Source of the DNA: an uncultured Eubacteriales bacterium
Lineage (GTDB): Bacteria > Bacillota > Clostridia > Peptostreptococcales > Anaerovoracaceae
Direction of reading: 5' to 3'
NCBI GenBank assembly: GCA_949285555.1
Contig: CASDYG010000002.1
Span: 124,001-188,000, forward strand
DNA: 64,000 nt
The translations under genes were made by a program, and so were the position numbers. This document shows positions 1-64,000 of this stretch, piece after piece. The stretch's first letter is position 1, and each line of letters opens with the position of its first letter. The notes beneath the pieces are model-generated. The model saw only the letters and a list, made by a program, of their open reading frames with translations. It ran no database searches and was not told the DNA's origin.

Positions 1-68
1 CGCATACTGTTTTCTCTTGCAGTTTTACCTAAACTTAACTGAATATGCATATTTTTTTAAAGAAAAAA

Positions 69-90
69 CTCCCCTCAAACTAGAGGGGAG
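69..90 (-). terminator. Rho-independent terminator of nhaC
   Basis: A perfect 8-bp stem (CTCCCCTC at 69-76, GAGGGGAG at 83-90) with a 6-nt loop. Read on the minus strand it is followed by a T-rich tract, so it ends the transcript of the antiporter gene just upstream. Confidence 0.9.
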
Positions 91-141
91 AAATTCTTCA
101 GGTTGTTCAATTTGGACTAAGTATCCATTCACAGTTAAAGA

Positions 142-1692
142 CTAAACTAATTCTCCTGCATTGGCCTTTTCCTGTTCTTCCTTTGTCATCTTCGTACATG
201 TTACACCAAGGAATGCAAGTGCAATAGTAACTATTGGCATTGTATAGTTAAATACCGCCCAAGGAATCCATGTAGATGCTGTAATTCCAAGTGTAGTTGC
301 AATATATACACCACAAGTGTTCCAAGGAATTAAACATGATGTTACTGTACCAGCAGACTCTAGTGCGTTGGAAAGTGACTTTGGATGTATTCCCGCCTTT
401 CTATATGCTGGTGCATACATTCTTCCTGGTACAAGAATGGAAATATACTGTTCAGGCATAATGGCATTTGATGCGATACAGGTGCACTCAGTGGCAATAA
501 TAAGTCCCACACCACTTTTTACAACCTTCAGAAGCTGATTTACTATCGTCTCTAGCTGTCTTGTACCTTCCATAATGCCTCCAAACATCATGGCCATTAT
601 TGTCATGAGTATGGATGATGCCATGTTTATCAGACCACCATTTGTTAATAAGCTATTTACAGAATCAAGCTTACTATTGCAAAGTAAACCGTTCATAGCA
701 GCATTTAAAATATCACCGAAGTTTGCCCCAATATGGTCAACTTTTAATGTATCAGGATCAAAAATCTGAATATCTGTCTGGAAGATAGGTGCTAAGATAG
801 CACCTACTATAACTCCGAGTGTAATTCCAGGAATGGCCGGTATCTTAAATGCAATCGCCAGTATTACTACAATTGGAGGTAGTAGTAAAACAGGATTAAT
901 GTTGAAATATCCATCGATTGTCTTCATGATCTCAGCTGCCTGTGAGGTATCAACATTTCCACTGGTTGCATGTGTATAGCCATAAATTCCAAAGAAGATA
1001 AGAGCTATTGCATATGCTAAAAATGTTGCCTTAATCATGTATTTTACGTGTGTAAATACATCTGTACCTGCCATAGCTGGTGCCAAGTTTGTAGTATCGG
1101 ATAATGGAGAAAGCTTATCTCCGAAATATGCGCCTGCAAGGATTGCTCCAGCAGTAGGGCCAATAGGCATTCCTATACCCTGTGCAATACCAATAAGTGC
1201 CAATCCCATAGTACCCATGGTTCCCCATGATGTTCCTGTAGCAAGGGAAGTGATTGAACAAATCAATACTGTTGCAATAAGGAAAATGGATGGTGAAAGT
1301 AGCTTTAAGCCATAATATATCATCGTAGGTATTGTTCCTGAAAGCAGCCATACACCTATCATCATTCCCACTATGGAAAGAATAAGTATAGCCTGCATAG
1401 CCATAGAAATACCATGTATCATCATACCTTCAATATCTTCCCACTTATATCCTATTTTCATTGATACAAGTGCTGCCACTACAACTCCTATAAACATAGG
1501 AATATGTGGATCTGCATGAAAGACTACAATTCCAACACCCATGATGATAACAATGGCAACAAATGAAATAATTGCTTCATATAAATACGGTGCTCTCACT
1601 TGCTCAGGTATTCCCATCTTACCTTCATTGGTCTTAATGATAATTTCTGCCAATTCTTCGTTTGCAGTGTTCTTTTTATCTTTTGGACTCAT
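142..1692 (-). CDS. nhaC: NhaC-family Na+/H+ antiporter
   Basis: A 516-residue integral membrane protein of the NhaC family, which exchanges cytoplasmic Na+ for external H+ (some members exchange malate/lactate or other organic ions). Many hydrophobic segments start near residue 38. The conserved core is visible: TSWGTMGTMGLALIGIAQG near 155-173 and the GAYFGDKLSPLSDTTNLAP stretch near 187-205, both hallmarks of the family. The first ~35 residues are a charged cytoplasmic tail. The start has a ribosome site (AAAGGAG) just upstream. It stands alone between a terminator and a divergent promoter region shared with deoD. The transported ion is inferred from the family only. Confidence 0.9.
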   Translation of the reverse strand: MSPKDKKNTANEELAEIIIKTNEGKMGIPEQVRAPYLYEAIISFVAIVIIMGVGIVVFHADPHIPMFIGVVVAALVSMKIGYKWEDIEGMMIHGISMAMQAILILSIVGMMIGVWLLSGTIPTMIYYGLKLLSPSIFLIATVLICSITSLATGTSWGTMGTMGLALIGIAQGIGMPIGPTAGAILAGAYFGDKLSPLSDTTNLAPAMAGTDVFTHVKYMIKATFLAYAIALIFFGIYGYTHATSGNVDTSQAAEIMKTIDGYFNINPVLLLPPIVVILAIAFKIPAIPGITLGVIVGAILAPIFQTDIQIFDPDTLKVDHIGANFGDILNAAMNGLLCNSKLDSVNSLLTNGGLINMASSILMTIMAMMFGGIMEGTRQLETIVNQLLKVVKSGVGLIIATECTCIASNAIMPEQYISILVPGRMYAPAYRKAGIHPKSLSNALESAGTVTSCLIPWNTCGVYIATTLGITASTWIPWAVFNYTMPIVTIALAFLGVTCTKMTKEEQEKANAGELV

Positions 1693-1936
1693 TAAATAAC
1701 TCCTTTCCCTGAAGAATATACATAATTTCTTTCTTAATTATAGCACCTTTTACAAAATATTTCCATAAAATCACTAAATTTTATATAATTGTATGAATAT
1801 TTATTTTTTGAATAAAATGTATGATAAACCTCATATTTTGTCTAAAACTATGAATATAAGTTATAAATTTGTGTATATATTGATATAATGGTAAAATATA
1901 TTAACTAATAATAATAAATAAAGTGAGGAATTAACT

Positions 1937-2641
1937 ATGAGTAATCATATTGCAGCAAAGTCTGGTGATATTGCAAAAACTGTACTTATGCCAGGCGATC
2001 CACTCAGAGCAAGGTTCATAGCCGAAACATTTCTGGAAGATGCAAAGCTATACAACGAAGTAAGAGGAATGCTCGGATATACAGGATACTACAAAGGTAC
2101 TCCTGTAAGTATTCAAGGAAGTGGTATGGGTATGCCTAGCATGGGTATATACAGCTATGAGCTTTTCAACGAATATGATGTAGATAAAATAATCAGAATA
2201 GGTACGGCAGGTTCATTCAATGAAGATATCAAAATTGGTGATATTGTTGTAAGTTTGGCTTCATCTACAGATTCCAACTATGGTCATACTTTCAAGCTAC
2301 CTGGACATTTTTCCACATGCTGTAGCTATGATCTTTTAAAGAATGTACAGCAGGCATCTATTGATACTGGTCTTTCTTTTAAAGCAGGTCCTACCGTATG
2401 CTGCGACGTCTTTTACGAGGAAGACCCTAGCTGGTGGCTACCATGGAAAAATGTAGGCATCATGGCTGTGGAAATGGAGGCTTCTGCCCTGTATATGAAT
2501 GCAGCTAAGGCTGGCAAACAAGCTCTTGCGATGATGACTATAAGCGATCATTTTGTTACAGGAGAAGCTGCAAGTCACGAGGATAGACAGCTACGCTTCA
2601 CCAATATGATGGAGCTAGCCCTGGAAGCTGCAATAAAATAA
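1937..2641 (+). CDS. deoD: Purine nucleoside phosphorylase, DeoD type
   Basis: A 234-residue cytoplasmic enzyme, the usual length for hexameric DeoD. It splits purine (deoxy)nucleosides with phosphate to free base and (deoxy)ribose-1-phosphate in nucleoside salvage. Visible motifs are the N-terminal phosphate-binding segment VLMPGDPLRAR (residues 16-26), GSGMGMPSMGIYSYEL (62-77), IRIGTAGS (87-94) and the nucleoside-binding VEMEAS region near 180. A ribosome site GTGAGGA lies 8 bases before the ATG. A GNAT acetyltransferase gene follows 23 bp downstream and shares the same terminator, so the two form a small operon. Identification is secure by motif and length. Confidence 0.95.
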   Translation: MSNHIAAKSGDIAKTVLMPGDPLRARFIAETFLEDAKLYNEVRGMLGYTGYYKGTPVSIQGSGMGMPSMGIYSYELFNEYDVDKIIRIGTAGSFNEDIKIGDIVVSLASSTDSNYGHTFKLPGHFSTCCSYDLLKNVQQASIDTGLSFKAGPTVCCDVFYEEDPSWWLPWKNVGIMAVEMEASALYMNAAKAGKQALAMMTISDHFVTGEAASHEDRQLRFTNMMELALEAAIK

Positions 2642-2664
2642 TTGATGCAAGGGAGATCAGAATT

Positions 2665-2937
2665 ATGGAAATAAATGTAGGAAAGCGCGCTCTTTTTGTA
2701 GGCGATGATGAAAAAAGTGCAAAAACTTATATAACATATGTACAAGATGAAAATGGCAACTATAGAATTGACCATACATATGTTGATGAGTCCTTGAAGG
2801 GCAAAGGAGTTGCAGGTAAGCTAGTTGAAGCTATGATCAGAAAGGCCAGATATGATGAGAAAAAGCTAGTACCTGTTTGCCCATATGTGGTGAAATATTT
2901 TGAAAAACACCCGGAAAATAAAGATATACTAGCATAA
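2665..2937 (+). CDS. Small GNAT-family N-acetyltransferase (YjdJ-like)
   Basis: A 90-residue protein of the short GNAT (Gcn5-related acetyltransferase) family. The sequence shows the acetyl-CoA-binding loop in the form YVDESLKGKGVAGKLVEAMI (residues 34-53), matching the family R/Q-x-x-G-x-A pattern, and the typical PVCPYVVKYFEKHPE tail that many of these single-domain proteins share. The acceptor substrate is not known for the family. It has a GGGAG ribosome site and follows deoD by 23 bp, so it is probably co-transcribed, but no shared pathway is evident. Confidence 0.85.
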   Translation: MEINVGKRALFVGDDEKSAKTYITYVQDENGNYRIDHTYVDESLKGKGVAGKLVEAMIRKARYDEKKLVPVCPYVVKYFEKHPENKDILA

Positions 2938-2964
2938 TAAACTCGCTTTATATACTAAAATAAG

Positions 2965-3026
2965 AAAATGCCATTACCCTCTTTCATAGCCTAAGCGTAT
3001 GATTCATTTTGGGTTAATGGCATTTT
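2965..3026. terminator. Bidirectional terminator between deoD operon and copA
   Basis: Inverted repeat with arms at 2965-2979 and 3011-3026 (AATGCCATTA against TAATGGCATT, one bulged base). A runs on the left and T runs on the right let it work on both strands, for the deoD operon and for the convergent copper ATPase gene. Confidence 0.8.
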
Positions 3027-3077
3027 TATATTGTTTTATATTAAGAATATAAACTTTCCTTTTTTGAATTCAATCTG

Positions 3078-5405
3078 CTAACTCTTAAATCGTCTGAGTC
3101 GTAATGCATTTCCAACTACAAACAGGGAGCTTAGGCTCATTGCTACCGCAGCCATCATTGGTTCCAGCTTTACCCCAAAGCTATTATAAAAAAGACCTGC
3201 AGCTACTGGAATACAAATGCTGTTATATATGAGAGCCCAAAATAGGTTTTCCTTTATATTTTTGATAACAGCCTTTGAAAGTCTTAAAGCCGATACTACC
3301 TGATCTAACTGACTATTCATCAAAACAACATCGGCAGTTTCCATTGCTACATCCGTTCCACTTCCTATAGCTACTCCTACATGTGCCCTTGCAAGAGCAG
3401 GTGCGTCATTTATACCATCACCCACCATGGCCACAAAATCTCCATCATCCTGAAGACTTCTTACAACCGCTTCCTTATCCTGTGGCTTTACGTCAGAAAT
3501 AACACGCTCAAGCTCAAGTTCACTGGCTATTGCCTTTGCTGTTGTCTCATTATCGCCAGTTAGCATAATACTATTTATCCCCATTTTTTTAAGTTCCATT
3601 ATTGCAGCTGCACTACTTTTTTTAAGCATATCTGCTAATGTTATTATGGCAATACAATAGCCCTCCATTGCTACGAAAAGGGCAGTTTCTCCCATAGCTG
3701 ACCTTTCCTCAAAGATTCCAATTAGTTCACTGGTATTTATTCCGTTAGCCTCCATAAGTGCCTTATTTCCTATAAGTACACTATTGCCAGCTACCATCGA
3801 CCTAATACCTCCACCAGCTATCTGCTCAAATGAATCAAGCTCATATAGCTCAGATTCGTTGATATTATTAAAAGCCTCCGTAACTATTGCCTTTGCCAGT
3901 GGATGCTCAGACCTAATTTCAATAGAAGCCAGAAGCTTCAACATATCAGCAGTCATCTCTTGCTTTACCAGTTCCAAATCTACCCCTTTATAGTTTTCCA
4001 TATTTTCATTTACAAAGGTATCGGCCAAAAATATGCCCCTGACCTTAGGGGCACCTTCCGTAATAGTACCCGTCTTATCAAAGACGATGGTTTTGGTCTT
4101 ATGGAGATTTTCCAGCGCCTCAGCTGATTTAAATAAAATTCCCAGTCTGGCACCTCTGCCTGTTCCGACCATAATGGCAGTTGGCGTTGCAAGACCTAAA
4201 GCACATGGGCATGATATTACAAGTACGCATATTGCCATTGTAAGTGACATTGAAAAATTCTTTGATAAAGTAATCCAAAGTGTAAATGTAATAAGTGCAA
4301 TTATTATTACAAAGGTTGCAAATACACCACTGACCCTATCTGCCAGCTTAGCTATGGGTGCTTTAGACATGGTAGCATCTTCCACCATCTGCATGATTTT
4401 AGATAAAGCTGTATCAGCACCAATTTTTTCAGCCTTCATTTCACAATAGCCTTCAACATTGACAGTACCACCCGTCACAGGCTCGCCCACCTGCTTATAT
4501 ACAGGTATACTCTCTCCTGTTAGCATGCTCTCATCAAAGGCACTGTTTCCAAATATTATAGTTCCATCTACAGGTACAGACTGGCCGGTTTTTAACACCA
4601 AAATGTCGCCAATTTTAACATCTCTTACTGGTATTACCTTCGTTTTATCACCGTCCTTTATAATAGCTGTCTTAGGAACTAAATCCATGAGACTTTCCAC
4701 GGCACTTGTAGTACGTTTTTTCGCTCTTTCTTCAAAAAACTTCCCAAGACTTATAAGTGCTAAAATCGTTCCGGCAGACTCATAATATAGATGCATTGCC
4801 ATGTGATGAGCATGCTCTATATTGCCTCGCCCCAGGAGCATTCCAATATGAAATGTCATGGCAAGACTGTAGATATATGCAGCTCCTGCTCCAAGACCAA
4901 TCAATGTATCCATGTTGGGGGACTTGTGTAATGCTGCTTTAAATCCATTTATAAAATAATGCTTGCAAAGATAGATGATACCACTTGCCAAAATAAGCTG
5001 CACTAAAGTAAATATCATTACATTTTCTTTAGCGGTTATAATCTGTGGAAGTGGCAATCCTACCATATGTCCCATGCATATATAAAAAAGAGGTATCGCA
5101 AGTGCAAATATGGCTACAAGTCCTCTTTGCTTTTTCGCATACTCAGCCTCGGATGCCTTACCTTGCTTATCTTTCTGAATCAGGCTACCGTTTTCGGACA
5201 TCTCCGTGGCACCATAGCCTCCTTTCTCTACAGCTTTTATAATATCATCACTACTTAACTTAGAGGCATCAAAGCTTACCTTCATGGAGCCCTTAAGCAG
5301 ATTCACTGCTACCATTTCCACACCTTGAAGTGATGAGACGCTTCTCTCCACATGGCTAGAGCAAGCGGCACATGTCATGCCAGTAACAATAAATTTCTTT
5401 TCCAA
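3078..5405 (-). CDS. copA: Copper-translocating P-type ATPase
   Basis: A P1B-type ATPase that exports Cu+ across the membrane. Domains in order: one heavy-metal-associated domain with the ligand motif GMTCAACS (Cys12 and Cys15 from the start used here), membrane helices, actuator domain (LTGES), the ion-binding CPC in ISCPCALGLATPTAIM, phosphorylation loop DKTGTITEG, and the hinge MVGDGINDAPALA. I start it at TTG 5405 because a strong AAAGGAGG (5410-5417) sits just before it and the HMA domain begins immediately; an upstream ATG at 5459 adds 18 residues unlike the family and has no ribosome site. That gives 775 residues. No metal-responsive regulator gene is adjacent. Confidence 0.93.
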   Translation of the reverse strand: MEKKFIVTGMTCAACSSHVERSVSSLQGVEMVAVNLLKGSMKVSFDASKLSSDDIIKAVEKGGYGATEMSENGSLIQKDKQGKASEAEYAKKQRGLVAIFALAIPLFYICMGHMVGLPLPQIITAKENVMIFTLVQLILASGIIYLCKHYFINGFKAALHKSPNMDTLIGLGAGAAYIYSLAMTFHIGMLLGRGNIEHAHHMAMHLYYESAGTILALISLGKFFEERAKKRTTSAVESLMDLVPKTAIIKDGDKTKVIPVRDVKIGDILVLKTGQSVPVDGTIIFGNSAFDESMLTGESIPVYKQVGEPVTGGTVNVEGYCEMKAEKIGADTALSKIMQMVEDATMSKAPIAKLADRVSGVFATFVIIIALITFTLWITLSKNFSMSLTMAICVLVISCPCALGLATPTAIMVGTGRGARLGILFKSAEALENLHKTKTIVFDKTGTITEGAPKVRGIFLADTFVNENMENYKGVDLELVKQEMTADMLKLLASIEIRSEHPLAKAIVTEAFNNINESELYELDSFEQIAGGGIRSMVAGNSVLIGNKALMEANGINTSELIGIFEERSAMGETALFVAMEGYCIAIITLADMLKKSSAAAIMELKKMGINSIMLTGDNETTAKAIASELELERVISDVKPQDKEAVVRSLQDDGDFVAMVGDGINDAPALARAHVGVAIGSGTDVAMETADVVLMNSQLDQVVSALRLSKAVIKNIKENLFWALIYNSICIPVAAGLFYNSFGVKLEPMMAAVAMSLSSLFVVGNALRLRRFKS

Positions 5406-5489
5406 CCTTCCTCCTTTATATATTAAAAGTCGTACTTCTTTTCTTCCATCCATTTTCATACATACACAGACTAGTAAAATTTAAACAAA

Positions 5490-5533
5490 TAAGCGACCTC
5501 TCATGGCATATTGTATCCTTTACTGAGAGATCG
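5490..5533 (-). terminator. Imperfect stem-loop between surface-protein gene and copA
   Basis: Arms AGCGACCTCTCA (near 5491-5502) and TGAGAGATCGCT (near 5522-5533) pair with one mismatch around a ~20-nt loop. On the minus strand a T-rich but interrupted tract follows (TATTTGTTTAAATTTT), so it is a plausible weak terminator for the surface-protein gene. It could instead be a regulatory site in front of copA. Confidence 0.5.
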
Positions 5534-5613
5534 CTCACTAACATTATCAGTTTAATTTTTAAGAAACCAAGTCTACAACTTATACGAAAAATACCAGTAG
5601 AAATGATTAGTCT

Positions 5614-7422
5614 TTAGTAATGTTTCATAAATTTCTTTCTACCTGCTATACCAAGTACACCTATGGCTGCTAGGAAAACATATCCGCCATATCCTGTATC
5701 TCCTGTTTGCGGTGCCCTTTTCTCATTTTTAGCAGCACCTTTATTCTCTTGCACCTTACTATTCTTTGAGTCAGTCTGCTCCTTTGAATCGCCAGGGTTT
5801 TCAGGCTCAACCACTGGTTCTTTCGGATCTACAGCTCTTTCTCCAAGCATTTCAAAATTGGTATACAAGCCGAAGCTAGGCTGTTTGTCATTTAGAAAAT
5901 CTAAATGTATCTTAAATTTGTAGAAGCCATCACCTTCCACTTCATCACTTATGAAATCTTTATTATTTAATAAATATGGATTTTCCTTAAAGTTCACTTT
6001 ATAATCATAGCTTCCATTAAACAAATCGCTGTAAATAGTCACCTCGTAATCTCCGGAATCTATAATCTGTCCGTAGCCTCTTACTACTTCACCATTTACT
6101 ACCCAGTCATAAATTCGTCTTCCATCTAAATAGCCTGAGTATGAGTGAGTAGTCATAGGAAAATCAATTCCTTCTCCTTTTATCTCGATTTTCTTAATTC
6201 TGAGAATTTCACCACCCTTTGAATCCGGATGGAAATTCTCAAATATCCTGAAAAGTCCCTCTGCCTTCTTCCACCTTGCCTTTAGTACGACATTTTCAGT
6301 AAGTTTAATCTCATTTTGATATCTTGATAGAGTGCTAACAGCTTCATCCTTTTTATTGAGTACGGTGGCGGGAGTTTTTCCATCTTCTTTTAACACATCC
6401 CATCCGTCAAATAGCAACTTTTCATGTTTCATCTTAAGTTGAAAATCATATAGAGTCGTATAATATTCATCGCTCTTTACGCTAGCCTGCGTCTTATCAT
6501 TATCTATTGCTGCACCATTTGGATCATATGTCAGCTTAAACTCTTGCTTTTGTGGTTCTCTTTTACCAGTTTCCTTGAAATTGGTATATAGTCTATAGCA
6601 TGGCTGTCCTGTATTATCAAAGTCAAGATGTACCTTAAAGGTATAGCTGCCTGCTTCTTCCTTGCCACCTGAAAGCACGTCTTTACTTCTCATTAAATAT
6701 GGATTTTCTTCAAACTTATTCTCATAATTGTGGGTTCCATCAAACAAATCACTATATAATGTAACCTCATAATCGCCTGACGGGAGCTTTACACCGTAGT
6801 TACCTGCGTCCTTACCATTCACAATCCAGTCATATTGAAATTTTGTAAGCTCAGCATTTCCTGAAGAAGAGTTGCTGACCATTTCCAGCTCTCTGCCTTC
6901 GCCCTTAAGCTTAATACTTTTAATCTTTTCTGGTTTATTTTCCGCTTTTTCGCTGGCAGCCTGAGTCTCTATATTTTCGTATATTCTAAAGAGACCATCT
7001 GTTTTTTTCCATCTTGCCTTTAATATTACATTTTGTGTCAGCTTAATTTTTTCCGGATACTGCGTCAATATGCTAACAGGCTCATCTTTAGAGTTTAAAA
7101 CAGTAGCTGTCTGACCATCCTCTCCTAACACATCCCATCCGTCAAAATTTAGATTATCATGCTTTAGCTTTAGCTGAAAATCATAGAGAGTACTGTAGAC
7201 TTCGCCTTCCTTAACCTCTGCCTTTGACACTGCCTCATCTATGGTACCACCATTTGGATCATAGGTTATGCTAAAGCTCTTTGCTTGTGGCTGCGTCTCT
7301 TCATCAGTAGATGCGACTCCATTAGCATCTATCTCAGCCGCCTCTGCCCTATTATTAAGCACTGTAGGCGAAAGGGCTAAAGCCAGTATCATAATAATTA
7401 CCAATAACTTTTTTAGCTTCAT
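5614..7422 (-). CDS. Sortase-anchored surface protein with two InlB-type repeats
   Basis: A 602-residue exported protein. It has a signal peptide (KKLL then a hydrophobic stretch, cleavage likely near residue 28), two homologous halves of about 237 residues (roughly 48-284 and 292-528), a low-complexity Pro/Glu/Lys linker and a C-terminal cell-wall sorting signal: APQTGD near 570, a hydrophobic helix and the basic tail GRKKFMKHY. Each half begins with a Listeria-Bacteroides (InlB B) repeat recognisable from TYDPNGG, FDGWDVL and NVILKARWKK, followed by a second beta-rich module (DYEVTLYSDLF...). The family is tied to adhesion or envelope interaction; the ligand is unknown. AAAGGAGG precedes the ATG. 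The halves look like an internal duplication. Confidence 0.85.
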   Translation of the reverse strand: MKLKKLLVIIMILALALSPTVLNNRAEAAEIDANGVASTDEETQPQAKSFSITYDPNGGTIDEAVSKAEVKEGEVYSTLYDFQLKLKHDNLNFDGWDVLGEDGQTATVLNSKDEPVSILTQYPEKIKLTQNVILKARWKKTDGLFRIYENIETQAASEKAENKPEKIKSIKLKGEGRELEMVSNSSSGNAELTKFQYDWIVNGKDAGNYGVKLPSGDYEVTLYSDLFDGTHNYENKFEENPYLMRSKDVLSGGKEEAGSYTFKVHLDFDNTGQPCYRLYTNFKETGKREPQKQEFKLTYDPNGAAIDNDKTQASVKSDEYYTTLYDFQLKMKHEKLLFDGWDVLKEDGKTPATVLNKKDEAVSTLSRYQNEIKLTENVVLKARWKKAEGLFRIFENFHPDSKGGEILRIKKIEIKGEGIDFPMTTHSYSGYLDGRRIYDWVVNGEVVRGYGQIIDSGDYEVTIYSDLFNGSYDYKVNFKENPYLLNNKDFISDEVEGDGFYKFKIHLDFLNDKQPSFGLYTNFEMLGERAVDPKEPVVEPENPGDSKEQTDSKNSKVQENKGAAKNEKRAPQTGDTGYGGYVFLAAIGVLGIAGRKKFMKHY

Positions 7423-7647
7423 AGGGATTATACCTCCTTTCTAATATATAATTCCTATTCATTGCCATTAGTGTATCACTATTCATATTAAGGGTCAAAC
7501 AAATATCATATGTAATTCTGTGTAGAGTTGAAACCCCGCGTTTCTTAAGACATCAATAGTCAATATATAAATCAAGCAAAATCTGATTACCCTTTGTAGG
7601 CGTCGTATAACAGGTAGTTTTGGACAGATTATATGGAAGTTTTATAT

Positions 7648-7714
7648 AAAAAGAAGCAAACAAAATGATCTGATAAGTGATATGACTTAAGATTCATCCC
7701 ATTTGCTTCTTTTT
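7648..7714. terminator. Terminator downstream of panF
   Basis: A 13-bp perfect stem, AAAAAGAAGCAAA at 7648-7660 and its complement at 7702-7714, with a ~41-nt loop. The built-in A and T runs make it functional on either strand. It ends the yhdT-panF transcript. Confidence 0.7.
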
Positions 7715-7730
7715 GGTTTTTACGAATTTT

Positions 7731-7766
7731 AATTTGAAATCATGCAGCAATTTGAAATCATGCAGC
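7731..7766. repeat. 18-bp tandem duplication over the panF stop codon
   Basis: The unit AATTTGAAATCATGCAGC occurs twice head to tail (7731-7748 and 7749-7766) without mismatch. The panF stop codon lies in the right-hand copy, so the duplication leaves the protein intact and places a second in-frame TGA 18 bases downstream. Confidence 0.9.
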
Positions 7767-9248
7767 TTTGTTCGTAAGTAACGTGACTATTACACATATT
7801 ACTACGGAAATAATAAGAGCAGGAATTACAGGCATCATACCGATAATCGATATTTTTAGCTGACTCATTACTATAAATGCTATCATACCAACAGCTGATG
7901 ATATAAATGCTGCAATGCCAGTTGTTCTTTTCCAGTATAACCCCATTATGATTGGAGCAAAAAAGCCACATTCCAGTCCGCCCAGCGCAAATAAATTTAT
8001 CCATACTATAAGATCTGGTGGAGAAATTGTTAGAATAACTACAGCAGCGCCTGATACTAATGTTACAGTACTGCTTATCCCTCTCATATGCCTGATATTT
8101 AAACTTTTCTTACCTGATTTAAATATCAGCCTACCCTTATCATCTCTTCCTTCCTTGATAAAGTAGTTTACGTATAAATCTTTCACTATAGTGGATGAAA
8201 CCATTATTAGAAGACTTGATACAGTAGACATGACAGCTGCTAATGGAGCTGCTATAAACACACCTGCAACTATAGGATTCATGAACTTAGTAACAAGCTT
8301 AACTACAACATAGTCACTGTTTTGAAGATTTTCCCCTTGCAAAAGCGCAGGAGCATACACTCCACTTAGGTGCATCACCAGCATGATGAAGCCCATTACT
8401 AATGTACTATATATCATCGCCTTATGTAATGATTTTGTATCTTTAAATCCCATACCCCTGACTGCCGTTTGGGGCAAACCTAATGTGCCCAGTCCTACTA
8501 GCACCCAAAAGCTTAGTACATAAGGCTTTTCTATTGTGCCACCAGCATCTATTGTCTTCCAACTAGGGCTCACCACATCCATGGTTTCAGCAAGCTTTAG
8601 ACTACCTCCACCAAAATAAATAACTGTTCCAAGGAGCAAAATACCACCTACGACCATTACAAGACCTTGAATGGTATCTGTAACAACCACAGCTTTAAAT
8701 CCTCCTACCGATGTATATATAATTACAACGGCTGCAAAGATAAGCAGTCCATATATATATGGAAGTCCTGTAATCGTTTGTAAAAGTACAGCTCCACCAA
8801 TAAACTGACTCATCATCTGAGCCACAAAGAAAATCACTAATGCAAGTGAGCTTATAACCACCACCAGATGGGATTTATATCTATGCCACAGTAGTTCTGT
8901 GACTGTAATAGCGCCAGTCTGCCTTGATAAGATGGCTAGTTTTTTCCCAAGTACAGCTAGTATTATGAAAGCTGTCGGAATTTGAATTATTGAGATATAC
9001 ACCCATACTAAGCCCTTTGAAGCTGCTATACCTGGACCTCCTATAAATGAGCTGGCACTGGTAAAAGTCGCTACAAGGGTCATTGCAAGCACTAGGCCTC
9101 CCATGGATCTTCCTCCAATGAAAAATTCCGATAATGGGTGATTAGCCTTAGCCCTATTTCCATTCCTGCTGGCATATATGCCGAATACTAAATTAAACAC
9201 AAGGTAAATTACAATTACAGTAAGAAGTATTATAGAGTAGTTACTCAT
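7758..9248 (-). CDS. panF: Sodium/pantothenate symporter
   Basis: A ~496-residue, roughly 13-helix transporter of the sodium:solute symporter (SSS) family, taking up pantothenate with Na+. Support comes from the SSS core (FIGGRSMGGLVLAMTLVAT near residues 40-58; TSVGGFKAVVVTDTIQGLVM near 180) and from the gene partner: yhdT immediately upstream is the classic neighbour of panF. I start at ATG 9248, which has GGGAGG 7-8 bases upstream, rather than at ATG 9272; the start then overlaps the yhdT stop (ATGAGTAA), indicating translational coupling. Other SSS substrates cannot be fully excluded, but the pairing makes pantothenate most likely. Confidence 0.88.
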   Translation of the reverse strand: MSNYSIILLTVIVIYLVFNLVFGIYASRNGNRAKANHPLSEFFIGGRSMGGLVLAMTLVATFTSASSFIGGPGIAASKGLVWVYISIIQIPTAFIILAVLGKKLAILSRQTGAITVTELLWHRYKSHLVVVISSLALVIFFVAQMMSQFIGGAVLLQTITGLPYIYGLLIFAAVVIIYTSVGGFKAVVVTDTIQGLVMVVGGILLLGTVIYFGGGSLKLAETMDVVSPSWKTIDAGGTIEKPYVLSFWVLVGLGTLGLPQTAVRGMGFKDTKSLHKAMIYSTLVMGFIMLVMHLSGVYAPALLQGENLQNSDYVVVKLVTKFMNPIVAGVFIAAPLAAVMSTVSSLLIMVSSTIVKDLYVNYFIKEGRDDKGRLIFKSGKKSLNIRHMRGISSTVTLVSGAAVVILTISPPDLIVWINLFALGGLECGFFAPIIMGLYWKRTTGIAAFISSAVGMIAFIVMSQLKISIIGMMPVIPALIISVVICVIVTLLTNKAA

Positions 9249-9585
9249 ATTGACCACCTCCCTCAATCTCATTTTGCCTACTTATCTCTTCCTCTGAATT
9301 TAGGCTTGATTGTGATTCACCCAGTGGCTGATTAAGGGAAAAGTCTTTAAACAGTTTTCTTACAGTAAAAATTGTGATTAAGGCAAACAGGATATATCCT
9401 ATGACGCTGCTTAAAAAGAACCATGCCGGAAGGCCAAGTATGGGTTTCATTGCCTGCTTAGGATAATGCTCATATAAAAAATAACCACTAAAATACCACC
9501 AAATGAAAAAGCTTAAATAGAGAGCAAGACTGATAATTAGTTCCTTTTTCATCTGATGGCTTCGTCTTTCCACCGAAATATTCAA
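9241..9585 (-). CDS. yhdT: YhdT family membrane protein (DUF997)
   Basis: A ~114-residue protein with two membrane helices (LYLSFFIWWYFSGYFL and PAWFFLSSVIGYILFALITI) and the GLPAWFF stretch typical of YhdT/DUF997. This family is nearly always encoded with PanF and is thought to be an accessory subunit of that symporter; its exact role is unknown. I choose TTG 9585 as start because AAGGAGG sits 5 bases upstream; a longer frame begins at another TTG, at 9609, without a ribosome site. The C-terminal tail is acidic. The stop overlaps the panF start. Confidence 0.82.
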   Translation of the reverse strand: MNISVERRSHQMKKELIISLALYLSFFIWWYFSGYFLYEHYPKQAMKPILGLPAWFFLSSVIGYILFALITIFTVRKLFKDFSLNQPLGESQSSLNSEEEISRQNEIEGGGQYE

Positions 9586-10174
9586 TTTTTCCTCCTTAGT
9601 AGGGTCCAATATGGTACCCTCTGTATTTATCTCATAAATGCAACAAATGTAACATCGCTAGTATGACCTTAACCTTTAAGTATCATCCATTGGATAATTT
9701 CTGTTGCATGCCTAAGACACCTAAAGTATATCAAAAAAAAGGTGGCTTGTATACTCTTTGAAAGCATCTTACATGAATTTAAGAAATGATATTTTTCTAT
9801 TTTAACTTATTGATAGCATGTCCTTTTTTATTACAACTTATTTCTGCATTCACAATATCCTTTAATATTGTAGCCTCCAATTATATAATCTGTTCTGCAA
9901 GTTAAAAGTCCATCTGGATATTTTTACATTACATCTATTGAGCATATAACTATAATAACTTTTTAGTACGGCTTATAAAGCAATAACTCTTACTTGCCTC
10001 CTTCACTAAGCCTCAATTTAGTAACCTAATATTTCAAGTATTTTCACCAATTAAAGCAATATTGTGACCAAGTATTATTTGTTATAAGTAACAATTTTTC
10101 CAGTACAAAACTGTTTAATGTTATATGTTTTATTTTTTTTTGCGATAAATATTTAATATTATTTTTTACATCCC
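9586..10174. other. Long AT-rich intergenic region
   Basis: About 590 bp between the divergent yhdT-panF operon and the C69 dipeptidase gene. I find no convincing coding frame, RNA gene or known riboswitch. It must carry the promoter of yhdT-panF, but no clear -35/-10 pair stands out. Confidence 0.5.
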
Positions 10175-10201
10175 TTGCTTAAAATTTAAAAATGTTATAA
10201 T
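10175..10201 (+). promoter_or_regulatory. Probable sigma-A promoter of the dipeptidase gene
   Basis: TTGCTT (10175-10180) and a consensus TATAAT (10196-10201) are separated by 15 bp, slightly short. The GGAGG ribosome site at 10219-10223 and the ATG at 10231 follow directly. Confidence 0.5.
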
Positions 10202-10230
10202 AATCACAAATTCATTTTTGGAGGTATTAT

Positions 10231-12045
10231 ATGAAAATTATCAAGAAGCTTTCCATATGCCTCTTTGCTGTTTTAATAGCATTTTCAATGGGAAGCATGT
10301 CCGTATTTGCCTGCACCGGAATGTATGTTGGTAAGGACGTAAGCAAAGAAGGTACTACTGTCATCGCACGTAGTGAAGATCAGGGCTGTGGAGCCTACAA
10401 CAAGATGTACAAAGTTCGTCCTGCCGAGAAGAAAAAGGGTCGTTTCTACGAAGATACAGGAGAGGGACAGGAAGGTTTTAAGGTTCCTCTACCAGAAGAA
10501 ACATACAAATACACATATGTGCCCGATTCATCTGATGCTGGCGATGGAGAGTATCCTGCTTCATGTATGAATGAGTATGGTGTTTCCGTCGTAGGTACCG
10601 TATCAGCTTATCCAAGTGAGGCATATGAAAAGCTGGATCCTTTTGCAGAAATTGGACTTAGGGAAGCCATTTTGCCAGGACTGATTGCATGCCAGGTAAA
10701 AACCGCTAAAGAAGCTGTTGATTTAACTGCAAAGCTTGTGGATAAATATGGTTCACAGGAAGGTAACATTCTGTTTTACGCTGATAAAAAGGAAGCTTGG
10801 ATCTTTGAGATCTATGGTGGCAAGACATACTGTGCCATGAAAATGCCTACTGATAAAATGGCAGTCTTTGGAAATCAGTACATGATTGGAACAGTTGATG
10901 AAAAGGATACAAAAAACTATGTATTCTCAAAGAACCTATTTAAAACATTAGATGAAGTAGGTGCTGTTAAAGAAGATGGCAAGTACAATATAGCAAAAAC
11001 AGTCTGCAATAATGAAAGAGAAGAAGTTTCTAACATGAGAACATGGATTGGAAAAAAGACATTTAATCCTTCTGATACAGGAGATTACGATGATCAACAT
11101 TTCTATCCACTATTTTATGCTCCAGATAAGAAAGTTTCCGTTCTTGATATTTTCAACACCTACAGAAACAGATATCAGGATACTGAATATGATATGTCTG
11201 AAGAAAAAAATTGTAACAGACGAGCAATAGGTGTTACAAGATCATCAGATATACATGCAATTCAAATATTTGAAGATATGCCAAAGGAATGTAATGCCCT
11301 ACAATGGTTATGCCTTGGTAATGCCGAAGCATCAGTATTTGTACCTTCATTTAGTGGTATCACAGATACTATCGACTCCTATAAGGTAGATGGTACACCA
11401 TATAATGAAAAAAGCGCCTACTGGCTATTTAAGCGAAACTTTACTCTTGTTGGTTCCGACAGAGAACACCTTGGAGATGGTGTAAAGGCCTATTGGAATT
11501 TGCAGGAAGAAAAAATGCTAAAGCAGATGATGAAGGAAAAGGATAACATCAAGAAGGAGTATAAGGCCAGCAGAGAAAAAGGAGACAAATACGTTACATC
11601 TCTTGCAGCAAGTGTAGCTAAGGAACAGATTGCCAATGCTAAAAAGCTATTTAATGACTTAATGCTTGATGCTACAAACAACTTAAATGATAGTGAAAAA
11701 CACAAGACAGTCTTTGATGCTTCAGTAGATTTAGAAAAAGCTGCAAAGATTAAAGGCTATACTATAACTAAGGTAGAATCTAAAAAGACTAGCGAAAAGA
11801 AAGCTGATAAGAAGGCCAAGGCCGATAAGGAAACTGGAAAAGATAGTAAGGATAAGAAAGAAGCAGCTGAGTCCTATGAACTAACCAAGAAGGGATCAGA
11901 TGCAAAGCTTGTGATTACCGTCGGCAGTGATGAGGCTAAGCTTGTTAATGGCGATAAGAGCGAGGATTTACTCCTTTCAAAGGAAATAACTAAGGATGAC
12001 AAGGCTATCTATGGTCCGCTTTCCATATTTGATTCTATCAAATAA
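10231..12045 (+). CDS. Secreted C69-family dipeptidase
   Basis: A 604-residue peptidase of family C69 (dipeptidase A type, N-terminal nucleophile hydrolases). A signal peptide (residues 1-27, KKLSICLFAVLIAFSMGS...FA) is followed directly by CTGMYVGKDVSKEGTTVIAR; Cys28 matches the catalytic N-terminal cysteine exposed by processing. Other family segments are SMNEYGVSVVGTVS-like (near 112) and GNILFYADKKEAWIFEIYGG (178-197). The C-terminal ~100 residues are Lys/Glu/Asp-rich (KKTSEKKADKKAKADK region) and then form a short beta-rich end with no sorting signal. Extracellular dipeptide release would feed the amino-acid fermentation encoded further on. It has its own promoter and two terminators. 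Confidence 0.9.
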   Translation: MKIIKKLSICLFAVLIAFSMGSMSVFACTGMYVGKDVSKEGTTVIARSEDQGCGAYNKMYKVRPAEKKKGRFYEDTGEGQEGFKVPLPEETYKYTYVPDSSDAGDGEYPASCMNEYGVSVVGTVSAYPSEAYEKLDPFAEIGLREAILPGLIACQVKTAKEAVDLTAKLVDKYGSQEGNILFYADKKEAWIFEIYGGKTYCAMKMPTDKMAVFGNQYMIGTVDEKDTKNYVFSKNLFKTLDEVGAVKEDGKYNIAKTVCNNEREEVSNMRTWIGKKTFNPSDTGDYDDQHFYPLFYAPDKKVSVLDIFNTYRNRYQDTEYDMSEEKNCNRRAIGVTRSSDIHAIQIFEDMPKECNALQWLCLGNAEASVFVPSFSGITDTIDSYKVDGTPYNEKSAYWLFKRNFTLVGSDREHLGDGVKAYWNLQEEKMLKQMMKEKDNIKKEYKASREKGDKYVTSLAASVAKEQIANAKKLFNDLMLDATNNLNDSEKHKTVFDASVDLEKAAKIKGYTITKVESKKTSEKKADKKAKADKETGKDSKDKKEAAESYELTKKGSDAKLVITVGSDEAKLVNGDKSEDLLLSKEITKDDKAIYGPLSIFDSIK

Positions 12046-12082
12046 TTACAAAGTAATTCTGTCTATTATTTAAAATTTTATT

Positions 12083-12110
12083 GAGCCTGTAGACAAGTTT
12101 TTACAGGCTC
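12083..12110 (+). terminator. Terminator of the dipeptidase gene
   Basis: Perfect 9-bp stem GAGCCTGTA (12083-12091) and TACAGGCTC (12102-12110) followed by a short T tract on the plus strand. Confidence 0.75.
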
Positions 12111-12140
12111 TTTATGTATCTTATATTTACACGAACAATA

Positions 12141-12165
12141 AAAAAGGGGCTTATGCCCCTTTTTT
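12141..12165. terminator. Strong bidirectional terminator
   Basis: AAAAAGGGGC (12141-12150), a TTAT loop, then GCCCCTTTTTT (12155-12165). It works on both strands and separates the dipeptidase gene from the convergent 2-hydroxyacid gene. A 17-bp near-palindrome (TGTCATTTCAAATGACA) follows close by at about 12174-12190. Confidence 0.9.
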
Positions 12166-12216
12166 AGGAGACTGTCATTTCAAATGACATTAAATGTATT
12201 ATGCTATCAGATGATA

Positions 12217-13401
12217 TCATACAAAAATTTGTTCCATGCCAATGCTTTTGAGATCCTTTGCTCCACACATAAGCATAGTATCCTTAAGTTCTCTATAAAA
12301 TTTATCAACTAAGTTAAGTACTCCATTTTCCCCATGGTTATATACTGCATTCACAAATGGTCTGGCCACCAATACTCCATCTGCACCAAGAGCTAACGCC
12401 TTAAAAACATCTATACCATCTCTTATTCCGCCATCGACAAAAATTTTAACCTTATCCGAAGCATCTGCAGTATAAATACTTCCACTCCTTTTCACATTCA
12501 CCTTAAAAATACCATTCTCTTCACCAGGCACATTCACCTTGAATATATTAGTTGGATCCATGCCCATGCGAGCATGCTCATCACTGGAATTAGCTTCAGG
12601 TATTCTTTGTTCCGCCATATTAGACTTCCACATATCTAATTCATATGCTCTAACAGCCTTAACAATAGCTGGAAGAACATGTGCTGTTGGAGGACATTGA
12701 TCGAGTACCCTTCCTCCATGATTGCTTATCACTATTGCTCTGGCTCCAGCTTTTACTGCCTTTATAGCACCTGACGGCGTCATAATTCCTTTAACAATAA
12801 ATGGTATGTTAGAGTTAGCACTACTTATATGCTCTACAATTTTTCTAAGTTCCTCTACTGATTTTCTACCTGCTGGAGGTGTAAGACCTTGTAAAAAAGG
12901 AAGCCCCGCAGCATCTACGTCCATGGCAATGGCCTTTGCGCCACTTTCAAGAGCCATATCTATTTTCTCCATACATGTGGCATTATCCCATGGTTTTATA
13001 GTTGGAACACCAAATCCATCCATGCCTTTTAATGCTTCACACGCACCCTTTATAACATGTGGATCAGTACCATCACCAGTGAAAGCAATAATTCCAGCTT
13101 TCTTCGCTGCACTAAGCAAAATTTCATTGTAGGATTCATCGGTGTGCTTCTCACCATAGTGAAGCTTTACTGCTCCAACTGGTGCTGCAATAAGGGGTAG
13201 CTTAAGCCTGCTTCCAAAAAAATCAAAGCTGGTATCAGGTTCAAAATGTTCACCTATAGTATCCATATTGATTTTAATGTTTTTCCAAGCTCTATAGTTA
13301 TCTATAGCTCCTTCTCCTATACCTTTAGCCCCCGGCCCAGGTATCGTATTTTTACATGCACGCCCATCACAAATTTTACAATCGTAGCAAAAGCCTATCA
13401 T
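12217..13401 (-). CDS. FMN-dependent alpha-hydroxy-acid dehydrogenase/oxidase family protein
   Basis: A ~394-residue TIM-barrel flavoprotein of the glycolate oxidase/lactate oxidase/FMN-dependent dehydrogenase family, oxidising a 2-hydroxy acid to the 2-oxo acid. Family marks seen are the FMN-binding lysine in FIVKGIMTPSGA, the catalytic His/Arg in SNHGGRVLD, and the phosphate-binding FVDGGIRDGIDVFKALALGAD. The start at ATG 13401 is chosen for its GAGG ribosome site; an upstream ATG at 13446 lacks one. Odd feature: an N-terminal Cys cluster (C5, C8, C11, C16) that could bind a metal or Fe-S cluster and serve an anaerobic electron acceptor; this is inference. It sits 31 bp after a class V aminotransferase. 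The substrate is unknown. Confidence 0.85.
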   Translation of the reverse strand: MIGFCYDCKICDGRACKNTIPGPGAKGIGEGAIDNYRAWKNIKINMDTIGEHFEPDTSFDFFGSRLKLPLIAAPVGAVKLHYGEKHTDESYNEILLSAAKKAGIIAFTGDGTDPHVIKGACEALKGMDGFGVPTIKPWDNATCMEKIDMALESGAKAIAMDVDAAGLPFLQGLTPPAGRKSVEELRKIVEHISSANSNIPFIVKGIMTPSGAIKAVKAGARAIVISNHGGRVLDQCPPTAHVLPAIVKAVRAYELDMWKSNMAEQRIPEANSSDEHARMGMDPTNIFKVNVPGEENGIFKVNVKRSGSIYTADASDKVKIFVDGGIRDGIDVFKALALGADGVLVARPFVNAVYNHGENGVLNLVDKFYRELKDTMLMCGAKDLKSIGMEQIFV

Positions 13402-13432
13402 AATTACCTCAATAATGTATATTTGGCAGCTA

Positions 13433-14566
13433 TTATAAGTTTTCAAGAAATTCCATTTTTAAATTTCCGGAAATATTCATGCCTAGCTCAGACAGGGTAC
13501 TTTGTAGTGCATCTAGAGTAAGTGCCAAATCATCCTTTCTGGCATTTTCTCCCATATGGCCAATCCTGATCACCCTATCTTCTAGTGGTCCCAAGCTACC
13601 AGATATAATTATATCATAGTCATGCATCATTTTTTCAAGAACATCTTTAGGTTTTATGTTTGTCGGCAGCTCTATTGCTGTAGCAGTATTGGAAAAGCCT
13701 GACTTAAGATATAATGCTATACCACATTTTTTAAGCGCTGCTCTAACTGCTTCCCCCATTTTTTCATGACGTTTTAAAATCGCCTCATCCTGCTCTACCA
13801 TTTCAACGGCCTGCCTTAACCCCATAATGTCACTGGCAGGCATAGTATATGGAAATGCTTTTTTCTCAAAATAATCCCTGTACATCATCAGATTAAGATA
13901 AAACCCAGCAATTGGTGTCCTCCTACTTTCCATAGCGTGCCATGCATCATCACTTACCCACACCATGGTCAGACCTGGAGGAGCCGATAGTGCCTTTTGT
14001 GAGCCTCCACACAGTATATCGATTTTACCTTTGTCCATATCAATAGGTTCACCAAATATGCCTGCAACCGTATCCACTACTGAAAGAATTCCATATTCTT
14101 TCAGTAGAATGGATATTTTCTCTACAGGATTAATTAGTCCACTTGGCGTATCGCAGTGTACCATCGTAGCATACTTATAGTTTTTACTTTTATTTTCTTC
14201 CAAATGATTTCTAATTTCATCAAGGCTAAATGGCTCTCTATAGTCACTTTCAAAGATAGTAGGATTACCACCATACATTGTCACAAAGTCTGCAAAGCCT
14301 CTTCCAAATACACCATTGTCAAGCACAAGTACATTATCATCCTTTTCTGTAAGACAAATACATGCTGCTTCAAGACCCATTATCCCCTCGCCGTTTAAGA
14401 TAAGGCACTGATTTTTAGTATGAGCAAGTCTGGATAAAATATCACATGTCTCCTTATAAAAATCAACGAAGGCCGGATCCAAATCCGGATTAGTAAATGG
14501 CAATGCCCTTTTTTTCATCACCTCATCGTGGACCTGCGTAGGCCCAGCACACATCAACTTATACAT
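13433..14566 (-). CDS. Class V aminotransferase (alanine-glyoxylate/serine-pyruvate type)
   Basis: A ~377-residue PLP enzyme of the alanine-glyoxylate/serine-pyruvate aminotransferase group. The N-terminal MCAGPTQVHDEVM matches the GPT-x-V signature of this group, SVVDTVAGIFGEP carries the PLP-binding Asp, and the Schiff-base lysine lies in CGGSQKALSAPPGL (Lys191 from this start). ATG 14566 is preceded by AAGGAGAC; the frame extends to 14596 without a better site. It is followed by the FMN 2-hydroxyacid enzyme and preceded by an ECF transporter gene in the same orientation. The pairing suggests interconversion of a 2-hydroxy acid, its 2-oxo acid and an amino acid, such as glycolate-glyoxylate-glycine; that is inferred. 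Confidence 0.88.
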   Translation of the reverse strand: MYKLMCAGPTQVHDEVMKKRALPFTNPDLDPAFVDFYKETCDILSRLAHTKNQCLILNGEGIMGLEAACICLTEKDDNVLVLDNGVFGRGFADFVTMYGGNPTIFESDYREPFSLDEIRNHLEENKSKNYKYATMVHCDTPSGLINPVEKISILLKEYGILSVVDTVAGIFGEPIDMDKGKIDILCGGSQKALSAPPGLTMVWVSDDAWHAMESRRTPIAGFYLNLMMYRDYFEKKAFPYTMPASDIMGLRQAVEMVEQDEAILKRHEKMGEAVRAALKKCGIALYLKSGFSNTATAIELPTNIKPKDVLEKMMHDYDIIISGSLGPLEDRVIRIGHMGENARKDDLALTLDALQSTLSELGMNISGNLKMEFLENL

Positions 14567-14664
14567 TTTTCCTTGTCTCCTTGATTCACGCTTCAAATAT
14601 AGTATATATTAGGCTAGTCAAATATAAATATATTTTATGCTAGCCCTAAAGTCGTATAGTAAAT

Positions 14665-15228
14665 TTATTTATTTGAAAGATTGAAATTCATCTTTTTTAA
14701 TGCATATTTTAGAGGCTGTCCAATTAATATGGCAATAATGCCACCAACACCTACTTGAACAATATTTCCCATGATGGATTTCACAGGAGCAATCCAGTTT
14801 CCATAGATAATCGCCTCCCCAACATAGTAGCCACCTACCTTTATTAACATGGCCGCTAGAACCGCAAGTACCCAGTAAGCAACATGCATTTGACTACCCT
14901 TTTTGGCAATATATCCACAGGCAATGCCCATCATGGCAGAAACAATTACAGTAGTAGGAGCCCAAATTGCCCATCCACTTGTAATATCAAACAATCCCAT
15001 TCCTAAAGCACCAGCAATGGCAGATACCCTTGGTCCAAATACGAATCCGGCTACAAAAAGTGGTACGCATCCTAGATGAATGAGTCCTCCATTTCCATCA
15101 AAAATTCTTACATTTACCGATGCTGTTGCAATAAATGTAAGGGCAACAAAAACGGCTGCAATTGCCAGTTCCATAGTTGTCCATTTAGCATTAGCTTTAC
15201 AGTCTAGACTATTTGTTCTACTACTCAT
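14665..15228 (-). CDS. ECF transporter S component (vitamin uptake)
   Basis: A 187-residue protein with five or six membrane helices. After a charged N-terminus comes the S-component helix-1 signature (ELAIAAVFVALTFIATA, residues 20-36), then GLIHLGCVPLFVAGFVFGPR and an Ala/Gly-rich helix (AIAGALGMGLFDITSGWAIW). It resembles the ECF S components of Pfam PF07155, which bind vitamins such as riboflavin, pyridoxine or thiamine precursors. The ATPase and T units are not nearby, so it would use a shared energising module (group II). The two following genes need FMN and PLP, so a B2 or B6 vitamin is a reasonable guess only. AGGAGG precedes the ATG. Confidence 0.82.
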   Translation of the reverse strand: MSSRTNSLDCKANAKWTTMELAIAAVFVALTFIATASVNVRIFDGNGGLIHLGCVPLFVAGFVFGPRVSAIAGALGMGLFDITSGWAIWAPTTVIVSAMMGIACGYIAKKGSQMHVAYWVLAVLAAMLIKVGGYYVGEAIIYGNWIAPVKSIMGNIVQVGVGGIIAILIGQPLKYALKKMNFNLSNK

Positions 15229-15283
15229 TGTTTCCTCCTATATAAAATTATATATCCACAAGTCATCCTAATTATATACCGAT

Positions 15284-15307
15284 TGTGTACATTCTAAAAT
15301 ATACACA
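15284..15307. promoter_or_regulatory. Inverted repeat upstream of the ECF gene
   Basis: TGTGTA (15284-15289) and TACACA (15302-15307) form a spaced inverted repeat next to a TATAAT-like -10 on the minus strand. It may be an operator for the ECF-aminotransferase-dehydrogenase genes; no matching regulator can be assigned. Confidence 0.3.
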
Positions 15308-15441
15308 TTTTTAATTTTAAAATGAAATTTTTTCTAAAAAAGAGGATTTTATTCTACAATTATATAAAATATATACAAATTTTCAAAATAAATAGAGTAC
15401 AGTTTTTAAAAAAGTGCTTAATGTTACTTCCGTCCATTAAA

Positions 15442-15481
15442 ATTATCATTTATGATAATGAAATTTAACTTCAATTATCAT
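15442..15481 (+). promoter_or_regulatory. Probable autoregulatory operator of the XRE gene
   Basis: ATTATCAT (15442-15449) and its complement ATGATAAT (15452-15459) form an 8-2-8 palindrome; a third identical half site lies at 15474-15481. They flank a possible -35 (TTTAAC, 15464-15469) and precede a TATAGT -10 at 15486-15491. Such spacing is typical for an XRE repressor binding its own promoter. Confidence 0.55.
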
Positions 15482-15519
15482 AGTCTATAGTTAAAAATTT
15501 AATCAAAAAGGAGGAGATT

Positions 15520-15909
15520 ATGGGTATTACGAACCCGATAGGGCAAATTATTAAGTATCTTAGACATAAGCAAGAAATGACTCAGACTGAACTTGCCAGA
15601 AAAATTAATGTCACTAGATCTACCGTTAATGCCTGGGAATTAAATATCTCCTCTCCCAACATTGACAGCCTTATTACACTTGCAGAGGTATTTCACACTA
15701 CTACTGATTTTTTGCTGGGAATTGCACCAGAAGAGACTATCAGCTTGCGTAAAATGTCACCCAAAGCCAAACGCCTACTGTACATTATGGCAGATACTTT
15801 AAAGCAAAATGATGCTTATGGAACTCTGTACCATGATGATTCACTAGGTGAAAATGATAATATATCTGATGAACTGGTGGCAGAAAGCCTAGGCGAATAT
15901 AAATATTAA
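15520..15909 (+). CDS. XRE-family helix-turn-helix regulator
   Basis: A 129-residue DNA-binding protein. Residues 8-66 form a Cro/CI-type HTH (GQIIKYLRHKQEMTQTELAR, then INVTRSTVNAWE as recognition helix, then the SPNIDSLITLAEVFHTTTDFLLGI tail common to Firmicute XRE regulators). The remaining ~60 residues are acidic with no known domain. A strong AAAGGAGGAG ribosome site precedes the ATG. The upstream palindrome is a likely binding site, so autoregulation is expected. The downstream neighbour is a convergent non-coding RNA. Targets other than itself are not evident; the divergent ECF operon is a candidate. Confidence 0.9.
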   Translation: MGITNPIGQIIKYLRHKQEMTQTELARKINVTRSTVNAWELNISSPNIDSLITLAEVFHTTTDFLLGIAPEETISLRKMSPKAKRLLYIMADTLKQNDAYGTLYHDDSLGENDNISDELVAESLGEYKY

Positions 15910-15959
15910 TTTGCTGTTTCATTAAATTTACCATGATAAATATATCATATAGTGGCAAT

Positions 15960-16127
15960 AAAAAAGGGTAATCTGCAGATTACCCATATTAGTTTTCGTA
16001 GATTTTACACACGAATGCTCACTACACCTTACCGATAAACTATAACGGTAGCAGACCTTAAAGACATTAGTATTTCTGACCCGCTAATGTTCGGCGAGAT
16101 GCTGCAACCCCCCTAGCTCATTTCTAT
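15960..16127 (-). ncRNA. Candidate structured non-coding RNA (family unresolved)
   Basis: A ~168-nt minus-strand transcription unit without an open frame. It has a near-consensus promoter (16135-16163) and a strong intrinsic terminator (20-bp perfect palindrome GGGTAATCTGCAGATTACCC at 15966-15985 followed by six T on the minus strand). In between are several short hairpins: ACATTAG/CTAATGT (16064-16070 with 16084-16090), ACCG/CGGT (16031-16034 with 16046-16049) and TTCGT/ACGAA (15995-15999 with 16011-16015), and a conspicuous run of seven G near the 5' end. The region is less AT-rich than its flanks. This is a typical layout for a stand-alone RNA. I cannot name the family; 6S RNA, the raiA motif and SRP RNA are alternatives to test. 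Confidence 0.72.
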
Positions 16128-16134
16128 TATATTT

Positions 16135-16163
16135 AGTATAGCATATTATCCGCAGATTTTCAA
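16135..16163 (-). promoter_or_regulatory. Promoter of the candidate ncRNA
   Basis: On the minus strand, TTGAAA (16163-16158), a 17-bp spacer, and TATACT (16140-16135). No ribosome site or start codon with a usable frame follows, which supports an RNA gene. Confidence 0.75.
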
Positions 16164-16228
16164 TAATTTTAGAGTTTGTAACTAAAAACATGTATTACTA
16201 TCCACTAAAACTTGAATTCCTAATTTTC

Positions 16229-16269
16229 AAATGTCAAGTCTTTTTTATGAAAATTTTTTATTTTTATAA
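16229..16269 (+). repeat. Left copy of a 41-bp direct repeat bracketing the accessory island
   Basis: Begins AAATGTCAAGTCTTTTTT and matches 27420-27460 at all but three positions, in the same orientation. It lies directly beyond the stop codon of the AbiEii gene. It may be a recombination footprint or a shared mobile-element promoter segment (its minus strand holds TTGACA). Confidence 0.8.
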
Positions 16270-16270
16270 T

Positions 16271-17104
16271 TTACATAGATATTTCGACTAAAGCATTTAG
16301 ACTTTCAATTATTTCACTAAACTCAATCCCTTTCGCATATGGATTTTTCTTTTGATATCTTTTCCATCGTTCTTGAATCAAATAATTCTCATTAATGTGA
16401 GCAATAATGACTTTTGCTTTATCCTTTGAAATATCTGTCTTCCTATATCTAAATGTCATAGAAACAGCTATTTTAAGTTCTTTTATATTGATAACTTCTG
16501 ATTTATTTTTCAAAATGGCATAGATATCATAAAAATCTTTACTTCTACTATTATTTTCCGCTCTTGCCAGTACTGTTTGCAATTTTTCCGATAGTACGGA
16601 TTCTAGTGGATACATCTTTAACTCAATATGCTCCCCTAAAATTGTGCTGTATTTTTCTACCCTTGGGAAAGGATAAATTGGATCGCCTGTGGCAATATCA
16701 ATACTAAACGGTATTCTAATATTTGCTAAGTGCCCAATGATATGAAATTTCAGTCCGCCATATTCATCCTCTGCTCTAATTTCTTCAGCATTTCCGTTTA
16801 ATTCAAACCATATATCTGATTGTTTGTTATATTCAATGATTTCTAATAAAATTTTGATCATCTCTGTAGACTCTAATGGAAATCCCTTTACTAAAAAGTC
16901 AATGTCTTGAGTGGCTCTATTTTGTACACCTAAAGAATAAGTTAATAGCATACCACCCTTAAGCGTAAAATTTTCTCTATGTGCACTATTAGAAATTAGC
17001 TTCAAAAATTCATCAAAGAAAAATTTACTTAATACCAAATTATAATTTAAGCCGAGCTCCTTTGCTTTATTTCTTAGTTTCTGTGTTACGCTATCCTTAT
17101 TCAT
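16271..17104 (-). CDS. AbiEii/AbiGii-family nucleotidyltransferase toxin
   Basis: A ~277-residue protein of the nucleotidyltransferase AbiEii family, the toxin of type IV abortive-infection systems. The DNA polymerase beta-like core is visible: FTLKGGMLLTYSL (near residues 44-56) and the catalytic RATQDIDFLVKG (near 60-72). Known AbiEii proteins transfer nucleotides and stop growth after phage infection. The ATG at 17104 has an AGAGGTG site and overlaps the last codons of the antitoxin gene by 8 bases (ATGAATAA), the usual coupling of this pair; a TTG at 17110 is less likely. Length is normal and no break is seen, so the system looks intact. Confidence 0.9.
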   Translation of the reverse strand: MNKDSVTQKLRNKAKELGLNYNLVLSKFFFDEFLKLISNSAHRENFTLKGGMLLTYSLGVQNRATQDIDFLVKGFPLESTEMIKILLEIIEYNKQSDIWFELNGNAEEIRAEDEYGGLKFHIIGHLANIRIPFSIDIATGDPIYPFPRVEKYSTILGEHIELKMYPLESVLSEKLQTVLARAENNSRSKDFYDIYAILKNKSEVINIKELKIAVSMTFRYRKTDISKDKAKVIIAHINENYLIQERWKRYQKKNPYAKGIEFSEIIESLNALVEISM

Positions 17105-17693
17105 ATACAATCACCTCTAGGATCTCTTCAATTTGTTGTGCTATTCCAAATTCCTTAGCATACTCTCTCAGTTTCCATATATTCTTAGAATCTTTCTTGA
17201 TATATAGATTCCAAGCCTTAGAAAATATCTCTGTATCTTGATTTTTTCTATCTCTTACCAAATCACAAATGGTCCTTTCCATATCATAAGCATATACAGA
17301 ATTTCCCATATCCGTTTTAATTTCAACCTTCCCACGTTCATACCATTCTTTCTTTACTTGATGAACAATCACAGAGTCCTTAATACGCCATGCATTATAA
17401 CCTTGCTTTACGGTTACCTCATTAGTAAAAGGCAATCTATCTGTCAGTCTATGCAAATACAGTGCTGTTTGATAGGAATAAATGCAAGCCTTGTTTTGGA
17501 GTTGAAAAAAGAAAAGTTCATCATAATTATCAAAATTTGGATCAAAGTAGACCCCTCTTGCCACTCTTTCAAGTTCTCCCTTTTGCACCAAATTTGTAAG
17601 ATACCAAGAATCAATTTTATTGTCTGATACTTCCTTGGCCGTTATAACTCCATTATTTTGTTTTATGATTTCTCTGATTTTATTTTGATTCAC
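17097..17693 (-). CDS. AbiEi-family antitoxin/transcriptional repressor
   Basis: A ~198-residue protein of the AbiEi type: an N-terminal winged helix (NKIREIIKQNNGVITAKEV...WYLTNLVQKGELERVARGVY, residues 2-50) followed by the AbiEi C-terminal domain (ACIYSYQTALYLHRLTDR; VYAYDMERTICDLVRDR). In studied systems the wHTH binds inverted repeats in its promoter and the C-terminal domain counters the toxin. I start at GTG 17693, which has AGGA 10 bases upstream and gives the usual N-terminus; the frame extends to another GTG at 17738. It is the first gene of the two-gene AbiE operon. It borders phage debris, consistent with a defence cargo. Confidence 0.88.
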   Translation of the reverse strand: MNQNKIREIIKQNNGVITAKEVSDNKIDSWYLTNLVQKGELERVARGVYFDPNFDNYDELFFFQLQNKACIYSYQTALYLHRLTDRLPFTNEVTVKQGYNAWRIKDSVIVHQVKKEWYERGKVEIKTDMGNSVYAYDMERTICDLVRDRKNQDTEIFSKAWNLYIKKDSKNIWKLREYAKEFGIAQQIEEILEVIVYE

Positions 17694-17755
17694 TATTTCC
17701 ACTTCCTTTTGTGCTTTATTATAAACTAAATAACGCACAAAAGCAAGTTTTCTCT

Positions 17756-19320
17756 TTATATAAATAAAAGCCCTCTGCCATCATAAACGCTTTCTGTATT
17801 GTTATTTCCACAGTGTCTTGCTCTATCCAGTCCCATGATGGTTGCTATAGCTCCATCAATTTTTTCAGTAGACTTTTCTTTATCTGCTTTGATGTTTCCA
17901 GCAGAATCTGTTCTAAAAAATATATTATCCATCTAAGCACCGGATTTCCACCATGGCAATCTTTTGCTCCAGCTTTAGTTTCATTAGTTCCTTAGTAGGT
18001 GGCCTCATTTCCTTAATGGAACAACGATAAAACCCATTTCCTCTAAGTTTTGTACCATCTGAACAGCACCCAACGGTCAAATGCAATTTCTCTGATCTTA
18101 TATTTCTCACCAAGCTTTTCTATGAATTTTTCGATATAGCTATAGTGTACTGCTTTGCATTCAATAGTCTTTTTAGAACCCTGCTGTTCCCAAACATCAT
18201 AAAGCATATGGTCACGCTTAACCCTTATGACTAATGTTTCTTCCGGTATCCAAAGTAAGGCAGTACCTCATACTTATCATCCTCATCAGTCGGAGGAAAG
18301 ACCAAAACAAAAGCTGTAATATCCATTGTCGATGAAAGGGCAAGACCTCCATAACAGACTCTTCCTTAAAGGTCATCTTCATCCACCATAAAAGAACAAG
18401 CATACCATTTTTCCATCTGCATCCATCTGATAGCTTGTCTTATCCACTGGTTAAGTCTTAGCTGTCTAAATGAATTCTCCTCTCCTGAATTTTGCTTTGC
18501 TTATTCACAGGCTGCCTTTACATTATCAATCCCAACTGTTACTCCAAGAGATGGATCTGCTTTCTTCCATACTTTTGGATCTGCCCAATCGTCAGTTTCA
18601 TCTGCTCCATAAATTACAGGATAAAAAGTAGAATCTATTTTTTTCCTTCTAAAATATTTTTAGCCTTTTGATGGGTTTCATAGCAGATAGAATGTGTGTC
18701 TGTGCCTGTTGTTATAAGAAATATAAAGGCTAAGTTCTTGCATCACCTGAACCTTTAGTCATAACCTCAAAGAGTTATCTATTTGGCTGAGTATGAAATT
18801 CATCAAATACAACTCCATAAATATTAAACCAATGCTTGGAATATGCTTCTGCAGATAGAACTTGGTAAAAGCTATTTGTTGGCTAAAATACAATTCTCTT
18901 TTATGAAGCTAATATCTTAACTCTACGGCTAAGAACCGGATACATTCTTACCATATCTGCTGCAACATCAAATAAATTTGTTGCCTGCTGTCTATCCGCA
19001 TCGTAGCCATATGCTTCAGCTCTTTCTTCACCATCCCCACAATAAAGAAGTAAGGCAACAGTTACTGCAAGTTCACTCTTTCCCATCTTCTTTGGAATCT
19101 CACTATATGCAGTATTAAACTGCCTATATCCATTTGGTTTAATCACTCCAAATAAATCCCTTATAATCTGTTCCTGCCAAGGGAGTAACTTAAATGGCTT
19201 ACCTACCCGTGTACCTTTTGTGTGGCATAGGCATTCAATAAAATTTACAGCATATTCACCATATCTTTTACTACATTTATAATCTTTTGCTTTAAATTTT
19301 GTAGTCTTGTATTTTGCCAT
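17756..19320 (-). pseudogene. Phage terminase large subunit, decayed
   Basis: Remains of a full-length terminase large subunit (P-loop packaging ATPase with nuclease domain). The first ~140 residues are open from ATG 19320 (AGGAGGTGA before it): AKYKTTKFKAKDYKCSKRY, then the ATPase Walker A-like region EIPKKMGKSELAV and GYDADRQQATNLFDVAADMV. After about 18901 the homology continues through several frameshifts and stops: a Walker B-like GVVFDEFHTQPNR, LITTAGTD, RWGAVQ-equivalent sequence, and the C-terminal EKIDGAIATIMGLDRARHCG ending at TAA 17758. The gene is therefore a pseudogene, not several small genes. It is the main trace of a prophage that once occupied this site. Confidence 0.85.
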
Positions 19321-20045
19321 CAAATCACCTCCTTCTTGACACAATCGTATTTTGACAAATCATAGATTTGCAACAATACAATCTCTAACCTTGGGCGAAA
19401 TAAAAGATTCCTGTTAGGTCATAAAAAAATACAGCTCTTCGGCTGCTACAACGAGAAAAAGAGCCTAAGCTCTGAAGCTCTCTTGTTTTTTAGTTTTACT
19501 TTAATGCCCACTCTATAGCGTGGCCAGCATCTTTAAATCTTTCTTCACTGACTTTGCAAATGTAAAGTTTTTTTGCGAAAAAATTTTTTAAGACTTTGTA
19601 TAGATTCTCATAGAAATATTCTTTTAGGTCGTATGATTAGTCTTAAATCTCATAACAATATATATGACACATCACTTATCCGAAATCGTACAATGCAAGG
19701 GGCACTTGTCGAAATGCAAAATCAAGATATTCCAAAAGAGGTTATTGAAAAACTAAAAGAGTCCGTTAATTGTAATCTTTATTTTTTCAGAGGGCACGTA
19801 AATATTGGAACAATGTATATAATACTTGGAATCACTACTTTGATATTGATTTGAATTTATATTTTGTTAAACAAATCAAAAAAATACAACAATTAATTTG
19901 AAAACCATAAAATTATTAGTGATTATTGCTCTCCATAGTTTACCAACAAAACACTCCAAAAGAATTGAAAATAAAGGATTTGAACGCGATATCAATTTTA
20001 TACGTCTAGACACCATAATTTCTAAACAGCCAAATCATAGTTTCT
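19321..20045. other. Decayed phage-like DNA without a clear gene
   Basis: The minus strand at about 19490-19560 still reads ICKVSEERFKDAGHAIEWALK, which looks like the end of a small phage protein upstream of terminase, followed by a weak hairpin terminator at 19460-19473. A plus-strand frame at 19573-19854 (TTG start, no ribosome site) has coding-like composition (MQNQDIPKEVIEKLKESVNC) but no known domain; I do not call it a gene. Confidence 0.4.
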
Positions 20046-20110
20046 TAACAGCTAAAATGTTAGTTTCCGCGTGACTCGAGAACACGTGAGTCAAACACGT
20101 TAGTTTCCGA
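20046..20110. repeat. Short repeats at the edge of a compositionally different block
   Basis: GTTAGTTTCCG occurs twice about 40 bp apart (near 20059 and 20099), with GACTC/GAGTC inverted elements between. Base composition changes here: DNA to the right, up to about 22.3 kb, is visibly richer in G and C than its surroundings. It may mark an insertion boundary. Confidence 0.4.
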
Positions 20111-20512
20111 AACTTGAGTGAAGACCAAGGAAACCACTACCCCACTACCCATAGACCGTGCGCCAACATTCATATTGTCAACAATGCTATCAACCTAGTC
20201 ACCACCAGCTCCTTTCGCGTGATCTATCTAGTCACCGAACGACTGCCCAAAAAATCCAGTGATAACACCACTACCAAATTCCTGGCCAGCCATAGAAAAC
20301 TTTTGCGAAAACGACAGCGAAACATCCGAGACTATAAGGATGATTCTGAATATTACTTAAAATATTAATTAACGCTAGATCACCAGCAATTCCGGGTCTA
20401 CCTGTTATAGAGCATGATCTCGTTAGTGAAATAACCGTAGAAGCGCATGCCCGTTCTCCTCCGCCAACATAAATACCCTTGTATCAGGATCGCTTAACGG
20501 CAGCTGCCTTCC

Positions 20513-20866
20513 TCAACGAAAAGAAAAAAATCTTTTTTTAAATCCATACAGATAAAACTGTATAACATCCTCCACACGCCGCTCCATTACAGTCTTTCCT
20601 CCAATATCGAAGTGTTTAAGTACAATAGAACTCTTACTGTAAATCGTTACTAAATTGCCACGTAAAATCACCTCACCGGGATGATTTATTGTAATTTCGA
20701 AGCCGTCACCTTGGATGGTATATCCACAATCTTGAAAGCTAACTTCACGTGCTAAGTATGCATTGTCATAAGGACGCCCCAACCAGCCATCCTGAAGTAT
20801 TATCCCAAAGCAACCTTGCATTAGAAGGTACCTCATGTCATTATAACTTAGACGTTTATCTCTCAT
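20513..20866 (-). CDS. Hypothetical protein in a foreign-looking block
   Basis: A 117-residue protein with no family I recognise. The central part alternates hydrophobic and polar residues (YTIQGDGFEITINHPGEVIL, NLVTIYSKSSIVLKHFDIGG), suggesting a small beta-rich fold, and the C-terminus is basic and aromatic (YLYGFKKRFFSFR). No signal peptide or membrane helix. The ribosome site is weak (AAGG 11 bases before the ATG). Immediately upstream the sequence encodes SIPGGDNQIYIKVGL and a stop, possibly the end of another decayed gene. Same strand as the 421-residue membrane protein gene 183 bp upstream; a shared function cannot be shown. Confidence 0.45.
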   Translation of the reverse strand: MRDKRLSYNDMRYLLMQGCFGIILQDGWLGRPYDNAYLAREVSFQDCGYTIQGDGFEITINHPGEVILRGNLVTIYSKSSIVLKHFDIGGKTVMERRVEDVIQFYLYGFKKRFFSFR

Positions 20867-21049
20867 TCACAATCCAACCTTAATATAAATCTGATTATCT
20901 CCTCCAGGAATACTTACTATTCTATGCATTCCCGAATGAGTTACGATGCTCTATTCGCCCACGATCCCTTCGTAATATACCTTAAAAAGGGGTATGCTGC
21001 AGGAAGATAATTTTTCCGCGACTGCTCGTTCCTGCGTTCTTGGGGTGTT

Positions 21050-22315
21050 CTACCAGGGTATGGTTTTTCTGTTTGGTAGTTCAGTTATGGGACTGTCTTG
21101 GTATTCTTTCGGCGGTCCTAGTGGTGTGGGGGTTTGGGTGAAGAACTGGTCGATTAGTTCTTTAGTAAGACCGGGGGTGTTGTGGTGTGCTTCGTTCCAA
21201 TCAACAGGGTTTCTGCGTCGCAGCCCTACCATACGGGTGGCTATCAAAGCGGGATAGCAAGGAAACCAGCCACCACAAGGACGAGACTCAAAACCAAATT
21301 GTCGTAAGCGAGAGCGATAGCACTCTGACAAATTACTGCCTAAGAGTGGGTCTATATTCCTATACCAGCCGGTGGTTTGGTAGTGCCAGGCTAGGGTTCC
21401 ATCAGTTTTTATCATGAGGAACTCATACTTGTTTTTCTTTACGTGTCTGGCCCATAAGCATCCAAACGGGCCGTGTTTTGTGGTCATGCGTCTTGATCTG
21501 GTATATGCCAAATGGTTACCGATTAAGACACCAACGATTACCCCACCAGACCAGGACCATATGATCCACCGCGAGATATGATCTTGAAGCATAGATGCAG
21601 GAATGAATCCTAGCCCATTAACCACCCAGAAATAAATAAAAAACCGATAGCTCGCATTTTTGATGAGCCCTCCTGCGGCATTTGCTACCAGTATGAGCAG
21701 AAAATACACAGTAGGGATGGCTAGATAGAATCCCCCACTATTAGATTTGAGTGTTGGGACAATAACACCAGCAATGAACAAGCCAATAGTAAAAACCCAT
21801 TCGATAACCATAAACTTCGACAAGTCAGGCACCGATGGAACACCTTTCGATGACTTTTTGCGCCACCCATGAACCATATCAAACCATAAACTGATAAGTT
21901 TGTTTCTTAGCACAGTAGAGGAGTATCTACTACGGATAATTCCAATCAGCCGATCGAGATACTGGTTATATTCTTTACCGCCATGTCCAACATGAGATTT
22001 CATGGGTTTTTTGAGTTCTTGTTTGAGTGTCAACAGTGCGTGTTGTGCTAAGCCTATATCGTCACACTTAACGGCCGTGATTGCCTGATCGCAAAGACTA
22101 TTAACGCGTCCTACATCATAGCCAGGGTCACTCATTACCATCCATTTAATCAGCCGTGACCTACCAGGCACGTTCTCGTAGAGGTATTTGATTCTGGTTG
22201 CTTCGATTTTCAACCATTCAATACAGGCAACTAACACACTTGAAACATAGCAATGATCAGTCATAAGAAATTCATCATCCTCATGCCATTGTTGGCATTG
22301 CTTCAAAATATCCAT
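21050..22315 (-). CDS. Hypothetical membrane protein, possibly of actinobacterial origin
   Basis: A ~421-residue protein with no family I can name. Layout: a soluble helical N-terminal region of ~165 residues (QCQQWHEDDEFLMTDHCYVS at the start, Lys/Arg-rich near the end), four membrane helices (about 172-192, 198-218, 226-246, 252-272), and a ~150-residue C-terminal region rich in Trp, Arg and Pro (GTLAWHYQTTGWYRNIDPLL; RMVGLRRRNPVDWNEAHHN). ATG 22315 has AGGAGG 7 bases upstream; ATG 22321 is too close to it. Codon use (CGC, CGT, GGG, CAC) and GC content are unlike the rest of the window, so recent transfer from a higher-GC donor is likely. Function unknown. Confidence 0.6.
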   Translation of the reverse strand: MDILKQCQQWHEDDEFLMTDHCYVSSVLVACIEWLKIEATRIKYLYENVPGRSRLIKWMVMSDPGYDVGRVNSLCDQAITAVKCDDIGLAQHALLTLKQELKKPMKSHVGHGGKEYNQYLDRLIGIIRSRYSSTVLRNKLISLWFDMVHGWRKKSSKGVPSVPDLSKFMVIEWVFTIGLFIAGVIVPTLKSNSGGFYLAIPTVYFLLILVANAAGGLIKNASYRFFIYFWVVNGLGFIPASMLQDHISRWIIWSWSGGVIVGVLIGNHLAYTRSRRMTTKHGPFGCLWARHVKKNKYEFLMIKTDGTLAWHYQTTGWYRNIDPLLGSNLSECYRSRLRQFGFESRPCGGWFPCYPALIATRMVGLRRRNPVDWNEAHHNTPGLTKELIDQFFTQTPTPLGPPKEYQDSPITELPNRKTIPW

Positions 22316-22823
22316 AGACATTCCTCCTCTCTATTTCAGATACTCAAAAATCGGTGTATACCACATATCTACGCCAGTTAAATTGCTCGTTTAACATCTT
22401 ATTCCAAGGATTACTCCTTCTAAATCATTTACTCAACAGCTGATTTTTTAAACTCACAGCGCATGCCTCACGCCTAAATGTATGAAAAATCGCCCAAGCG
22501 ATGATACTGTCCTTGAAAAGGATTTCCGTAACCTTCAAGCTATTCCGCCGTTACTCTCATTCAAAAGGTTCTTTTAAATGGTATTCCTCTATGATTCTCT
22601 TCTCCAATGCGAAATAGGCGTCCATATACTCAGGTTGCTCAATTTTTCTCCAGCCAAGCCTAAAAGTAGATATGTTTCCATACAAGAAAACCGAACTTTC
22701 CGCAAGGCTTCTCTGATGATACTAACCTTACAAGAAGTCAGGGAATACGCCACTTTTCAGTACTTTCTTATTTACATTATAAATCAAAATGCAGATATCA
22801 AGGCTTTTATATACTTTTTATTA
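22316..22823. other. No recognisable gene
   Basis: About 500 bp after the foreign block. A plus-strand frame at 22578-22835 has no ribosome site and no recognisable domain. I see no RNA gene or repeat here. Confidence 0.4.
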
Positions 22824-22975
22824 TTATTTCCTTGATAGCAGACAGATTGTCTCCACATGGCCCGATAGGTCCGGATTGTAGTCATCAGGAACCTATTCAG
22901 ACTAATACAAAATATAGCAACATATCTCCGTTTGTTTGTGGAAACATATCCACAAATTCTGTAGTAGAAAATTCT
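22824..22975 (-). pseudogene. 3' fragment of a RumA-like rRNA methyltransferase gene
   Basis: The minus strand encodes EFVDMFPQT and, about 70 bp further in another frame, GHVETICLLSRK and a stop. These are the adjoining C-terminal motifs of 23S rRNA (uracil-C5) methyltransferases (VDMFPxT-HVExV). The rest of the gene is missing. Mobile elements often target or carry rumA ends. A similar fragment lies at 27672. Confidence 0.6.
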
Positions 22976-23235
22976 TGATGCATTCCGCTATCCATATCAC
23001 AGTTTGAACCTCGCCCGTCCACGGAAAAGTCCAACTTTTTTATTCGTTTCTACTGTTATAGTGATTCCAACATAAAAGTCAAATCTTGCGAGGAACCGCC
23101 ATTGCCTCAATCTTGTCCGTTCTCCCTACAAAAACAGGTCAACAGCTATTTTTCGTTCTAACTGATAGCCAGGTTTCCATGCACTCGACCTTATCATACC
23201 TGAAAATCCAGCATTGAAATAGAGAACCTATCCTA

Positions 23236-24281
23236 TTACTTCTTCGCATTTTCTTCCAATTCTAGCATATACTTGTCAAAATCGGACATAAACAATCTGT
23301 TCTGAATGACACGGTACTTTTCAAATTCAGTGTCAGCTTTCGCCTTGGCAATCTCTGCCGTGATCTTGCCCGCATCCTGAAGGGCCTCTCTGTCATCTGC
23401 CATCAGGAATAGATCCAGACGCTTTGACCAGTCCTCCATTGTCATCGGAATATGATGTTCAGCACGATCCTCTGCCAGATCCAGATAGGCCGAAACAATA
23501 CGCTCTAATGAACGCATTTCCTGCTCAGAAAGATAATTCTTTGCAACACTCACGTCACTTTTTACAATCTTGCCTTATGGTGCGGCTGCCCAAGTGGTCA
23601 GTCCCATGTGTGACTTATCTGCATCTGCTCGCTCATAAATCAGCTCTGCTGCCGTATGGTCGTGAACTGCATAATGCATCGTGTTCTGTATTTAGCAAAG
23701 AACAGCTTCGTTGTTTTTGCTGTGCGGTCGTAATCAAGAGCTGTGGTATAGATGTCCGCTATCTTCTGATAGAATCTACGCTCTGACACTCTAATTTCTC
23801 GAATCTGCTCAAGCAAACGGTCAAAGTCTTCTATTGTGAGCACAGACCCACCGTTTTTCAAGCGCTCATCATCCATAACCCATCCTTTGATGGTGTAGTT
23901 CTTTACAATGCCAGTAGCCCACTTACGAAACTGCACTGCTAGCTCATTATTGACCTTAATTCCAACTGCAATAATCATTTGAAGATTATAATGTTTCGTA
24001 TCACAGGTAACCTGTCGCGAACCTTCGGATTGAACTATCCGGAAATTCCGGATAGTTGAATCTTCCTCAAGCTCTGAGTCAGAATAAATCTTCTTAATAT
24101 GCTCATTGATTGTACGAACATCTACTCCATACAACGTGGCCATCATCTTCTGCGTCAGCCATATATTCTCATCCTCATAGCGCATCTCAATACTCTCCTG
24201 CTGATCTCCGACTGAGGCAACATAGGTCAGATATTCTGCTGCACTGGAACGGATGGTTATTTCATCTTTTTTCTTTTTCAA
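23236..24281 (-). pseudogene. RhuM-family protein, interrupted by frameshift and stop
   Basis: Two frames together make one RhuM-type protein (virulence-associated RhuM family, usually ~330-345 residues). The first 213 residues from ATG 24281 carry the family marks IWLTQKMMATLYGVDVRTINEHI and KHYNLQMIIAVGIKVNN and run to YTTALDYDRTAKTTKLFFAK; then a 1-base deletion near 23690 shifts the frame. The continuation (HTAAELIYERADADKSHMGL) is also cut by an in-frame TAA near 23575 (AAP-stop-GKI). The final 105 residues (MSVAKNYLSEQEMRSLERIV...) are open to 23236. RhuM proteins are common mobile-element cargo of unknown biochemical function. The gene is inactive unless the breaks are sequencing errors. 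Confidence 0.85.
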
Positions 24282-24311
24282 ATAGGAACATCCTTAAACG
24301 TTCCCAGATCA

Positions 24312-24635
24312 TTATTCTGCCTGTGCATCATAAGATTGCTTCGCAATTTCCATAATTTGATTTAATTCATCCTTATGCTCCATAAACAATTCTACATCAC
24401 CATTTCCCAAACGACCTAAACCTGTGATATCCTTGCAAATACCGTTGGGATCATTAATTTCTGAAAACTTCATATTAATCGAAATACGCAATCTTTTTTT
24501 GTGGAAGACAATATTAACAAAATTAGTATCCAGCTTATAAGCAACATACAACTTTTTATATTCCTTCTTCACCGCTGGAGATAAGTTCATAATATTCATA
24601 ATCCAAGAATGAGCAGCCAATATCAAATGGCACAA
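24312..24635 (-). pseudogene. C-terminal part of a DUF5655 protein
   Basis: The last ~85 residues (LSPAVKKEYKKLYVAYKLDTNFVNIVFHKKRLRISINMKF read in pieces, then DITGLGRLGNGDVELFMEHK) match the DUF5655 domain, usually the C-terminal half of a larger predicted transport or nuclease-like protein. The N-terminal ~20 residues (MCHLILAAHSWIMNIM) do not fit and there is no upstream ribosome site, so the original N-terminal part appears lost. It lies next to broken rhuM in the decayed island. Confidence 0.6.
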
Positions 24636-24724
24636 TGTGTATTAAATCAGCTTGCATATTTTTCTCCATGATAAATGTACAGAATTTGAACATTTTCGTT
24701 TTTTATAATTTTAATCTTCTAAAT

Positions 24725-25051
24725 TTATGCATATAAAGTACACTCATTTTCAAGGCAGTATACTAGGGCCTCATAAAATGTTGGGCATTTATATTTATAT
24801 GGTTCAGTTATTTCTAACATTTTAATTATATCGGATTTAAGCGTAAATGTTGCATGTTCATGAAAGTCTAGGTATCCATTCACATCTTGGTCCATTGCTA
24901 TTGTACCGATAACATCCCAGATAAATTCAGCTTCGTCATCTGACACATCAAAATCCTTTGCCTTCTCCTTGATGTCTGAATTATTTCCTCTCAATGCACC
25001 GTACGGTAAGCAAAGTAAGGTATATTGATACTTAATTCTATCTAAATTCAT
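24725..25051 (-). CDS. Hypothetical acidic protein (second gene of a pair)
   Basis: A 108-residue acidic protein that I do not recognise. It is probably helical (DIKEKAKDFDVSDDEAEFIWDVIGTIAMDQD) with no signal or membrane segment. The ATG is preceded by GGGGAG and begins 3 bases after the stop of the upstream gene (25055-25396), so the two are almost certainly co-translated. Tight coupling of two small unknown proteins inside a mobile island fits an immunity, toxin-antitoxin or phage-interaction pair, but nothing in the sequence proves that. Confidence 0.65.
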   Translation of the reverse strand: MNLDRIKYQYTLLCLPYGALRGNNSDIKEKAKDFDVSDDEAEFIWDVIGTIAMDQDVNGYLDFHEHATFTLKSDIIKMLEITEPYKYKCPTFYEALVYCLENECTLYA

Positions 25052-25054
25052 TTT

Positions 25055-25396
25055 TTACTCCCCGTCATCTATAAAATGTGTTCTGTTTTGATACATTTCT
25101 TCAATAAGGTCATCAAGCTGATTTGGTTCTAAATCTTTATAATTGTCTAGAATCTCCTTTTCAATATCTTCATAATCCTCACCTATCAGACCGACATAGC
25201 TACGGTTCCTGGCTAAAATACTCCCTATTTTTTCTCCAACAGCTTTACTATACTTTAAAGTTAACCTCTCCTGTACTCGTTTATCTTGTATCCTATAGTA
25301 CTGTCCACTAGGCGAGTATATGATTGTTCTATCCTCATCTAATTCGAAGAATACCCGTCTACCATAGTTTTCTACAAACTCATAATTTTCATACAT
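25055..25396 (-). CDS. Hypothetical acidic protein (first gene of a pair)
   Basis: A 113-residue protein of unknown family. The N-terminal part looks beta-rich (YGRRVFFELDEDRTIIYSPS) and the rest helical and acidic (GEDYEDIEKEILDNYKDLEP). An AGGGGAAT site precedes the ATG, and a TATAAT-like sequence lies about 30 bases upstream. Followed after 3 bases by another small unknown gene. No break is visible in either, in contrast to the broken genes around them, so they may be under selection. Confidence 0.65.
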   Translation of the reverse strand: MYENYEFVENYGRRVFFELDEDRTIIYSPSGQYYRIQDKRVQERLTLKYSKAVGEKIGSILARNRSYVGLIGEDYEDIEKEILDNYKDLEPNQLDDLIEEMYQNRTHFIDDGE

Positions 25397-25690
25397 ATTC
25401 CCCTGTTGGCCATTATAGCTTATATTGAAGCTTCCCCTCTAACATCTATAATTATTAACAATGAGCTGCTTCAGCTAAATACGCCTCTACCTCCTTTTTT
25501 AATATTTTAAAAGATACAAAATAAATGTCAACTATTTTTACTTTTATATTTATCAAGTCTACTTATGAATTTGTAACTTTCATTGTCTGTACACTCGATC
25601 TATTCTATCATTCAGTTATATTTACAATCTAGAAATTCCTTGTTCCCCTACTTCAGTGTGTACCTTACTTTATTCGCTTACTAACAAGCC

Positions 25691-26008
25691 CTACAGCTTC
25701 ATCATAGTTTCTCTAAAAATAAAACTTGTTATTTCGGGATTCGGCTCATCATGAAGAACTTTATATAACAGATGGTCTATTACTTTTTCAGTTCCTGTAT
25801 CTGTCCGAAGATAGACATGAAGTGGAAGGCTTGCGACCGCTTCAGATAAAATGCGGACACAGCTATATACCGCAGTCATCTGCATAGTCGAACGTTCATT
25901 TACTCTTCTTCCGGAAGATGAACCACCCATTAAAAAGCTATATGCACTTCCGTTTGTTCTATTGCTAGGCTTATCTCCACTTTTGAATAAACCACTTAAT
26001 ATTTCCAT
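25691..26008 (-). pseudogene. Phage portal protein, truncated after ~105 residues
   Basis: The N-terminal part of an HK97-type portal protein, which forms the ring through which phage DNA is packaged. Recognisable by NERSTMQMTAVYSCVRILSE followed by VASLPLHVYLRTD and HLLYKVLHDEPNPEITSFIF, all typical of this family's first ~110 residues. Full proteins are ~380-430 residues; here a stop follows TMMKL and no continuation is seen. A good ribosome site (AGGAGGAA) remains. It lies 6 kb from the terminase remnant and upstream of it on the minus strand, the reverse of the usual phage order, so the prophage was rearranged or two prophages left traces. Confidence 0.8.
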
Positions 26009-26037
26009 TCACATTCCTCCTAATTTTTTGTATCAAA

Positions 26038-26067
26038 AAAGCACCTACTTTTCTTAGTAGATGCTTT
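26038..26067 (-). terminator. Terminator of the fic gene
   Basis: Arms AAAGCACCTACT (26038-26049) and AGTAGATGCTTT (26056-26067) pair with one mismatch. On the minus strand the hairpin is followed by six T, so it ends the fic transcript and separates it from the portal remnant. Confidence 0.75.
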
Positions 26068-26088
26068 CACTTTCTTTTTAAGTATTGG

Positions 26089-27255
26089 CTATATTAAAAC
26101 TTCTGTTCCGTCTCTTAATATATCAATATATTCTTTATAACTGTATACTTTGTTCCTTCCCTGTTTCTTTACTAAATGAAGGATTCCAAGTTTTCCAAAT
26201 CTATTTACGGCTGAAGAAACAGTATTGTATGTTATAGATAAATCTTCTGCAGTTTTTCCAATTTCTATAATAGGATGTGCTTCCAAGTAATGAAATACCC
26301 TCATCATTGTCTCCAATGTTCTTTTTGTATATTTCTCATCTTCTATTTTTTTTATATTTTTATCTCTTAATAAAATTAACTCATTTGCAGTTTCTATAGC
26401 TGATTCTCCACTAGCGTAGATTCCTTCTAGAAAAAATTTGATCCATTGTTCATAATCTCCTGTTTCTCTAATTGCTGACATCCTATCATAATATTCAACA
26501 CGATGCTCCTTTAAATAAAATGATAAGTATAAAGATGGAGTTTTTATAACTTTTTTCTCCAATAAGTATAAAACAATCAGTAATCTTCCAATACGTCCGT
26601 TTCCATCTAAAAATGGATGTATTGATTCAAACTGATAGTGAATAAGTGCAATTCTGATCAAATCATCTAATTCATCCTCTGCATTCATATATTTTTCTAA
26701 ATCAGATAAAGATTCTTTCATGGATAAAACATCCGGGGGTATATACCTTGCCGTTTTTATCGTAGAACCTGCTCCACCTATCCAGTTTTGGCTTTGTCTA
26801 AACTCTCCGGGATTTTTCTCTTTTCCCCTTACTCCAGATAGTAATACTTTATGAGTTTCCAAAAGCAACCTATTGCATAAAGGTAATGTTTCCAATCTTT
26901 TTATTGCATATTTGGTAGCTTTGATATAGTTAACAACATCATCCACATCCGCATTGATATTTTCATCGATATTAGGATTAAAAATATCTTCTAATGTTGC
27001 CTGCGTACCTTCAATTTGTGATGAAAGAAGAGCCTCTTTTTTGACATACATAGAAATAAACAAATCAACATTTGGAATGTATGTTGCTCTATCATCAAGT
27101 ATTGCTAATACTTTATGAGCCTTTATTAATTTCTCTGTAATATCACTATCAACTTCTATTGGAGGATTCGGAGGTAATTTTGAAGGATAAAAAGAAAAAT
27201 ATGTCATCTCGCCTGACAATTGTTTTTTTAAAGTTCCTGCTCTTTCCTTTTTCAT
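26089..27255 (-). CDS. Fic-family protein with N-terminal inhibitory motif and C-terminal winged helix
   Basis: A 388-residue class II Fic protein. These enzymes usually transfer AMP to a target protein. The active-site loop HPFLDGNGRIGR (residues 213-224, His213 catalytic) is intact. The inhibitory helix S-x-x-x-E-G is at SSQIEG (78-83), so activity would be self-restrained. The last ~70 residues (KTAEDLSITYNTVSSAVNRF...) form a winged helix-turn-helix. An AAGGAG site precedes the ATG. The promoter upstream is covered by a perfect 14-bp inverted repeat, consistent with autoregulation through the C-terminal domain; this is inferred. No separate antitoxin gene is adjacent. It has its own promoter and terminator and appears intact. 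Confidence 0.92.
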   Translation of the reverse strand: MKKERAGTLKKQLSGEMTYFSFYPSKLPPNPPIEVDSDITEKLIKAHKVLAILDDRATYIPNVDLFISMYVKKEALLSSQIEGTQATLEDIFNPNIDENINADVDDVVNYIKATKYAIKRLETLPLCNRLLLETHKVLLSGVRGKEKNPGEFRQSQNWIGGAGSTIKTARYIPPDVLSMKESLSDLEKYMNAEDELDDLIRIALIHYQFESIHPFLDGNGRIGRLLIVLYLLEKKVIKTPSLYLSFYLKEHRVEYYDRMSAIRETGDYEQWIKFFLEGIYASGESAIETANELILLRDKNIKKIEDEKYTKRTLETMMRVFHYLEAHPIIEIGKTAEDLSITYNTVSSAVNRFGKLGILHLVKKQGRNKVYSYKEYIDILRDGTEVLI

Positions 27256-27287
27256 CTATCATTTCTCCTTTTTGAAATACTATCAAG

Positions 27288-27332
27288 ATTATACCATTCT
27301 TATTTCAGAAAATCAAGTTTTTCTGAAATAAG
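27288..27332 (-). promoter_or_regulatory. fic promoter with overlapping inverted-repeat operator
   Basis: On the minus strand TTGATT (27316-27311), a 17-bp spacer and TATAAT (27293-27288) form a good sigma-A promoter. A perfect inverted repeat, CTTATTTCAGAAAA (27299-27312) and its complement (27319-27332) with a 6-nt centre, covers the -35 and most of the spacer. Confidence 0.75.
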
Positions 27333-27419
27333 AACAGCCTTCTCCTATCCATATTTCAAAAGTAGATATCTACATAAATAAACTCTCTCTTTCTTTCGCC
27401 TAATTACAGCATATTTTGT

Positions 27420-27460
27420 AAATGTCAAGTCTTTTTTGTGAAATTTTTTTATTTTTTTAA
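27420..27460 (+). repeat. Right copy of the 41-bp direct repeat
   Basis: Same orientation as 16229-16269 with three mismatches. Together the copies bracket 11.2 kb that includes AbiE, the terminase and portal remnants, the foreign block, rhuM and fic. Confidence 0.8.
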
Positions 27461-27671
27461 CAACAGTTCTATAGTCTCAACCCCTCAAAAAATGCTTCTG
27501 ACAATAGTTCTGTATTCTTAATAAGCACAAAAAGCAGTTCTGTTGCCACAACCCTCTATTTTCCAGTGGTTAGAACTGTTGTCAAACGGTCAAAAAAAAG
27601 GAATTCCGGCAATCATTAAAAAGCATAACGATTTGTCGAAATCCCTTGATTTCAAGTCTTTTCTATACTGT
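27461..27671. other. Mobile-element debris, no gene
   Basis: AT-rich sequence with three loosely similar stretches beginning AGTTCT. No gene or RNA recognised; it separates the right repeat copy from the methyltransferase fragment. Confidence 0.4.
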
Positions 27672-27727
27672 TTAGTCCTTCACTCTCGACATCAAACAGA
27701 TAGTCTCCACATGGCCTGCGTAAACAG
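27672..27727 (-). pseudogene. Second 3' fragment of a RumA-like methyltransferase gene
   Basis: Minus strand reads TVYAGHVETICLMSRVKD and stop, the C-terminal end of a 23S rRNA uracil-C5 methyltransferase. Nothing of the catalytic domain remains upstream. It resembles the fragment at 22824 more than the intact rlmD at 29091 (whose end is KHVEAVVLMSKVR). Confidence 0.6.
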
Positions 27728-27817
27728 TCAGCTACTATTTTGAGCTTCCTTTGGGCACATTTAAGGTAACAAGTCTTCTCAAATATATTATATAAAAAAC
27801 GTATATATAATAAAAAT

Positions 27818-27961
27818 AAGATTCAATCGGCCATCCGCTTCCTACAGGTAGAGATTACCAGCTTTGACGAAGCCCTCGTCAGTCGCATCATTGAGCGCAT
27901 TACCATCGAGGAGGGGAGGATCAAGGTGCAGTTTAAATCAGGGGTCGAGATAGGGGAATAA
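27818..27961 (+). pseudogene. C-terminal fragment of a large serine recombinase
   Basis: The plus strand encodes FDEALVSRIIERITIEEGRI followed by KVQFKSGVEIGE and a TAA, the typical C-terminal end of large serine (resolvase-type) site-specific recombinases of Clostridial transposons and integrative elements. No upstream coding part survives. Its higher GC content sets it apart from flanking AT-rich DNA. It indicates that an integrated element was once present here. Confidence 0.65.
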
Positions 27962-28105
27962 GAAAACCAGTAGCATAAGACAGTCGGGTTGAATTGTTGT
28001 AGAGAGACCAAAACTGACTGTTTAGGTTTTAGTAAAACGGAATTAATCGGTTTCTTGTAACCTTTTAAACAGTTGGCTATCAATGCTATAAATCCCCTGA
28101 TAAGG

Positions 28106-28429
28106 CTACTCAATATAATATTGACCGCTGTCCGCATATGCAAAAAGTGTGCTTGTCCCTATCTTAAACTGAAAGTCAATCTTGATATAATTTTCCACTC
28201 CTGGAACATCTTGAACGCTTTCCTTCTTCGTTGGTTCAGCACCTGAAAGATCGGCGATTACTTCACTTATCCAAGCTTTGCCTAAGGGATTAACAGTGCT
28301 TGTTCCAATAGTTATATCAATAGATGTAATCTCGTCAGCTTGGGGTAATGCAATAGGATCTGTTTTTTCCACAGGCAACTAAAGTCATAGCACAAATAAG
28401 GCACATAACTAAAAAAAAATTTTCTTCAT
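28106..28429 (-). pseudogene. DUF5301-like lipoprotein with two homopolymer frameshifts
   Basis: Residues from PIALPQADEITSIDITIG to the end SGQYYIE match small DUF5301 lipoproteins of Firmicutes. Reading upstream through one frame change in an A6 run (near 28372) gives a lipoprotein signal, LVMCLICAMTLVACGK, with lipobox LVAC; a further change in a T9 run (28411-28419) is needed to reach the ATG at 28429 (MKKIFF). So the gene is broken twice, both times in homopolymers, which could also be sequencing error. Function of DUF5301 is unknown. It is followed upstream by the DUF5412 gene in the same orientation. Confidence 0.65.
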
Positions 28430-28491
28430 AAGTATATCATCTCAGCAATCTATGATTTACCCGCTAGCGATTCTTAGCCGTTCTTTCAGAG

Positions 28492-28869
28492 CTATTTGTT
28501 TGTCACAAACTTCATCACAATCACTTGATCGTCCTGCTCTTCACCTTTTAAAGTGACTGTTACGCGATCTTCATTCCAGATAACTTTCCAGTTGTTTTGA
28601 TCAAGCCTTTTGCCGTCATTAGCAATCTCTGTATAAAACTCCTGTTTTTCTTCATTTCCTCGTTTTAATACGATACATACGTCGCTCTGACTAAAAAACG
28701 TAGGTGATTGGGTTTCAACAAAATCGAGCGTATATACCCCGTCCATTGATGTTGACTGGCTAATCGTCGTGGACCGGGTGATGTAGTTGATCCCCATATT
28801 GATAGCAAAACTCAAAATGATGAGTATCGCCACCGTATTTAAAATAATGCTTCCAATTTTCTTCTTCAT
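28492..28869 (-). CDS. DUF5412 family protein
   Basis: A 125-residue protein with one N-terminal membrane helix (IILNTVAILIILSFAINMGI, residues 8-27) and an extracytoplasmic beta-rich domain (GVYTLDFVETQSPTFFSQSD; WNEDRVTVTLKGEEQDDQVI). It matches the DUF5412 family of small Firmicute membrane-anchored proteins of unknown function. The ~220 bp upstream, to the rlmD gene, is richer in GC and holds no gene I can see. Together with the broken DUF5301 gene it looks like cargo of the decayed element. Confidence 0.65.
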   Translation of the reverse strand: MKKKIGSIILNTVAILIILSFAINMGINYITRSTTISQSTSMDGVYTLDFVETQSPTFFSQSDVCIVLKRGNEEKQEFYTEIANDGKRLDQNNWKVIWNEDRVTVTLKGEEQDDQVIVMKFVTNK

Positions 28870-29090
28870 AACGACTCACCCAATATAACCCTCTGCATTA
28901 CCCCAGCTCAGAAGCGCCGACATCTAACTCACCCACTCAAATGAGCCAAAAGCAAAATCGACTACTCAACCCTCCGAGCGGTTTGCCCCGAAAACCCGTT
29001 GACCAGTTTCCATGAACAGCCAAACAGCCCTCGAAGCACCATCTCACCATAATTAAACCACGTAAAACCCCTGATAAACAAAGCTTTCCG

Positions 29091-31431
<2,341 letters not shown>

Positions 31432-31502
31432 CTATTATTTCTCAGTGTCTCACTTTTAGTTATATCTTTATTTACTAAGCAAATATCTTAACTTTGCATT
31501 TC

Positions 31503-32573
31503 TTATATAATAAGCATTGCATCACCATAGCTAAAAAATCTATATCCTTCCCTTACTGCTTCATCATATATTTCCATCATTTTTTCCCTGTTATACAGCG
31601 CTGATACCAGCATAAGCAGTGTTGATTTTGGAAGATGAAAATTAGTAATCAAACCATCAGCCAGCTTAAAATCATAGCCTGGATATATGAAAATATCTGT
31701 GTCCCCGCTACATTCTTCAATGCTAAATTCATCACCTTTATTTACAGCAGCACTCTCAATAGTCCGCATGGATGTTGTACCAACACATATCACCCTGCCA
31801 CCGTTTTTTTTGGTTTCATTTATAATATCTGCAGCCTTCTTACTTACGAAATAACTTTCACTATGCATGTGATGCTCCAATATATTTTCTGTTTGTACAG
31901 GTCTAAATGTCCCTATACCAACATGTAGGGTCACAAATGCAAGACTGACACCTTTATCCTTTACTCTTTCTAAAAGCTCATTAGTGAAATGCAAGCCTGC
32001 GGTGGGACTTGCTATTGATCCCTCAAGCCTGCTATATACCGTCTGATATGTATCCTTATCCGCGTCTGTAGCCTCTCTATTGATATATGGTGGAAGAGGC
32101 ATGAAGCCACACTTGTCTAAAAGTTCATAGAATTTGCTAAGAGTGCTTTCCCCCGCTTCAATCGGATAATCAAATTCAATTTCCCTTGTGCTTCCGTCAG
32201 GACCTGGAGCTACAATAGTTCCTTCAAATCCCAGCTTATCATTTATAACGATTACATCTCCTACCTTTATTCTTTTTCCCGGTCTTACCATACTCTGCCA
32301 GCGTTTGTCACCTAAATGCTTAATGAGTAACAGTTCTACTTTACCACCTGTATTTTTTTTATATCCAAAAAGTCTTGCTGCCAGTACCTTAGAATCATTT
32401 AGTACAAGACAGTCACCTGGATTTAAATAATCTAACACATCCGAAAAAATTCTATGGCTAATGGTATCATTTTCTCTATTTACTACTAACAGCCTACATC
32501 CATCGCGTTTCTCACAAGGATACTTTGCTATTAGCTCTTCTGGTAAATGATAATTAAAATCTTCTAGCTTCAA
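31503..32573 (-). CDS. queA: tRNA preQ1 S-adenosylmethionine ribosyltransferase-isomerase
   Basis: A 356-residue enzyme that transfers the ribosyl part of SAM to preQ1 in tRNA, giving epoxyqueuosine. Typical blocks are [14 protein letters not shown] at the N-terminus, [38 protein letters not shown] (about 173-192), [10 protein letters not shown], and the C-terminal [17 protein letters not shown]. It starts 2 bases after the ruvB stop, showing tight operon structure. Full length and intact. Confidence 0.97.
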
Positions 32574-32575
32574 AG

Positions 32576-33817
32576 CTAGTCCTCCTCATCATATAAATTA
32601 ATTTCAATACTTCTGTATTTTTCCAGTGATTCATCCATAGTTATTTGCAAGTCTTTATCTTTGTTTGTATCAGTTTTAACCTTATCAGAGGCTTCTTTAG
32701 CTTCTTTCATATTAATATCCTTAGGAGATTTAGGTTCTGACAAAGGCAAAGCTTCACATAGACTTTCAAGACCTAGATGTTCATATGCCCTTGGGGCAGC
32801 CATTCTACCTTTTGGTGTTCTATATAACAGACCTTGCTGTATAAGATATGGCTCATAAGCCTCCTCAATGGTTACACGTTCCTCTCCTATAGCAGCTGCT
32901 ATGGTATCTATACCTACAGGTCCACCCTTAAAGCTTTTGATTATTGTGGCTAAAATATCCCGATCTAACCTTTCAAGCCCTAGTTCATCTACGCCTAATG
33001 CCTTCATGGCAGATTCTACCACCCTTTTAGATACAACACCTTCATTTCCTACCTGAGCAAAATCTCTAACTCTCTTAAGAAGCCTGTTGGCCACTCTAGG
33101 TGTACCCCTTGAGCAGCGTGCCATATCATCGAGCGCCTCTTTTTCCACTTCAATATCAAGAATCCCCGCACTTCTATTTAAAATCTGTGAAAGCTCATCT
33201 GCATCATACATTTCAAATTTCCCAATCACACCAAATCTATCACGAAGTGGTGCTGATAAGCTTCCTGCTCTTGTAGTGGCACCTACTAAGGTAAAAGGAC
33301 TTAGATCAAGCCTTATTGAGCGTGCTGACGGGCCTTTTCCGATAATTATATCCAGTGCAAAATCCTCCATTGCAGAATAAAGGATCTCTTCTACGCTTCT
33401 ATTTAATCTGTGTATTTCATCAATAAAAAGCACATCATTTTCTTTTAGATTGGTAAGGATAGCAGCCAAATCTCCTGCCCTGTCTATTGCAGGGCCAGAG
33501 GTAATTTTAATATCAACACCAAGCTCATTGGCAATGATGGAAGCAAGTGTCGTTTTCCCAAGTCCCGGAGGACCGTAGAAAAGGACATGATCAAGAGGCT
33601 CACTTCTCAGTTTAGCAGCCTTAATGAAAATATCCAGGTTTTCCTTCACACTCTTTTGGCCAATAAAATCTTCAAGCTTGAGCGGTCTAAGGCCTCCCTC
33701 AGCGACCCGCTCAACAAGGTCAGCATCTGGATCTGTCAGCCTGTCATTAGTCTGAGAAAAATCTCCACCGCCACCATAAAAGCCTTGATTTTCTTCATCT
33801 ATAAACCAGTTGCTCAT
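32576..33817 (-). CDS. ruvB: Holliday junction branch-migration ATPase RuvB
   Basis: The 413-residue AAA+ motor of the RuvABC complex, driving branch migration of Holliday junctions. Walker A is GPPGLGKTT (82-90), Walker B LFIDEIH, sensor region [17 protein letters not shown], and the DNA-binding winged helix ends with [19 protein letters not shown]. It is longer than usual (330-350): ~35 extra residues lead in ([15 protein letters not shown]) and ~65 acidic/Lys-rich residues follow the winged helix. These tails are low-complexity and probably disordered. It lies 10 bp after ruvA and 2 bp before queA. Confidence 0.97.
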
Positions 33818-33827
33818 CTAGCTTCTC

Positions 33828-34460
33828 CTATCCTCTCATAAGAAGCCCTAAGGCTCTCTTAATATATTCATCCTCCCTAAGGCCCTCATCTGCCACTGAT
33901 GAAACAGCAGCCTTTGCCTCTTGCATTGAATATCCAAGTGATATTAGAGCCTCAATAGCCATCTGCCTTCCATTATCAATTACTAATGAATTATTTAAGC
34001 CTCCTTGAGGGTCAATATTTATTTTATCGTCAATAACATACTCCAGACCTGCAATCTGCTCCATCTTATCCTTAAGCTCTAAAATCAGTCTTTTTGCAGT
34101 CTTTTCTCCTACTCCGTTTGCCTTTGAAATACTCTTGGAATCCCCAGATTTTATGGCTAAATATAAATCTTTTGGTTTTAAAACCGATAAGATAGCCATA
34201 GCTCCCTTTGCTCCAATACCTGATACACTAATAAGAAGCTCAAATGTAGATACCTCATCTCGCGTTTCAAATCCGTAAAGCTTCATACTGTCCTCGCGTA
34301 CAACCATTGAGGTAAACACCTGCACTTCATCACCAGATGGAATACTATTAAGTCCTGAAGTATCCGGCACAAAAATATCAAATGCTACTCCAGATTGTAT
34401 CTCCACACTGATGCTTCCAATGCCCCAATGCTCTATTTTCCCCTTAATATATCGAATCAT
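33828..34460 (-). CDS. ruvA: Holliday junction DNA helicase subunit RuvA
   Basis: A 210-residue RuvA, which binds the four-way junction and recruits RuvB. The OB-fold N-terminus (MIRYIKGKIEHWGIGSISVE), the helix-hairpin-helix motifs (LISVSGIGAKGAMAILSVL and ISKANGVGEKTAKRLILELK) and the small C-terminal RuvB-binding domain (EALISLGYSMQEAKAAV) are all present. It follows ruvC by 14 bp in one operon. Confidence 0.97.
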   Translation of the reverse strand: MIRYIKGKIEHWGIGSISVEIQSGVAFDIFVPDTSGLNSIPSGDEVQVFTSMVVREDSMKLYGFETRDEVSTFELLISVSGIGAKGAMAILSVLKPKDLYLAIKSGDSKSISKANGVGEKTAKRLILELKDKMEQIAGLEYVIDDKINIDPQGGLNNSLVIDNGRQMAIEALISLGYSMQEAKAAVSSVADEGLREDEYIKRALGLLMRG

Positions 34461-34474
34461 ATTTCACCAATATC

Positions 34475-34969
34475 CTACTTTAAAAATATATTTAGCCTGC
34501 TACTAATGCAGTGTCCATGACATATGGCAGCAGCTAGAGCATCTGCCGTGTCATCAGGCTTTGGCACTTCGCGCAGCCCAAGCATCGTTTTTACCATGCT
34601 CTGCATTTGCTTCTTATCTGCCCTACCATAGCCCACTAAAGCCTGCTTTATCTGTAGTGGCGTGTATTCGCTGATTTTTACACCACCCCTCATACATGCA
34701 AGAAGTGCTATGCCTCTAGCCTGACCGACAAGAAGTGCTGTTTTTGCATTGTTATTAAAAAATAGCTCCTCTATTGCTGCCTCATCAGGCTTATATGTTG
34801 CTATTAGCTGCTCCAGTCCATTATATAAAATAGCCAGTCTTTCCTCCATTGGCATTTTAGCAGGAGTAGTCAGACTTCCATACTCGATGGGAATAAATCT
34901 ATTTCCTTTTACCTCTAAAATCCCATATCCCATAATGGCATATCCTGGATCTATTCCAATTATTCGCAT
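34475..34969 (-). CDS. ruvC: Crossover junction endodeoxyribonuclease RuvC
   Basis: A ~164-residue Holliday junction resolvase of the RNase H fold. The first catalytic Asp is in MRIIGIDPGYAIMGYG, a Glu in AAIEELFFNNN, and the C-terminal acidic pair in KPDDTADALAAAICH. I choose ATG 34969 because AGGGG lies 7 bases upstream; the ATG at 34975 is too close. It is the first gene of the ruvC-ruvA-ruvB-queA-tgt-rlmD operon, with an extended -10 promoter just upstream. Confidence 0.96.
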   Translation of the reverse strand: MRIIGIDPGYAIMGYGILEVKGNRFIPIEYGSLTTPAKMPMEERLAILYNGLEQLIATYKPDEAAIEELFFNNNAKTALLVGQARGIALLACMRGGVKISEYTPLQIKQALVGYGRADKKQMQSMVKTMLGLREVPKPDDTADALAAAICHGHCISSRLNIFLK

Positions 34970-34995
34970 ATGCATACCCCTTCCGCTAACTTTTT

Positions 34996-35001
34996 ATTAT
35001 A
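34996..35001 (-). promoter_or_regulatory. Extended -10 promoter of the ruvC operon
   Basis: Minus strand reads TGGTATAAT, a TG-n-TATAAT extended -10, about 20 bases before the ruvC ribosome site. The -35 is poor (TTTTAT at 17 bp), as is common with extended -10 promoters. Confidence 0.6.
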
Positions 35002-35027
35002 CCATATTCAATGGATTTATAAAATAA

Positions 35028-35055
35028 ATAGACAGGCACATAAGTGCCTGCCTAT
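35028..35055 (-). terminator. Terminator of the Stickland operon
   Basis: Arms ATAGACAGGCAC (35028-35039) and GTGCCTGCCTAT (35044-35055) pair with a short internal mismatch and an ATAA loop. On the minus strand it is followed by TTATTTTAT. It lies 70 bp after the aminotransferase gene, the last gene of the operon. Confidence 0.75.
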
Positions 35056-35124
35056 CATAATTATTTTTAAATAATTTTCATCTAAGACTATTCACAGACT
35101 TATACGGAATTATTAAATTCCTTG

Positions 35125-36309
35125 TTATTTACAAGCCTCCATAGCTTTCTTAAATGCTGGTAGTGCCTTTTCTACCTTTTCTGTGTCTACACAGTAGGAT
35201 ATTCTCAGATAGTCGCTACATCCAAATCCATCACCTGGTACACATAATACATCTTCCTTCTGAAGAAGCTTACAAAATTCAGTAGCATCCTTATTAGGGG
35301 CCTGAACAAACATATAAAATGCTCCCTCTGGCTTTGCTACATTATAGCCCATTTCAACAAGGCCATTGTATAGCAAATCCCTATTCTTGATGTATGCATC
35401 AAGATCAGGTTCTACATCTATACATCTTTCTACTACTTGCTGGAAAAGATGTGGAGCACATACATATCCTAGAATTCTTGCTGCTCCGCCAATAGCAGGA
35501 TATAACTCTTCAAAATCTGCACATTCAGTAGGTACAAGTACATATCCAATTCTCTCTCCAGGAAGAGATAGGGACTTAGACCAAGAATAGCAAACGATAG
35601 TATCCTTATATAGATTTGGCATATGAGGCACCTCTGCATCAGTATACACAAGCTCTCTGTAAGGCTCATCTGTTACCATGTAAATAGGCTCGCCTATTTC
35701 CTTAGACTTCTTATCAAGTATCTCTGAAAGCTTTACCAGGTTCTCCTTTGTATAAACTACACCAGACGGATTATTAGGTGTATTTACTATGATACCTCTT
35801 GTCTTATTTGTGATAGCCGCCTCTACACCTGCCAAATCAATTTGGAAATCCTCTGGAGCAGGGATCAGTACCATCTTTCCTCCATGAGCCTCTATCCATG
35901 GTTTGTACTCTGGGAAATAAGGTGCCATTACAATCACCTCATCTCCAGGATTGGCAATTATGGACTTCATAACGATATTAAATGAAGCAGCTGCACCACA
36001 GGTCATAAATACATTATCTCCTGTATAGTTGGTACCATAACGTTTATTTAGATTATCAGCAATAGCCTTTCTGGTACCTGGTGCACCATTAGATGCAGTA
36101 TAACCATGATATTCCTTAGGCTCCTTGGAATCTACAATGTCCTTTATAGCCTCCTGCACTTCCTTTGGGGCTGGTACGGACGGATTGCCAAGACTGAAGT
36201 CTAATACATTTTCAGGACCTACAATCTGTGCTCTCTGTGCACCATAGGCAGCAATTTCCCTAATGACAGATCTTGCTGTTCCCAGCTTAATCATCTCCTT
36301 AGATAGCAT
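35125..36309 (-). CDS. PLP-dependent aminotransferase (class I/II)
   Basis: A 394-residue aspartate aminotransferase-like enzyme. PLP-binding residues are visible: NTPNNPSG (176-183), Asp214 in VTDEPYREL, Schiff-base Lys245 in YSWSKSLSLPGERIGY, and a C-terminal LRISYCVD with the substrate carboxylate Arg. As last gene of the operon encoding 2-hydroxyacyl-CoA dehydratase it most likely converts the fermented amino acid to its 2-oxo acid, feeding the dehydrogenase encoded upstream. Whether it prefers leucine, aromatic or other amino acids cannot be read from the sequence. A terminator follows. AAAGGAG lies before the ATG. Confidence 0.92.
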   Translation of the reverse strand: MLSKEMIKLGTARSVIREIAAYGAQRAQIVGPENVLDFSLGNPSVPAPKEVQEAIKDIVDSKEPKEYHGYTASNGAPGTRKAIADNLNKRYGTNYTGDNVFMTCGAAASFNIVMKSIIANPGDEVIVMAPYFPEYKPWIEAHGGKMVLIPAPEDFQIDLAGVEAAITNKTRGIIVNTPNNPSGVVYTKENLVKLSEILDKKSKEIGEPIYMVTDEPYRELVYTDAEVPHMPNLYKDTIVCYSWSKSLSLPGERIGYVLVPTECADFEELYPAIGGAARILGYVCAPHLFQQVVERCIDVEPDLDAYIKNRDLLYNGLVEMGYNVAKPEGAFYMFVQAPNKDATEFCKLLQKEDVLCVPGDGFGCSDYLRISYCVDTEKVEKALPAFKKAMEACK

Positions 36310-36369
36310 TTTGATTCTCCTTTCACGTTTGTGAACAAACGATATAATTTATAGTTAATTAAACTTTAA

Positions 36370-37695
36370 TTAATCCTCAATCACATCACTTCTCACGCCA
36401 CCCTTTTGTGTTGCCGCTGCTATAAAAGTGAATACTAAGCTGACAACCAAGGCTGGTATTAACCACTCAAAGCCTATGTTCTTAAGTGGCATCTCTGTAA
36501 TTAGCTTTCCTAGAGCAGTGTCCTTGAATACTGCAAAGAAATCATGCATAGTAACAAATATACTTACTATGAGTGTACCAACTACGGCACCTGTGATAGT
36601 TAAGTTGTACTTAATATGTTTTTCAAAAATGTTGTAAATTATAAGTACCATTACTACAGGATAAATGATAAGAAGTACAGGTATAGCAATCTTAATGATT
36701 CCATCTACTCCGATTAGAGAGAAGAAGAATGCAATGGAAATACTAACAAGCACTACTACCTTGTAGCTTAGCTTACCCTTTGTTGCACTTTCAAAGAAAT
36801 CTCCAGATGTGGAAGAAAGTCCTACAGATGTAGTTAGACACGCTAATGCCACACATATTCCCATAAGAGTTTTTCCTGTAGATCCAAAAATAGCATATAC
36901 GCAGCCAAGAAGAATATCAATTCTGCTGGTTTCTGGAGTAAACTGACCGCTGGCTGTTGCTCCTACATATGTTAAGCCACCATAAACGAAAGCTAACAAT
37001 ATACAGCAAACGATACCAACACCAATAGAAACCTTAAACTGACTCTCCCTTGTCTTGTATCCCCTGCGAACTAAGTCACTCACCACAATTCCTGCCATAA
37101 GAGCGGATCCAAGAGCGTCCATTGTCTGATAGCCTTCATAGAAACCTGTTCTATATAGGCCTGTTGTGCTAACTGGCTTAATTTCGCCTATTGGGTTGAT
37201 GATACATGCAATAATAATAGCGGCTAGAATAATTACAAGACCAGGAGTTAGATACTTACCTACAATATCTATTACCTTGCTCTGCTTAAGCACGAATAAT
37301 GCAGTCAGTCCAAAAAATACCAGAGAAGTTACCCACTGAGGTACTCCAGGGAAAATCTGCTGCACGAGAATTTCGTGAGTAGTAGAAGCTGTCCTTGGTA
37401 CTGCAAATAGAGCTGCTAGGATGATGATTGCAATACCTTGAATGGCCTTAGAAAAGTTGAGTCCTACCCTCTTACCTAGGTCCTGAGCCTTTCCTCCTAC
37501 TTTAACTGTAACAAGTGTACCTATTACTGGGAAGATTGGGTCTGTGGTCAGAAAGCCAAGCATTGCCTGAACCCAATTATCTCCAGCAGTAACACCAAGA
37601 GTAGGTGGAAAGATCAGATTGCCGGCTCCGAAGTAGATGGCGAATAACGCGCAACCGACAATAATACTGTCTTTTAATTGATTTTGTTTGTTCAT
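36370..37695 (-). CDS. brnQ: Branched-chain amino acid carrier BrnQ (LIVCS family)
   Basis: A 441-residue, ~12-helix transporter of the LIVCS family, which imports leucine, isoleucine and valine with Na+ or H+. The N-terminal signature VGCALFAIYFGAGNLIFPP (14-32) is diagnostic, as are PVIGTLVTVKVGG and LTTSVGLSSTSGDFF. Its place between a second transporter gene and the aminotransferase in the reductive fermentation operon suggests that a branched-chain amino acid is a main substrate of the pathway, which points toward a Had (leucine) type rather than a purely aromatic Fld type. A GGAGAGAC ribosome site is present. Confidence 0.93.
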   Translation of the reverse strand: MNKQNQLKDSIIVGCALFAIYFGAGNLIFPPTLGVTAGDNWVQAMLGFLTTDPIFPVIGTLVTVKVGGKAQDLGKRVGLNFSKAIQGIAIIILAALFAVPRTASTTHEILVQQIFPGVPQWVTSLVFFGLTALFVLKQSKVIDIVGKYLTPGLVIILAAIIIACIINPIGEIKPVSTTGLYRTGFYEGYQTMDALGSALMAGIVVSDLVRRGYKTRESQFKVSIGVGIVCCILLAFVYGGLTYVGATASGQFTPETSRIDILLGCVYAIFGSTGKTLMGICVALACLTTSVGLSSTSGDFFESATKGKLSYKVVVLVSISIAFFFSLIGVDGIIKIAIPVLLIIYPVVMVLIIYNIFEKHIKYNLTITGAVVGTLIVSIFVTMHDFFAVFKDTALGKLITEMPLKNIGFEWLIPALVVSLVFTFIAAATQKGGVRSDVIED

Positions 37696-37771
37696 TCTGT
37701 CTCTCCGTTCATTTAGAATAATTTATCACATCTTGAAATCTGCAATATGATAAGCTATCCGGAGCGCAGCT

Positions 37772-38953
37772 CTATTTCTGCCCCTCTAGCTTGTTCCTTT
37801 TCTTTATGTTGATAAATCCAACAGTAAAGAATGGGATAATTACAAATATCCAAGAGTAGATACCCATGTATTTATATGCCACCTGTACTACCCACATTAG
37901 ACCTAATTGGGATACAGCGAAGCAAACAAGTAATGACAATAAGCTGATTATTGCTCTTCTGGCAAGCTTGTTGTTCATTCCCTTTAGTACGTATGGATCA
38001 AGACGGGTAACCATTCCGAATATAAATCCAACAGCAGTTGTAACCAACGCTAAGAATAACAGCAATGGATAAAGCACCTTAAGAGCTGGAATATCTAGCT
38101 GGTTAACAATATGTACGGTTGGAAGTAGTCTTGCCTGCTTATCATTCATGATGCCTGGCATCTGAGAAAAGATAAGTAGACAGATACCAACCAGCATTAC
38201 TGTGTTTAGTACAAAGCCAAGAGCCATAGCACCTTTGGATTCTCTCTTACTTTGTCCACCTTTAAATGCAGCTGCGATTCCTCCTACAGCGGCAGCCTGA
38301 AAACCAGTATATGTTAGTGCCCATAACAGTGCATTCCATACGCTGCCAGGTGTTTTAGCGTCTTGCGAGTCAATCGCCCACTTGGTAGATTGAGGATTAA
38401 CATACCCCTCAGAATACAGCTTTGCTATTTGAGGTGAGAATTTAATAAGTCCTACCACTACTATCAAGGTTACGATTATCAGGATAGCAGCAGACATTAT
38501 CATAGCATTGTTACGTACTACCTTTTCACCAAATATACAAAGTAATGTGATGATGGCAAACATTGTCACAGAGCCTATCCACATTGGAATTCCAAAGCTT
38601 TGGTTAACTAGATTTGCACCTGCTGCAATGGTAGCGGCAGAAGCGGCTATTGTAATAATGATAATATTAAAATCTAAAAATGGCGATAACCACTTTAATG
38701 GTTTAAATGCTTCCTTGCTCCATCCGTCATAGTTCCAAAGACCTGTCTGTCTTGCAGACTCTAAGCCTACATAATATGTAAGTGCTACCAAAAATATGGT
38801 AAGAATCGGCATAAGTGGACCAAACCAACCATGGTTTGCAAAGAACTGTAGTTCCTGCGTTCCAGATGCGAAGCCTGCTCCACAATGTGTCGAGAACCAA
38901 ACAGTAGCGGTTCCAATACTTACAGGTGTGAGGTATTTCCCTTTATTATTCAT
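37772..38953 (-). CDS. YkvI-family membrane protein, putative amino acid transporter
   Basis: A 393-residue membrane protein with about ten helices, similar to the YkvI family of Firmicutes, distant relatives of LeuT-fold sodium symporters. The start IGTATVWFSTHCGAGFASGTQE is read as VWFSTHCGAGFASG near 18-31, a glycine-rich broken first helix typical of the fold. The substrate is unknown, but location in the fermentation operon next to brnQ suggests an amino acid or the acidic end product. It follows the dehydrogenase gene after a 60-bp gap that holds a stable hairpin just before its ribosome site (GAAAGGAA). Confidence 0.82.
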   Translation of the reverse strand: MNNKGKYLTPVSIGTATVWFSTHCGAGFASGTQELQFFANHGWFGPLMPILTIFLVALTYYVGLESARQTGLWNYDGWSKEAFKPLKWLSPFLDFNIIIITIAASAATIAAGANLVNQSFGIPMWIGSVTMFAIITLLCIFGEKVVRNNAMIMSAAILIIVTLIVVVGLIKFSPQIAKLYSEGYVNPQSTKWAIDSQDAKTPGSVWNALLWALTYTGFQAAAVGGIAAAFKGGQSKRESKGAMALGFVLNTVMLVGICLLIFSQMPGIMNDKQARLLPTVHIVNQLDIPALKVLYPLLLFLALVTTAVGFIFGMVTRLDPYVLKGMNNKLARRAIISLLSLLVCFAVSQLGLMWVVQVAYKYMGIYSWIFVIIPFFTVGFINIKKRNKLEGQK

Positions 38954-38974
38954 TAAATATAATTCCTTTCTACA

Positions 38975-39002
38975 GGCTGCAGCAGCCTTGGCCGCTGCAG
39001 CC
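38975..39002 (-). promoter_or_regulatory. Intercistronic GC-rich hairpin before the YkvI gene
   Basis: Perfect 9-bp arms GGCTGCAGC (38975-38983) and GCTGCAGCC (38994-39002) with a 10-nt GC-rich loop. On the minus strand no T tract follows; the ribosome site of the next gene comes directly after. So it is probably an mRNA-processing or stability element or modulates transporter expression relative to the enzymes. Confidence 0.6.
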
Positions 39003-39013
39003 TTATTTATAAA

Positions 39014-39997
39014 TTAGAGACCATTTACAATATTATTTGGTCTTTCTCCATTCATGACCTTCCTCATATTTTCATAGGCCCAGCTTTGCATTCTAATAAA
39101 TGCCTCATCTGTAGTACCTGCAATATGTGGCGTCATAGTGAGCCTTGCTTGTCCCTTTTCATTAACATTAAGCAGAGGGTGATCGTCTGAAGGAGGCTCT
39201 GGTGCAATAACATCAAGACCAGCGAAGATCTTTTCTGCTTCAAGTGCATCTCTCACATCCTCATTATTTACTATCTCACCTCTGGAAACATTGATAACTA
39301 TGGCATCCTGCTTCATTTTGCTAATAGCATCTTTATTTATCATACCTGTAGTCTCTGGCAATACAGGAACATGATAAGAAAGAATATCGCATTTTGCATA
39401 CATATCATCTAATGATGCAAATTCTACGTTTAATGCCTTTTCATCCTCATCAGATAGCTTGAAAACGTCATTATAATATAGCTTGCAGCCATAAGCACTC
39501 AGAATTTTAGCAGCAGCCTTTCCTATAGCACCCATACCAATAAGGCCTACTACCTGGCCCCCCAGCTCTTTATGGCCCTTTACCTGATATTCCTTGAAGC
39601 TCTGATTAAATGCACCATGCTTACACTTATAGTCAGCATCCGGAAGCTGCTTTAAGCATGAGAACATAAGACCTATAGCGTGCTCTGCTACAGGGAAAGC
39701 ATTCACAGCCCTGTTATTGCACACATATACTCCTTTTGCCTTAGCAGCCTCTAAATCAATTTTGTCGAAGCCTACGCCAAGTGAATGAATAAGCCTTAGC
39801 TTAGGAAGTGCGTCAATAACATTTTTTCTGATAAAGTCCACAGGGCCACAGAAAAGTATATCAGCATCCTTACATCCTTCTATTAGCTCTTCATCAGAAC
39901 AAGGATATTTAATATATTCAAATTCAAACCCTTCCGGCTTATCTACCGGAAACCTATCAATGATATTCGGATTACAAATAGATGCAATCTTTGGCAT
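39014..39997 (-). CDS. NAD-dependent D-2-hydroxyacid dehydrogenase
   Basis: A 327-residue enzyme of the D-isomer-specific 2-hydroxyacid dehydrogenase family. Seen: the Rossmann motif VGLIGMGAIGKAAA (150-163), NVSRGEIV with the substrate-binding Arg, the Glu of the catalytic relay in VIAPEPPSDDHPLL, and the catalytic His in TPHIAGTTDEA. In this operon it should reduce the 2-oxo acid from transamination to the (R)-2-hydroxy acid, the job of LdhA in Clostridioides difficile and FldH in Clostridium sporogenes. AAAGGAG precedes the ATG; it follows etfA by 26 bp. Confidence 0.9.
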   Translation of the reverse strand: MPKIASICNPNIIDRFPVDKPEGFEFEYIKYPCSDEELIEGCKDADILFCGPVDFIRKNVIDALPKLRLIHSLGVGFDKIDLEAAKAKGVYVCNNRAVNAFPVAEHAIGLMFSCLKQLPDADYKCKHGAFNQSFKEYQVKGHKELGGQVVGLIGMGAIGKAAAKILSAYGCKLYYNDVFKLSDEDEKALNVEFASLDDMYAKCDILSYHVPVLPETTGMINKDAISKMKQDAIVINVSRGEIVNNEDVRDALEAEKIFAGLDVIAPEPPSDDHPLLNVNEKGQARLTMTPHIAGTTDEAFIRMQSWAYENMRKVMNGERPNNIVNGL

Positions 39998-40023
39998 GAC
40001 ATACTCCTTTCAAAATGGCAATA

Positions 40024-41031
40024 CTACATTTCTTCGCTAGCAGCCTTATATGCAATAATCTTATCAGTTAAAATAGGTAAAATCTTTGTTACATCTCCTA
40101 CGATACCAAGATCTGCAACATCAAATATTGGTGCCTCAGGATTGTTATTTATAGCGATGATAAAATCTGACTGTTCCATTCCTGCAAGATGCTGAATAGC
40201 TCCAGAAATACCGCAGGCAATATACAGATCAGGTCTTACTGTCTTACCTGTCTGTCCTACCTGTCTGTCCTTTGCAATCCAACCGGCATCAACATTTGCT
40301 CTTGATGATGAAACTACAGCATCAATTTGATCCGCTAGGTTTTGAAGCATCTGGAAATTCTCCGCGCATCCAATACCTTTACCTCCAGATACTAAAATCT
40401 TTGCCTCTGTGATGTCAACAAGCTCGGTCTTTGACTTTTCTACTTCCAAAACCTTAACTGTATAATCATCATCAGTTAATGTAACCTTAAATTCTTCTAC
40501 CTCTCCTGTTCTGGACTCGTCACTTGGAAGAGCCTGCATTACTCCAGGTCTTACAGTAGCCATCTGTGGTCTAAAGTTCTCACAAACGATGGTAGCCATA
40601 ATATTTCCACCAAACGCAGGTCTTGTCATAAGAAGAAGCTTATTTTCTGGATCGATTTCAAGCTTTGTACAATCGGCAGTAAGACCAGTATGTACTCTTG
40701 CAGATACTCTAGGAGCAAGGTCTCTACCTATGGAAGAAGCACCAAATAGTACGATATTTGGCTCCTTTGCCTTTACTATCTCATAAAGAACCTTCGTATA
40801 TGGCTCAGTAGTATAGGTTTCAAGATGTTCATCATCCACATATATAACCTTATCTGCACCATGCTTTATTAAAATATCAGTTAGATCCTTTATATCTTTA
40901 CCTAGTAGAACTGCACAAACATTTTCACCGAGATCAGCTGCCAGCTTTCTTGCTTCTCCAATAAGTTCAATTCCAACCTTTTGAAGCTTTCCGTCTACCT
41001 GCTCTACAACTACAAAAATATCTTTGCTCAT
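40024..41031 (-). CDS. etfA: Electron transfer flavoprotein subunit alpha
   Basis: A ~335-residue EtfA. The N-terminal domain (SKDIFVVVEQVDGKLQKVG) and the C-terminal FAD-binding domain (LYIACGISGAIQHLAGM, then IIAINNNPEAPIFDVADLGI) are typical. With EtfB it carries electrons to or from the acyl-CoA dehydrogenase encoded in the same operon; in related anaerobes such complexes use electron bifurcation, coupling NADH oxidation to enoyl-CoA and ferredoxin reduction. Bifurcation here is inferred. I start at ATG 41031 (AAAGGAAG 6 bases upstream), 29 bases after etfB; the frame runs back to 41061. Confidence 0.95.
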   Translation of the reverse strand: MSKDIFVVVEQVDGKLQKVGIELIGEARKLAADLGENVCAVLLGKDIKDLTDILIKHGADKVIYVDDEHLETYTTEPYTKVLYEIVKAKEPNIVLFGASSIGRDLAPRVSARVHTGLTADCTKLEIDPENKLLLMTRPAFGGNIMATIVCENFRPQMATVRPGVMQALPSDESRTGEVEEFKVTLTDDDYTVKVLEVEKSKTELVDITEAKILVSGGKGIGCAENFQMLQNLADQIDAVVSSSRANVDAGWIAKDRQVGQTGKTVRPDLYIACGISGAIQHLAGMEQSDFIIAINNNPEAPIFDVADLGIVGDVTKILPILTDKIIAYKAASEEM

Positions 41032-41060
41032 GTGTAACTTCCTTTCCGAGACGAACTTCA

Positions 41061-41882
41061 TTAAATGAAGAACTTCTCCTTCATCTTATCAAAAATTGCC
41101 TGGGCAGCTTCTTCAGCAGTTAGACCTTCAAGCTTTACGCCCTGTCCCTTTCCTTGCTTTGTGAAGGATTTCTTTACTCTTGTTGGAGAACCTTTTAGTC
41201 CAATATTTGAAAGATCTAGCTCATCTTCAATATCCTTCAAAGTCCAGATTTTCAGCTTATCCTTTTCAGTTCCATCCTCATTTTTCTCAACTGCATATGC
41301 ATCATAAATACCTTTAACAGTCATGTATCTAGGATCTACAGCTTCTCTAAGTGCAGTCACCATACAAGGTGATGGAAGCTCGACAATATGGTGTCTATCC
41401 TCATACTGACGCTTTGCAATAAAATTCTTACCGTCAAAGCTTAACTCTTCACAATATGAGATTTGAGGAAGCTTCATATGCTCAGCAATCTGCGGACCTA
41501 CCTGTGCTGTATCACCGTCGATTGCCTGTCTTCCAGCTATGATAATATCAAACTCAAGCTTTCTTAAAGCACCTGCAATTGTTGAGGATGTAGCCCAGGT
41601 ATCTGCTCCTCCAAATGCCCTGTCTGTAATTAGAATAGCTTCATCACATCCCATGGCAAGTGCCTCTCTAAGTGCCACTTCAGCCTGTGGAGGCCCCATG
41701 GATACTACTGTTACAGTAGAGCCTGGATGCTCATCCTTAAGCTTTAGTGCCATCTCAAGACCAGCCTTATCATCAGGATTTATTATACTTGGAATACCAG
41801 TACGAATTAGAGTATTTGTAACAGGATCCAGTCTTACTTCAGTAGTATCTGGCACCTGCTTAATGCATGCTACTATTTTCAT
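41061..41882 (-). CDS. etfB: Electron transfer flavoprotein subunit beta
   Basis: A 273-residue EtfB. Typical segments are MKIVACIKQVPDTTEVRLD at the N-terminus, NPDDKAGLEMALKLKDEHPG, and the nucleotide-binding IIAGRQAIDGDTAQVGPQIA (~115-134). It forms the ETF heterodimer with EtfA. It lies 19 bp after the acyl-CoA dehydrogenase gene with a strong AGGAGGT site, matching the acd-etfB-etfA order of known reductive fermentation clusters. Confidence 0.96.
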   Translation of the reverse strand: MKIVACIKQVPDTTEVRLDPVTNTLIRTGIPSIINPDDKAGLEMALKLKDEHPGSTVTVVSMGPPQAEVALREALAMGCDEAILITDRAFGGADTWATSSTIAGALRKLEFDIIIAGRQAIDGDTAQVGPQIAEHMKLPQISYCEELSFDGKNFIAKRQYEDRHHIVELPSPCMVTALREAVDPRYMTVKGIYDAYAVEKNEDGTEKDKLKIWTLKDIEDELDLSNIGLKGSPTRVKKSFTKQGKGQGVKLEGLTAEEAAQAIFDKMKEKFFI

Positions 41883-41901
41883 ATTTTTTACCTCCTGTTA
41901 C

Positions 41902-43035
41902 CTACTTCAAAATTTCTGATGCAATTACCATCTTCTGTACTTCAGATGTTCCCTCATAGATGGAGGTTACTCTCATATCTCTAAACATTCTTTCAATTGG
42001 ATAATCCTTAATAAAACCATATCCACCATGAATCTGAAGTGCTTTATCTACTACGAATTTACCCTCTTCAGTAGCAAATAGCTTTGCCATTGAAGCTTCC
42101 TTATCCGCTGGCTGACCCATATCCATCTTATAGGCTGCATCATATACAAGATGCTTCATTGCCTGCACCTTTGTTGCCATTTCAGCAAGTGCAAACTGAG
42201 TATTCTGGAACTGAGCTAGAGTTCTTCCAAACTGCTTTCTGGTCTTTGCATAGCTAATAGCTTCTTCTAAAGCTCCTTCTGCAATACCAAGTGCCTGTGC
42301 AGCGATTCCAAGACGACCTACACTTAGAGTCTTCATGGCAGTTATCCAGCCCTTACCAGGTACACCTATTAAATTTTCCTTTGGTACTCTTACATTTTCA
42401 AATACAACGTCACTTGTTGGGCAACCGATAACTCCCATCTTGTCCTCAGGCTTACCAAGAGATACTCCCTCAGACTTCATATCTACTACAAAAGTAGAGA
42501 TGCCCTTATGCTTTTGAGTTTTATCAGTACTAGCAAAAAGTACAATGTAATCAGCAACAGGAGCTGCTGTAATAAATGTTTTTCTTCCGTTTATTACATA
42601 CTCATCTCCGTCTAATACAGCAGTAGTTTGCATTGCAGCTGCATCAGTACCAGAGCCTGGCTCAGTTAGACCAAAGCAGAAAATCTTTTCACCCTTATTC
42701 ATTGGTACAAGATACTTCATCTTCTGCTCTTCATTTCCACTGTTCAAAATAGGTAATGTATCTAGTGTATTAGGACCAGAAATGAACACAGCTGCAACGG
42801 CAGAAACCTTAGAAATCTCTTCCATCATAATTGCATATGCTCTGTGGTCTCCACCACCTCCACCATACTTAGTAGGAGTCTTGATACCAATAAAACCTAC
42901 CTGAGCAATCTTATCTAAAACCTCCTTTGGGAAGTTACCAGTCTTATCAACTTCCTCTGCTATTGGTTTTAGCTCTTGCTCTGCAAACTCCTTTGCAAGC
43001 TGTCTTACAAATTCATGTTCCTTTGTAAAAATCAT
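41902..43035 (-). CDS. Acyl-CoA dehydrogenase (enoyl-CoA reductase of the pathway)
   Basis: A 377-residue FAD-dependent acyl-CoA dehydrogenase, of normal length. Visible marks: FCFGLTEPGSGTDAAAM (FAD/substrate loop), YVINGRKTFITAAP, ALQIHGGYGFIKDYPIER, and the catalytic Glu in SIYEGTSEVQKMV. In this operon, with EtfAB, it should reduce the 2-enoyl-CoA made by the dehydratase to the saturated acyl-CoA (isocaproyl-CoA or an arylpropionyl-CoA), as AcdB/AcdA do in C. difficile and C. sporogenes. AAGGAGG precedes the ATG, 29 bp after the dehydratase beta gene. Confidence 0.93.
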   Translation of the reverse strand: MIFTKEHEFVRQLAKEFAEQELKPIAEEVDKTGNFPKEVLDKIAQVGFIGIKTPTKYGGGGGDHRAYAIMMEEISKVSAVAAVFISGPNTLDTLPILNSGNEEQKMKYLVPMNKGEKIFCFGLTEPGSGTDAAAMQTTAVLDGDEYVINGRKTFITAAPVADYIVLFASTDKTQKHKGISTFVVDMKSEGVSLGKPEDKMGVIGCPTSDVVFENVRVPKENLIGVPGKGWITAMKTLSVGRLGIAAQALGIAEGALEEAISYAKTRKQFGRTLAQFQNTQFALAEMATKVQAMKHLVYDAAYKMDMGQPADKEASMAKLFATEEGKFVVDKALQIHGGYGFIKDYPIERMFRDMRVTSIYEGTSEVQKMVIASEILK

Positions 43036-43064
43036 CCGTTCCTCCTTATTTAAATTACATTCTA

Positions 43065-44180
43065 TTAGATATTTTCAATGAAGGTTTGAATCAGGGTACT
43101 AGCCTGACCATAGTCAGTCATCTGAAGATCACCTTCAACCTCTAACGCTCTTATGCCTGCCTCATCGAAGGCTCTCTTCATAATTGGATAATCAAATTCT
43201 TCATTATCGCAGAATTTCAGCATCAGCATAATCATTCCATCTGCGTTATATTTCTTTACGAGATCAATGATTATATCTATTCTCTTTTTCTCCACATCAT
43301 ATAATATGGAGGTACCTTCTGCATCAGAGATAAGCTTTGCAAGTGCCCTGACCGGATTTCCACTATCTTCATCTACCAAATATCGACAGACACCTGATTC
43401 TTCAAGTACATTATCTCCAACTATGGCAATTTTATTCTCTTCAAATATCTTAAGTAGTCCAGCGTAGCTACCAATGATTCCACTAGTTACAATTTTTACG
43501 CCCTTCCATTTTTCTTCTGGAAGCTGCTCCAAGGCTTTATTAAGCTCCTTCAGAAGTGCAGAGTGCTCCTTTTTATCCATTATATTTCGGCTGGTGAAAA
43601 CCTTACTTCTCTGTAGTGGAGAAACTGCCTGTGGATGTTTTGCAGCCAACTCTGAGAACTCACAAAGCAGCCTTCTGTTTTCATTATAAACTTTGATTGC
43701 CTCTTCAATCGCATCGTCAGTTATTTTATTTCCAGCAATTTTTTCCAGCTTTTCTTTTGCTTTCTTATACTGAATTTCATTAAAGTCAACAGCTGCATCA
43801 AGCTTCCTATTCTGAGCATAGGCTATATTTATAGTTTCAAACTGTTTAAATGCTCTTTTGCAATTCTGTCCTAATGATTTAACTGAATCTGTAGTTCCAG
43901 GAATCATAAGAGCTGCAAAATCATCCAGCTTACCTTCCAAACCATATTCTAATATACTTTGTACTACTGAGCTATAAAATGCAGGAAAGTATTGTTTAGA
44001 CTTATTGATAGAAATTGGAAAACCCCAAAGTCCGATTGGCATCATACCAGCAGCATATGCTACTTCTTCTGGTACATATGCGGTTACACAGCCTATCAAA
44101 GTTTTTCCTTCATCCTTAAAGGCTTTAATTTGCTCATCAAAATCAAGATTAAATTTTTCTAAAATATGATCAACGCTCAT
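43065..44180 (-). CDS. hadC: 2-hydroxyacyl-CoA dehydratase subunit beta (HadC-like)
   Basis: A 371-residue subunit of the 2-hydroxyacyl-CoA dehydratase family (HgdB/FldC/HadC). The family N-terminal block GKTLIGCVTAYVPEEVAYAAG carries a cluster-ligand cysteine, and the RSKVFTSRNIMDKKEHSALL and GVKIVTSGIIGSYAGLL segments are conserved. With subunit alpha it holds a [4Fe-4S] cluster and removes water from (R)-2-hydroxyacyl-CoA by a ketyl-radical mechanism after one-electron activation. It starts 2 bases after the hadB stop. Had versus Fld cannot be decided by eye; the symbol is by analogy. Confidence 0.88.
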   Translation of the reverse strand: MSVDHILEKFNLDFDEQIKAFKDEGKTLIGCVTAYVPEEVAYAAGMMPIGLWGFPISINKSKQYFPAFYSSVVQSILEYGLEGKLDDFAALMIPGTTDSVKSLGQNCKRAFKQFETINIAYAQNRKLDAAVDFNEIQYKKAKEKLEKIAGNKITDDAIEEAIKVYNENRRLLCEFSELAAKHPQAVSPLQRSKVFTSRNIMDKKEHSALLKELNKALEQLPEEKWKGVKIVTSGIIGSYAGLLKIFEENKIAIVGDNVLEESGVCRYLVDEDSGNPVRALAKLISDAEGTSILYDVEKKRIDIIIDLVKKYNADGMIMLMLKFCDNEEFDYPIMKRAFDEAGIRALEVEGDLQMTDYGQASTLIQTFIENI

Positions 44181-44182
44181 GA

Positions 44183-45430
44183 CTATTTACCCTCCGCAGC
44201 CTTAGCCTTCTTTTCCTTGTTTGCAGCCATTACTTCTATTAAACCTTCTACTCTGGTATCATATTGAGCCTGAGAGAAGTTTCTAGGATCAGCCTGATCT
44301 CCATCAAATGTAACAGTTGGTATTCCTGTCTTTTCTCTAATATCTCTTTCCATTTCATACATAAAACCAGACCACATCTTGCAGGATCTATTTATGTGAA
44401 TTAGCGCTCCATCAATGTTATTTTCCTTAATTACTTTTAATCTCATATCAAGAGCACGCTCATATGAAATAGCATTTGGAGTTCCGCAATAAGCTTTCAT
44501 CAATTCATCAGTATTACCATATATGTATCCGAAAGCATCAGCATAAACTGTGCCGCAAACATTAACGCCTGCTTCTTTAAGCTTAGTATAAGTGTTTCTT
44601 AAATGTGGCCAACAAGCGATTCCCTCAAACAGGATTCTGAATTTTTCTTCATCTCTGAATGTAGATTTTCCTTCAGCAACATTTTCCTTATACTCTTCTA
44701 TCAGCTTTTCAAAAGCTATGGCTGATTCTTCCTTACCTCTTGCACATACTGCTACTGCCATATGGTTAAACAGGTCAAAGCCATTGTATGGAGATGGAGT
44801 ATATTTTGCAAAGCCTGTGGCTTCAAGCCATGCTCTTCCAGTTCTTTGGGAGATTTCCATAACCTTTTCAAACTTTTTCTGATCCCATTTTTTGCCGCTT
44901 ATTTCCTCAAGCTGCTTTATCGCAAAATCGAATTGGCTCTTTAGATATGCCACTCTATCCTCTTCTGCTTCATACTCATCATTGTATGGAACATCTATAA
45001 GAATCATTGGAATGTTAAGCTCTTTTGCAATATTTTCGTACCACTTAATCATGCAATTACAGATATTATTACAGCACAGTACAAAATCAGGCTGCGGCAT
45101 ATCCATTTCCTCACAATGCTTTACATCCATAAATGCAAGGGAAATTCTTGCATATGCACATATGTCGTTAGAATAGCCCTGGCTTTCAGCGTGTTCACAT
45201 AGCCTGCCGCCACCACCCTTAGCCGCAATAGCAGCTGCCTGATTTTCTGGGTAAACAACCTTTATATCCAAAGTTTCAAATATTTCCTGAGGGAAGTTTG
45301 ATGCGCACCAGCCTACTGGTTCGCCTTTTTTCTTAGCATCCCATGCATCCTGATAGTGCTTAACAACTATATCATTTAAAAGGTGCTTAGCTTTCTTTTC
45401 TTTAACCTCTGGCTTTTGTACATCAGACAT
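44183..45430 (-). CDS. hadB: 2-hydroxyacyl-CoA dehydratase subunit alpha (HadB-like)
   Basis: A ~415-residue partner subunit of the dehydratase. Family features: PVGWCASNFPQEIFETLDIK near 38-57 with a cluster cysteine, LCEHAESQGYSNDICAYAR, DFVLCCNNICNCMIKWYE and HINRSCKMWSGFMYEMERD. ATG 45430 is used because GGAGG lies 8 bases upstream, and because it overlaps the activator stop by 8 bases; the frame extends two residues further. The overlap couples activator and dehydratase translation. Cys-rich motifs are intact, so the enzyme should be active. Confidence 0.9.
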   Translation of the reverse strand: MSDVQKPEVKEKKAKHLLNDIVVKHYQDAWDAKKKGEPVGWCASNFPQEIFETLDIKVVYPENQAAAIAAKGGGGRLCEHAESQGYSNDICAYARISLAFMDVKHCEEMDMPQPDFVLCCNNICNCMIKWYENIAKELNIPMILIDVPYNDEYEAEEDRVAYLKSQFDFAIKQLEEISGKKWDQKKFEKVMEISQRTGRAWLEATGFAKYTPSPYNGFDLFNHMAVAVCARGKEESAIAFEKLIEEYKENVAEGKSTFRDEEKFRILFEGIACWPHLRNTYTKLKEAGVNVCGTVYADAFGYIYGNTDELMKAYCGTPNAISYERALDMRLKVIKENNIDGALIHINRSCKMWSGFMYEMERDIREKTGIPTVTFDGDQADPRNFSQAQYDTRVEGLIEVMAANKEKKAKAAEGK

Positions 45431-46232
45431 TACCATTACCTCCTTCTTCTTTTAAGTAGTAGTTATATGCGAATATGCAAGCTCCTATAGCTCCGGCAAG
45501 CTGTGATTTTGGTGAAGTTTCAATATCAACACCTAGCTCCTTTTCAAGTGCTTTTACAACTCCAATATTCTTGGAAACGCCTCCGGTCATAACTACCTTA
45601 GGTTCTACACCTACTCTGTTTATAAGACCTGCCACCCTGCTGGCAACAGACTTATGAATACCCTTTACAATATCTTTAGGGTTATTATTCTTGGCCAGTG
45701 ATGAAATTACCTCTGACTCTGCAAATACTGTGCAGGTTGAGCTAATAGGAATAATTCCTGTAGCCTCCTGATCCATCTCACCTAGCTGTGAAATATCCAC
45801 ACTGAGAATTTTTGCCATTACGTCGAGGAAACGTCCTGTTCCCGCCGCACACTTCTCATTCATTACAAAGTTTTTCAGCTCGCCATTTTCATCTAGTTTC
45901 ATACCCTTGGCATCCTGTCCACCAATGTCGATGATCGTTTTGCATCCACCAAATATGAAATGTGCACCCTTGGCATGGCAACTAAGCTCACTGACACTTC
46001 TATCTGCCTTTTCGTAATTATTTCTACCATATCCTGTAGCTACTATAAAAGACATATCATCCATGGTTAGGCCCGTATCTTCGAGAGTTTTGGCGATAGC
46101 CTTTTCAACTCCCGAAGAGCCTACACCCATGTCTATGACAGTGCCTGCCAAAAGCTCGCTACCATCCTGCATAATTGCACATTTAGATGTTGCGGAGCCT
46201 ACATCCACTCCCATAACATATATTTTTTTCAT
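45423..46232 (-). CDS. hadI: 2-hydroxyacyl-CoA dehydratase activator (HadI-like ATPase)
   Basis: A 269-residue activator of the ASKHA ATPase fold (HgdC/FldI/HadI). The phosphate loop GVDVGSATSKCAIMQDG (8-24) is followed by IDIGGQDAKGM and the two cysteines that hold the inter-subunit [4Fe-4S] cluster of the homodimer: Cys128 (NEKCAAGTGRF) and Cys167 (SSTCTVFAESE). It injects one electron into the dehydratase at the cost of ATP. It lies between the CoA-transferase (49 bp) and hadB (overlap). Oxygen-labile chemistry, consistent with a strict anaerobe. Confidence 0.93.
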   Translation of the reverse strand: MKKIYVMGVDVGSATSKCAIMQDGSELLAGTVIDMGVGSSGVEKAIAKTLEDTGLTMDDMSFIVATGYGRNNYEKADRSVSELSCHAKGAHFIFGGCKTIIDIGGQDAKGMKLDENGELKNFVMNEKCAAGTGRFLDVMAKILSVDISQLGEMDQEATGIIPISSTCTVFAESEVISSLAKNNNPKDIVKGIHKSVASRVAGLINRVGVEPKVVMTGGVSKNIGVVKALEKELGVDIETSPKSQLAGAIGACIFAYNYYLKEEGGNGNV

Positions 46233-46281
46233 CTACTCTTATAATTCTCCTATAAATCTTAGTGCTATTAGGGAAACAAAA

Positions 46282-47520
46282 TTATTTCTCCCAGCTGTAT
46301 AGCACCTTGCTTTCGAACATTTCCTTTACTTCATCATCGGAATACCCTAAAGCTTTAACTATATCTCCACTCTGCTCGCCGATAAGTGGTCCTCTATTAT
46401 ATTCAGGCACACCCATCTCCTCAAACTTAACTGGTAGACGCACAAGAGTTCTCTCATTTCCATTATCGTACTTCATCCTATATAGACAATCATTAGCCCA
46501 TGCCTGTTCATCTTCAAGGATTTCCTCCCAGGACTGTGCTAGTCCAAATGGAATATCAGCCTCTGTAAGCAGTCTCATCCACTCCTTATGATCCTTCTTG
46601 GAGAATGCTTCCATCACAGCATCATATACAGTAGGTCCAAGCTTATTTTCCTGCATTGTTGTAACAGGGAAGAAACGCTCATCCTCAGCCATATCCTCTC
46701 TTCCAACTGTAGTTAAAAACTTCTTGAAATATGTATTATAATCTGGCATACAGGTCTGGATGAATCTTTCATCTTTAGTTCTCCATGCAGCATTTAGCGG
46801 ATTGTTGGCTTCTCTTATGGAGATTGGATATTTTTGTCCATAATCTGGATATTGAGCTGCCTGAACCATCATACCCATACTGAATATGGAAGACTCAAAT
46901 AATGATGTTTCTACCTTATCACCTTCACCAGTCATCTTTGCATGATATAATGCAGCAAGTACACCAGCTGCAAGGTTCATACCTACATTGTGATCTCCAA
47001 TTCCAGGTACCATATTCATAGGAATGTCACCCTTCTGACGAAGCTCCTCCAAATATCCACCCCTTGCAAAATATGCTGTAAAGTCAAAGCCTGGAAGATC
47101 CTTATCTGGTCCCTTCTCACCATAACCAGTAATGATAGCATAGACAAGCTTAGGATATTTTTCTTTGAGAGTATCATAATCAAGTCCCAGACGCTGTAAA
47201 GCCTGTAGTCTAAAATTAGTTATTAGCACATCAGCTTCGTCCAAAAGCTTAAAGAAGACTTCCTTACCCTTTGGATCCTTCATATTTACAGAAAGACATT
47301 TTTTATTTCCATTCTCAAGTTCCCATGTAGTATTTTCGTACATGTCTAGAGGTCTGCCTTCCGTAGGTGCTGTATATCTAAGTGGATCCCCTTTTGGGTT
47401 TTCTATTTTAATAACCTCTGCACCTAAGTCTGCTAGAAATCTTCCTGTAGTAGCCGCAGCAATAAATGTTGCCAGTTCCACAACTTTAACGCCTTCTAAA
47501 GGTTTTTTCCTTCCGTTCAT
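46282..47520 (-). CDS. hadA: CaiB/BaiF-type 2-hydroxyacyl CoA-transferase (HadA-like)
   Basis: A 412-residue family III CoA-transferase. It should move CoA from the saturated product acyl-CoA onto the next (R)-2-hydroxy acid, making the cycle catalytic in CoA. Typical blocks: KPLEGVKVVELATFIAAATTG, FLADLGAEVIKIENPKGD, LITNFRLQALQRLGLDY, and the putative nucleophilic Asp176 in PGIGDHNVGM. GGAGG is upstream of the ATG. The gene is first in the tight had block, 141 bp after the CoA ligase gene, where a secondary promoter could lie. Confidence 0.92.
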   Translation of the reverse strand: MNGRKKPLEGVKVVELATFIAAATTGRFLADLGAEVIKIENPKGDPLRYTAPTEGRPLDMYENTTWELENGNKKCLSVNMKDPKGKEVFFKLLDEADVLITNFRLQALQRLGLDYDTLKEKYPKLVYAIITGYGEKGPDKDLPGFDFTAYFARGGYLEELRQKGDIPMNMVPGIGDHNVGMNLAAGVLAALYHAKMTGEGDKVETSLFESSIFSMGMMVQAAQYPDYGQKYPISIREANNPLNAAWRTKDERFIQTCMPDYNTYFKKFLTTVGREDMAEDERFFPVTTMQENKLGPTVYDAVMEAFSKKDHKEWMRLLTEADIPFGLAQSWEEILEDEQAWANDCLYRMKYDNGNERTLVRLPVKFEEMGVPEYNRGPLIGEQSGDIVKALGYSDDEVKEMFESKVLYSWEK

Positions 47521-47661
47521 CTCAATCCTCCATAATTATTTATATTGTAAAGATTTAACTAATCTATTTACCAAAACTAATGAAATTTGGCTTTTATTAA
47601 GCCATTGTACCAAAGCACTTCCATGCCATAATATTGCCGGCATATGTTAAAAGCTTTATAC

Positions 47662-49242
47662 TCACCCTTGACATCCTCTGAGGCGAGCATTTGCCATTTC
47701 CTTAAGTGCTCCTTCATCCACCTTTTCCGTTCTTGTAACAGGGAAGCTGTTTACAAACAGAAAATACCTTGGAATCATATACTCACTTAAGTTTTTTTCT
47801 AAGTGATTCATAATTCTTTTGAGCAGATCAGGATCCTCGACGCCTTCTATACATGCAACTATCTCTTCTTGTATTACCGGCCATGGAATTCCAATTACTT
47901 TGATAGCTCTGTCTTTAACTACTTCTTTTATACTCAGTTCCACATCGTGAGGAGATATATTTTCACCACCTCTGATGATAATGTTTTTTAGTCTGCCAGT
48001 TACGGAAAGAAACCCGTATTGATCAATTGACCCTATATCACCTGTTTTTAGCCATCCATCTTTTGTAAACGCATCCTTAGTGGCATTGTCATCATTGACA
48101 TAGCCCTTCATTAAATTGTAGCCTCTCGTGAGGATTTCACCACTTTGACAGCCATCAAGCTCATCTCCCGTCTTGATATCGGCTATTTTGACTTCCACAC
48201 CAGCTATAGGCTTTCCTACACTATTGGACTTGGTGATGAGGTCATCACCATATCCTGCTATGGTGATGCATGGTGCAGCTTCAGTCTGTCCATATGATGG
48301 CTGTATATGAACCCCTTCACTGAACATGTCAATCAGCTTCATATAATCCTGTGGGTGTACATATGAGCCAGCAATGATTCCGCTTTTTATGCTATCTATA
48401 CAGTGTTCATTTCTTGCCTTTTTATTATTATATAGTGCGAAGAACATTGTAGGCACACCATTAAGTACAGTCAGAGCATGCTCTTCAACCATGGAGCATA
48501 CATCCTTTGACCTGTATCTTTTAAGTATAAATAAGCATCCGCCGCATGCTATGGCTGCAAGCACATTGGCAGTAAGTCCGAAGCAATGGAAAAGCGGTAC
48601 CACAAGGCAAAACCTATCATCCTTTTCCCAATGCATGCTCTCGCTTATACTAATACTATTATTCACTAAGCTATGGTGTGAAAGCATAACAGCCTTGCTA
48701 CGCTGCGTAGTACCAGAAGTAAAAAGTACGCTGCTAACTCTTTGGCAAGCATCCTGATTTTTGCTCCAGCAACAAATTTTTTCTAATAATGTCTCATCGA
48801 TAGCCTCATTAAATGCTCCAATGCTCTTATCCATATAAAAAAATTGAACCTCTAACTCATCACTCTCAAGAGACTTAATCATTGCTTCATAGGAATGCTC
48901 TTTATATCCTTCTGAGTAAAAAAGATATTTAAGTCCAACATGAGTAATTGAGTCATGAAGTTCTCTTTCCTTAAGACAGGTACTATACAAAAAGGTAATA
49001 GCTCCCAGCTTCTGTAAGGCAATGTAATAAAAATACCAGCATCCGGAATTATTACCTAGAATCCCAACATGCTGTCCCTCCCTTACTCCATCATGATAGA
49101 GCCTTACGGCCAATGCATCAGTAATTTGATCTACTCTTTGCCAAGTAAAAAAGCTTCCATCAAAAAACATAGCCATTGCATCTGGTGTGGCCGCTACCCT
49201 TTCTCTAAAAAAATCTGAAACCGTTTTTTCAGATAGAACCAT
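47662..49242 (-). CDS. Acyl-CoA/aryl-CoA ligase (AMP-forming), FldL-like
   Basis: A 526-residue class I adenylate-forming enzyme. Visible: a P-loop-like motif SVLFTSGTTQRSKAVMLSHH (A3), PSYGQTEAAP (A5), GWLKTGDIGSIDQYGFL (A7) and GRLKNIIIRGGENISP (A8 hinge); the A10 lysine may be in RTEKVDEGAL. The A3 motif departs from the common SGTTGxPKG (Gln, Ser and Ala at key places). As first gene of the operon it may activate the 2-hydroxy acid or product acid with ATP and CoA to prime the CoA-transferase cycle, the role suggested for FldL of C. sporogenes. Substrate not determinable. GAGGTG lies 6 bases before the ATG. Confidence 0.85.
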   Translation of the reverse strand: MVLSEKTVSDFFRERVAATPDAMAMFFDGSFFTWQRVDQITDALAVRLYHDGVREGQHVGILGNNSGCWYFYYIALQKLGAITFLYSTCLKERELHDSITHVGLKYLFYSEGYKEHSYEAMIKSLESDELEVQFFYMDKSIGAFNEAIDETLLEKICCWSKNQDACQRVSSVLFTSGTTQRSKAVMLSHHSLVNNSISISESMHWEKDDRFCLVVPLFHCFGLTANVLAAIACGGCLFILKRYRSKDVCSMVEEHALTVLNGVPTMFFALYNNKKARNEHCIDSIKSGIIAGSYVHPQDYMKLIDMFSEGVHIQPSYGQTEAAPCITIAGYGDDLITKSNSVGKPIAGVEVKIADIKTGDELDGCQSGEILTRGYNLMKGYVNDDNATKDAFTKDGWLKTGDIGSIDQYGFLSVTGRLKNIIIRGGENISPHDVELSIKEVVKDRAIKVIGIPWPVIQEEIVACIEGVEDPDLLKRIMNHLEKNLSEYMIPRYFLFVNSFPVTRTEKVDEGALKEMANARLRGCQG

Positions 49243-49339
49243 CCATTACACCTCAGTCTAATAACTTCAAGGATGAGCGCAAATAGAATTTATGCGATAT
49301 TCACCCTATCCTACTTTTTCATCATAAGACATTGCTTAT

Positions 49340-49368
49340 AGTTTAACATAATAATGTTAAATAATCAA
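49340..49368 (-). promoter_or_regulatory. Probable promoter and operator of the Stickland operon
   Basis: On the minus strand TTGATT (49368-49363), a 17-bp spacer and TAAACT (49345-49340). A perfect inverted repeat, TTTAACAT (49342-49349) and ATGTTAAA (49354-49361), covers the spacer and -10, a position expected for a repressor site. The regulator is unknown. Confidence 0.5.
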
Positions 49369-49472
49369 CTTTTTAACAAAAAATATACAAGTATTTCAAA
49401 TTCCAATGCAAAGCTCTATAAACAAATCGAAAAAAGTATGCACAAAAATTTCAGTATTTATATTTATTCCGA

Positions 49473-49500
49473 TTGATTATAAATTATTTTATGATATAAT
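49473..49500 (+). promoter_or_regulatory. argR promoter
   Basis: TTGATT (49473-49478), 16-bp spacer, TATAAT (49495-49500), followed by an AAAAAGGAG ribosome site before the ATG at 49537. Confidence 0.65.
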
Positions 49501-49536
49501 ATATACATCTTGACGAATTAAAAAAAGGAGAAAAGC

Positions 49537-50004
49537 ATGCGTTACCCTAGACAAAATAAAATTTTAGAGCTTATCTATAAGTATGATATCTCTACCCAAG
49601 ATGACCTTGTGAAGCTTCTATTAGAAGAAGGCTTTGATGTTACTCAGGCTACAGTATCAAGAGATATCAGAGAGCTTCAGCTTGTAAAGGTTCAGGATGC
49701 CTCAGGAAAATACAAATATGCTGAAAGTGATAGAGATGACGGTCCTATTTCCAGTAGATTCACCAATATTTTTAAAGATACAATACAAGGCTTTGAGGTT
49801 GCAGGCAATCTAATAGTTGTAAGAACACTTACCGGCTGTGCACATGCTGCTGGTCAGTCTATCGACAATTTAAATCTGGAACACATCGTAGGCACTATTG
49901 CAGGAAGCAATAATCTACTTTTGATAGTTGATCACGAAGACAATGTGGATATTATTCTTGAATACTTAAATAGTGTTATGTTATCCAGAGGCCACATTTA
50001 CTAA
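49537..50004 (+). CDS. argR: Arginine repressor
   Basis: A 155-residue ArgR/AhrC-type regulator. The N-terminal winged helix (RQNKILELIYKYDISTQDDL, then the recognition segment VTQATVSRDIRELQLVKV) and the C-terminal hexamerisation and arginine-binding domain (GCAHAAGQSIDN; VGTIAGSNNLLLIV, with the Asp pair in VDHEDN) are clear. It senses arginine and controls its synthesis or breakdown. The argR-recN order is common in Firmicutes. No arginine genes are in the window, and no convincing ARG box is seen in the intergenic region. Confidence 0.95.
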   Translation: MRYPRQNKILELIYKYDISTQDDLVKLLLEEGFDVTQATVSRDIRELQLVKVQDASGKYKYAESDRDDGPISSRFTNIFKDTIQGFEVAGNLIVVRTLTGCAHAAGQSIDNLNLEHIVGTIAGSNNLLLIVDHEDNVDIILEYLNSVMLSRGHIY

Positions 50005-50026
50005 GATTTTATTTAGAGTAATTAAA

Positions 50027-50108
50027 TGCTATCCCATCTGTATCAGCTTCCATTCGTTAGATTTTAGTTCTAATTTTGAAGTGGTAAAGTCGGGGTAGCT
50101 TTTTTATT
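50027..50108 (+). terminator. Possible structured terminator between argR and recN
   Basis: GCTATCCC near 50028-50035 can pair with GGGGTAGC near 50093-50100 (one G-T pair), followed by TTTTTTA; the long loop holds smaller hairpins such as TTAGA/TCTAA. It may end the argR transcript or form an attenuator before recN. Confidence 0.45.
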
Positions 50109-50218
50109 TGATTAAACTATTTTTCCTATTTATTATAAATTTATTATCTGATAAAATTATAATAAATACTTTATTGAGCAGGCTTCTAAAAATACGAGGA
50201 GCATCCAAGAGGTGAATA

Positions 50219-51829
50219 ATGATTTGCAATTTGACCATTGATAACTTTGCTTTAATACAGCATGCCGATATAAACTTTGAAAAAGGGCTTAATATTATCA
50301 CAGGAGAAACTGGCTCAGGTAAATCTATGATGGCTACAGCTATGAGCCTGGCTTTAGGTGCAAGGGCGGATTCAACATTTATTCGCCATGGTGCAGAAAA
50401 AACAGTTGTAAGCCTTGATATTAAAATTGGTGATATCACCTATAACATCCAGCGCGAGGTCACTTCCAGTGGGAAAAACACCTGCATAATAAATGGAGAA
50501 AAGGTTTCTCTTGCAAGGCTACAAACCTTATGTAATCAGATAGTTAGAATACATGGTCAGTTTGACAATCAAGGACTGCTAAATCCACAAAATCACCTTG
50601 ATTTTCTCGATACCTACGGAGGGGAAAGCCTCCATATACCACTGCGAAAATATCAGGATGCATATGAAAATTATGAATCAAAAAAGAAAGCATATGAAGA
50701 GCTTTTAGCTCTTGAGCGAGAAAATCTCAGGCAGGAAGAATTTTATAGATTCAGCATGAATGAAATCAAGGCTGCCAATATCAAAAAAGGTGAAGAGGCT
50801 GAACTTAAAAAACAGCTAAAATTGATGAAAAACAGCGAACAGGTAGCTTCAGCGCTACAGGCTGCATATAAGCTGCTGTATGAGCAAGATGACAGTGCCT
50901 CCTCACTACTTGGAGCGGCTAGTTCATCTCTTAATACAGCTGAGGAATTTATTGACAATGAGCTTATTGAACGTCTTAATACTGCTACCTATGAGATAGA
51001 GGATATTGGCTCTACAATAGGAGATTTACTGCGAGATCTCAACTTTTCTACAGAAGATATTGATGCTCTTGTAGAAAGGCTTGATCAAATTAGAAGTATT
51101 CAAAAAAAATATGGTACAAGCTACGATGAAATCATGTCTTTCTATGATGATATTTGTCATAAGCTAGAGCTTATTGATAATCTTGAAGATGAAAAGAAAA
51201 GGCTAAAAGCTGAGCTTGATGAAGCATCTGATATTATTGAGGCGGAAGCTGAGAATATTACATCTATCAGGCGTAATTATGCCAATAAACTTGAGCATGA
51301 ACTAGAAACGGCAATGAAGGAGCTTGCATTTACCCATGCAAAACTGGATATAAAATTTGAACGTGGCTCTTACGGAATCAAGGGACAGGATATAGTAGAA
51401 ATATATATTTCCACAAATAAAGGCGAACTCCCTTTACCCCTATCTAAAGTAGCATCAGGTGGAGAGGCTGCCAGAATTATGCTTGCATTCAGTAGTATAA
51501 TTGCCCATAAGGAAGCTATAGGTACACTGATATTTGACGAGATAGATACGGGTATAAGTGGCCGTGCTGCAGCTGTTGTTGGAAGACGCTTAAAAGCACT
51601 GGGAGTAGATAAACAAATAATAAGCATAACCCACTTACCACAGATAGCCGCCATGGGAGATGTTAATTTCAAAATCAGTAAAAGTGAGGATGACGAAAAT
51701 ACCTATACACACATTAGAAGGCTAGAGGGTGATGACAGGGTGTATGAAATAGCTACTCTTTTGAGTGGAGAAAATATAAGTGATACTACTCTTGCAAGTG
51801 CCAGAGAGCTGATGAAACAAAATATCTAA
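50219..51829 (+). CDS. recN: DNA repair protein RecN
   Basis: A 536-residue SMC-like ATPase acting in double-strand-break repair. Walker A is NIITGETGSGKSMMATAMSL (25-44); a central coiled coil spans roughly 160-360; the ABC signature is LSKVASGGEAARIMLA and Walker B LIFDEIDTGISGRAA, followed by the Q/H loop ISITHLPQIAAMGD. Slightly shorter than the usual 550-570. The start follows GAGGTGAATA. A strong terminator lies 18 bp downstream. No LexA-type box is seen upstream. Confidence 0.96.
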   Translation: MICNLTIDNFALIQHADINFEKGLNIITGETGSGKSMMATAMSLALGARADSTFIRHGAEKTVVSLDIKIGDITYNIQREVTSSGKNTCIINGEKVSLARLQTLCNQIVRIHGQFDNQGLLNPQNHLDFLDTYGGESLHIPLRKYQDAYENYESKKKAYEELLALERENLRQEEFYRFSMNEIKAANIKKGEEAELKKQLKLMKNSEQVASALQAAYKLLYEQDDSASSLLGAASSSLNTAEEFIDNELIERLNTATYEIEDIGSTIGDLLRDLNFSTEDIDALVERLDQIRSIQKKYGTSYDEIMSFYDDICHKLELIDNLEDEKKRLKAELDEASDIIEAEAENITSIRRNYANKLEHELETAMKELAFTHAKLDIKFERGSYGIKGQDIVEIYISTNKGELPLPLSKVASGGEAARIMLAFSSIIAHKEAIGTLIFDEIDTGISGRAAAVVGRRLKALGVDKQIISITHLPQIAAMGDVNFKISKSEDDENTYTHIRRLEGDDRVYEIATLLSGENISDTTLASARELMKQNI

Positions 51830-51847
51830 TCAATTATTCTAAAAAGT

Positions 51848-51883
51848 AAGCCGACAGGTATTTTATCCAATACCTGCCGGCTT
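51848..51883. terminator. Bidirectional terminator between recN and the NuoG-like gene
   Basis: A 15-bp stem with one mismatch, AAGCCGACAGGTATT (51848-51862) and AATACCTGCCGGCTT (51869-51883), with a 6-nt loop and T-rich flanks on both sides. Confidence 0.88.
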
Positions 51884-51889
51884 TAATTT

Positions 51890-54800
51890 TTACATAACTA
51901 CTGGCTTTGGAACTCTGCTCCTTATCATATTCATATGTGAATCTGTTGTTTTAAGCTCATCTACCAGCTTTCCTTGAATATCAACATCTACCAGCTTAGG
52001 CTCATGGGCTAATGGATAATCATGGACTATCTGCTTAAGTGCCGTATATTTATAAAGTGGCAAAACATCGTCCATTTCTTTTGATATATCCTCAGTAGAT
52101 TTAAATCCGAAGTTTTCTTCAAGAATTTCCGCCATCTCCTGTGCAATCTCCCAGTTTGATAACTCATTTTTCTCATTTATGGCTTTTTCAACGCCTAGAA
52201 GCCTGCCTTCAGTATTGAAATAAGTACCGCTTGTAGATGCAAATCCAGTTCCTGGTATAAATACATCTGCTTGAGATGCAGTTTTTGTTATATGAGTATC
52301 TGATACCATTAAGAATTCTAATCCTAGGCTGGAAAAATCAATGTCCGGATCTTCTCCGAATACCATGAGGCCTCTAACATCTTTTAGTACTTCGGCTCCA
52401 GCCTTAATACCTATGTTTACAAGTCCCTGACTATTATTCTTTGCCTTAATCATTAATATTCCATCTCTAGGTGTGCCTATGTGTCCAGAAGCTACAGCAA
52501 TATCTCCAATAAGCTTGGAAGCTTCTACAGAAAGAACATTCTGCTGATAAACAATCATTGCTTTTTTAGCATCAAGATATAAGTTTATAACTTCCAGAAG
52601 CTCTCCATCTAAAGGTTCCACATCTTGTAGCTTCTTTAAAAGTCCCTCTGCTTGCAAGCCCTGACTTCCTTTTTCCATAGCAGTCTTCAGTATTTTAGCC
52701 AAAACCTCAAGGCTATTTTCAATCTTGATTCTCTTATAAGCAAAATCATAAGTTGCAAGCTCGTCACCTGCATCTAAAACGATAATCTTTGCACCTGCTT
52801 TTGCAGCCTGCTTAAGCTTATTCCAGATAACTGGATTTCTTTCCTTGATAAATCCTACAGTCAGTATTACATCGGTTGAAAGAAGCTCATTTATTTTGTT
52901 AGGGCTAATATCTTGTCCAATAACCTGTGCCAGTCCATTTTCTTTATTATTAAATGAGAAAATTTTTGCACCAAGTAAATTAGCCAGCTTTTTGATTACA
53001 TAAGCTTCTTCGTTTGTATATCTATCAGATACGCTTATAGCTATAGCATCTTTACCATATCTGCTTCTTATACTTTCCATTTTCTTTATGGTATTTACGA
53101 AGGCATCATAGTATGTATTAAATTTGCCATCTAGCTTGCCATTGATGCTATATAATGCAGCCTCATCTTCCTTGCCTTCTAGCGTAGAGCAATCAAAACC
53201 CCATTTTCCTTTGCTACAGCACAGGCCCTCATTTACAACACCATCCTTTTCAGGATTTGCCTTAACCAATAAATCTCCATGTGATTCTAGATCTAAGCTA
53301 CATCCAACAGAGCAATATGGACATGTTGTGCTGGTATGAAGATTCTCCATAGGAGTATCCTTTCTTATGGACAGCTTCTCCTGTATTGCCCCTACTGGAC
53401 AGACGCTTACACATTGTCCACATGAATCACATCCAGATTCACATAGCTGACCTCCAAGTGTTGGCATAACTACTGTATCAAATCCACGATTTACAAGACC
53501 CAGAGCGCCAATTCCCATGACTTCATCACATACTCTTACGCACAGACCACAAAGTATACACTTGTTTGGGTCTCTGGCAATGAAAGGATGCTCATCGTAA
53601 AATTCTGTTATCGTTTTTTCACCAGCAATCCTATCTGGTTTTACATCATACTGATTTGCATAATCAATCAGCTTGCATTCAAAGTAGTCATGGCAACCAC
53701 ACTGAAGGCATCTATTAGCCTCTGCTATTGCCTGCTTTTCTAGCAACCCATCATACACAACCTCATTGAAATTGTCTTTTCTCTCTTCTGGCGAAAGCTG
53801 GGCAGCCTTTTCACGGAACATTCTTTCCCTATCTTCAAAAGTTTTTTCTGTTATATCAAACCTTTTTACAAAGTAAGGCTTTTTATAAACTATGTCCTCC
53901 CCATTTAGATATCTATCTATGATGACGGATACCTTATTGGCATCTGCAATAGATTCAATAGCTATACTGATCTTATCATTTCCGCAGTCTCCGCCTGCAA
54001 ATACACCCTCAAGGCTGGTAACAAAATTGTCCGGATTATATGCAACCGCTCCTTTGCGAGTTTTCTCTGTAGGAAATACACTAGCATCAACAGCCTGACC
54101 TATAGCAAGAATAACATTGTCTACCTCAATAGTCTCACTCTTTCCTTCTACCTTAACAGGACGACGTCTACCGGAAGCGTCTGGCTCACCAAGCTCCATT
54201 ATATCTAGCTTGATAGCCTTCACCTTGCCATTTTCATCTAAGAGAATTTCATTCGGATTAGTCAGGTTCTTAAAGATTACACCTTCTTCCTCAGCCTCTT
54301 CAATTTCAATGGCATCAGCTGGCATTTCTGCCTTCGTTCTACGGTATATGTTATAAACTTCACTAGCACCTAACCTGACGGCACTTCTGCATGCATCCAT
54401 GGCTGTATTTCCACCACCGACTATTGCTACCCTCTTACCAAGGTTTATTTCTTCATTTCTTACTACTCTTCTTAGGAAATCAATACCGCCCCATACACCT
54501 TTTCCGTCTTCTCCAGGGCAACCTACACCTGTAGATAGCCATGCGCCTATGGCAATTAGCACAGCATCATAATCCTTGCGTATGGAATCAAATGGTATGT
54601 CCTGTCCCACTGAAGTGTTAGTCCTGATATCCACACCCATATTTTTTATGATATCTATTTCAGCATCCAGCACCTGCTTTGGCAGTCTATACTCAGGAAT
54701 TCCGTATCTCAGCATTCCTCCTGCCTTTGGCATGGACTCAAATATGGTAATTGAGTGACCCTTTTGTCTCAGAAAATACGCAGCAGAAAGGCCCAAAGGT

Positions 54801-55405
54801 CCGCCTCCAATAATGGCAACCTTCTTACCTGTGTCTTCTGCAATATCAGGAATGAATTTTTCCTTTTGTGCAAGATTATATTCACCTGCAAATCTCTTAA
54901 TAAGTGCTATGCTAATAGGCTCTTCTATAAGGCCTCTTCTACAATTTTCTTCACATGGGTGAGGACAAACTCTTCCTATGCAAGCAGGAAGTGGTATTTT
55001 ATCCTTGATAAGTTCATTTGCCTTGTCAATCTCTCCATTAGCCACAAGTCCCACATAACCCTGACAATCTGTTCCAGCAGGACATGCTAAGGAACATGGC
55101 GCCTGACAGTCACCAACATGATTAGATAGCAGAAGCTCAAGATTTGTCCTTCTTGATTCCATTACCCTCTCAGTATTAGTCTTCACAACCATGGAGGGAG
55201 CTATTTCTGTAGCACAAGCCTTAACCAGCTTTGGATTTCCTTCCACTTCTACAACACAGAGCCCACAAGCTCCATAAACCTCTGTCCTTTCATCGTAGCA
55301 AAGAGTTGGAATGAATATATCATTTTCCTTTGCTACCTCAAGTATAGTCTGACCTGGTATGCCCAGCACTTCCTGGCCATTTATATTCAAACGAAATTTA
55401 TTCAT
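51890..55405 (-). CDS. NuoG/GltD-type fusion: iron-sulfur flavoprotein oxidoreductase subunit
   Basis: A 1171-residue fusion. In order: a plant-type [2Fe-2S] domain (Cys36, 47, 50, 64), a NuoG-like His-Cys cluster motif (His96, Cys100), a Cys-rich GltD-type segment (Cys104-155), an FAD and NAD(P)H module like glutamate synthase small subunit/NfnB (VAIIGGGPLGLSAAY near 196-210 and RVAIVGGGNTAMDACRSA near 324-341), two ferredoxin [4Fe-4S] motifs (CILCGLCVRVC; CDSCGQCVSVCPVGA), then a molybdopterin oxidoreductase-like domain (CPYCSVGCSLDLE). That last domain lacks a catalytic Cys or selenocysteine and any H-cluster motif, so it is probably structural as in NuoG. With the two upstream genes it would move electrons between NAD(P)H and ferredoxin. 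Exact partners unknown. Confidence 0.82.
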   Translation of the reverse strand: MNKFRLNINGQEVLGIPGQTILEVAKENDIFIPTLCYDERTEVYGACGLCVVEVEGNPKLVKACATEIAPSMVVKTNTERVMESRRTNLELLLSNHVGDCQAPCSLACPAGTDCQGYVGLVANGEIDKANELIKDKIPLPACIGRVCPHPCEENCRRGLIEEPISIALIKRFAGEYNLAQKEKFIPDIAEDTGKKVAIIGGGPLGLSAAYFLRQKGHSITIFESMPKAGGMLRYGIPEYRLPKQVLDAEIDIIKNMGVDIRTNTSVGQDIPFDSIRKDYDAVLIAIGAWLSTGVGCPGEDGKGVWGGIDFLRRVVRNEEINLGKRVAIVGGGNTAMDACRSAVRLGASEVYNIYRRTKAEMPADAIEIEEAEEEGVIFKNLTNPNEILLDENGKVKAIKLDIMELGEPDASGRRRPVKVEGKSETIEVDNVILAIGQAVDASVFPTEKTRKGAVAYNPDNFVTSLEGVFAGGDCGNDKISIAIESIADANKVSVIIDRYLNGEDIVYKKPYFVKRFDITEKTFEDRERMFREKAAQLSPEERKDNFNEVVYDGLLEKQAIAEANRCLQCGCHDYFECKLIDYANQYDVKPDRIAGEKTITEFYDEHPFIARDPNKCILCGLCVRVCDEVMGIGALGLVNRGFDTVVMPTLGGQLCESGCDSCGQCVSVCPVGAIQEKLSIRKDTPMENLHTSTTCPYCSVGCSLDLESHGDLLVKANPEKDGVVNEGLCCSKGKWGFDCSTLEGKEDEAALYSINGKLDGKFNTYYDAFVNTIKKMESIRSRYGKDAIAISVSDRYTNEEAYVIKKLANLLGAKIFSFNNKENGLAQVIGQDISPNKINELLSTDVILTVGFIKERNPVIWNKLKQAAKAGAKIIVLDAGDELATYDFAYKRIKIENSLEVLAKILKTAMEKGSQGLQAEGLLKKLQDVEPLDGELLEVINLYLDAKKAMIVYQQNVLSVEASKLIGDIAVASGHIGTPRDGILMIKAKNNSQGLVNIGIKAGAEVLKDVRGLMVFGEDPDIDFSSLGLEFLMVSDTHITKTASQADVFIPGTGFASTSGTYFNTEGRLLGVEKAINEKNELSNWEIAQEMAEILEENFGFKSTEDISKEMDDVLPLYKYTALKQIVHDYPLAHEPKLVDVDIQGKLVDELKTTDSHMNMIRSRVPKPVVM

Positions 55406-55413
55406 TCTGCCTC

Positions 55414-57159
55414 CTACTCAATAACAATAGAGCTAAATCTACATGTTTCATAGCATTTGCCGCACTTGATACATTTATCCTGATCAATCACATGCTTATT
55501 CTTTGCTTCACCAGAAATTGCATCTACAGGGCATTTTCTCTTACATGCCGTACATCCAACACATTTATCAAGGATTTCATAGTGTATCAGTGCCTTACAC
55601 GACTTAGCAGTACATTTCTTGTTATATATATGATCTTCATATTCATTTCTGAAATACTTTAAAGTAGTAAGTACAGGATTTGGAGCAGTCTGACCAAGTC
55701 CACACATGGATCCATCTTTGATCTTCTGACATAGCTCTTCTAAAAGCTCAATGTCTCCATCTCTTCCTTCACCTTGTGTAATACGCTCTAAAATTTCAAG
55801 CATCCTCTTAGTTCCTATGCGGCAATAATTACATTTACCACAAGATTCTTTTCTCGTAAAATCAAGGAAATATCTTGCCATGTCAACCATACATGTATTT
55901 TCATCCATGACAATCATACCACCCGATCCGACAATAGCTCCGGTTTTATTAATATCTTCATATGTAACTGGTGTATCTATGAGCTGAGCAGGTATGCATC
56001 CACCAGAAGGTCCACCCATTTGCACAGCTTTGAATTCTTTATCTTCTTTGATGCCTCCGCCAATGCCAAAAATGACATCCTTTAGTGGTAATCCCATTGG
56101 CACCTCAACAAGACCGCCCTTTTTGATTTTACCGGCAAGCGCAAATACCTTTGTACCCTTGGATTCTTTACTTCCCATAGCACCAAAAGCTGCTCCACCA
56201 TTGGTAATGATCCAAGGTACATTGGCAAAAGTTTCTACATTATTAATGTTGGTAGGTTGCTGCCAATATCCCTTCTGAGCAGGAAATGGAGGCTTTAGTC
56301 TAGGCATTCCTCTCTCACCCTCAAGAGATGCTATGAGTGCTGTTTCTTCTCCACATACAAATGCTCCAGCTCCAGCCTTTATCCTAAGGTCAAAGCCAAA
56401 GTCAGTACCTAATATGTTTTTGCCAAGAAAGCCCTTTTCTCTTGCCTGCATTATGGCTCTGTCTAATCTTTTAATGGCCAGAGGATATTCTGCACGGCAA
56501 TAAATTACACCACCAGTAGCTCCCATGGCATATCCACCAATAATCATGCCTTCTATAAGCGCATGTGGATCACCCTCAAGCACTGATCTATCCATGAATG
56601 CACCAGGATCTCCCTCGTCTGCATTGCATACTATATATTTTTCACTTCCCTTGCTGGCTCTTGCCGCATTCCATTTAAACCAGGTTGGGAATCCAGCTCC
56701 ACCACGTCCTCTGAGACCGGAAATTTTTATCTCTTCAATAACTTCTTGCGGAGTCATTGATGTAACTACCTTCTTAGTAGCTTCATAGCCTCCCACAGCC
56801 AAATACTCTTCAATATTTTCCGGATCAATAAGACCACAATGTCTAAGTACTATACGCTTTTGGTGCTCTACAAATGCTTCATCATTTTTTTCGATGGAAT
56901 ATTCCTCAACAGGTCTTCCTTCCTTAAAATGCTCTGCAACTATTCTCTCTACCTTGTCTGGCTGTACCTTGACATATCTGGTAAATTTATCTCCATCATA
57001 GACATCCACTATCGGTTCGAGATAGCAGGTACCTACGCAGCCTGTAACTCCTACTTCTACATCTACACCATAGCTTGCAATCTGTTTCTCAAATTCAGCC
57101 TGTGTTTTCTTAGCACCTGTGGCAATACCGCAGCTGCCCTGTCCTATTATTACTTTCAC
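55414..57159 (-). CDS. NuoF/HydB-like NADH-binding flavoprotein subunit
   Basis: A 581-residue diaphorase subunit. It has an N-terminal thioredoxin-like [2Fe-2S] domain (Cys9, GCVGTCYLEP), the FMN/NADH-binding core (ISGLRGRGGAGFPTWFKW; CNADEGDPGAFMDRSVLEG; GAGAFVCGEETALIASLEG), the [4Fe-4S] motif ESCGKCNYCRIGT, and two C-terminal ferredoxin-type clusters (CVGCTACKRKCPVDA; CIKCGKCYETC). This layout matches HydB/NuoF of NAD-dependent bifurcating hydrogenases and formate dehydrogenases. It lies 10 bp after the NuoE-like gene and 8 bp before the NuoG-like gene, so the three are one operon and likely one complex. Confidence 0.9.
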   Translation of the reverse strand: MKVIIGQGSCGIATGAKKTQAEFEKQIASYGVDVEVGVTGCVGTCYLEPIVDVYDGDKFTRYVKVQPDKVERIVAEHFKEGRPVEEYSIEKNDEAFVEHQKRIVLRHCGLIDPENIEEYLAVGGYEATKKVVTSMTPQEVIEEIKISGLRGRGGAGFPTWFKWNAARASKGSEKYIVCNADEGDPGAFMDRSVLEGDPHALIEGMIIGGYAMGATGGVIYCRAEYPLAIKRLDRAIMQAREKGFLGKNILGTDFGFDLRIKAGAGAFVCGEETALIASLEGERGMPRLKPPFPAQKGYWQQPTNINNVETFANVPWIITNGGAAFGAMGSKESKGTKVFALAGKIKKGGLVEVPMGLPLKDVIFGIGGGIKEDKEFKAVQMGGPSGGCIPAQLIDTPVTYEDINKTGAIVGSGGMIVMDENTCMVDMARYFLDFTRKESCGKCNYCRIGTKRMLEILERITQGEGRDGDIELLEELCQKIKDGSMCGLGQTAPNPVLTTLKYFRNEYEDHIYNKKCTAKSCKALIHYEILDKCVGCTACKRKCPVDAISGEAKNKHVIDQDKCIKCGKCYETCRFSSIVIE

Positions 57160-57169
57160 CAGCTACCTC

Positions 57170-57688
57170 CTATGCCCTTGCCTTTATCTCATCTAAAATT
57201 GTTTTAACCTTATCCTTAGTAAGGTTGCCATAGGTTTCATCACCATCTGCACCCTGAATCATCATAACAGGCGCCAGTGAACAACAACCTAAGCATGCAA
57301 CATTGTTCAATGTAAAAACGCCATCATCTGTCGTCTCTCCGTCCTTGATATTCAGATGTTCACAAATAGCCTCTTCAATCATTTCAGATCCATTTACATG
57401 GCAAGCTGTTCCTTGACACAGCATGATTAAATATTTGCCTATAGGCTTAAGTCTGAATTGAGCATAAAAAGTAGCTACTCCATATATCTTAGCTGGTCTA
57501 ATACCTGTCGCTTTAGAAATATGCAGTATCGTATCCATGGAAATATATCCATAAATATCCTGTGCCTTTTGTAAAATGGTTATTAAGCTTCCTGGCACAT
57601 GGGCGTATTGCTTCAATACCTCATCCAATTCCGGAAAGCTATTACAAGCCACATCCCCTTTGCAGCAACACTCCTTAGTCACTAGCAT
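57170..57688 (-). CDS. NuoE/HydC-like [2Fe-2S] subunit
   Basis: A 172-residue thioredoxin-like ferredoxin subunit (complex I 24-kDa family). The helical N-terminus ends in PGSLITILQKAQDIYGYIS; cluster ligands are in LCQGTACHVNG and NVACLGCCSLAPVM. It passes electrons from the NuoF-like flavoprotein. An additional Cys-rich start (ECCCKGDVACNSF) is unusual but seen in some clostridial members. First gene of the three-gene operon. AGGAGGTAAT precedes the ATG. Confidence 0.9.
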   Translation of the reverse strand: MLVTKECCCKGDVACNSFPELDEVLKQYAHVPGSLITILQKAQDIYGYISMDTILHISKATGIRPAKIYGVATFYAQFRLKPIGKYLIMLCQGTACHVNGSEMIEEAICEHLNIKDGETTDDGVFTLNNVACLGCCSLAPVMMIQGADGDETYGNLTKDKVKTILDEIKARA

Positions 57689-58084
57689 TACCTCCTATAT
57701 TGCACTACTATTACAATGAGATGCTGACAGCCTTAAGTGTCTCACATTGTTAAAAAAATACCATAATATAATTATATACCCTATTTCAGTTTTTTCAACT
57801 ACTTTTGAAATATTTACTCAAAACTGTACATCTTATACCTCACATATATTATACATTGTTGACATAAGATTTTCCACCTAATACAGCCTTTCATACGTTG
57901 TATCATATCTATATTATATAAAACATACCATACACCTGCTTATACTATACTAAAAGTCATCAAATATTATGCATATGCTATAAATTGCCCGTTACATATA
58001 AGCGGTTTTACAAAAATTGACCTTATACAAAGAAATAACCTTATATTATATCGATAACTCCTGTAACAACTTGTCAAGGACTTT
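57689..58084. other. AT-rich intergenic region, no gene seen
   Basis: About 400 bp upstream of the NuoE-like gene. Very AT-rich with many TATA-like elements; the operon promoter must lie here but I cannot single one out. No coding frame of note. Confidence 0.45.
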
Positions 58085-58253
58085 CTAATCATTTTTATCG
58101 ACTTTTTGATGTTTTTCTCTCTCCATTTTTCTAAGCATTATGCGTTTTAATTTGTCTTGCATTGTTTCCGTCGCATTTTCATTAAAGTGAACAACAACCT
58201 CATAAGTTGCTTTACCAATTTTCTTTATAGTTTTGTTCCTGTAATCTGTTCAT
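58085..58253 (-). pseudogene. TnpW-like transposon-encoded protein, frameshifted near the start
   Basis: Minus strand encodes TIKKIGKATYEVVVHFNENA followed by TETMQDKLKRIMLRKMERE and a TAG at 58087-58085. This matches TnpW, a ~60-residue protein carried by clostridial integrative elements, of unknown function. The best ATG (58253, MNRLQEQ) is in another frame, so a single-base change near 58230 breaks the gene. It is a marker of a decayed integrative element. Confidence 0.6.
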
Positions 58254-58296
58254 TTTATTTTCGTACATATATTTTTCCTCCTGTTTGTTTCAATAA

Positions 58297-58334
58297 AAAA
58301 GGCGATTAGATTTTTAATTTTCTAATCGCCTTTT
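58297..58334. terminator. Terminator-like perfect hairpin
   Basis: A 14-bp perfect stem, AAAAGGCGATTAGA (58297-58310) and its complement (58321-58334), with a 10-nt loop and A/T runs on both sides, so it can act on either strand. Confidence 0.85.
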
Positions 58335-58434
58335 AAGTGTAATATTTATCTTTTTATTATCTCTGGCATACTTTTATACCTTTTTAGACTTAAAGTCTTT
58401 AATAGTGCTTTCCACCTCTTTTACCTATAAAGAT

Positions 58435-59138
58435 TCTCCTTCATCATAGTTCATTTTTTTATTTAAACCTTTCTGTGTTAGTTTTTCTTTATCTTCTTCA
58501 TACCAATTAAGGATTGTTACATAATGGTCTTTATAGTATTTCCCAGAGCTTTTAATATATCTTGATAGCTTTTCAATCATTGTATCTGTATGACTTTGCA
58601 GCTTATCCTTTAACTTATGGTATTCTTCTTAAGTTAATCGAACATTTTGATATTTTCCGTAAAAAGAAACTGGGGCTACTTGGTTTTCTTTTTCTCTTCT
58701 CCCCTTATCTATACTAACCTTATCTAATCTACCCTTACCTATACTGGGTTGACCACTTGACAACCTTTGATTAACCAGATGACAACCAACTTTTTCTTCT
58801 GAAATATATGCTCCATTTTCCGTCTGATAAAGCTGTTGTTTCTGCTCTATATACATTGTTGGCTTATATCTGTCTTTTCTAATAAAGTTATTTATCTTCC
58901 AATGAGTAATGACGATAATTCCCTGATCAAAGACTATCACAAAGCCTTTGGCAATAAGTATTTGTTGGTCATCTTCATTAGCTCCGATAATTTTGATGAT
59001 TTTCTTAGGATTATTTACAAAACCATCATCATCTGCCCTCATTGATAAATGAAAATATAGGCATTGACTACTTAGTGGCATATCCAACAATAAGTCGCTA
59101 TCTACTATCTTTAGTGAAAACATTCTTTTATCTGTCAT
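58435..59138 (-). pseudogene. Phage/element replication initiation protein, nonsense-interrupted
   Basis: From ATG 59138 the protein begins like a phage replisome-organiser N-terminal domain (MFSLKIVDSDLLLDMPLSSQ; LYFHLSMRADDDGFVNNPKK; ITHWKINNFIRKDRYKPT), then a low-complexity linker to FYGKYQNVRLT. A TAA follows at 58631-58629, but the same frame continues without a break (EEYHKLKDKLQSHTDTMIEK; YYKDHYVTILNWYEEDKEKL) to GESL and TAG 58437-58435. The continuation is the typical C-terminal domain of these proteins, so one base change (probably GAA to TAA) has split the gene. The N-terminal 169 residues could still be made. Confidence 0.8.
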
Positions 59139-59227
59139 GCTCTCCTACCTTTCTTCAAATAAAAAAAGACGATAGTTTTTTACTTCTACCGCCTTGCATA
59201 TTGCTATGATTTTTTCATAATTATATA

Positions 59228-60232
59228 TTAAATTTTTAAATCTTTATTATTTAACATCTTACTAAACATATCATGGTACATATCTTTAGAAGATTCTTCT
59301 ATCTTGGTAATACTTGATATTTTATTTCCTGCATCCTTTGACGATGCTCCGCAAAGATAAAAGGCTTCATTTTCTGTTCCATAGTCTATGGCAATATATC
59401 TATCATGATATTTTTTACCAGCTATCTTAAGCTTCAAGTCTATATTAGGATAGTCTTTTCTAAAATCATCTAAGATATTTTTTGTAAGCATATCCTTGTT
59501 CTTGACATTATCACTAAAGACTATGATTTGAGTCTTATCTCTTGCAGCTCTTAAAAGTTCCAATGTTTTAAGTCCTACATAGTTATCTATTACATAAATG
59601 CTTTTCTTTGCTGATTTATATATTTTTGTATAGGCAACATCAGCTTCTATCTTATCTCCATTCATCAAGAGGAAATGTTTATATGTTTCCGGGTCTATAA
59701 AATTATCCATTACCTTTTTAAAATCTTCTTTTGTAGCCATTTGAGATTTTATTTCTGCAATATCTTTTGTGTTTTGGTTGGTTTGAATGGCAATTGGTAC
59801 TAATTCTTTTGAACTGATAAAATCTTGATTTTCAACGATGAAGTCTTTCATCTGCTTAAACATTCGTATTAAAGCCTTGCTCTGTTTAACTGCAAGTTCT
59901 CCCCTCAATACAGTCATGAGCATATATATTCCCTGTTCTGTAAAGGCATATGGATTATACTTTATATTGCTTCCTCTACCTGTTCCTCTCTTCAAGGTCA
60001 CATTTTGTGATCTTGAAAGTTCATATACTTCTTCATCGGTTAATTGGAACATAAAATCATCATCAAATTTTTCATTATTTCTTTTTACCTGTTGATTAAA
60101 AGCTCTTGTTTCATACCCATATATTTCAGCAAGTTCAAAATCAAGCATAACCTTTTGATTTCGTATATAGTAAATCTTACTTTTAATTGTAGTTTCATCT
60201 ATAACTACAATTTCCTTATTTTGCTCTGCCAC
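59228..60232 (-). CDS. ORF6N-domain protein with PLD-like C-terminal region
   Basis: A ~334-residue protein of phage and mobile-element type. Residues ~8-95 form an ORF6N DNA-binding domain (KIYYIRNQKVMLDFELAEIY, RAFNQQVKRNNEKF, YAFTEQGIYMLMTVL). A middle helical part follows (MKDFIVENQDFISSKELVPI). The last ~150 residues resemble a degenerate phospholipase-D-like module: SIYVIDNYVGLKTLELL, then KYHDRYIAIDYG and FYLCGASSKDAG. GTG 60232 is favoured because AGGAGG is 8 bases upstream; the frame begins 3 codons earlier. ORF6N proteins often act as antirepressors or regulators; the role here is unknown. Confidence 0.82.
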   Translation of the reverse strand: MAEQNKEIVVIDETTIKSKIYYIRNQKVMLDFELAEIYGYETRAFNQQVKRNNEKFDDDFMFQLTDEEVYELSRSQNVTLKRGTGRGSNIKYNPYAFTEQGIYMLMTVLRGELAVKQSKALIRMFKQMKDFIVENQDFISSKELVPIAIQTNQNTKDIAEIKSQMATKEDFKKVMDNFIDPETYKHFLLMNGDKIEADVAYTKIYKSAKKSIYVIDNYVGLKTLELLRAARDKTQIIVFSDNVKNKDMLTKNILDDFRKDYPNIDLKLKIAGKKYHDRYIAIDYGTENEAFYLCGASSKDAGNKISSITKIEESSKDMYHDMFSKMLNNKDLKI

Positions 60233-60258
60233 AAAATTCACCTCCTATATATTTTGGG

Positions 60259-60275
60259 GGCTACAACTTGTAGCC
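60259..60275. promoter_or_regulatory. 17-bp palindrome before the ORF6N gene
   Basis: GGCTACAA and TTGTAGCC around a single central base, 16 bases upstream of the AGGAGG site. No T tract follows on the minus strand, so an operator or 5' hairpin is more likely than a terminator. Confidence 0.45.
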
Positions 60276-60318
60276 GATTTCTCTTTATTTCATTTAGCAT
60301 TTACAACCAAAGCTAGGT

Positions 60319-60426
60319 TTAGTTAAGTGGACCACTAATCATAAAAGCCCACCCAGTTATTCCTGTTATAGGAAATATAAATATCCAAATACATGCAGCT
60401 ATGGTATACCACTTTAAACTCTTCAT
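60319..60426 (-). CDS. 35-residue small membrane protein
   Basis: A short frame from ATG 60426 with an AAGGATG site. It encodes a basic-aromatic start (MKSLKWYT) and one membrane helix (IAACIWIFIFPITGITGWAF) ending in MISGPLN. Composition and topology are those of a real small membrane protein; no family is recognised. It lies upstream of the ORF6N gene in the same orientation. Could be a chance frame, but helix, start site and position argue for it. Confidence 0.45.
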   Translation of the reverse strand: MKSLKWYTIAACIWIFIFPITGITGWAFMISGPLN

Positions 60427-60533
60427 AATTACATCCTTAAAAGTAATTAAATTGTACATATTATTATACCCAGTTTTTTCATTTTCTATTCTTAGTCTAT
60501 TGGTTGCATAGTAGTATTATAGCAAAAATATTC

Positions 60534-61043
60534 CTATTTATTCTGTACTTGGGTATTTGCCAACAAATCACCAAAATGTCTTTTATCATTACGTATTAGA
60601 CCCATTGATAAAAGCAGTACGGCAAATCCCATGCCTATAAAAAACAAGACGATAGCCCATACATCAAAGTCAGTATAAATTCCATGAATCGTACTCATAT
60701 GTCCTATTTGCCATGGTAAAAATTTGATTATGTTTCTTATAAAGCTTGCTTTTAAAGATTTATGTTTATAAACAAGTTTTAACCCCGATTTGCGTTTACC
60801 AAGACTCCCATCTTTTGAATAATCCAAAAAAGAAAAAATCAAAATAATCGGAATAACTGATGTTAATAAAGCAATTAGTTGTGACTGTAGTTCGTTCATT
60901 TTTGGAATTCCTTTAAAAAACAGATGATAAACTGCCATGCTTACTCCAAATAACAATGCTAAATACAAAAGAATAAGTAGATAATCAAAAAACAATTCTT
61001 TCATTCGTTTTTTTAATGATATTGGATTATTATTCATAAACAT
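60534..61043 (-). CDS. RDD-family membrane protein
   Basis: A 169-residue protein with four membrane helices. An RDD-type pattern is seen: RMKELFFDYLLILLYLALLF (Arg and Asp in the first helix), SFLDYSKDGSLGKRKSGLKL with the conserved G-S-x-G-K segment, and a C-terminal FGDLLANTQV. RDD proteins are small transporters or membrane factors of largely unknown function. A GAGAGG site lies upstream. Flanked by small hypothetical genes in the decayed region; it looks intact. Confidence 0.75.
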   Translation of the reverse strand: MFMNNNPISLKKRMKELFFDYLLILLYLALLFGVSMAVYHLFFKGIPKMNELQSQLIALLTSVIPIILIFSFLDYSKDGSLGKRKSGLKLVYKHKSLKASFIRNIIKFLPWQIGHMSTIHGIYTDFDVWAIVLFFIGMGFAVLLLSMGLIRNDKRHFGDLLANTQVQNK

Positions 61044-61223
61044 AATTTATTTATCCTCTCAGCGTGAAAAGTTTTCTTTATCTCCTTAACAAAATATTTC
61101 TATTTTCTGCAAAAAATCTTATCTCTACCTTATAGTTTAACGTATTTTGGCAAATTTAATTAAAATAGGAAATATTCTCACAAATACTTTCTATTTTAAT
61201 TAAATTTCATCATATTCCTTTTT

Positions 61224-61421
61224 TTAATTATCCATGTAGTCAAGATCAATCCACTCCTAGCTAAAACCACAAGTAGTGCAAATATACCTATAAACAGGCA
61301 CCGCTGACTTAATTTTAAGACCTTTCATAATATTATTACCATTCCCATAAGTTCCAGCAGATTCTGGCACAGATAAAATATCACTTCCTCCACACTTTGG
61401 GTATTTTCTCGTATTTTTCAT
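61224..61421 (-). pseudogene. Zinc-ribbon protein with premature stop
   Basis: From ATG 61421 (AAAAGGAG upstream) the frame encodes MKNTRKYPKCGGSDIL, then VPVYRYICTTCGFS, a TAG at 61259-61257, and EWIDLDYMDN before a second stop. It matches a family of short two-CxxC zinc ribbons in Clostridia, but the first knuckle has Tyr for Cys (KYPKCGG, expected CPKCGG) and the C-terminus is cut by the TAG. Both changes suggest loss of function. Confidence 0.65.
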
Positions 61422-61557
61422 ACTTTCTCCTTTTTTAATTCTTCCTTACTTTCATAATACCTCATATGCCAACCTCCGTGGTTTATATATAGCTATTATA
61501 CCAAAAATATTTTTATCCTAATGTTAATTCATAATATTGTAATCAAACTGTTCCGAT

Positions 61558-61830
61558 TTATTTTAATTTTTGAAAGCAAGTATCTATTTTACTATCTTCA
61601 AATCCATCATCTTCAAAAAAATGTTCTTTAACTACTCTAGAATCATATATTTCTAATCCATATCCATCTGGAAAACCTAGACTATATTGAATTTTCGTTA
61701 TCTCATAGTTAATGTTAAAATGCTCTTTTACCTTTGCGACAATATCCTCACTTTGATTGATAACTTCTATTGTAGTTGTAGTGGTTATCAAATCACCTAA
61801 AACTAATAAAGCAGTGTAGCCATCTATCAC
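61558..61830 (-). CDS. Hypothetical protein, possibly N-terminally incomplete
   Basis: A 90-residue frame from GTG 61830 with no recognised family; mixed alpha/beta sequence (YTALLVLGDLITTTTTIEVI; FNINYEITKIQYSLGFPDGY). The same frame is open ~75 bp further upstream (FELENDLCRINEKNSFYYNG) but has no start codon there, so the gene may have lost its beginning or the stop of the preceding gene (61907) may mark its edge. No clear ribosome site at the GTG. Confidence 0.4.
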   Translation of the reverse strand: MIDGYTALLVLGDLITTTTTIEVINQSEDIVAKVKEHFNINYEITKIQYSLGFPDGYGLEIYDSRVVKEHFFEDDGFEDSKIDTCFQKLK

Positions 61831-61906
61831 AACAAAAAAATCACCATTATAATAAAAAGAATTTTTTTCATTTATTCTACATAAATCATTCTCAAGTTCA
61901 AATTTT

Positions 61907-63385
61907 TTATTTCGTTAAAACATTCCAACTTTCTCCGGCATCTTCAGAATAAAATTGAATTCCATTGGATTCATACTCTCCTGATGTAACAGTAATATAT
62001 AATTTATTCCCCTTACTTTCAGGCATAGAAAGATACTTATAATCATCCAATTTTAGTCCGATTTCTTTTCCTTCTTTTGGTATATCTTTTACCTTATCCA
62101 TAGGTAAATTAACTTGTCTAAAGGTAAGACCTCCATCTTTTGTACTATATATTTGAGAGTACTGTCCAGATGCTCCCTGAATTCCAATAAAACCAAAATC
62201 ATTTGAAAAGAATATTATTCCTTCAGCTAATCCGGTTCTATCCATAAAAGGATCTTTGTTGATAACTTTCCAATTTTCCCCACTATCAATCGATTTTTCA
62301 AATGCATAGAACCGTGAACCAGCAGCAGCATCTACAACCACAAGTCTATATCCTATTTTTTTATCATCTAAAACAAAGGTATATACTGTACCATTATTTT
62401 CATCTGTAATCCATCTTTTTGAAATCTTTGCATCTTCAATTATTTCGCTATTATGTTCATTTTCAAGTATTTCAGGTGATATATATTGTGGCTCCATTAG
62501 ATACTTAAATGAAGATATATCTTCATTGTTTTTTATATAAAGAGAAGCCATATACCCACTAAATTCTCCTCCTCTTGATAACATAGAAGGCGTCAATCCT
62601 GTATTGTATTTTCCATCACCATCTGCATCTCCATCTAATATAAAGAGTCCTTTTTCTGAATTAACTTTTTCTTTTCCTGAATATAAAAAAGAATATGTTT
62701 GATTTTGTTTTATATTCTCCCAATTATGAACTTGTTCTCTGTAATCGGATTGCTTAAGAATTGCGAAGAAAGGATTTAATAACTTATCCGAATTAATACT
62801 AAGACCTTCCCCTTCATTAAGCCATACATTTATTTTACTATCTTTCTTATAGTCATAGGTAATTAAAAAACCTTTCAACTGTCCCTTATCATTTTCTCCA
62901 TATAACATTGTTTCTATATTCGTAATTGTTCCATCCTCTGTAAACTCAATGTAGAAATCATCTGATACATAAATTTTTTCTGGTAAAGAATTTTTTTCTC
63001 CTATATCGTTTATCAAACCATCAATACCATTTTCATAAATATTATTATGAATGAATTTTATCTTTTTATGATTTAAAAAATCATCAATTTTCCAAGATAA
63101 AGCCCCATTATAAGGAATTGCTGTGTGTATTATCATCCCTCCAAACACTAGGCTTATAGCAATAAATAAAACCAAAAGGAATTTAAAATAACTTGCCCGA
63201 TACCCTCTATGTCTTAATATTACTCTAACTAAAAGTAAGATAATTAGTAAAATCACAAAAGGCAACATAATTCTAATCCAATAATGTGTTCCTCCTAACT
63301 TACAAAGTTTCCATAAAATATACATACAAATTGAATATAAAACTAAGATTATATAATCAACTAACGGTTTTAGTTTCTTCTTCAC
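61907..63385 (-). CDS. Membrane-anchored protein with BNR-like repeats
   Basis: A ~492-residue protein that I cannot assign to a named family. Three membrane helices lie at the N-terminus (LVDYIILVLYSICMYILWKL; IMLPFVILLIILLLVRVIL; FLLVLFIAISLVFGGMIIHT), followed by ~370 extracytoplasmic residues. The C-terminal part contains Asp-box/BNR-type motifs (SIDSGENWKV, STKDGGLTFRQ, SEDAGESWNV), the signature of beta-propeller proteins such as sialidases and photosystem II stability factors; enzymatic residues are not evident. GTG 63385 is chosen for its AAAGGAGGG site; the frame extends to 63409. Probably a surface sensor or envelope protein. Confidence 0.65.
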   Translation of the reverse strand: MKKKLKPLVDYIILVLYSICMYILWKLCKLGGTHYWIRIMLPFVILLIILLLVRVILRHRGYRASYFKFLLVLFIAISLVFGGMIIHTAIPYNGALSWKIDDFLNHKKIKFIHNNIYENGIDGLINDIGEKNSLPEKIYVSDDFYIEFTEDGTITNIETMLYGENDKGQLKGFLITYDYKKDSKINVWLNEGEGLSINSDKLLNPFFAILKQSDYREQVHNWENIKQNQTYSFLYSGKEKVNSEKGLFILDGDADGDGKYNTGLTPSMLSRGGEFSGYMASLYIKNNEDISSFKYLMEPQYISPEILENEHNSEIIEDAKISKRWITDENNGTVYTFVLDDKKIGYRLVVVDAAAGSRFYAFEKSIDSGENWKVINKDPFMDRTGLAEGIIFFSNDFGFIGIQGASGQYSQIYSTKDGGLTFRQVNLPMDKVKDIPKEGKEIGLKLDDYKYLSMPESKGNKLYITVTSGEYESNGIQFYSEDAGESWNVLTK

Positions 63386-63484
63386 ATCAGTCCCTCCTTT
63401 CATGTGCATTATATCATTTTTTAGGTATTTTTCTATATCAGCTTCCTACGGTGCTTGAAAGTCCCCTAATAAAGTTAAAACATC

Positions 63485-63784
63485 TTACCTTTCCGAATTC
63501 CTATAACTATCTTTTGTTCTCTCTTTTCTCTTTTCGTATTTTTCCTGTTGCTCTTGATATTTTTTAATCTGTGCTATTACACTTGGTTTTTTACCTTGCT
63601 TTATTAGCCTATCTATCTCTATAGATAAGTCTATGCCAAGTTCTTTGTTTACAAAATCTACCGAATATTTTATATGATTAATTTCCTAGTATTCATCTTT
63701 TATCTTGTATTTTTCTTTATTTATTTCTTCGTGATTTGCCATTAAAAGATTTTTTTCTTCATTCCACTTTTTAGGACTTAGTTT
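63485..63784 (-). pseudogene. C-terminal remnant of a relaxase/mobilisation-like protein
   Basis: Minus-strand frame LSPKKWNEEKNLLMANHEEI ... DEY, a TAG at 63688-63686, then EINHIKYSVDFVNKELGIDL and IKQGKKPSVIAQIKKYQEQQ to the TAA at 63487-63485. Charged helical sequence of this sort is found at the end of mobilisation relaxases; the assignment is weak. The IS element end at 63785 abuts it, so the gene was probably cut by the insertion. Confidence 0.4.
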
Positions 63785-63813
63785 TGAGGTGCCCCCCAAC
63801 AGTTAGACTTTTT

Positions 63814-63848
63814 AGCGTAGCAGTTATTCAAGCTGCTACGCTTTTTTA
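63814..63848 (+). terminator. Terminator inside the IS end, facing inward
   Basis: AGCGTAGCAG (63814-63823) and CTGCTACGCT (63833-63842) followed by TTTTTT on the plus strand. It would stop outside transcription from entering the element antisense to the transposase. Confidence 0.7.
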
Positions 63849-64000
63849 TGCAGCAATAGCTGATTGCCTGTATTCACCAGGGCTTTTCCATCCTAATTTC
63901 TTTTTAATACGCTGTTCATTGTAATATACAATATATTTTTCGATAGCTTCTTTTAACTCTTCAAAACTGTAATAGGTATTCCCATAGTACATTTCCTGCT
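63846..64000 (-). CDS. IS3-family transposase OrfB, C-terminal part (cut by window end)
   Basis: The visible ~51 residues (YYSFEELKEAIEKYIVYYNE, then QRIKKKLGWKSPGEYRQS and AIAA) are the C-terminal end of the DDE integrase domain of IS3-family (IS150-like) transposases; the YNxxRIKxxLGWxSPxEYR pattern is diagnostic. The DDE residues lie outside the window except for the C-terminal helix. The gene is intact as far as seen. Confidence 0.88.
   Translation of the reverse strand, partial: QEMYYGNTYYSFEELKEAIEKYIVYYNEQRIKKKLGWKSPGEYRQSAIAA

What the first reader, a model, noticed from the sequence alone, without database searches (positions are those of the whole stretch)
15960..16163. Stand-alone structured RNA gene with its own promoter and terminator
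A near-consensus sigma-A promoter (TTGAAA-17-TATACT) drives ~168 nt of minus-strand, non-coding sequence ending in a 20-bp perfect palindrome plus six T. Several local hairpins and blocks less AT-rich than the flanks suggest a conserved fold. It is convergent with an XRE regulator and next to an accessory island. I cannot assign a family: it could be a known Clostridia RNA (6S, raiA motif, SRP) or a new one.
Basis: partly seen in the sequence, partly recalled or inferred. Interest (0 to 1): 0.75.

Follow-up and report, generated by a model that had tools for sequence, protein, structure and literature searches.

The report
Orphan RNA, likely anti-repressor brake
In a Clostridia bacterium, a short stretch of DNA with no clear protein-coding frame carries a good promoter match at one end and a clean terminator at the other, and is likely a small RNA gene that would damp production of a phage-type anti-repressor protein; no relative of it was found in the genomes searched, and neither its transcription nor its target has been tested.

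Summary
The DNA features are real: minus-strand TTGAAA-17-TATACT with extended -10 (16163-16135), a predicted ~169-nt transcript (16128-15960), a perfect 20-nt palindrome and six T. It is the only strong promoter-terminator pair of this kind in the window. The 'conserved fold' is not supported: without the terminator the body folds no better than shuffles (z -0.64). Rfam finds nothing, and the genome carries its own 6S and raiA elsewhere. No convincing homologue turned up by blastn or a single-sequence covariance model. The RNA converges on a phage-type XRE gene and ends short of a decayed AbiE-bearing prophage. An accessibility-aware target scan over 246 gene starts put a phage-type anti-repressor (ORF6N, PHROG 'anti-repressor') first: 12 uninterrupted pairs, 9 nt upstream of its Shine-Dalgarno; 1 of 56 shuffled RNAs did as well over those starts. 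Scans without accessibility favoured ruvA instead, so this is a lead. Best reading: a lineage-specific base-pairing RNA working like phage P22 Sar or P1 c4, not a member of either. A modest, testable case.

The parts
16135..16163 (-). predicted sigma-A-type promoter: TTGAAA, 17 nt, TATACT, with TG of an extended -10
   Evidence: sequence match only
15960..16128 (-). predicted small RNA of about 169 nt (start inferred 7 nt after the -10)
   Evidence: transcription not tested
16101..16112 (-). predicted pairing segment GGGGGUUGCAGC
15986..15996 (-). A/U-rich linker before the terminator, mostly unpaired in the computed ensemble
15960..15985 (-). intrinsic terminator: perfect 20-nt palindrome plus TTTTTT
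15520..15909 (+). XRE/phage-repressor-type HTH protein, 129 aa, convergent with the RNA
   Evidence: Pfam HTH_3; PHROG phage transcriptional regulator/repressor; best non-self relative 48% identity over 71%
60256..60267 (-). predicted target site GUUGUAGCCCCC in the leader of the anti-repressor gene, 9 nt upstream of AGGAGG
59228..60241 (-). ORF6N-domain protein, PHROG 'anti-repressor' (listed start 60241; GTG at 60232 fits the Shine-Dalgarno better)

Best explanation
A 169-nt minus-strand unit with a promoter match and a perfect terminator is likely an orphan small RNA that would repress translation of a phage-type anti-repressor by base pairing. Shown directly: the promoter match, palindrome and T run; the lack of an ORF inside; the phage-type XRE gene convergent with it; the 12-bp uninterrupted complementarity between its G-rich 5' segment (16112-16101) and the leader of the ORF6N anti-repressor gene (60267-60256), 9 nt upstream of AGGAGG. 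Inferred: sigma-A transcribes the unit; the RNA ends at the palindrome; the 5' segment opens a leader hairpin and occupies the edge of the ribosome-binding region, lowering anti-repressor synthesis, so that a phage-type repressor (possibly the neighbouring XRE) stays active. The sign of regulation and the XRE link are guesses.
For: Promoter-terminator pair unique in the window, 0 in 10 Markov sequences. GC rise over the transcript. Target scans with accessibility: the anti-repressor is first of 48 window starts (-16.2 kcal/mol; 0 of 120 shuffled RNAs as low for that gene, 2 of 120 over the best of 48), first again with longer leaders and the full transcript (0 of 220; 3 of 220, or 5 of 220 by z-score), and first of 246 starts (52 in the window, 194 in 12 stretches of 20 kb from the same genome), 3.3 kcal/mol ahead of the next; 1 of 56 shuffles reached it over all 246. 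The gene was annotated only after it came first: ORF6N, PHROG anti-repressor E 1.7e-19. XRE matches phage repressor families. Precedent: P22 Sar and P1/P7 c4 RNAs repress anti-repressor synthesis by pairing near the ribosome-binding site (PMC12197685, passages seen).
Against: No homologue, so no covariation or conserved seed. Scans without accessibility put ruvA first: z -3.64; the 10 of 40 control minima printed ran -1.90 to -3.46; anti-repressor z -1.44; 2 of 150 shuffles as extreme. A co-folding scan gave no significant target (ruvA first, 36 of 60 controls as extreme; anti-repressor z -1.0). So six scans by differing methods, chosen one after another, disagree; family-wise 1-2% is nominal. 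A G-run meeting a C-run is a cheap match. The target lies 44 kb away, and RNA and anti-repressor are not shown to belong to one phage. About one sixth of the genome outside the window was scanned for targets. Transcription is untested.
Confidence: 0.33

Rival explanations
1. It is an expressed small RNA of this lineage, but its targets are other mRNAs or a protein; the anti-repressor match is chance.
For: Same promoter, terminator and no-ORF evidence; target scans disagree (against 97, 101, 109); most of the genome's starts were not scanned.
Against: The anti-repressor was the best of 246 starts with 1 of 56 shuffles reaching it, and its annotation fits a phage-repressor neighbourhood.
Confidence: 0.34
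2. It is a fossil or young spurious transcription unit: a remnant at the edge of a decayed mobile region, with a promoter and a palindrome but no function.
For: Body no more stable than shuffles; no homologue; neighbouring prophage is in pieces; XRE is nearly a singleton; other GC-rich non-coding blocks of this window are decayed genes.
Against: A perfect 20-nt palindrome with six T and a 10/12 extended -10 promoter, the right distance apart, would be expected to erode if useless.
Confidence: 0.2
3. It is not a separate gene: the palindrome is the shared terminator of XRE (plus strand) and AbiE (minus strand), and the rest is untranslated tail.
For: The palindrome is symmetric and passes the scan on both strands; AbiEi-AbiEii point towards it.
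Against: The six T lie on the minus-strand side only; a -35/-10 pair sits between AbiEii and the body; an inverted repeat 16207-16242 could end the AbiE message earlier.
Confidence: 0.08
4. It is the first member of a new structured RNA family.
For: GC-rich body in AT-rich flanks; rod-like fold possible.
Against: z -0.64 without terminator; covariance model R1 finds no relative in 345 family and 299 phylum genomes beyond weak hits.
Confidence: 0.05

Closest known systems
P22 Sar RNA and P1/P7 c4 RNA (phage antisense RNAs that repress the anti-repressor gene ant)
   Same: Short RNA near a phage-type repressor gene, predicted to pair close to the ribosome-binding site of an anti-repressor message (precedent read in passages).
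   Different: Longer (about 169 nt against 68/69 and 77 nt in the table of PMC12197685); predicted target 44 kb away; pairing upstream of, not over, the Shine-Dalgarno; ORF6N-type protein; pairing unproven.
Trans-encoded base-pairing sRNAs with intrinsic terminators, including prophage-encoded ones such as the Pas sRNAs of E. coli
   Same: Own promoter, intrinsic terminator, A/U-rich linker, narrow distribution, mobile-element setting (Pas: abstract and outline of PMC13192938 seen).
   Different: No expression data, no homologue; Hfq or another chaperone not looked for.
6S RNA (RF00013) and raiA/ModT RNA (RF03072)
   Same: Size range, stand-alone genes in Clostridia.
   Different: No score here; each has its own copy elsewhere in this genome.

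Membership tests
6S RNA (RF00013) | Covariance-model score at or above gathering (46.4 bits) | tested here: not met
   No match at 15960-16163 even at E up to 10; the genome's 6S is at G000:C1:59023-59194, 57.4 bits
raiA/ModT RNA (RF03072) | Covariance-model score at or above gathering (101.3 bits) | tested here: not met
   No match here; raiA is at G000:C3:250063-250225, 138.1 bits
SRP RNA | Match to an Rfam SRP model | tested here: not met
   None; I did not locate the genome's own SRP RNA
Any Rfam family | Gathering-score match | tested here: not met
   0 in the 64-kb window; best weak match sraA, 21.9 bits against a cut-off of 56
Sar/c4-type anti-repressor antisense RNA | Complementarity near the ribosome-binding site of an anti-repressor message | tested here: inconclusive
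   12 uninterrupted pairs 9 nt upstream of AGGAGG; first, not
Sar/c4-type anti-repressor antisense RNA | Encoded next to the anti-repressor gene (recalled from general knowledge) | tested here: not met
   RNA at 16.0 kb, ORF6N gene at 60.2 kb of the window
Sar/c4-type anti-repressor antisense RNA | Represses anti-repressor translation | not testable with these tools
   needs a reporter assay
Base-pairing sRNA with intrinsic terminator | Own promoter and Rho-independent terminator, no ORF | tested here: met
Base-pairing sRNA with intrinsic terminator | Expressed as a discrete transcript | not testable with these tools
   no RNA data
tracrRNA | Anti-repeat complementary to a CRISPR repeat | tested here: inconclusive
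   blastn of the body against its own genome at E up to 10 gave only itself and one 15-nt match in a coding frame; Cas9 and CRISPR arrays were not searched genome-wide

The most novel reading that the evidence does not exclude
A Clostridia counterpart of the phage P22 Sar / P1 c4 switch: an orphan RNA beside a phage-type XRE repressor that acts in trans, 44 kb away, on an ORF6N anti-repressor message, so that repressor, anti-repressor and brake RNA form a dispersed lysogeny switch kept by a host whose prophage has decayed.
Probability: 0.17. Interest if true: 0.6.

Novelty: new member of a known kind. Interest (0 to 1): 0.34.

Why it matters
Small RNAs of the Anaerovoracaceae are hardly described in the papers searched (one search gave 2 papers, neither about them by title). 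If the pairing is real, it extends antisense control of phage anti-repressors to Clostridia and to an RNA placed far from its target, and shows how such an RNA can outlive its prophage. If not, it is an example of a clean promoter-terminator unit without a conserved fold, and of why an orphan intergenic RNA should not be called a structured family.

Tried and rejected
Known families: Rfam at gathering and permissive thresholds; 6S and raiA found elsewhere in the genome. tRNA/tmRNA: none in the window.

Homologues by blastn, at E up to 0.01 except (0.001): relatives 1 of 41 (itself only), family 4 of 349, order 4 of 393, class 2 of 291. In the larger searches at most two candidates a genome were scored, and the genome sets overlap. 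Besides the window's own genome the hits are stretches of 19-25 nt: G003 lies in a 608-aa ORF that I read as relA; G011 lies in a 324-aa ORF; G182 overlaps ORFs of 497 and 288 aa on the other strand; G529 (25 nt, no listed ORF of 60 aa over it) was not read further. Plasmids and phages: 1 and 7 records, each match covering 7-10% of the query. Viral 17- to 19-mers: 1, 0, 1, 0, 0 records, the two found showing no similarity beyond the word. The 18-mer in genome contigs gave 24 records; in none of the 24 did the surroundings align better than the best of 50 flank shuffles.

Homologues by covariance model R1 (built from the one sequence given twice): family 4 of 345 at E up to 0.1: itself; G308 and G093 (the same 75-nt match that skips the middle 89 positions; in G308 it lies inside a 182-aa ORF); G073 (inside a 343-aa ORF that I read as a CDF transporter). 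Phylum 1 of 299 (itself). 19 held loci: 0. A second place in its own genome (G000:C6, 19.1 bits, E 0.078) is too weak to call a paralogue.

Link to XRE: relatives in 5 of 147 other sampled family genomes at E up to 1e-12, 33-41% identical; no R1 match near them. Link to AbiE: the viral relative L027 has different DNA after AbiEii. Pseudogene idea: short frames were listed, but their Pfam scan did not run. ruvA as target: first when unfolding is not charged, not significant when it is.

Full report
Setting. The window is part of a 1.45-Mb, 90%-complete genome in 16 contigs. A same-genus genome, G003, has a contig of the same length (215,161 bases) as the S5-A14a record JRNA01000016.1 and the same 18-mer; NCBI places that organism in the Anaerovoracaceae, Clostridia. 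The finding lies between an XRE gene (15520-15909, plus) and AbiEii/AbiEi (16271-17738, minus).

Observation. The minus strand carries TTGAAA-17-TATACT with TG before the -10, then about 169 nt without an internal ORF, then a perfect 20-nt palindrome and six T. Loose promoter matches are no more frequent than chance (16 against 13.6), but the strict combination occurs once in the window and not in 10 Markov sequences, each scanned on one strand. Four of the six other strict promoter matches stand 21-45 nt upstream of a same-strand ORF, so the motif is informative in this genome; this one has no gene behind it.

Fold. The transcript gives z -1.48 (18 of 200 shuffles as good), and -0.64 without the terminator (49 of 200). 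In 100-nt windows on the minus strand only those holding the palindrome fall below z -2. Alternative folds lie 1.3-1.5 kcal/mol apart. The GC rise is real (0.45 core against 0.20-0.24 flanks), but other GC-rich non-coding blocks in the window are decayed genes, so this does not decide.

Family. Rfam gives no hit at gathering in the whole window and only scores far below cut-off in a permissive scan of the site. The genome's 6S and raiA are elsewhere. Blastn in relatives, family, order and class samples, and a covariance model in family and phylum samples, found no convincing relative; the weak hits are told in Tried and rejected. Large searches used reduced candidate numbers or stricter filters, and strains of the same species could not be reached.

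Surroundings. Window 16271-19268 aligns at 75% over 3.0 kb with a viral contig, L027, across terminase, AbiEi and AbiEii, and stops exactly after AbiEii: a prophage remnant. Next to it, 16221-16269 repeats at 27412-27460 (88%); its core word occurs four times in the genome with up to one mismatch. The RNA lies outside this bracket. The genes to the left, ECF riboflavin-type transporter and class-V aminotransferase, stay together in 7 of the 11 relative loci examined, whereas no XRE relative lies in any of those 11. XRE has no close relative among 39 proteins found (next best 48% identity over 71%) and matches phage repressor families. XRE and RNA are therefore accessory and lineage-specific.

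Mechanism. I scanned gene starts for pairing. Without charging for unfolding, ruvA came first; a co-folding scan gave nothing significant. Charging both partners for unfolding, one site came first each time: RNA nt 16-27 (GGGGGUUGCAGC, 16112-16101) with GUUGUAGCCCCC at 60267-60256, all 12 positions paired, three of them G-U. It was first of 48 starts (2 of 120 shuffles as low over the 48), first with longer leaders and the full transcript (3 of 220, or 5 of 220 by z-score), and first of 246 starts from the window and 240 kb of the same genome (1 of 56). The gene was identified afterwards: ORF6N, PHROG anti-repressor. The site lies 9 nt upstream of AGGAGG and in one arm of a leader hairpin. Phages P22 and P1/P7 restrain their anti-repressors with small antisense RNAs that act near the ribosome-binding site (PMC12197685, passages). 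I therefore think this RNA most likely works like Sar or c4, with a phage-type repressor gene as its neighbour. It is not filed as a member: it is not encoded beside its target, and pairing and repression are unproven.

Weighing. Transcription is likely, the target is a lead. The nominal family-wise rate is 1-2%, but six scans by differing methods were run in sequence and disagree, so I give 0.33 to the anti-repressor mechanism and 0.34 to a small RNA with other targets. That the RNA is a conserved structured family is unlikely.

Noticed in passing
window 16271-19268; L027 814-3840: Decayed prophage piece with a terminase fragment and an intact-length AbiEi/AbiEii pair, 75% identical over 3.0 kb to a viral contig in which AbiE lies between terminase and a gene that I read by eye as the portal.
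   Followed up: partly
window 16221-16269 and 27412-27460: 49-nt repeat (88%) on both sides of the accessory island; the core word occurs four times in the genome, once at the end of an 80-aa ORF that looks by eye like a transposase head. Possibly IS-end remnants.
   Followed up: partly
window 23236-24281: RhuM-family gene in two separate frames; described only.
   Followed up: no
window 26089-27255: Fic protein close to the PADLOC SoFic model (E 2.2e-114).
   Followed up: no
window 58629-60241: Phage-type pair next to complex-I-like genes: DnaD-like helicase loader and ORF6N anti-repressor.
   Followed up: partly
L058 1501-1609 (G000:C6:38717-38825): Intergenic stretch before a gene I read as gap, with its own terminator and a weak R1 match (19.1 bits); perhaps another small RNA.
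   Followed up: partly
window 16148-16158 and 15970-15980: The promoter spacer and the terminator arm share an ATCTGCNGAT-like motif (10 of 11 complementary); unexplained.
   Followed up: no
window 12217-15228: ECF riboflavin-type transporter and class-V aminotransferase are neighbours in 7 of 11 relative loci, with an FMN-dependent dehydrogenase next in the window; a conserved module of unknown substrate.
   Followed up: no
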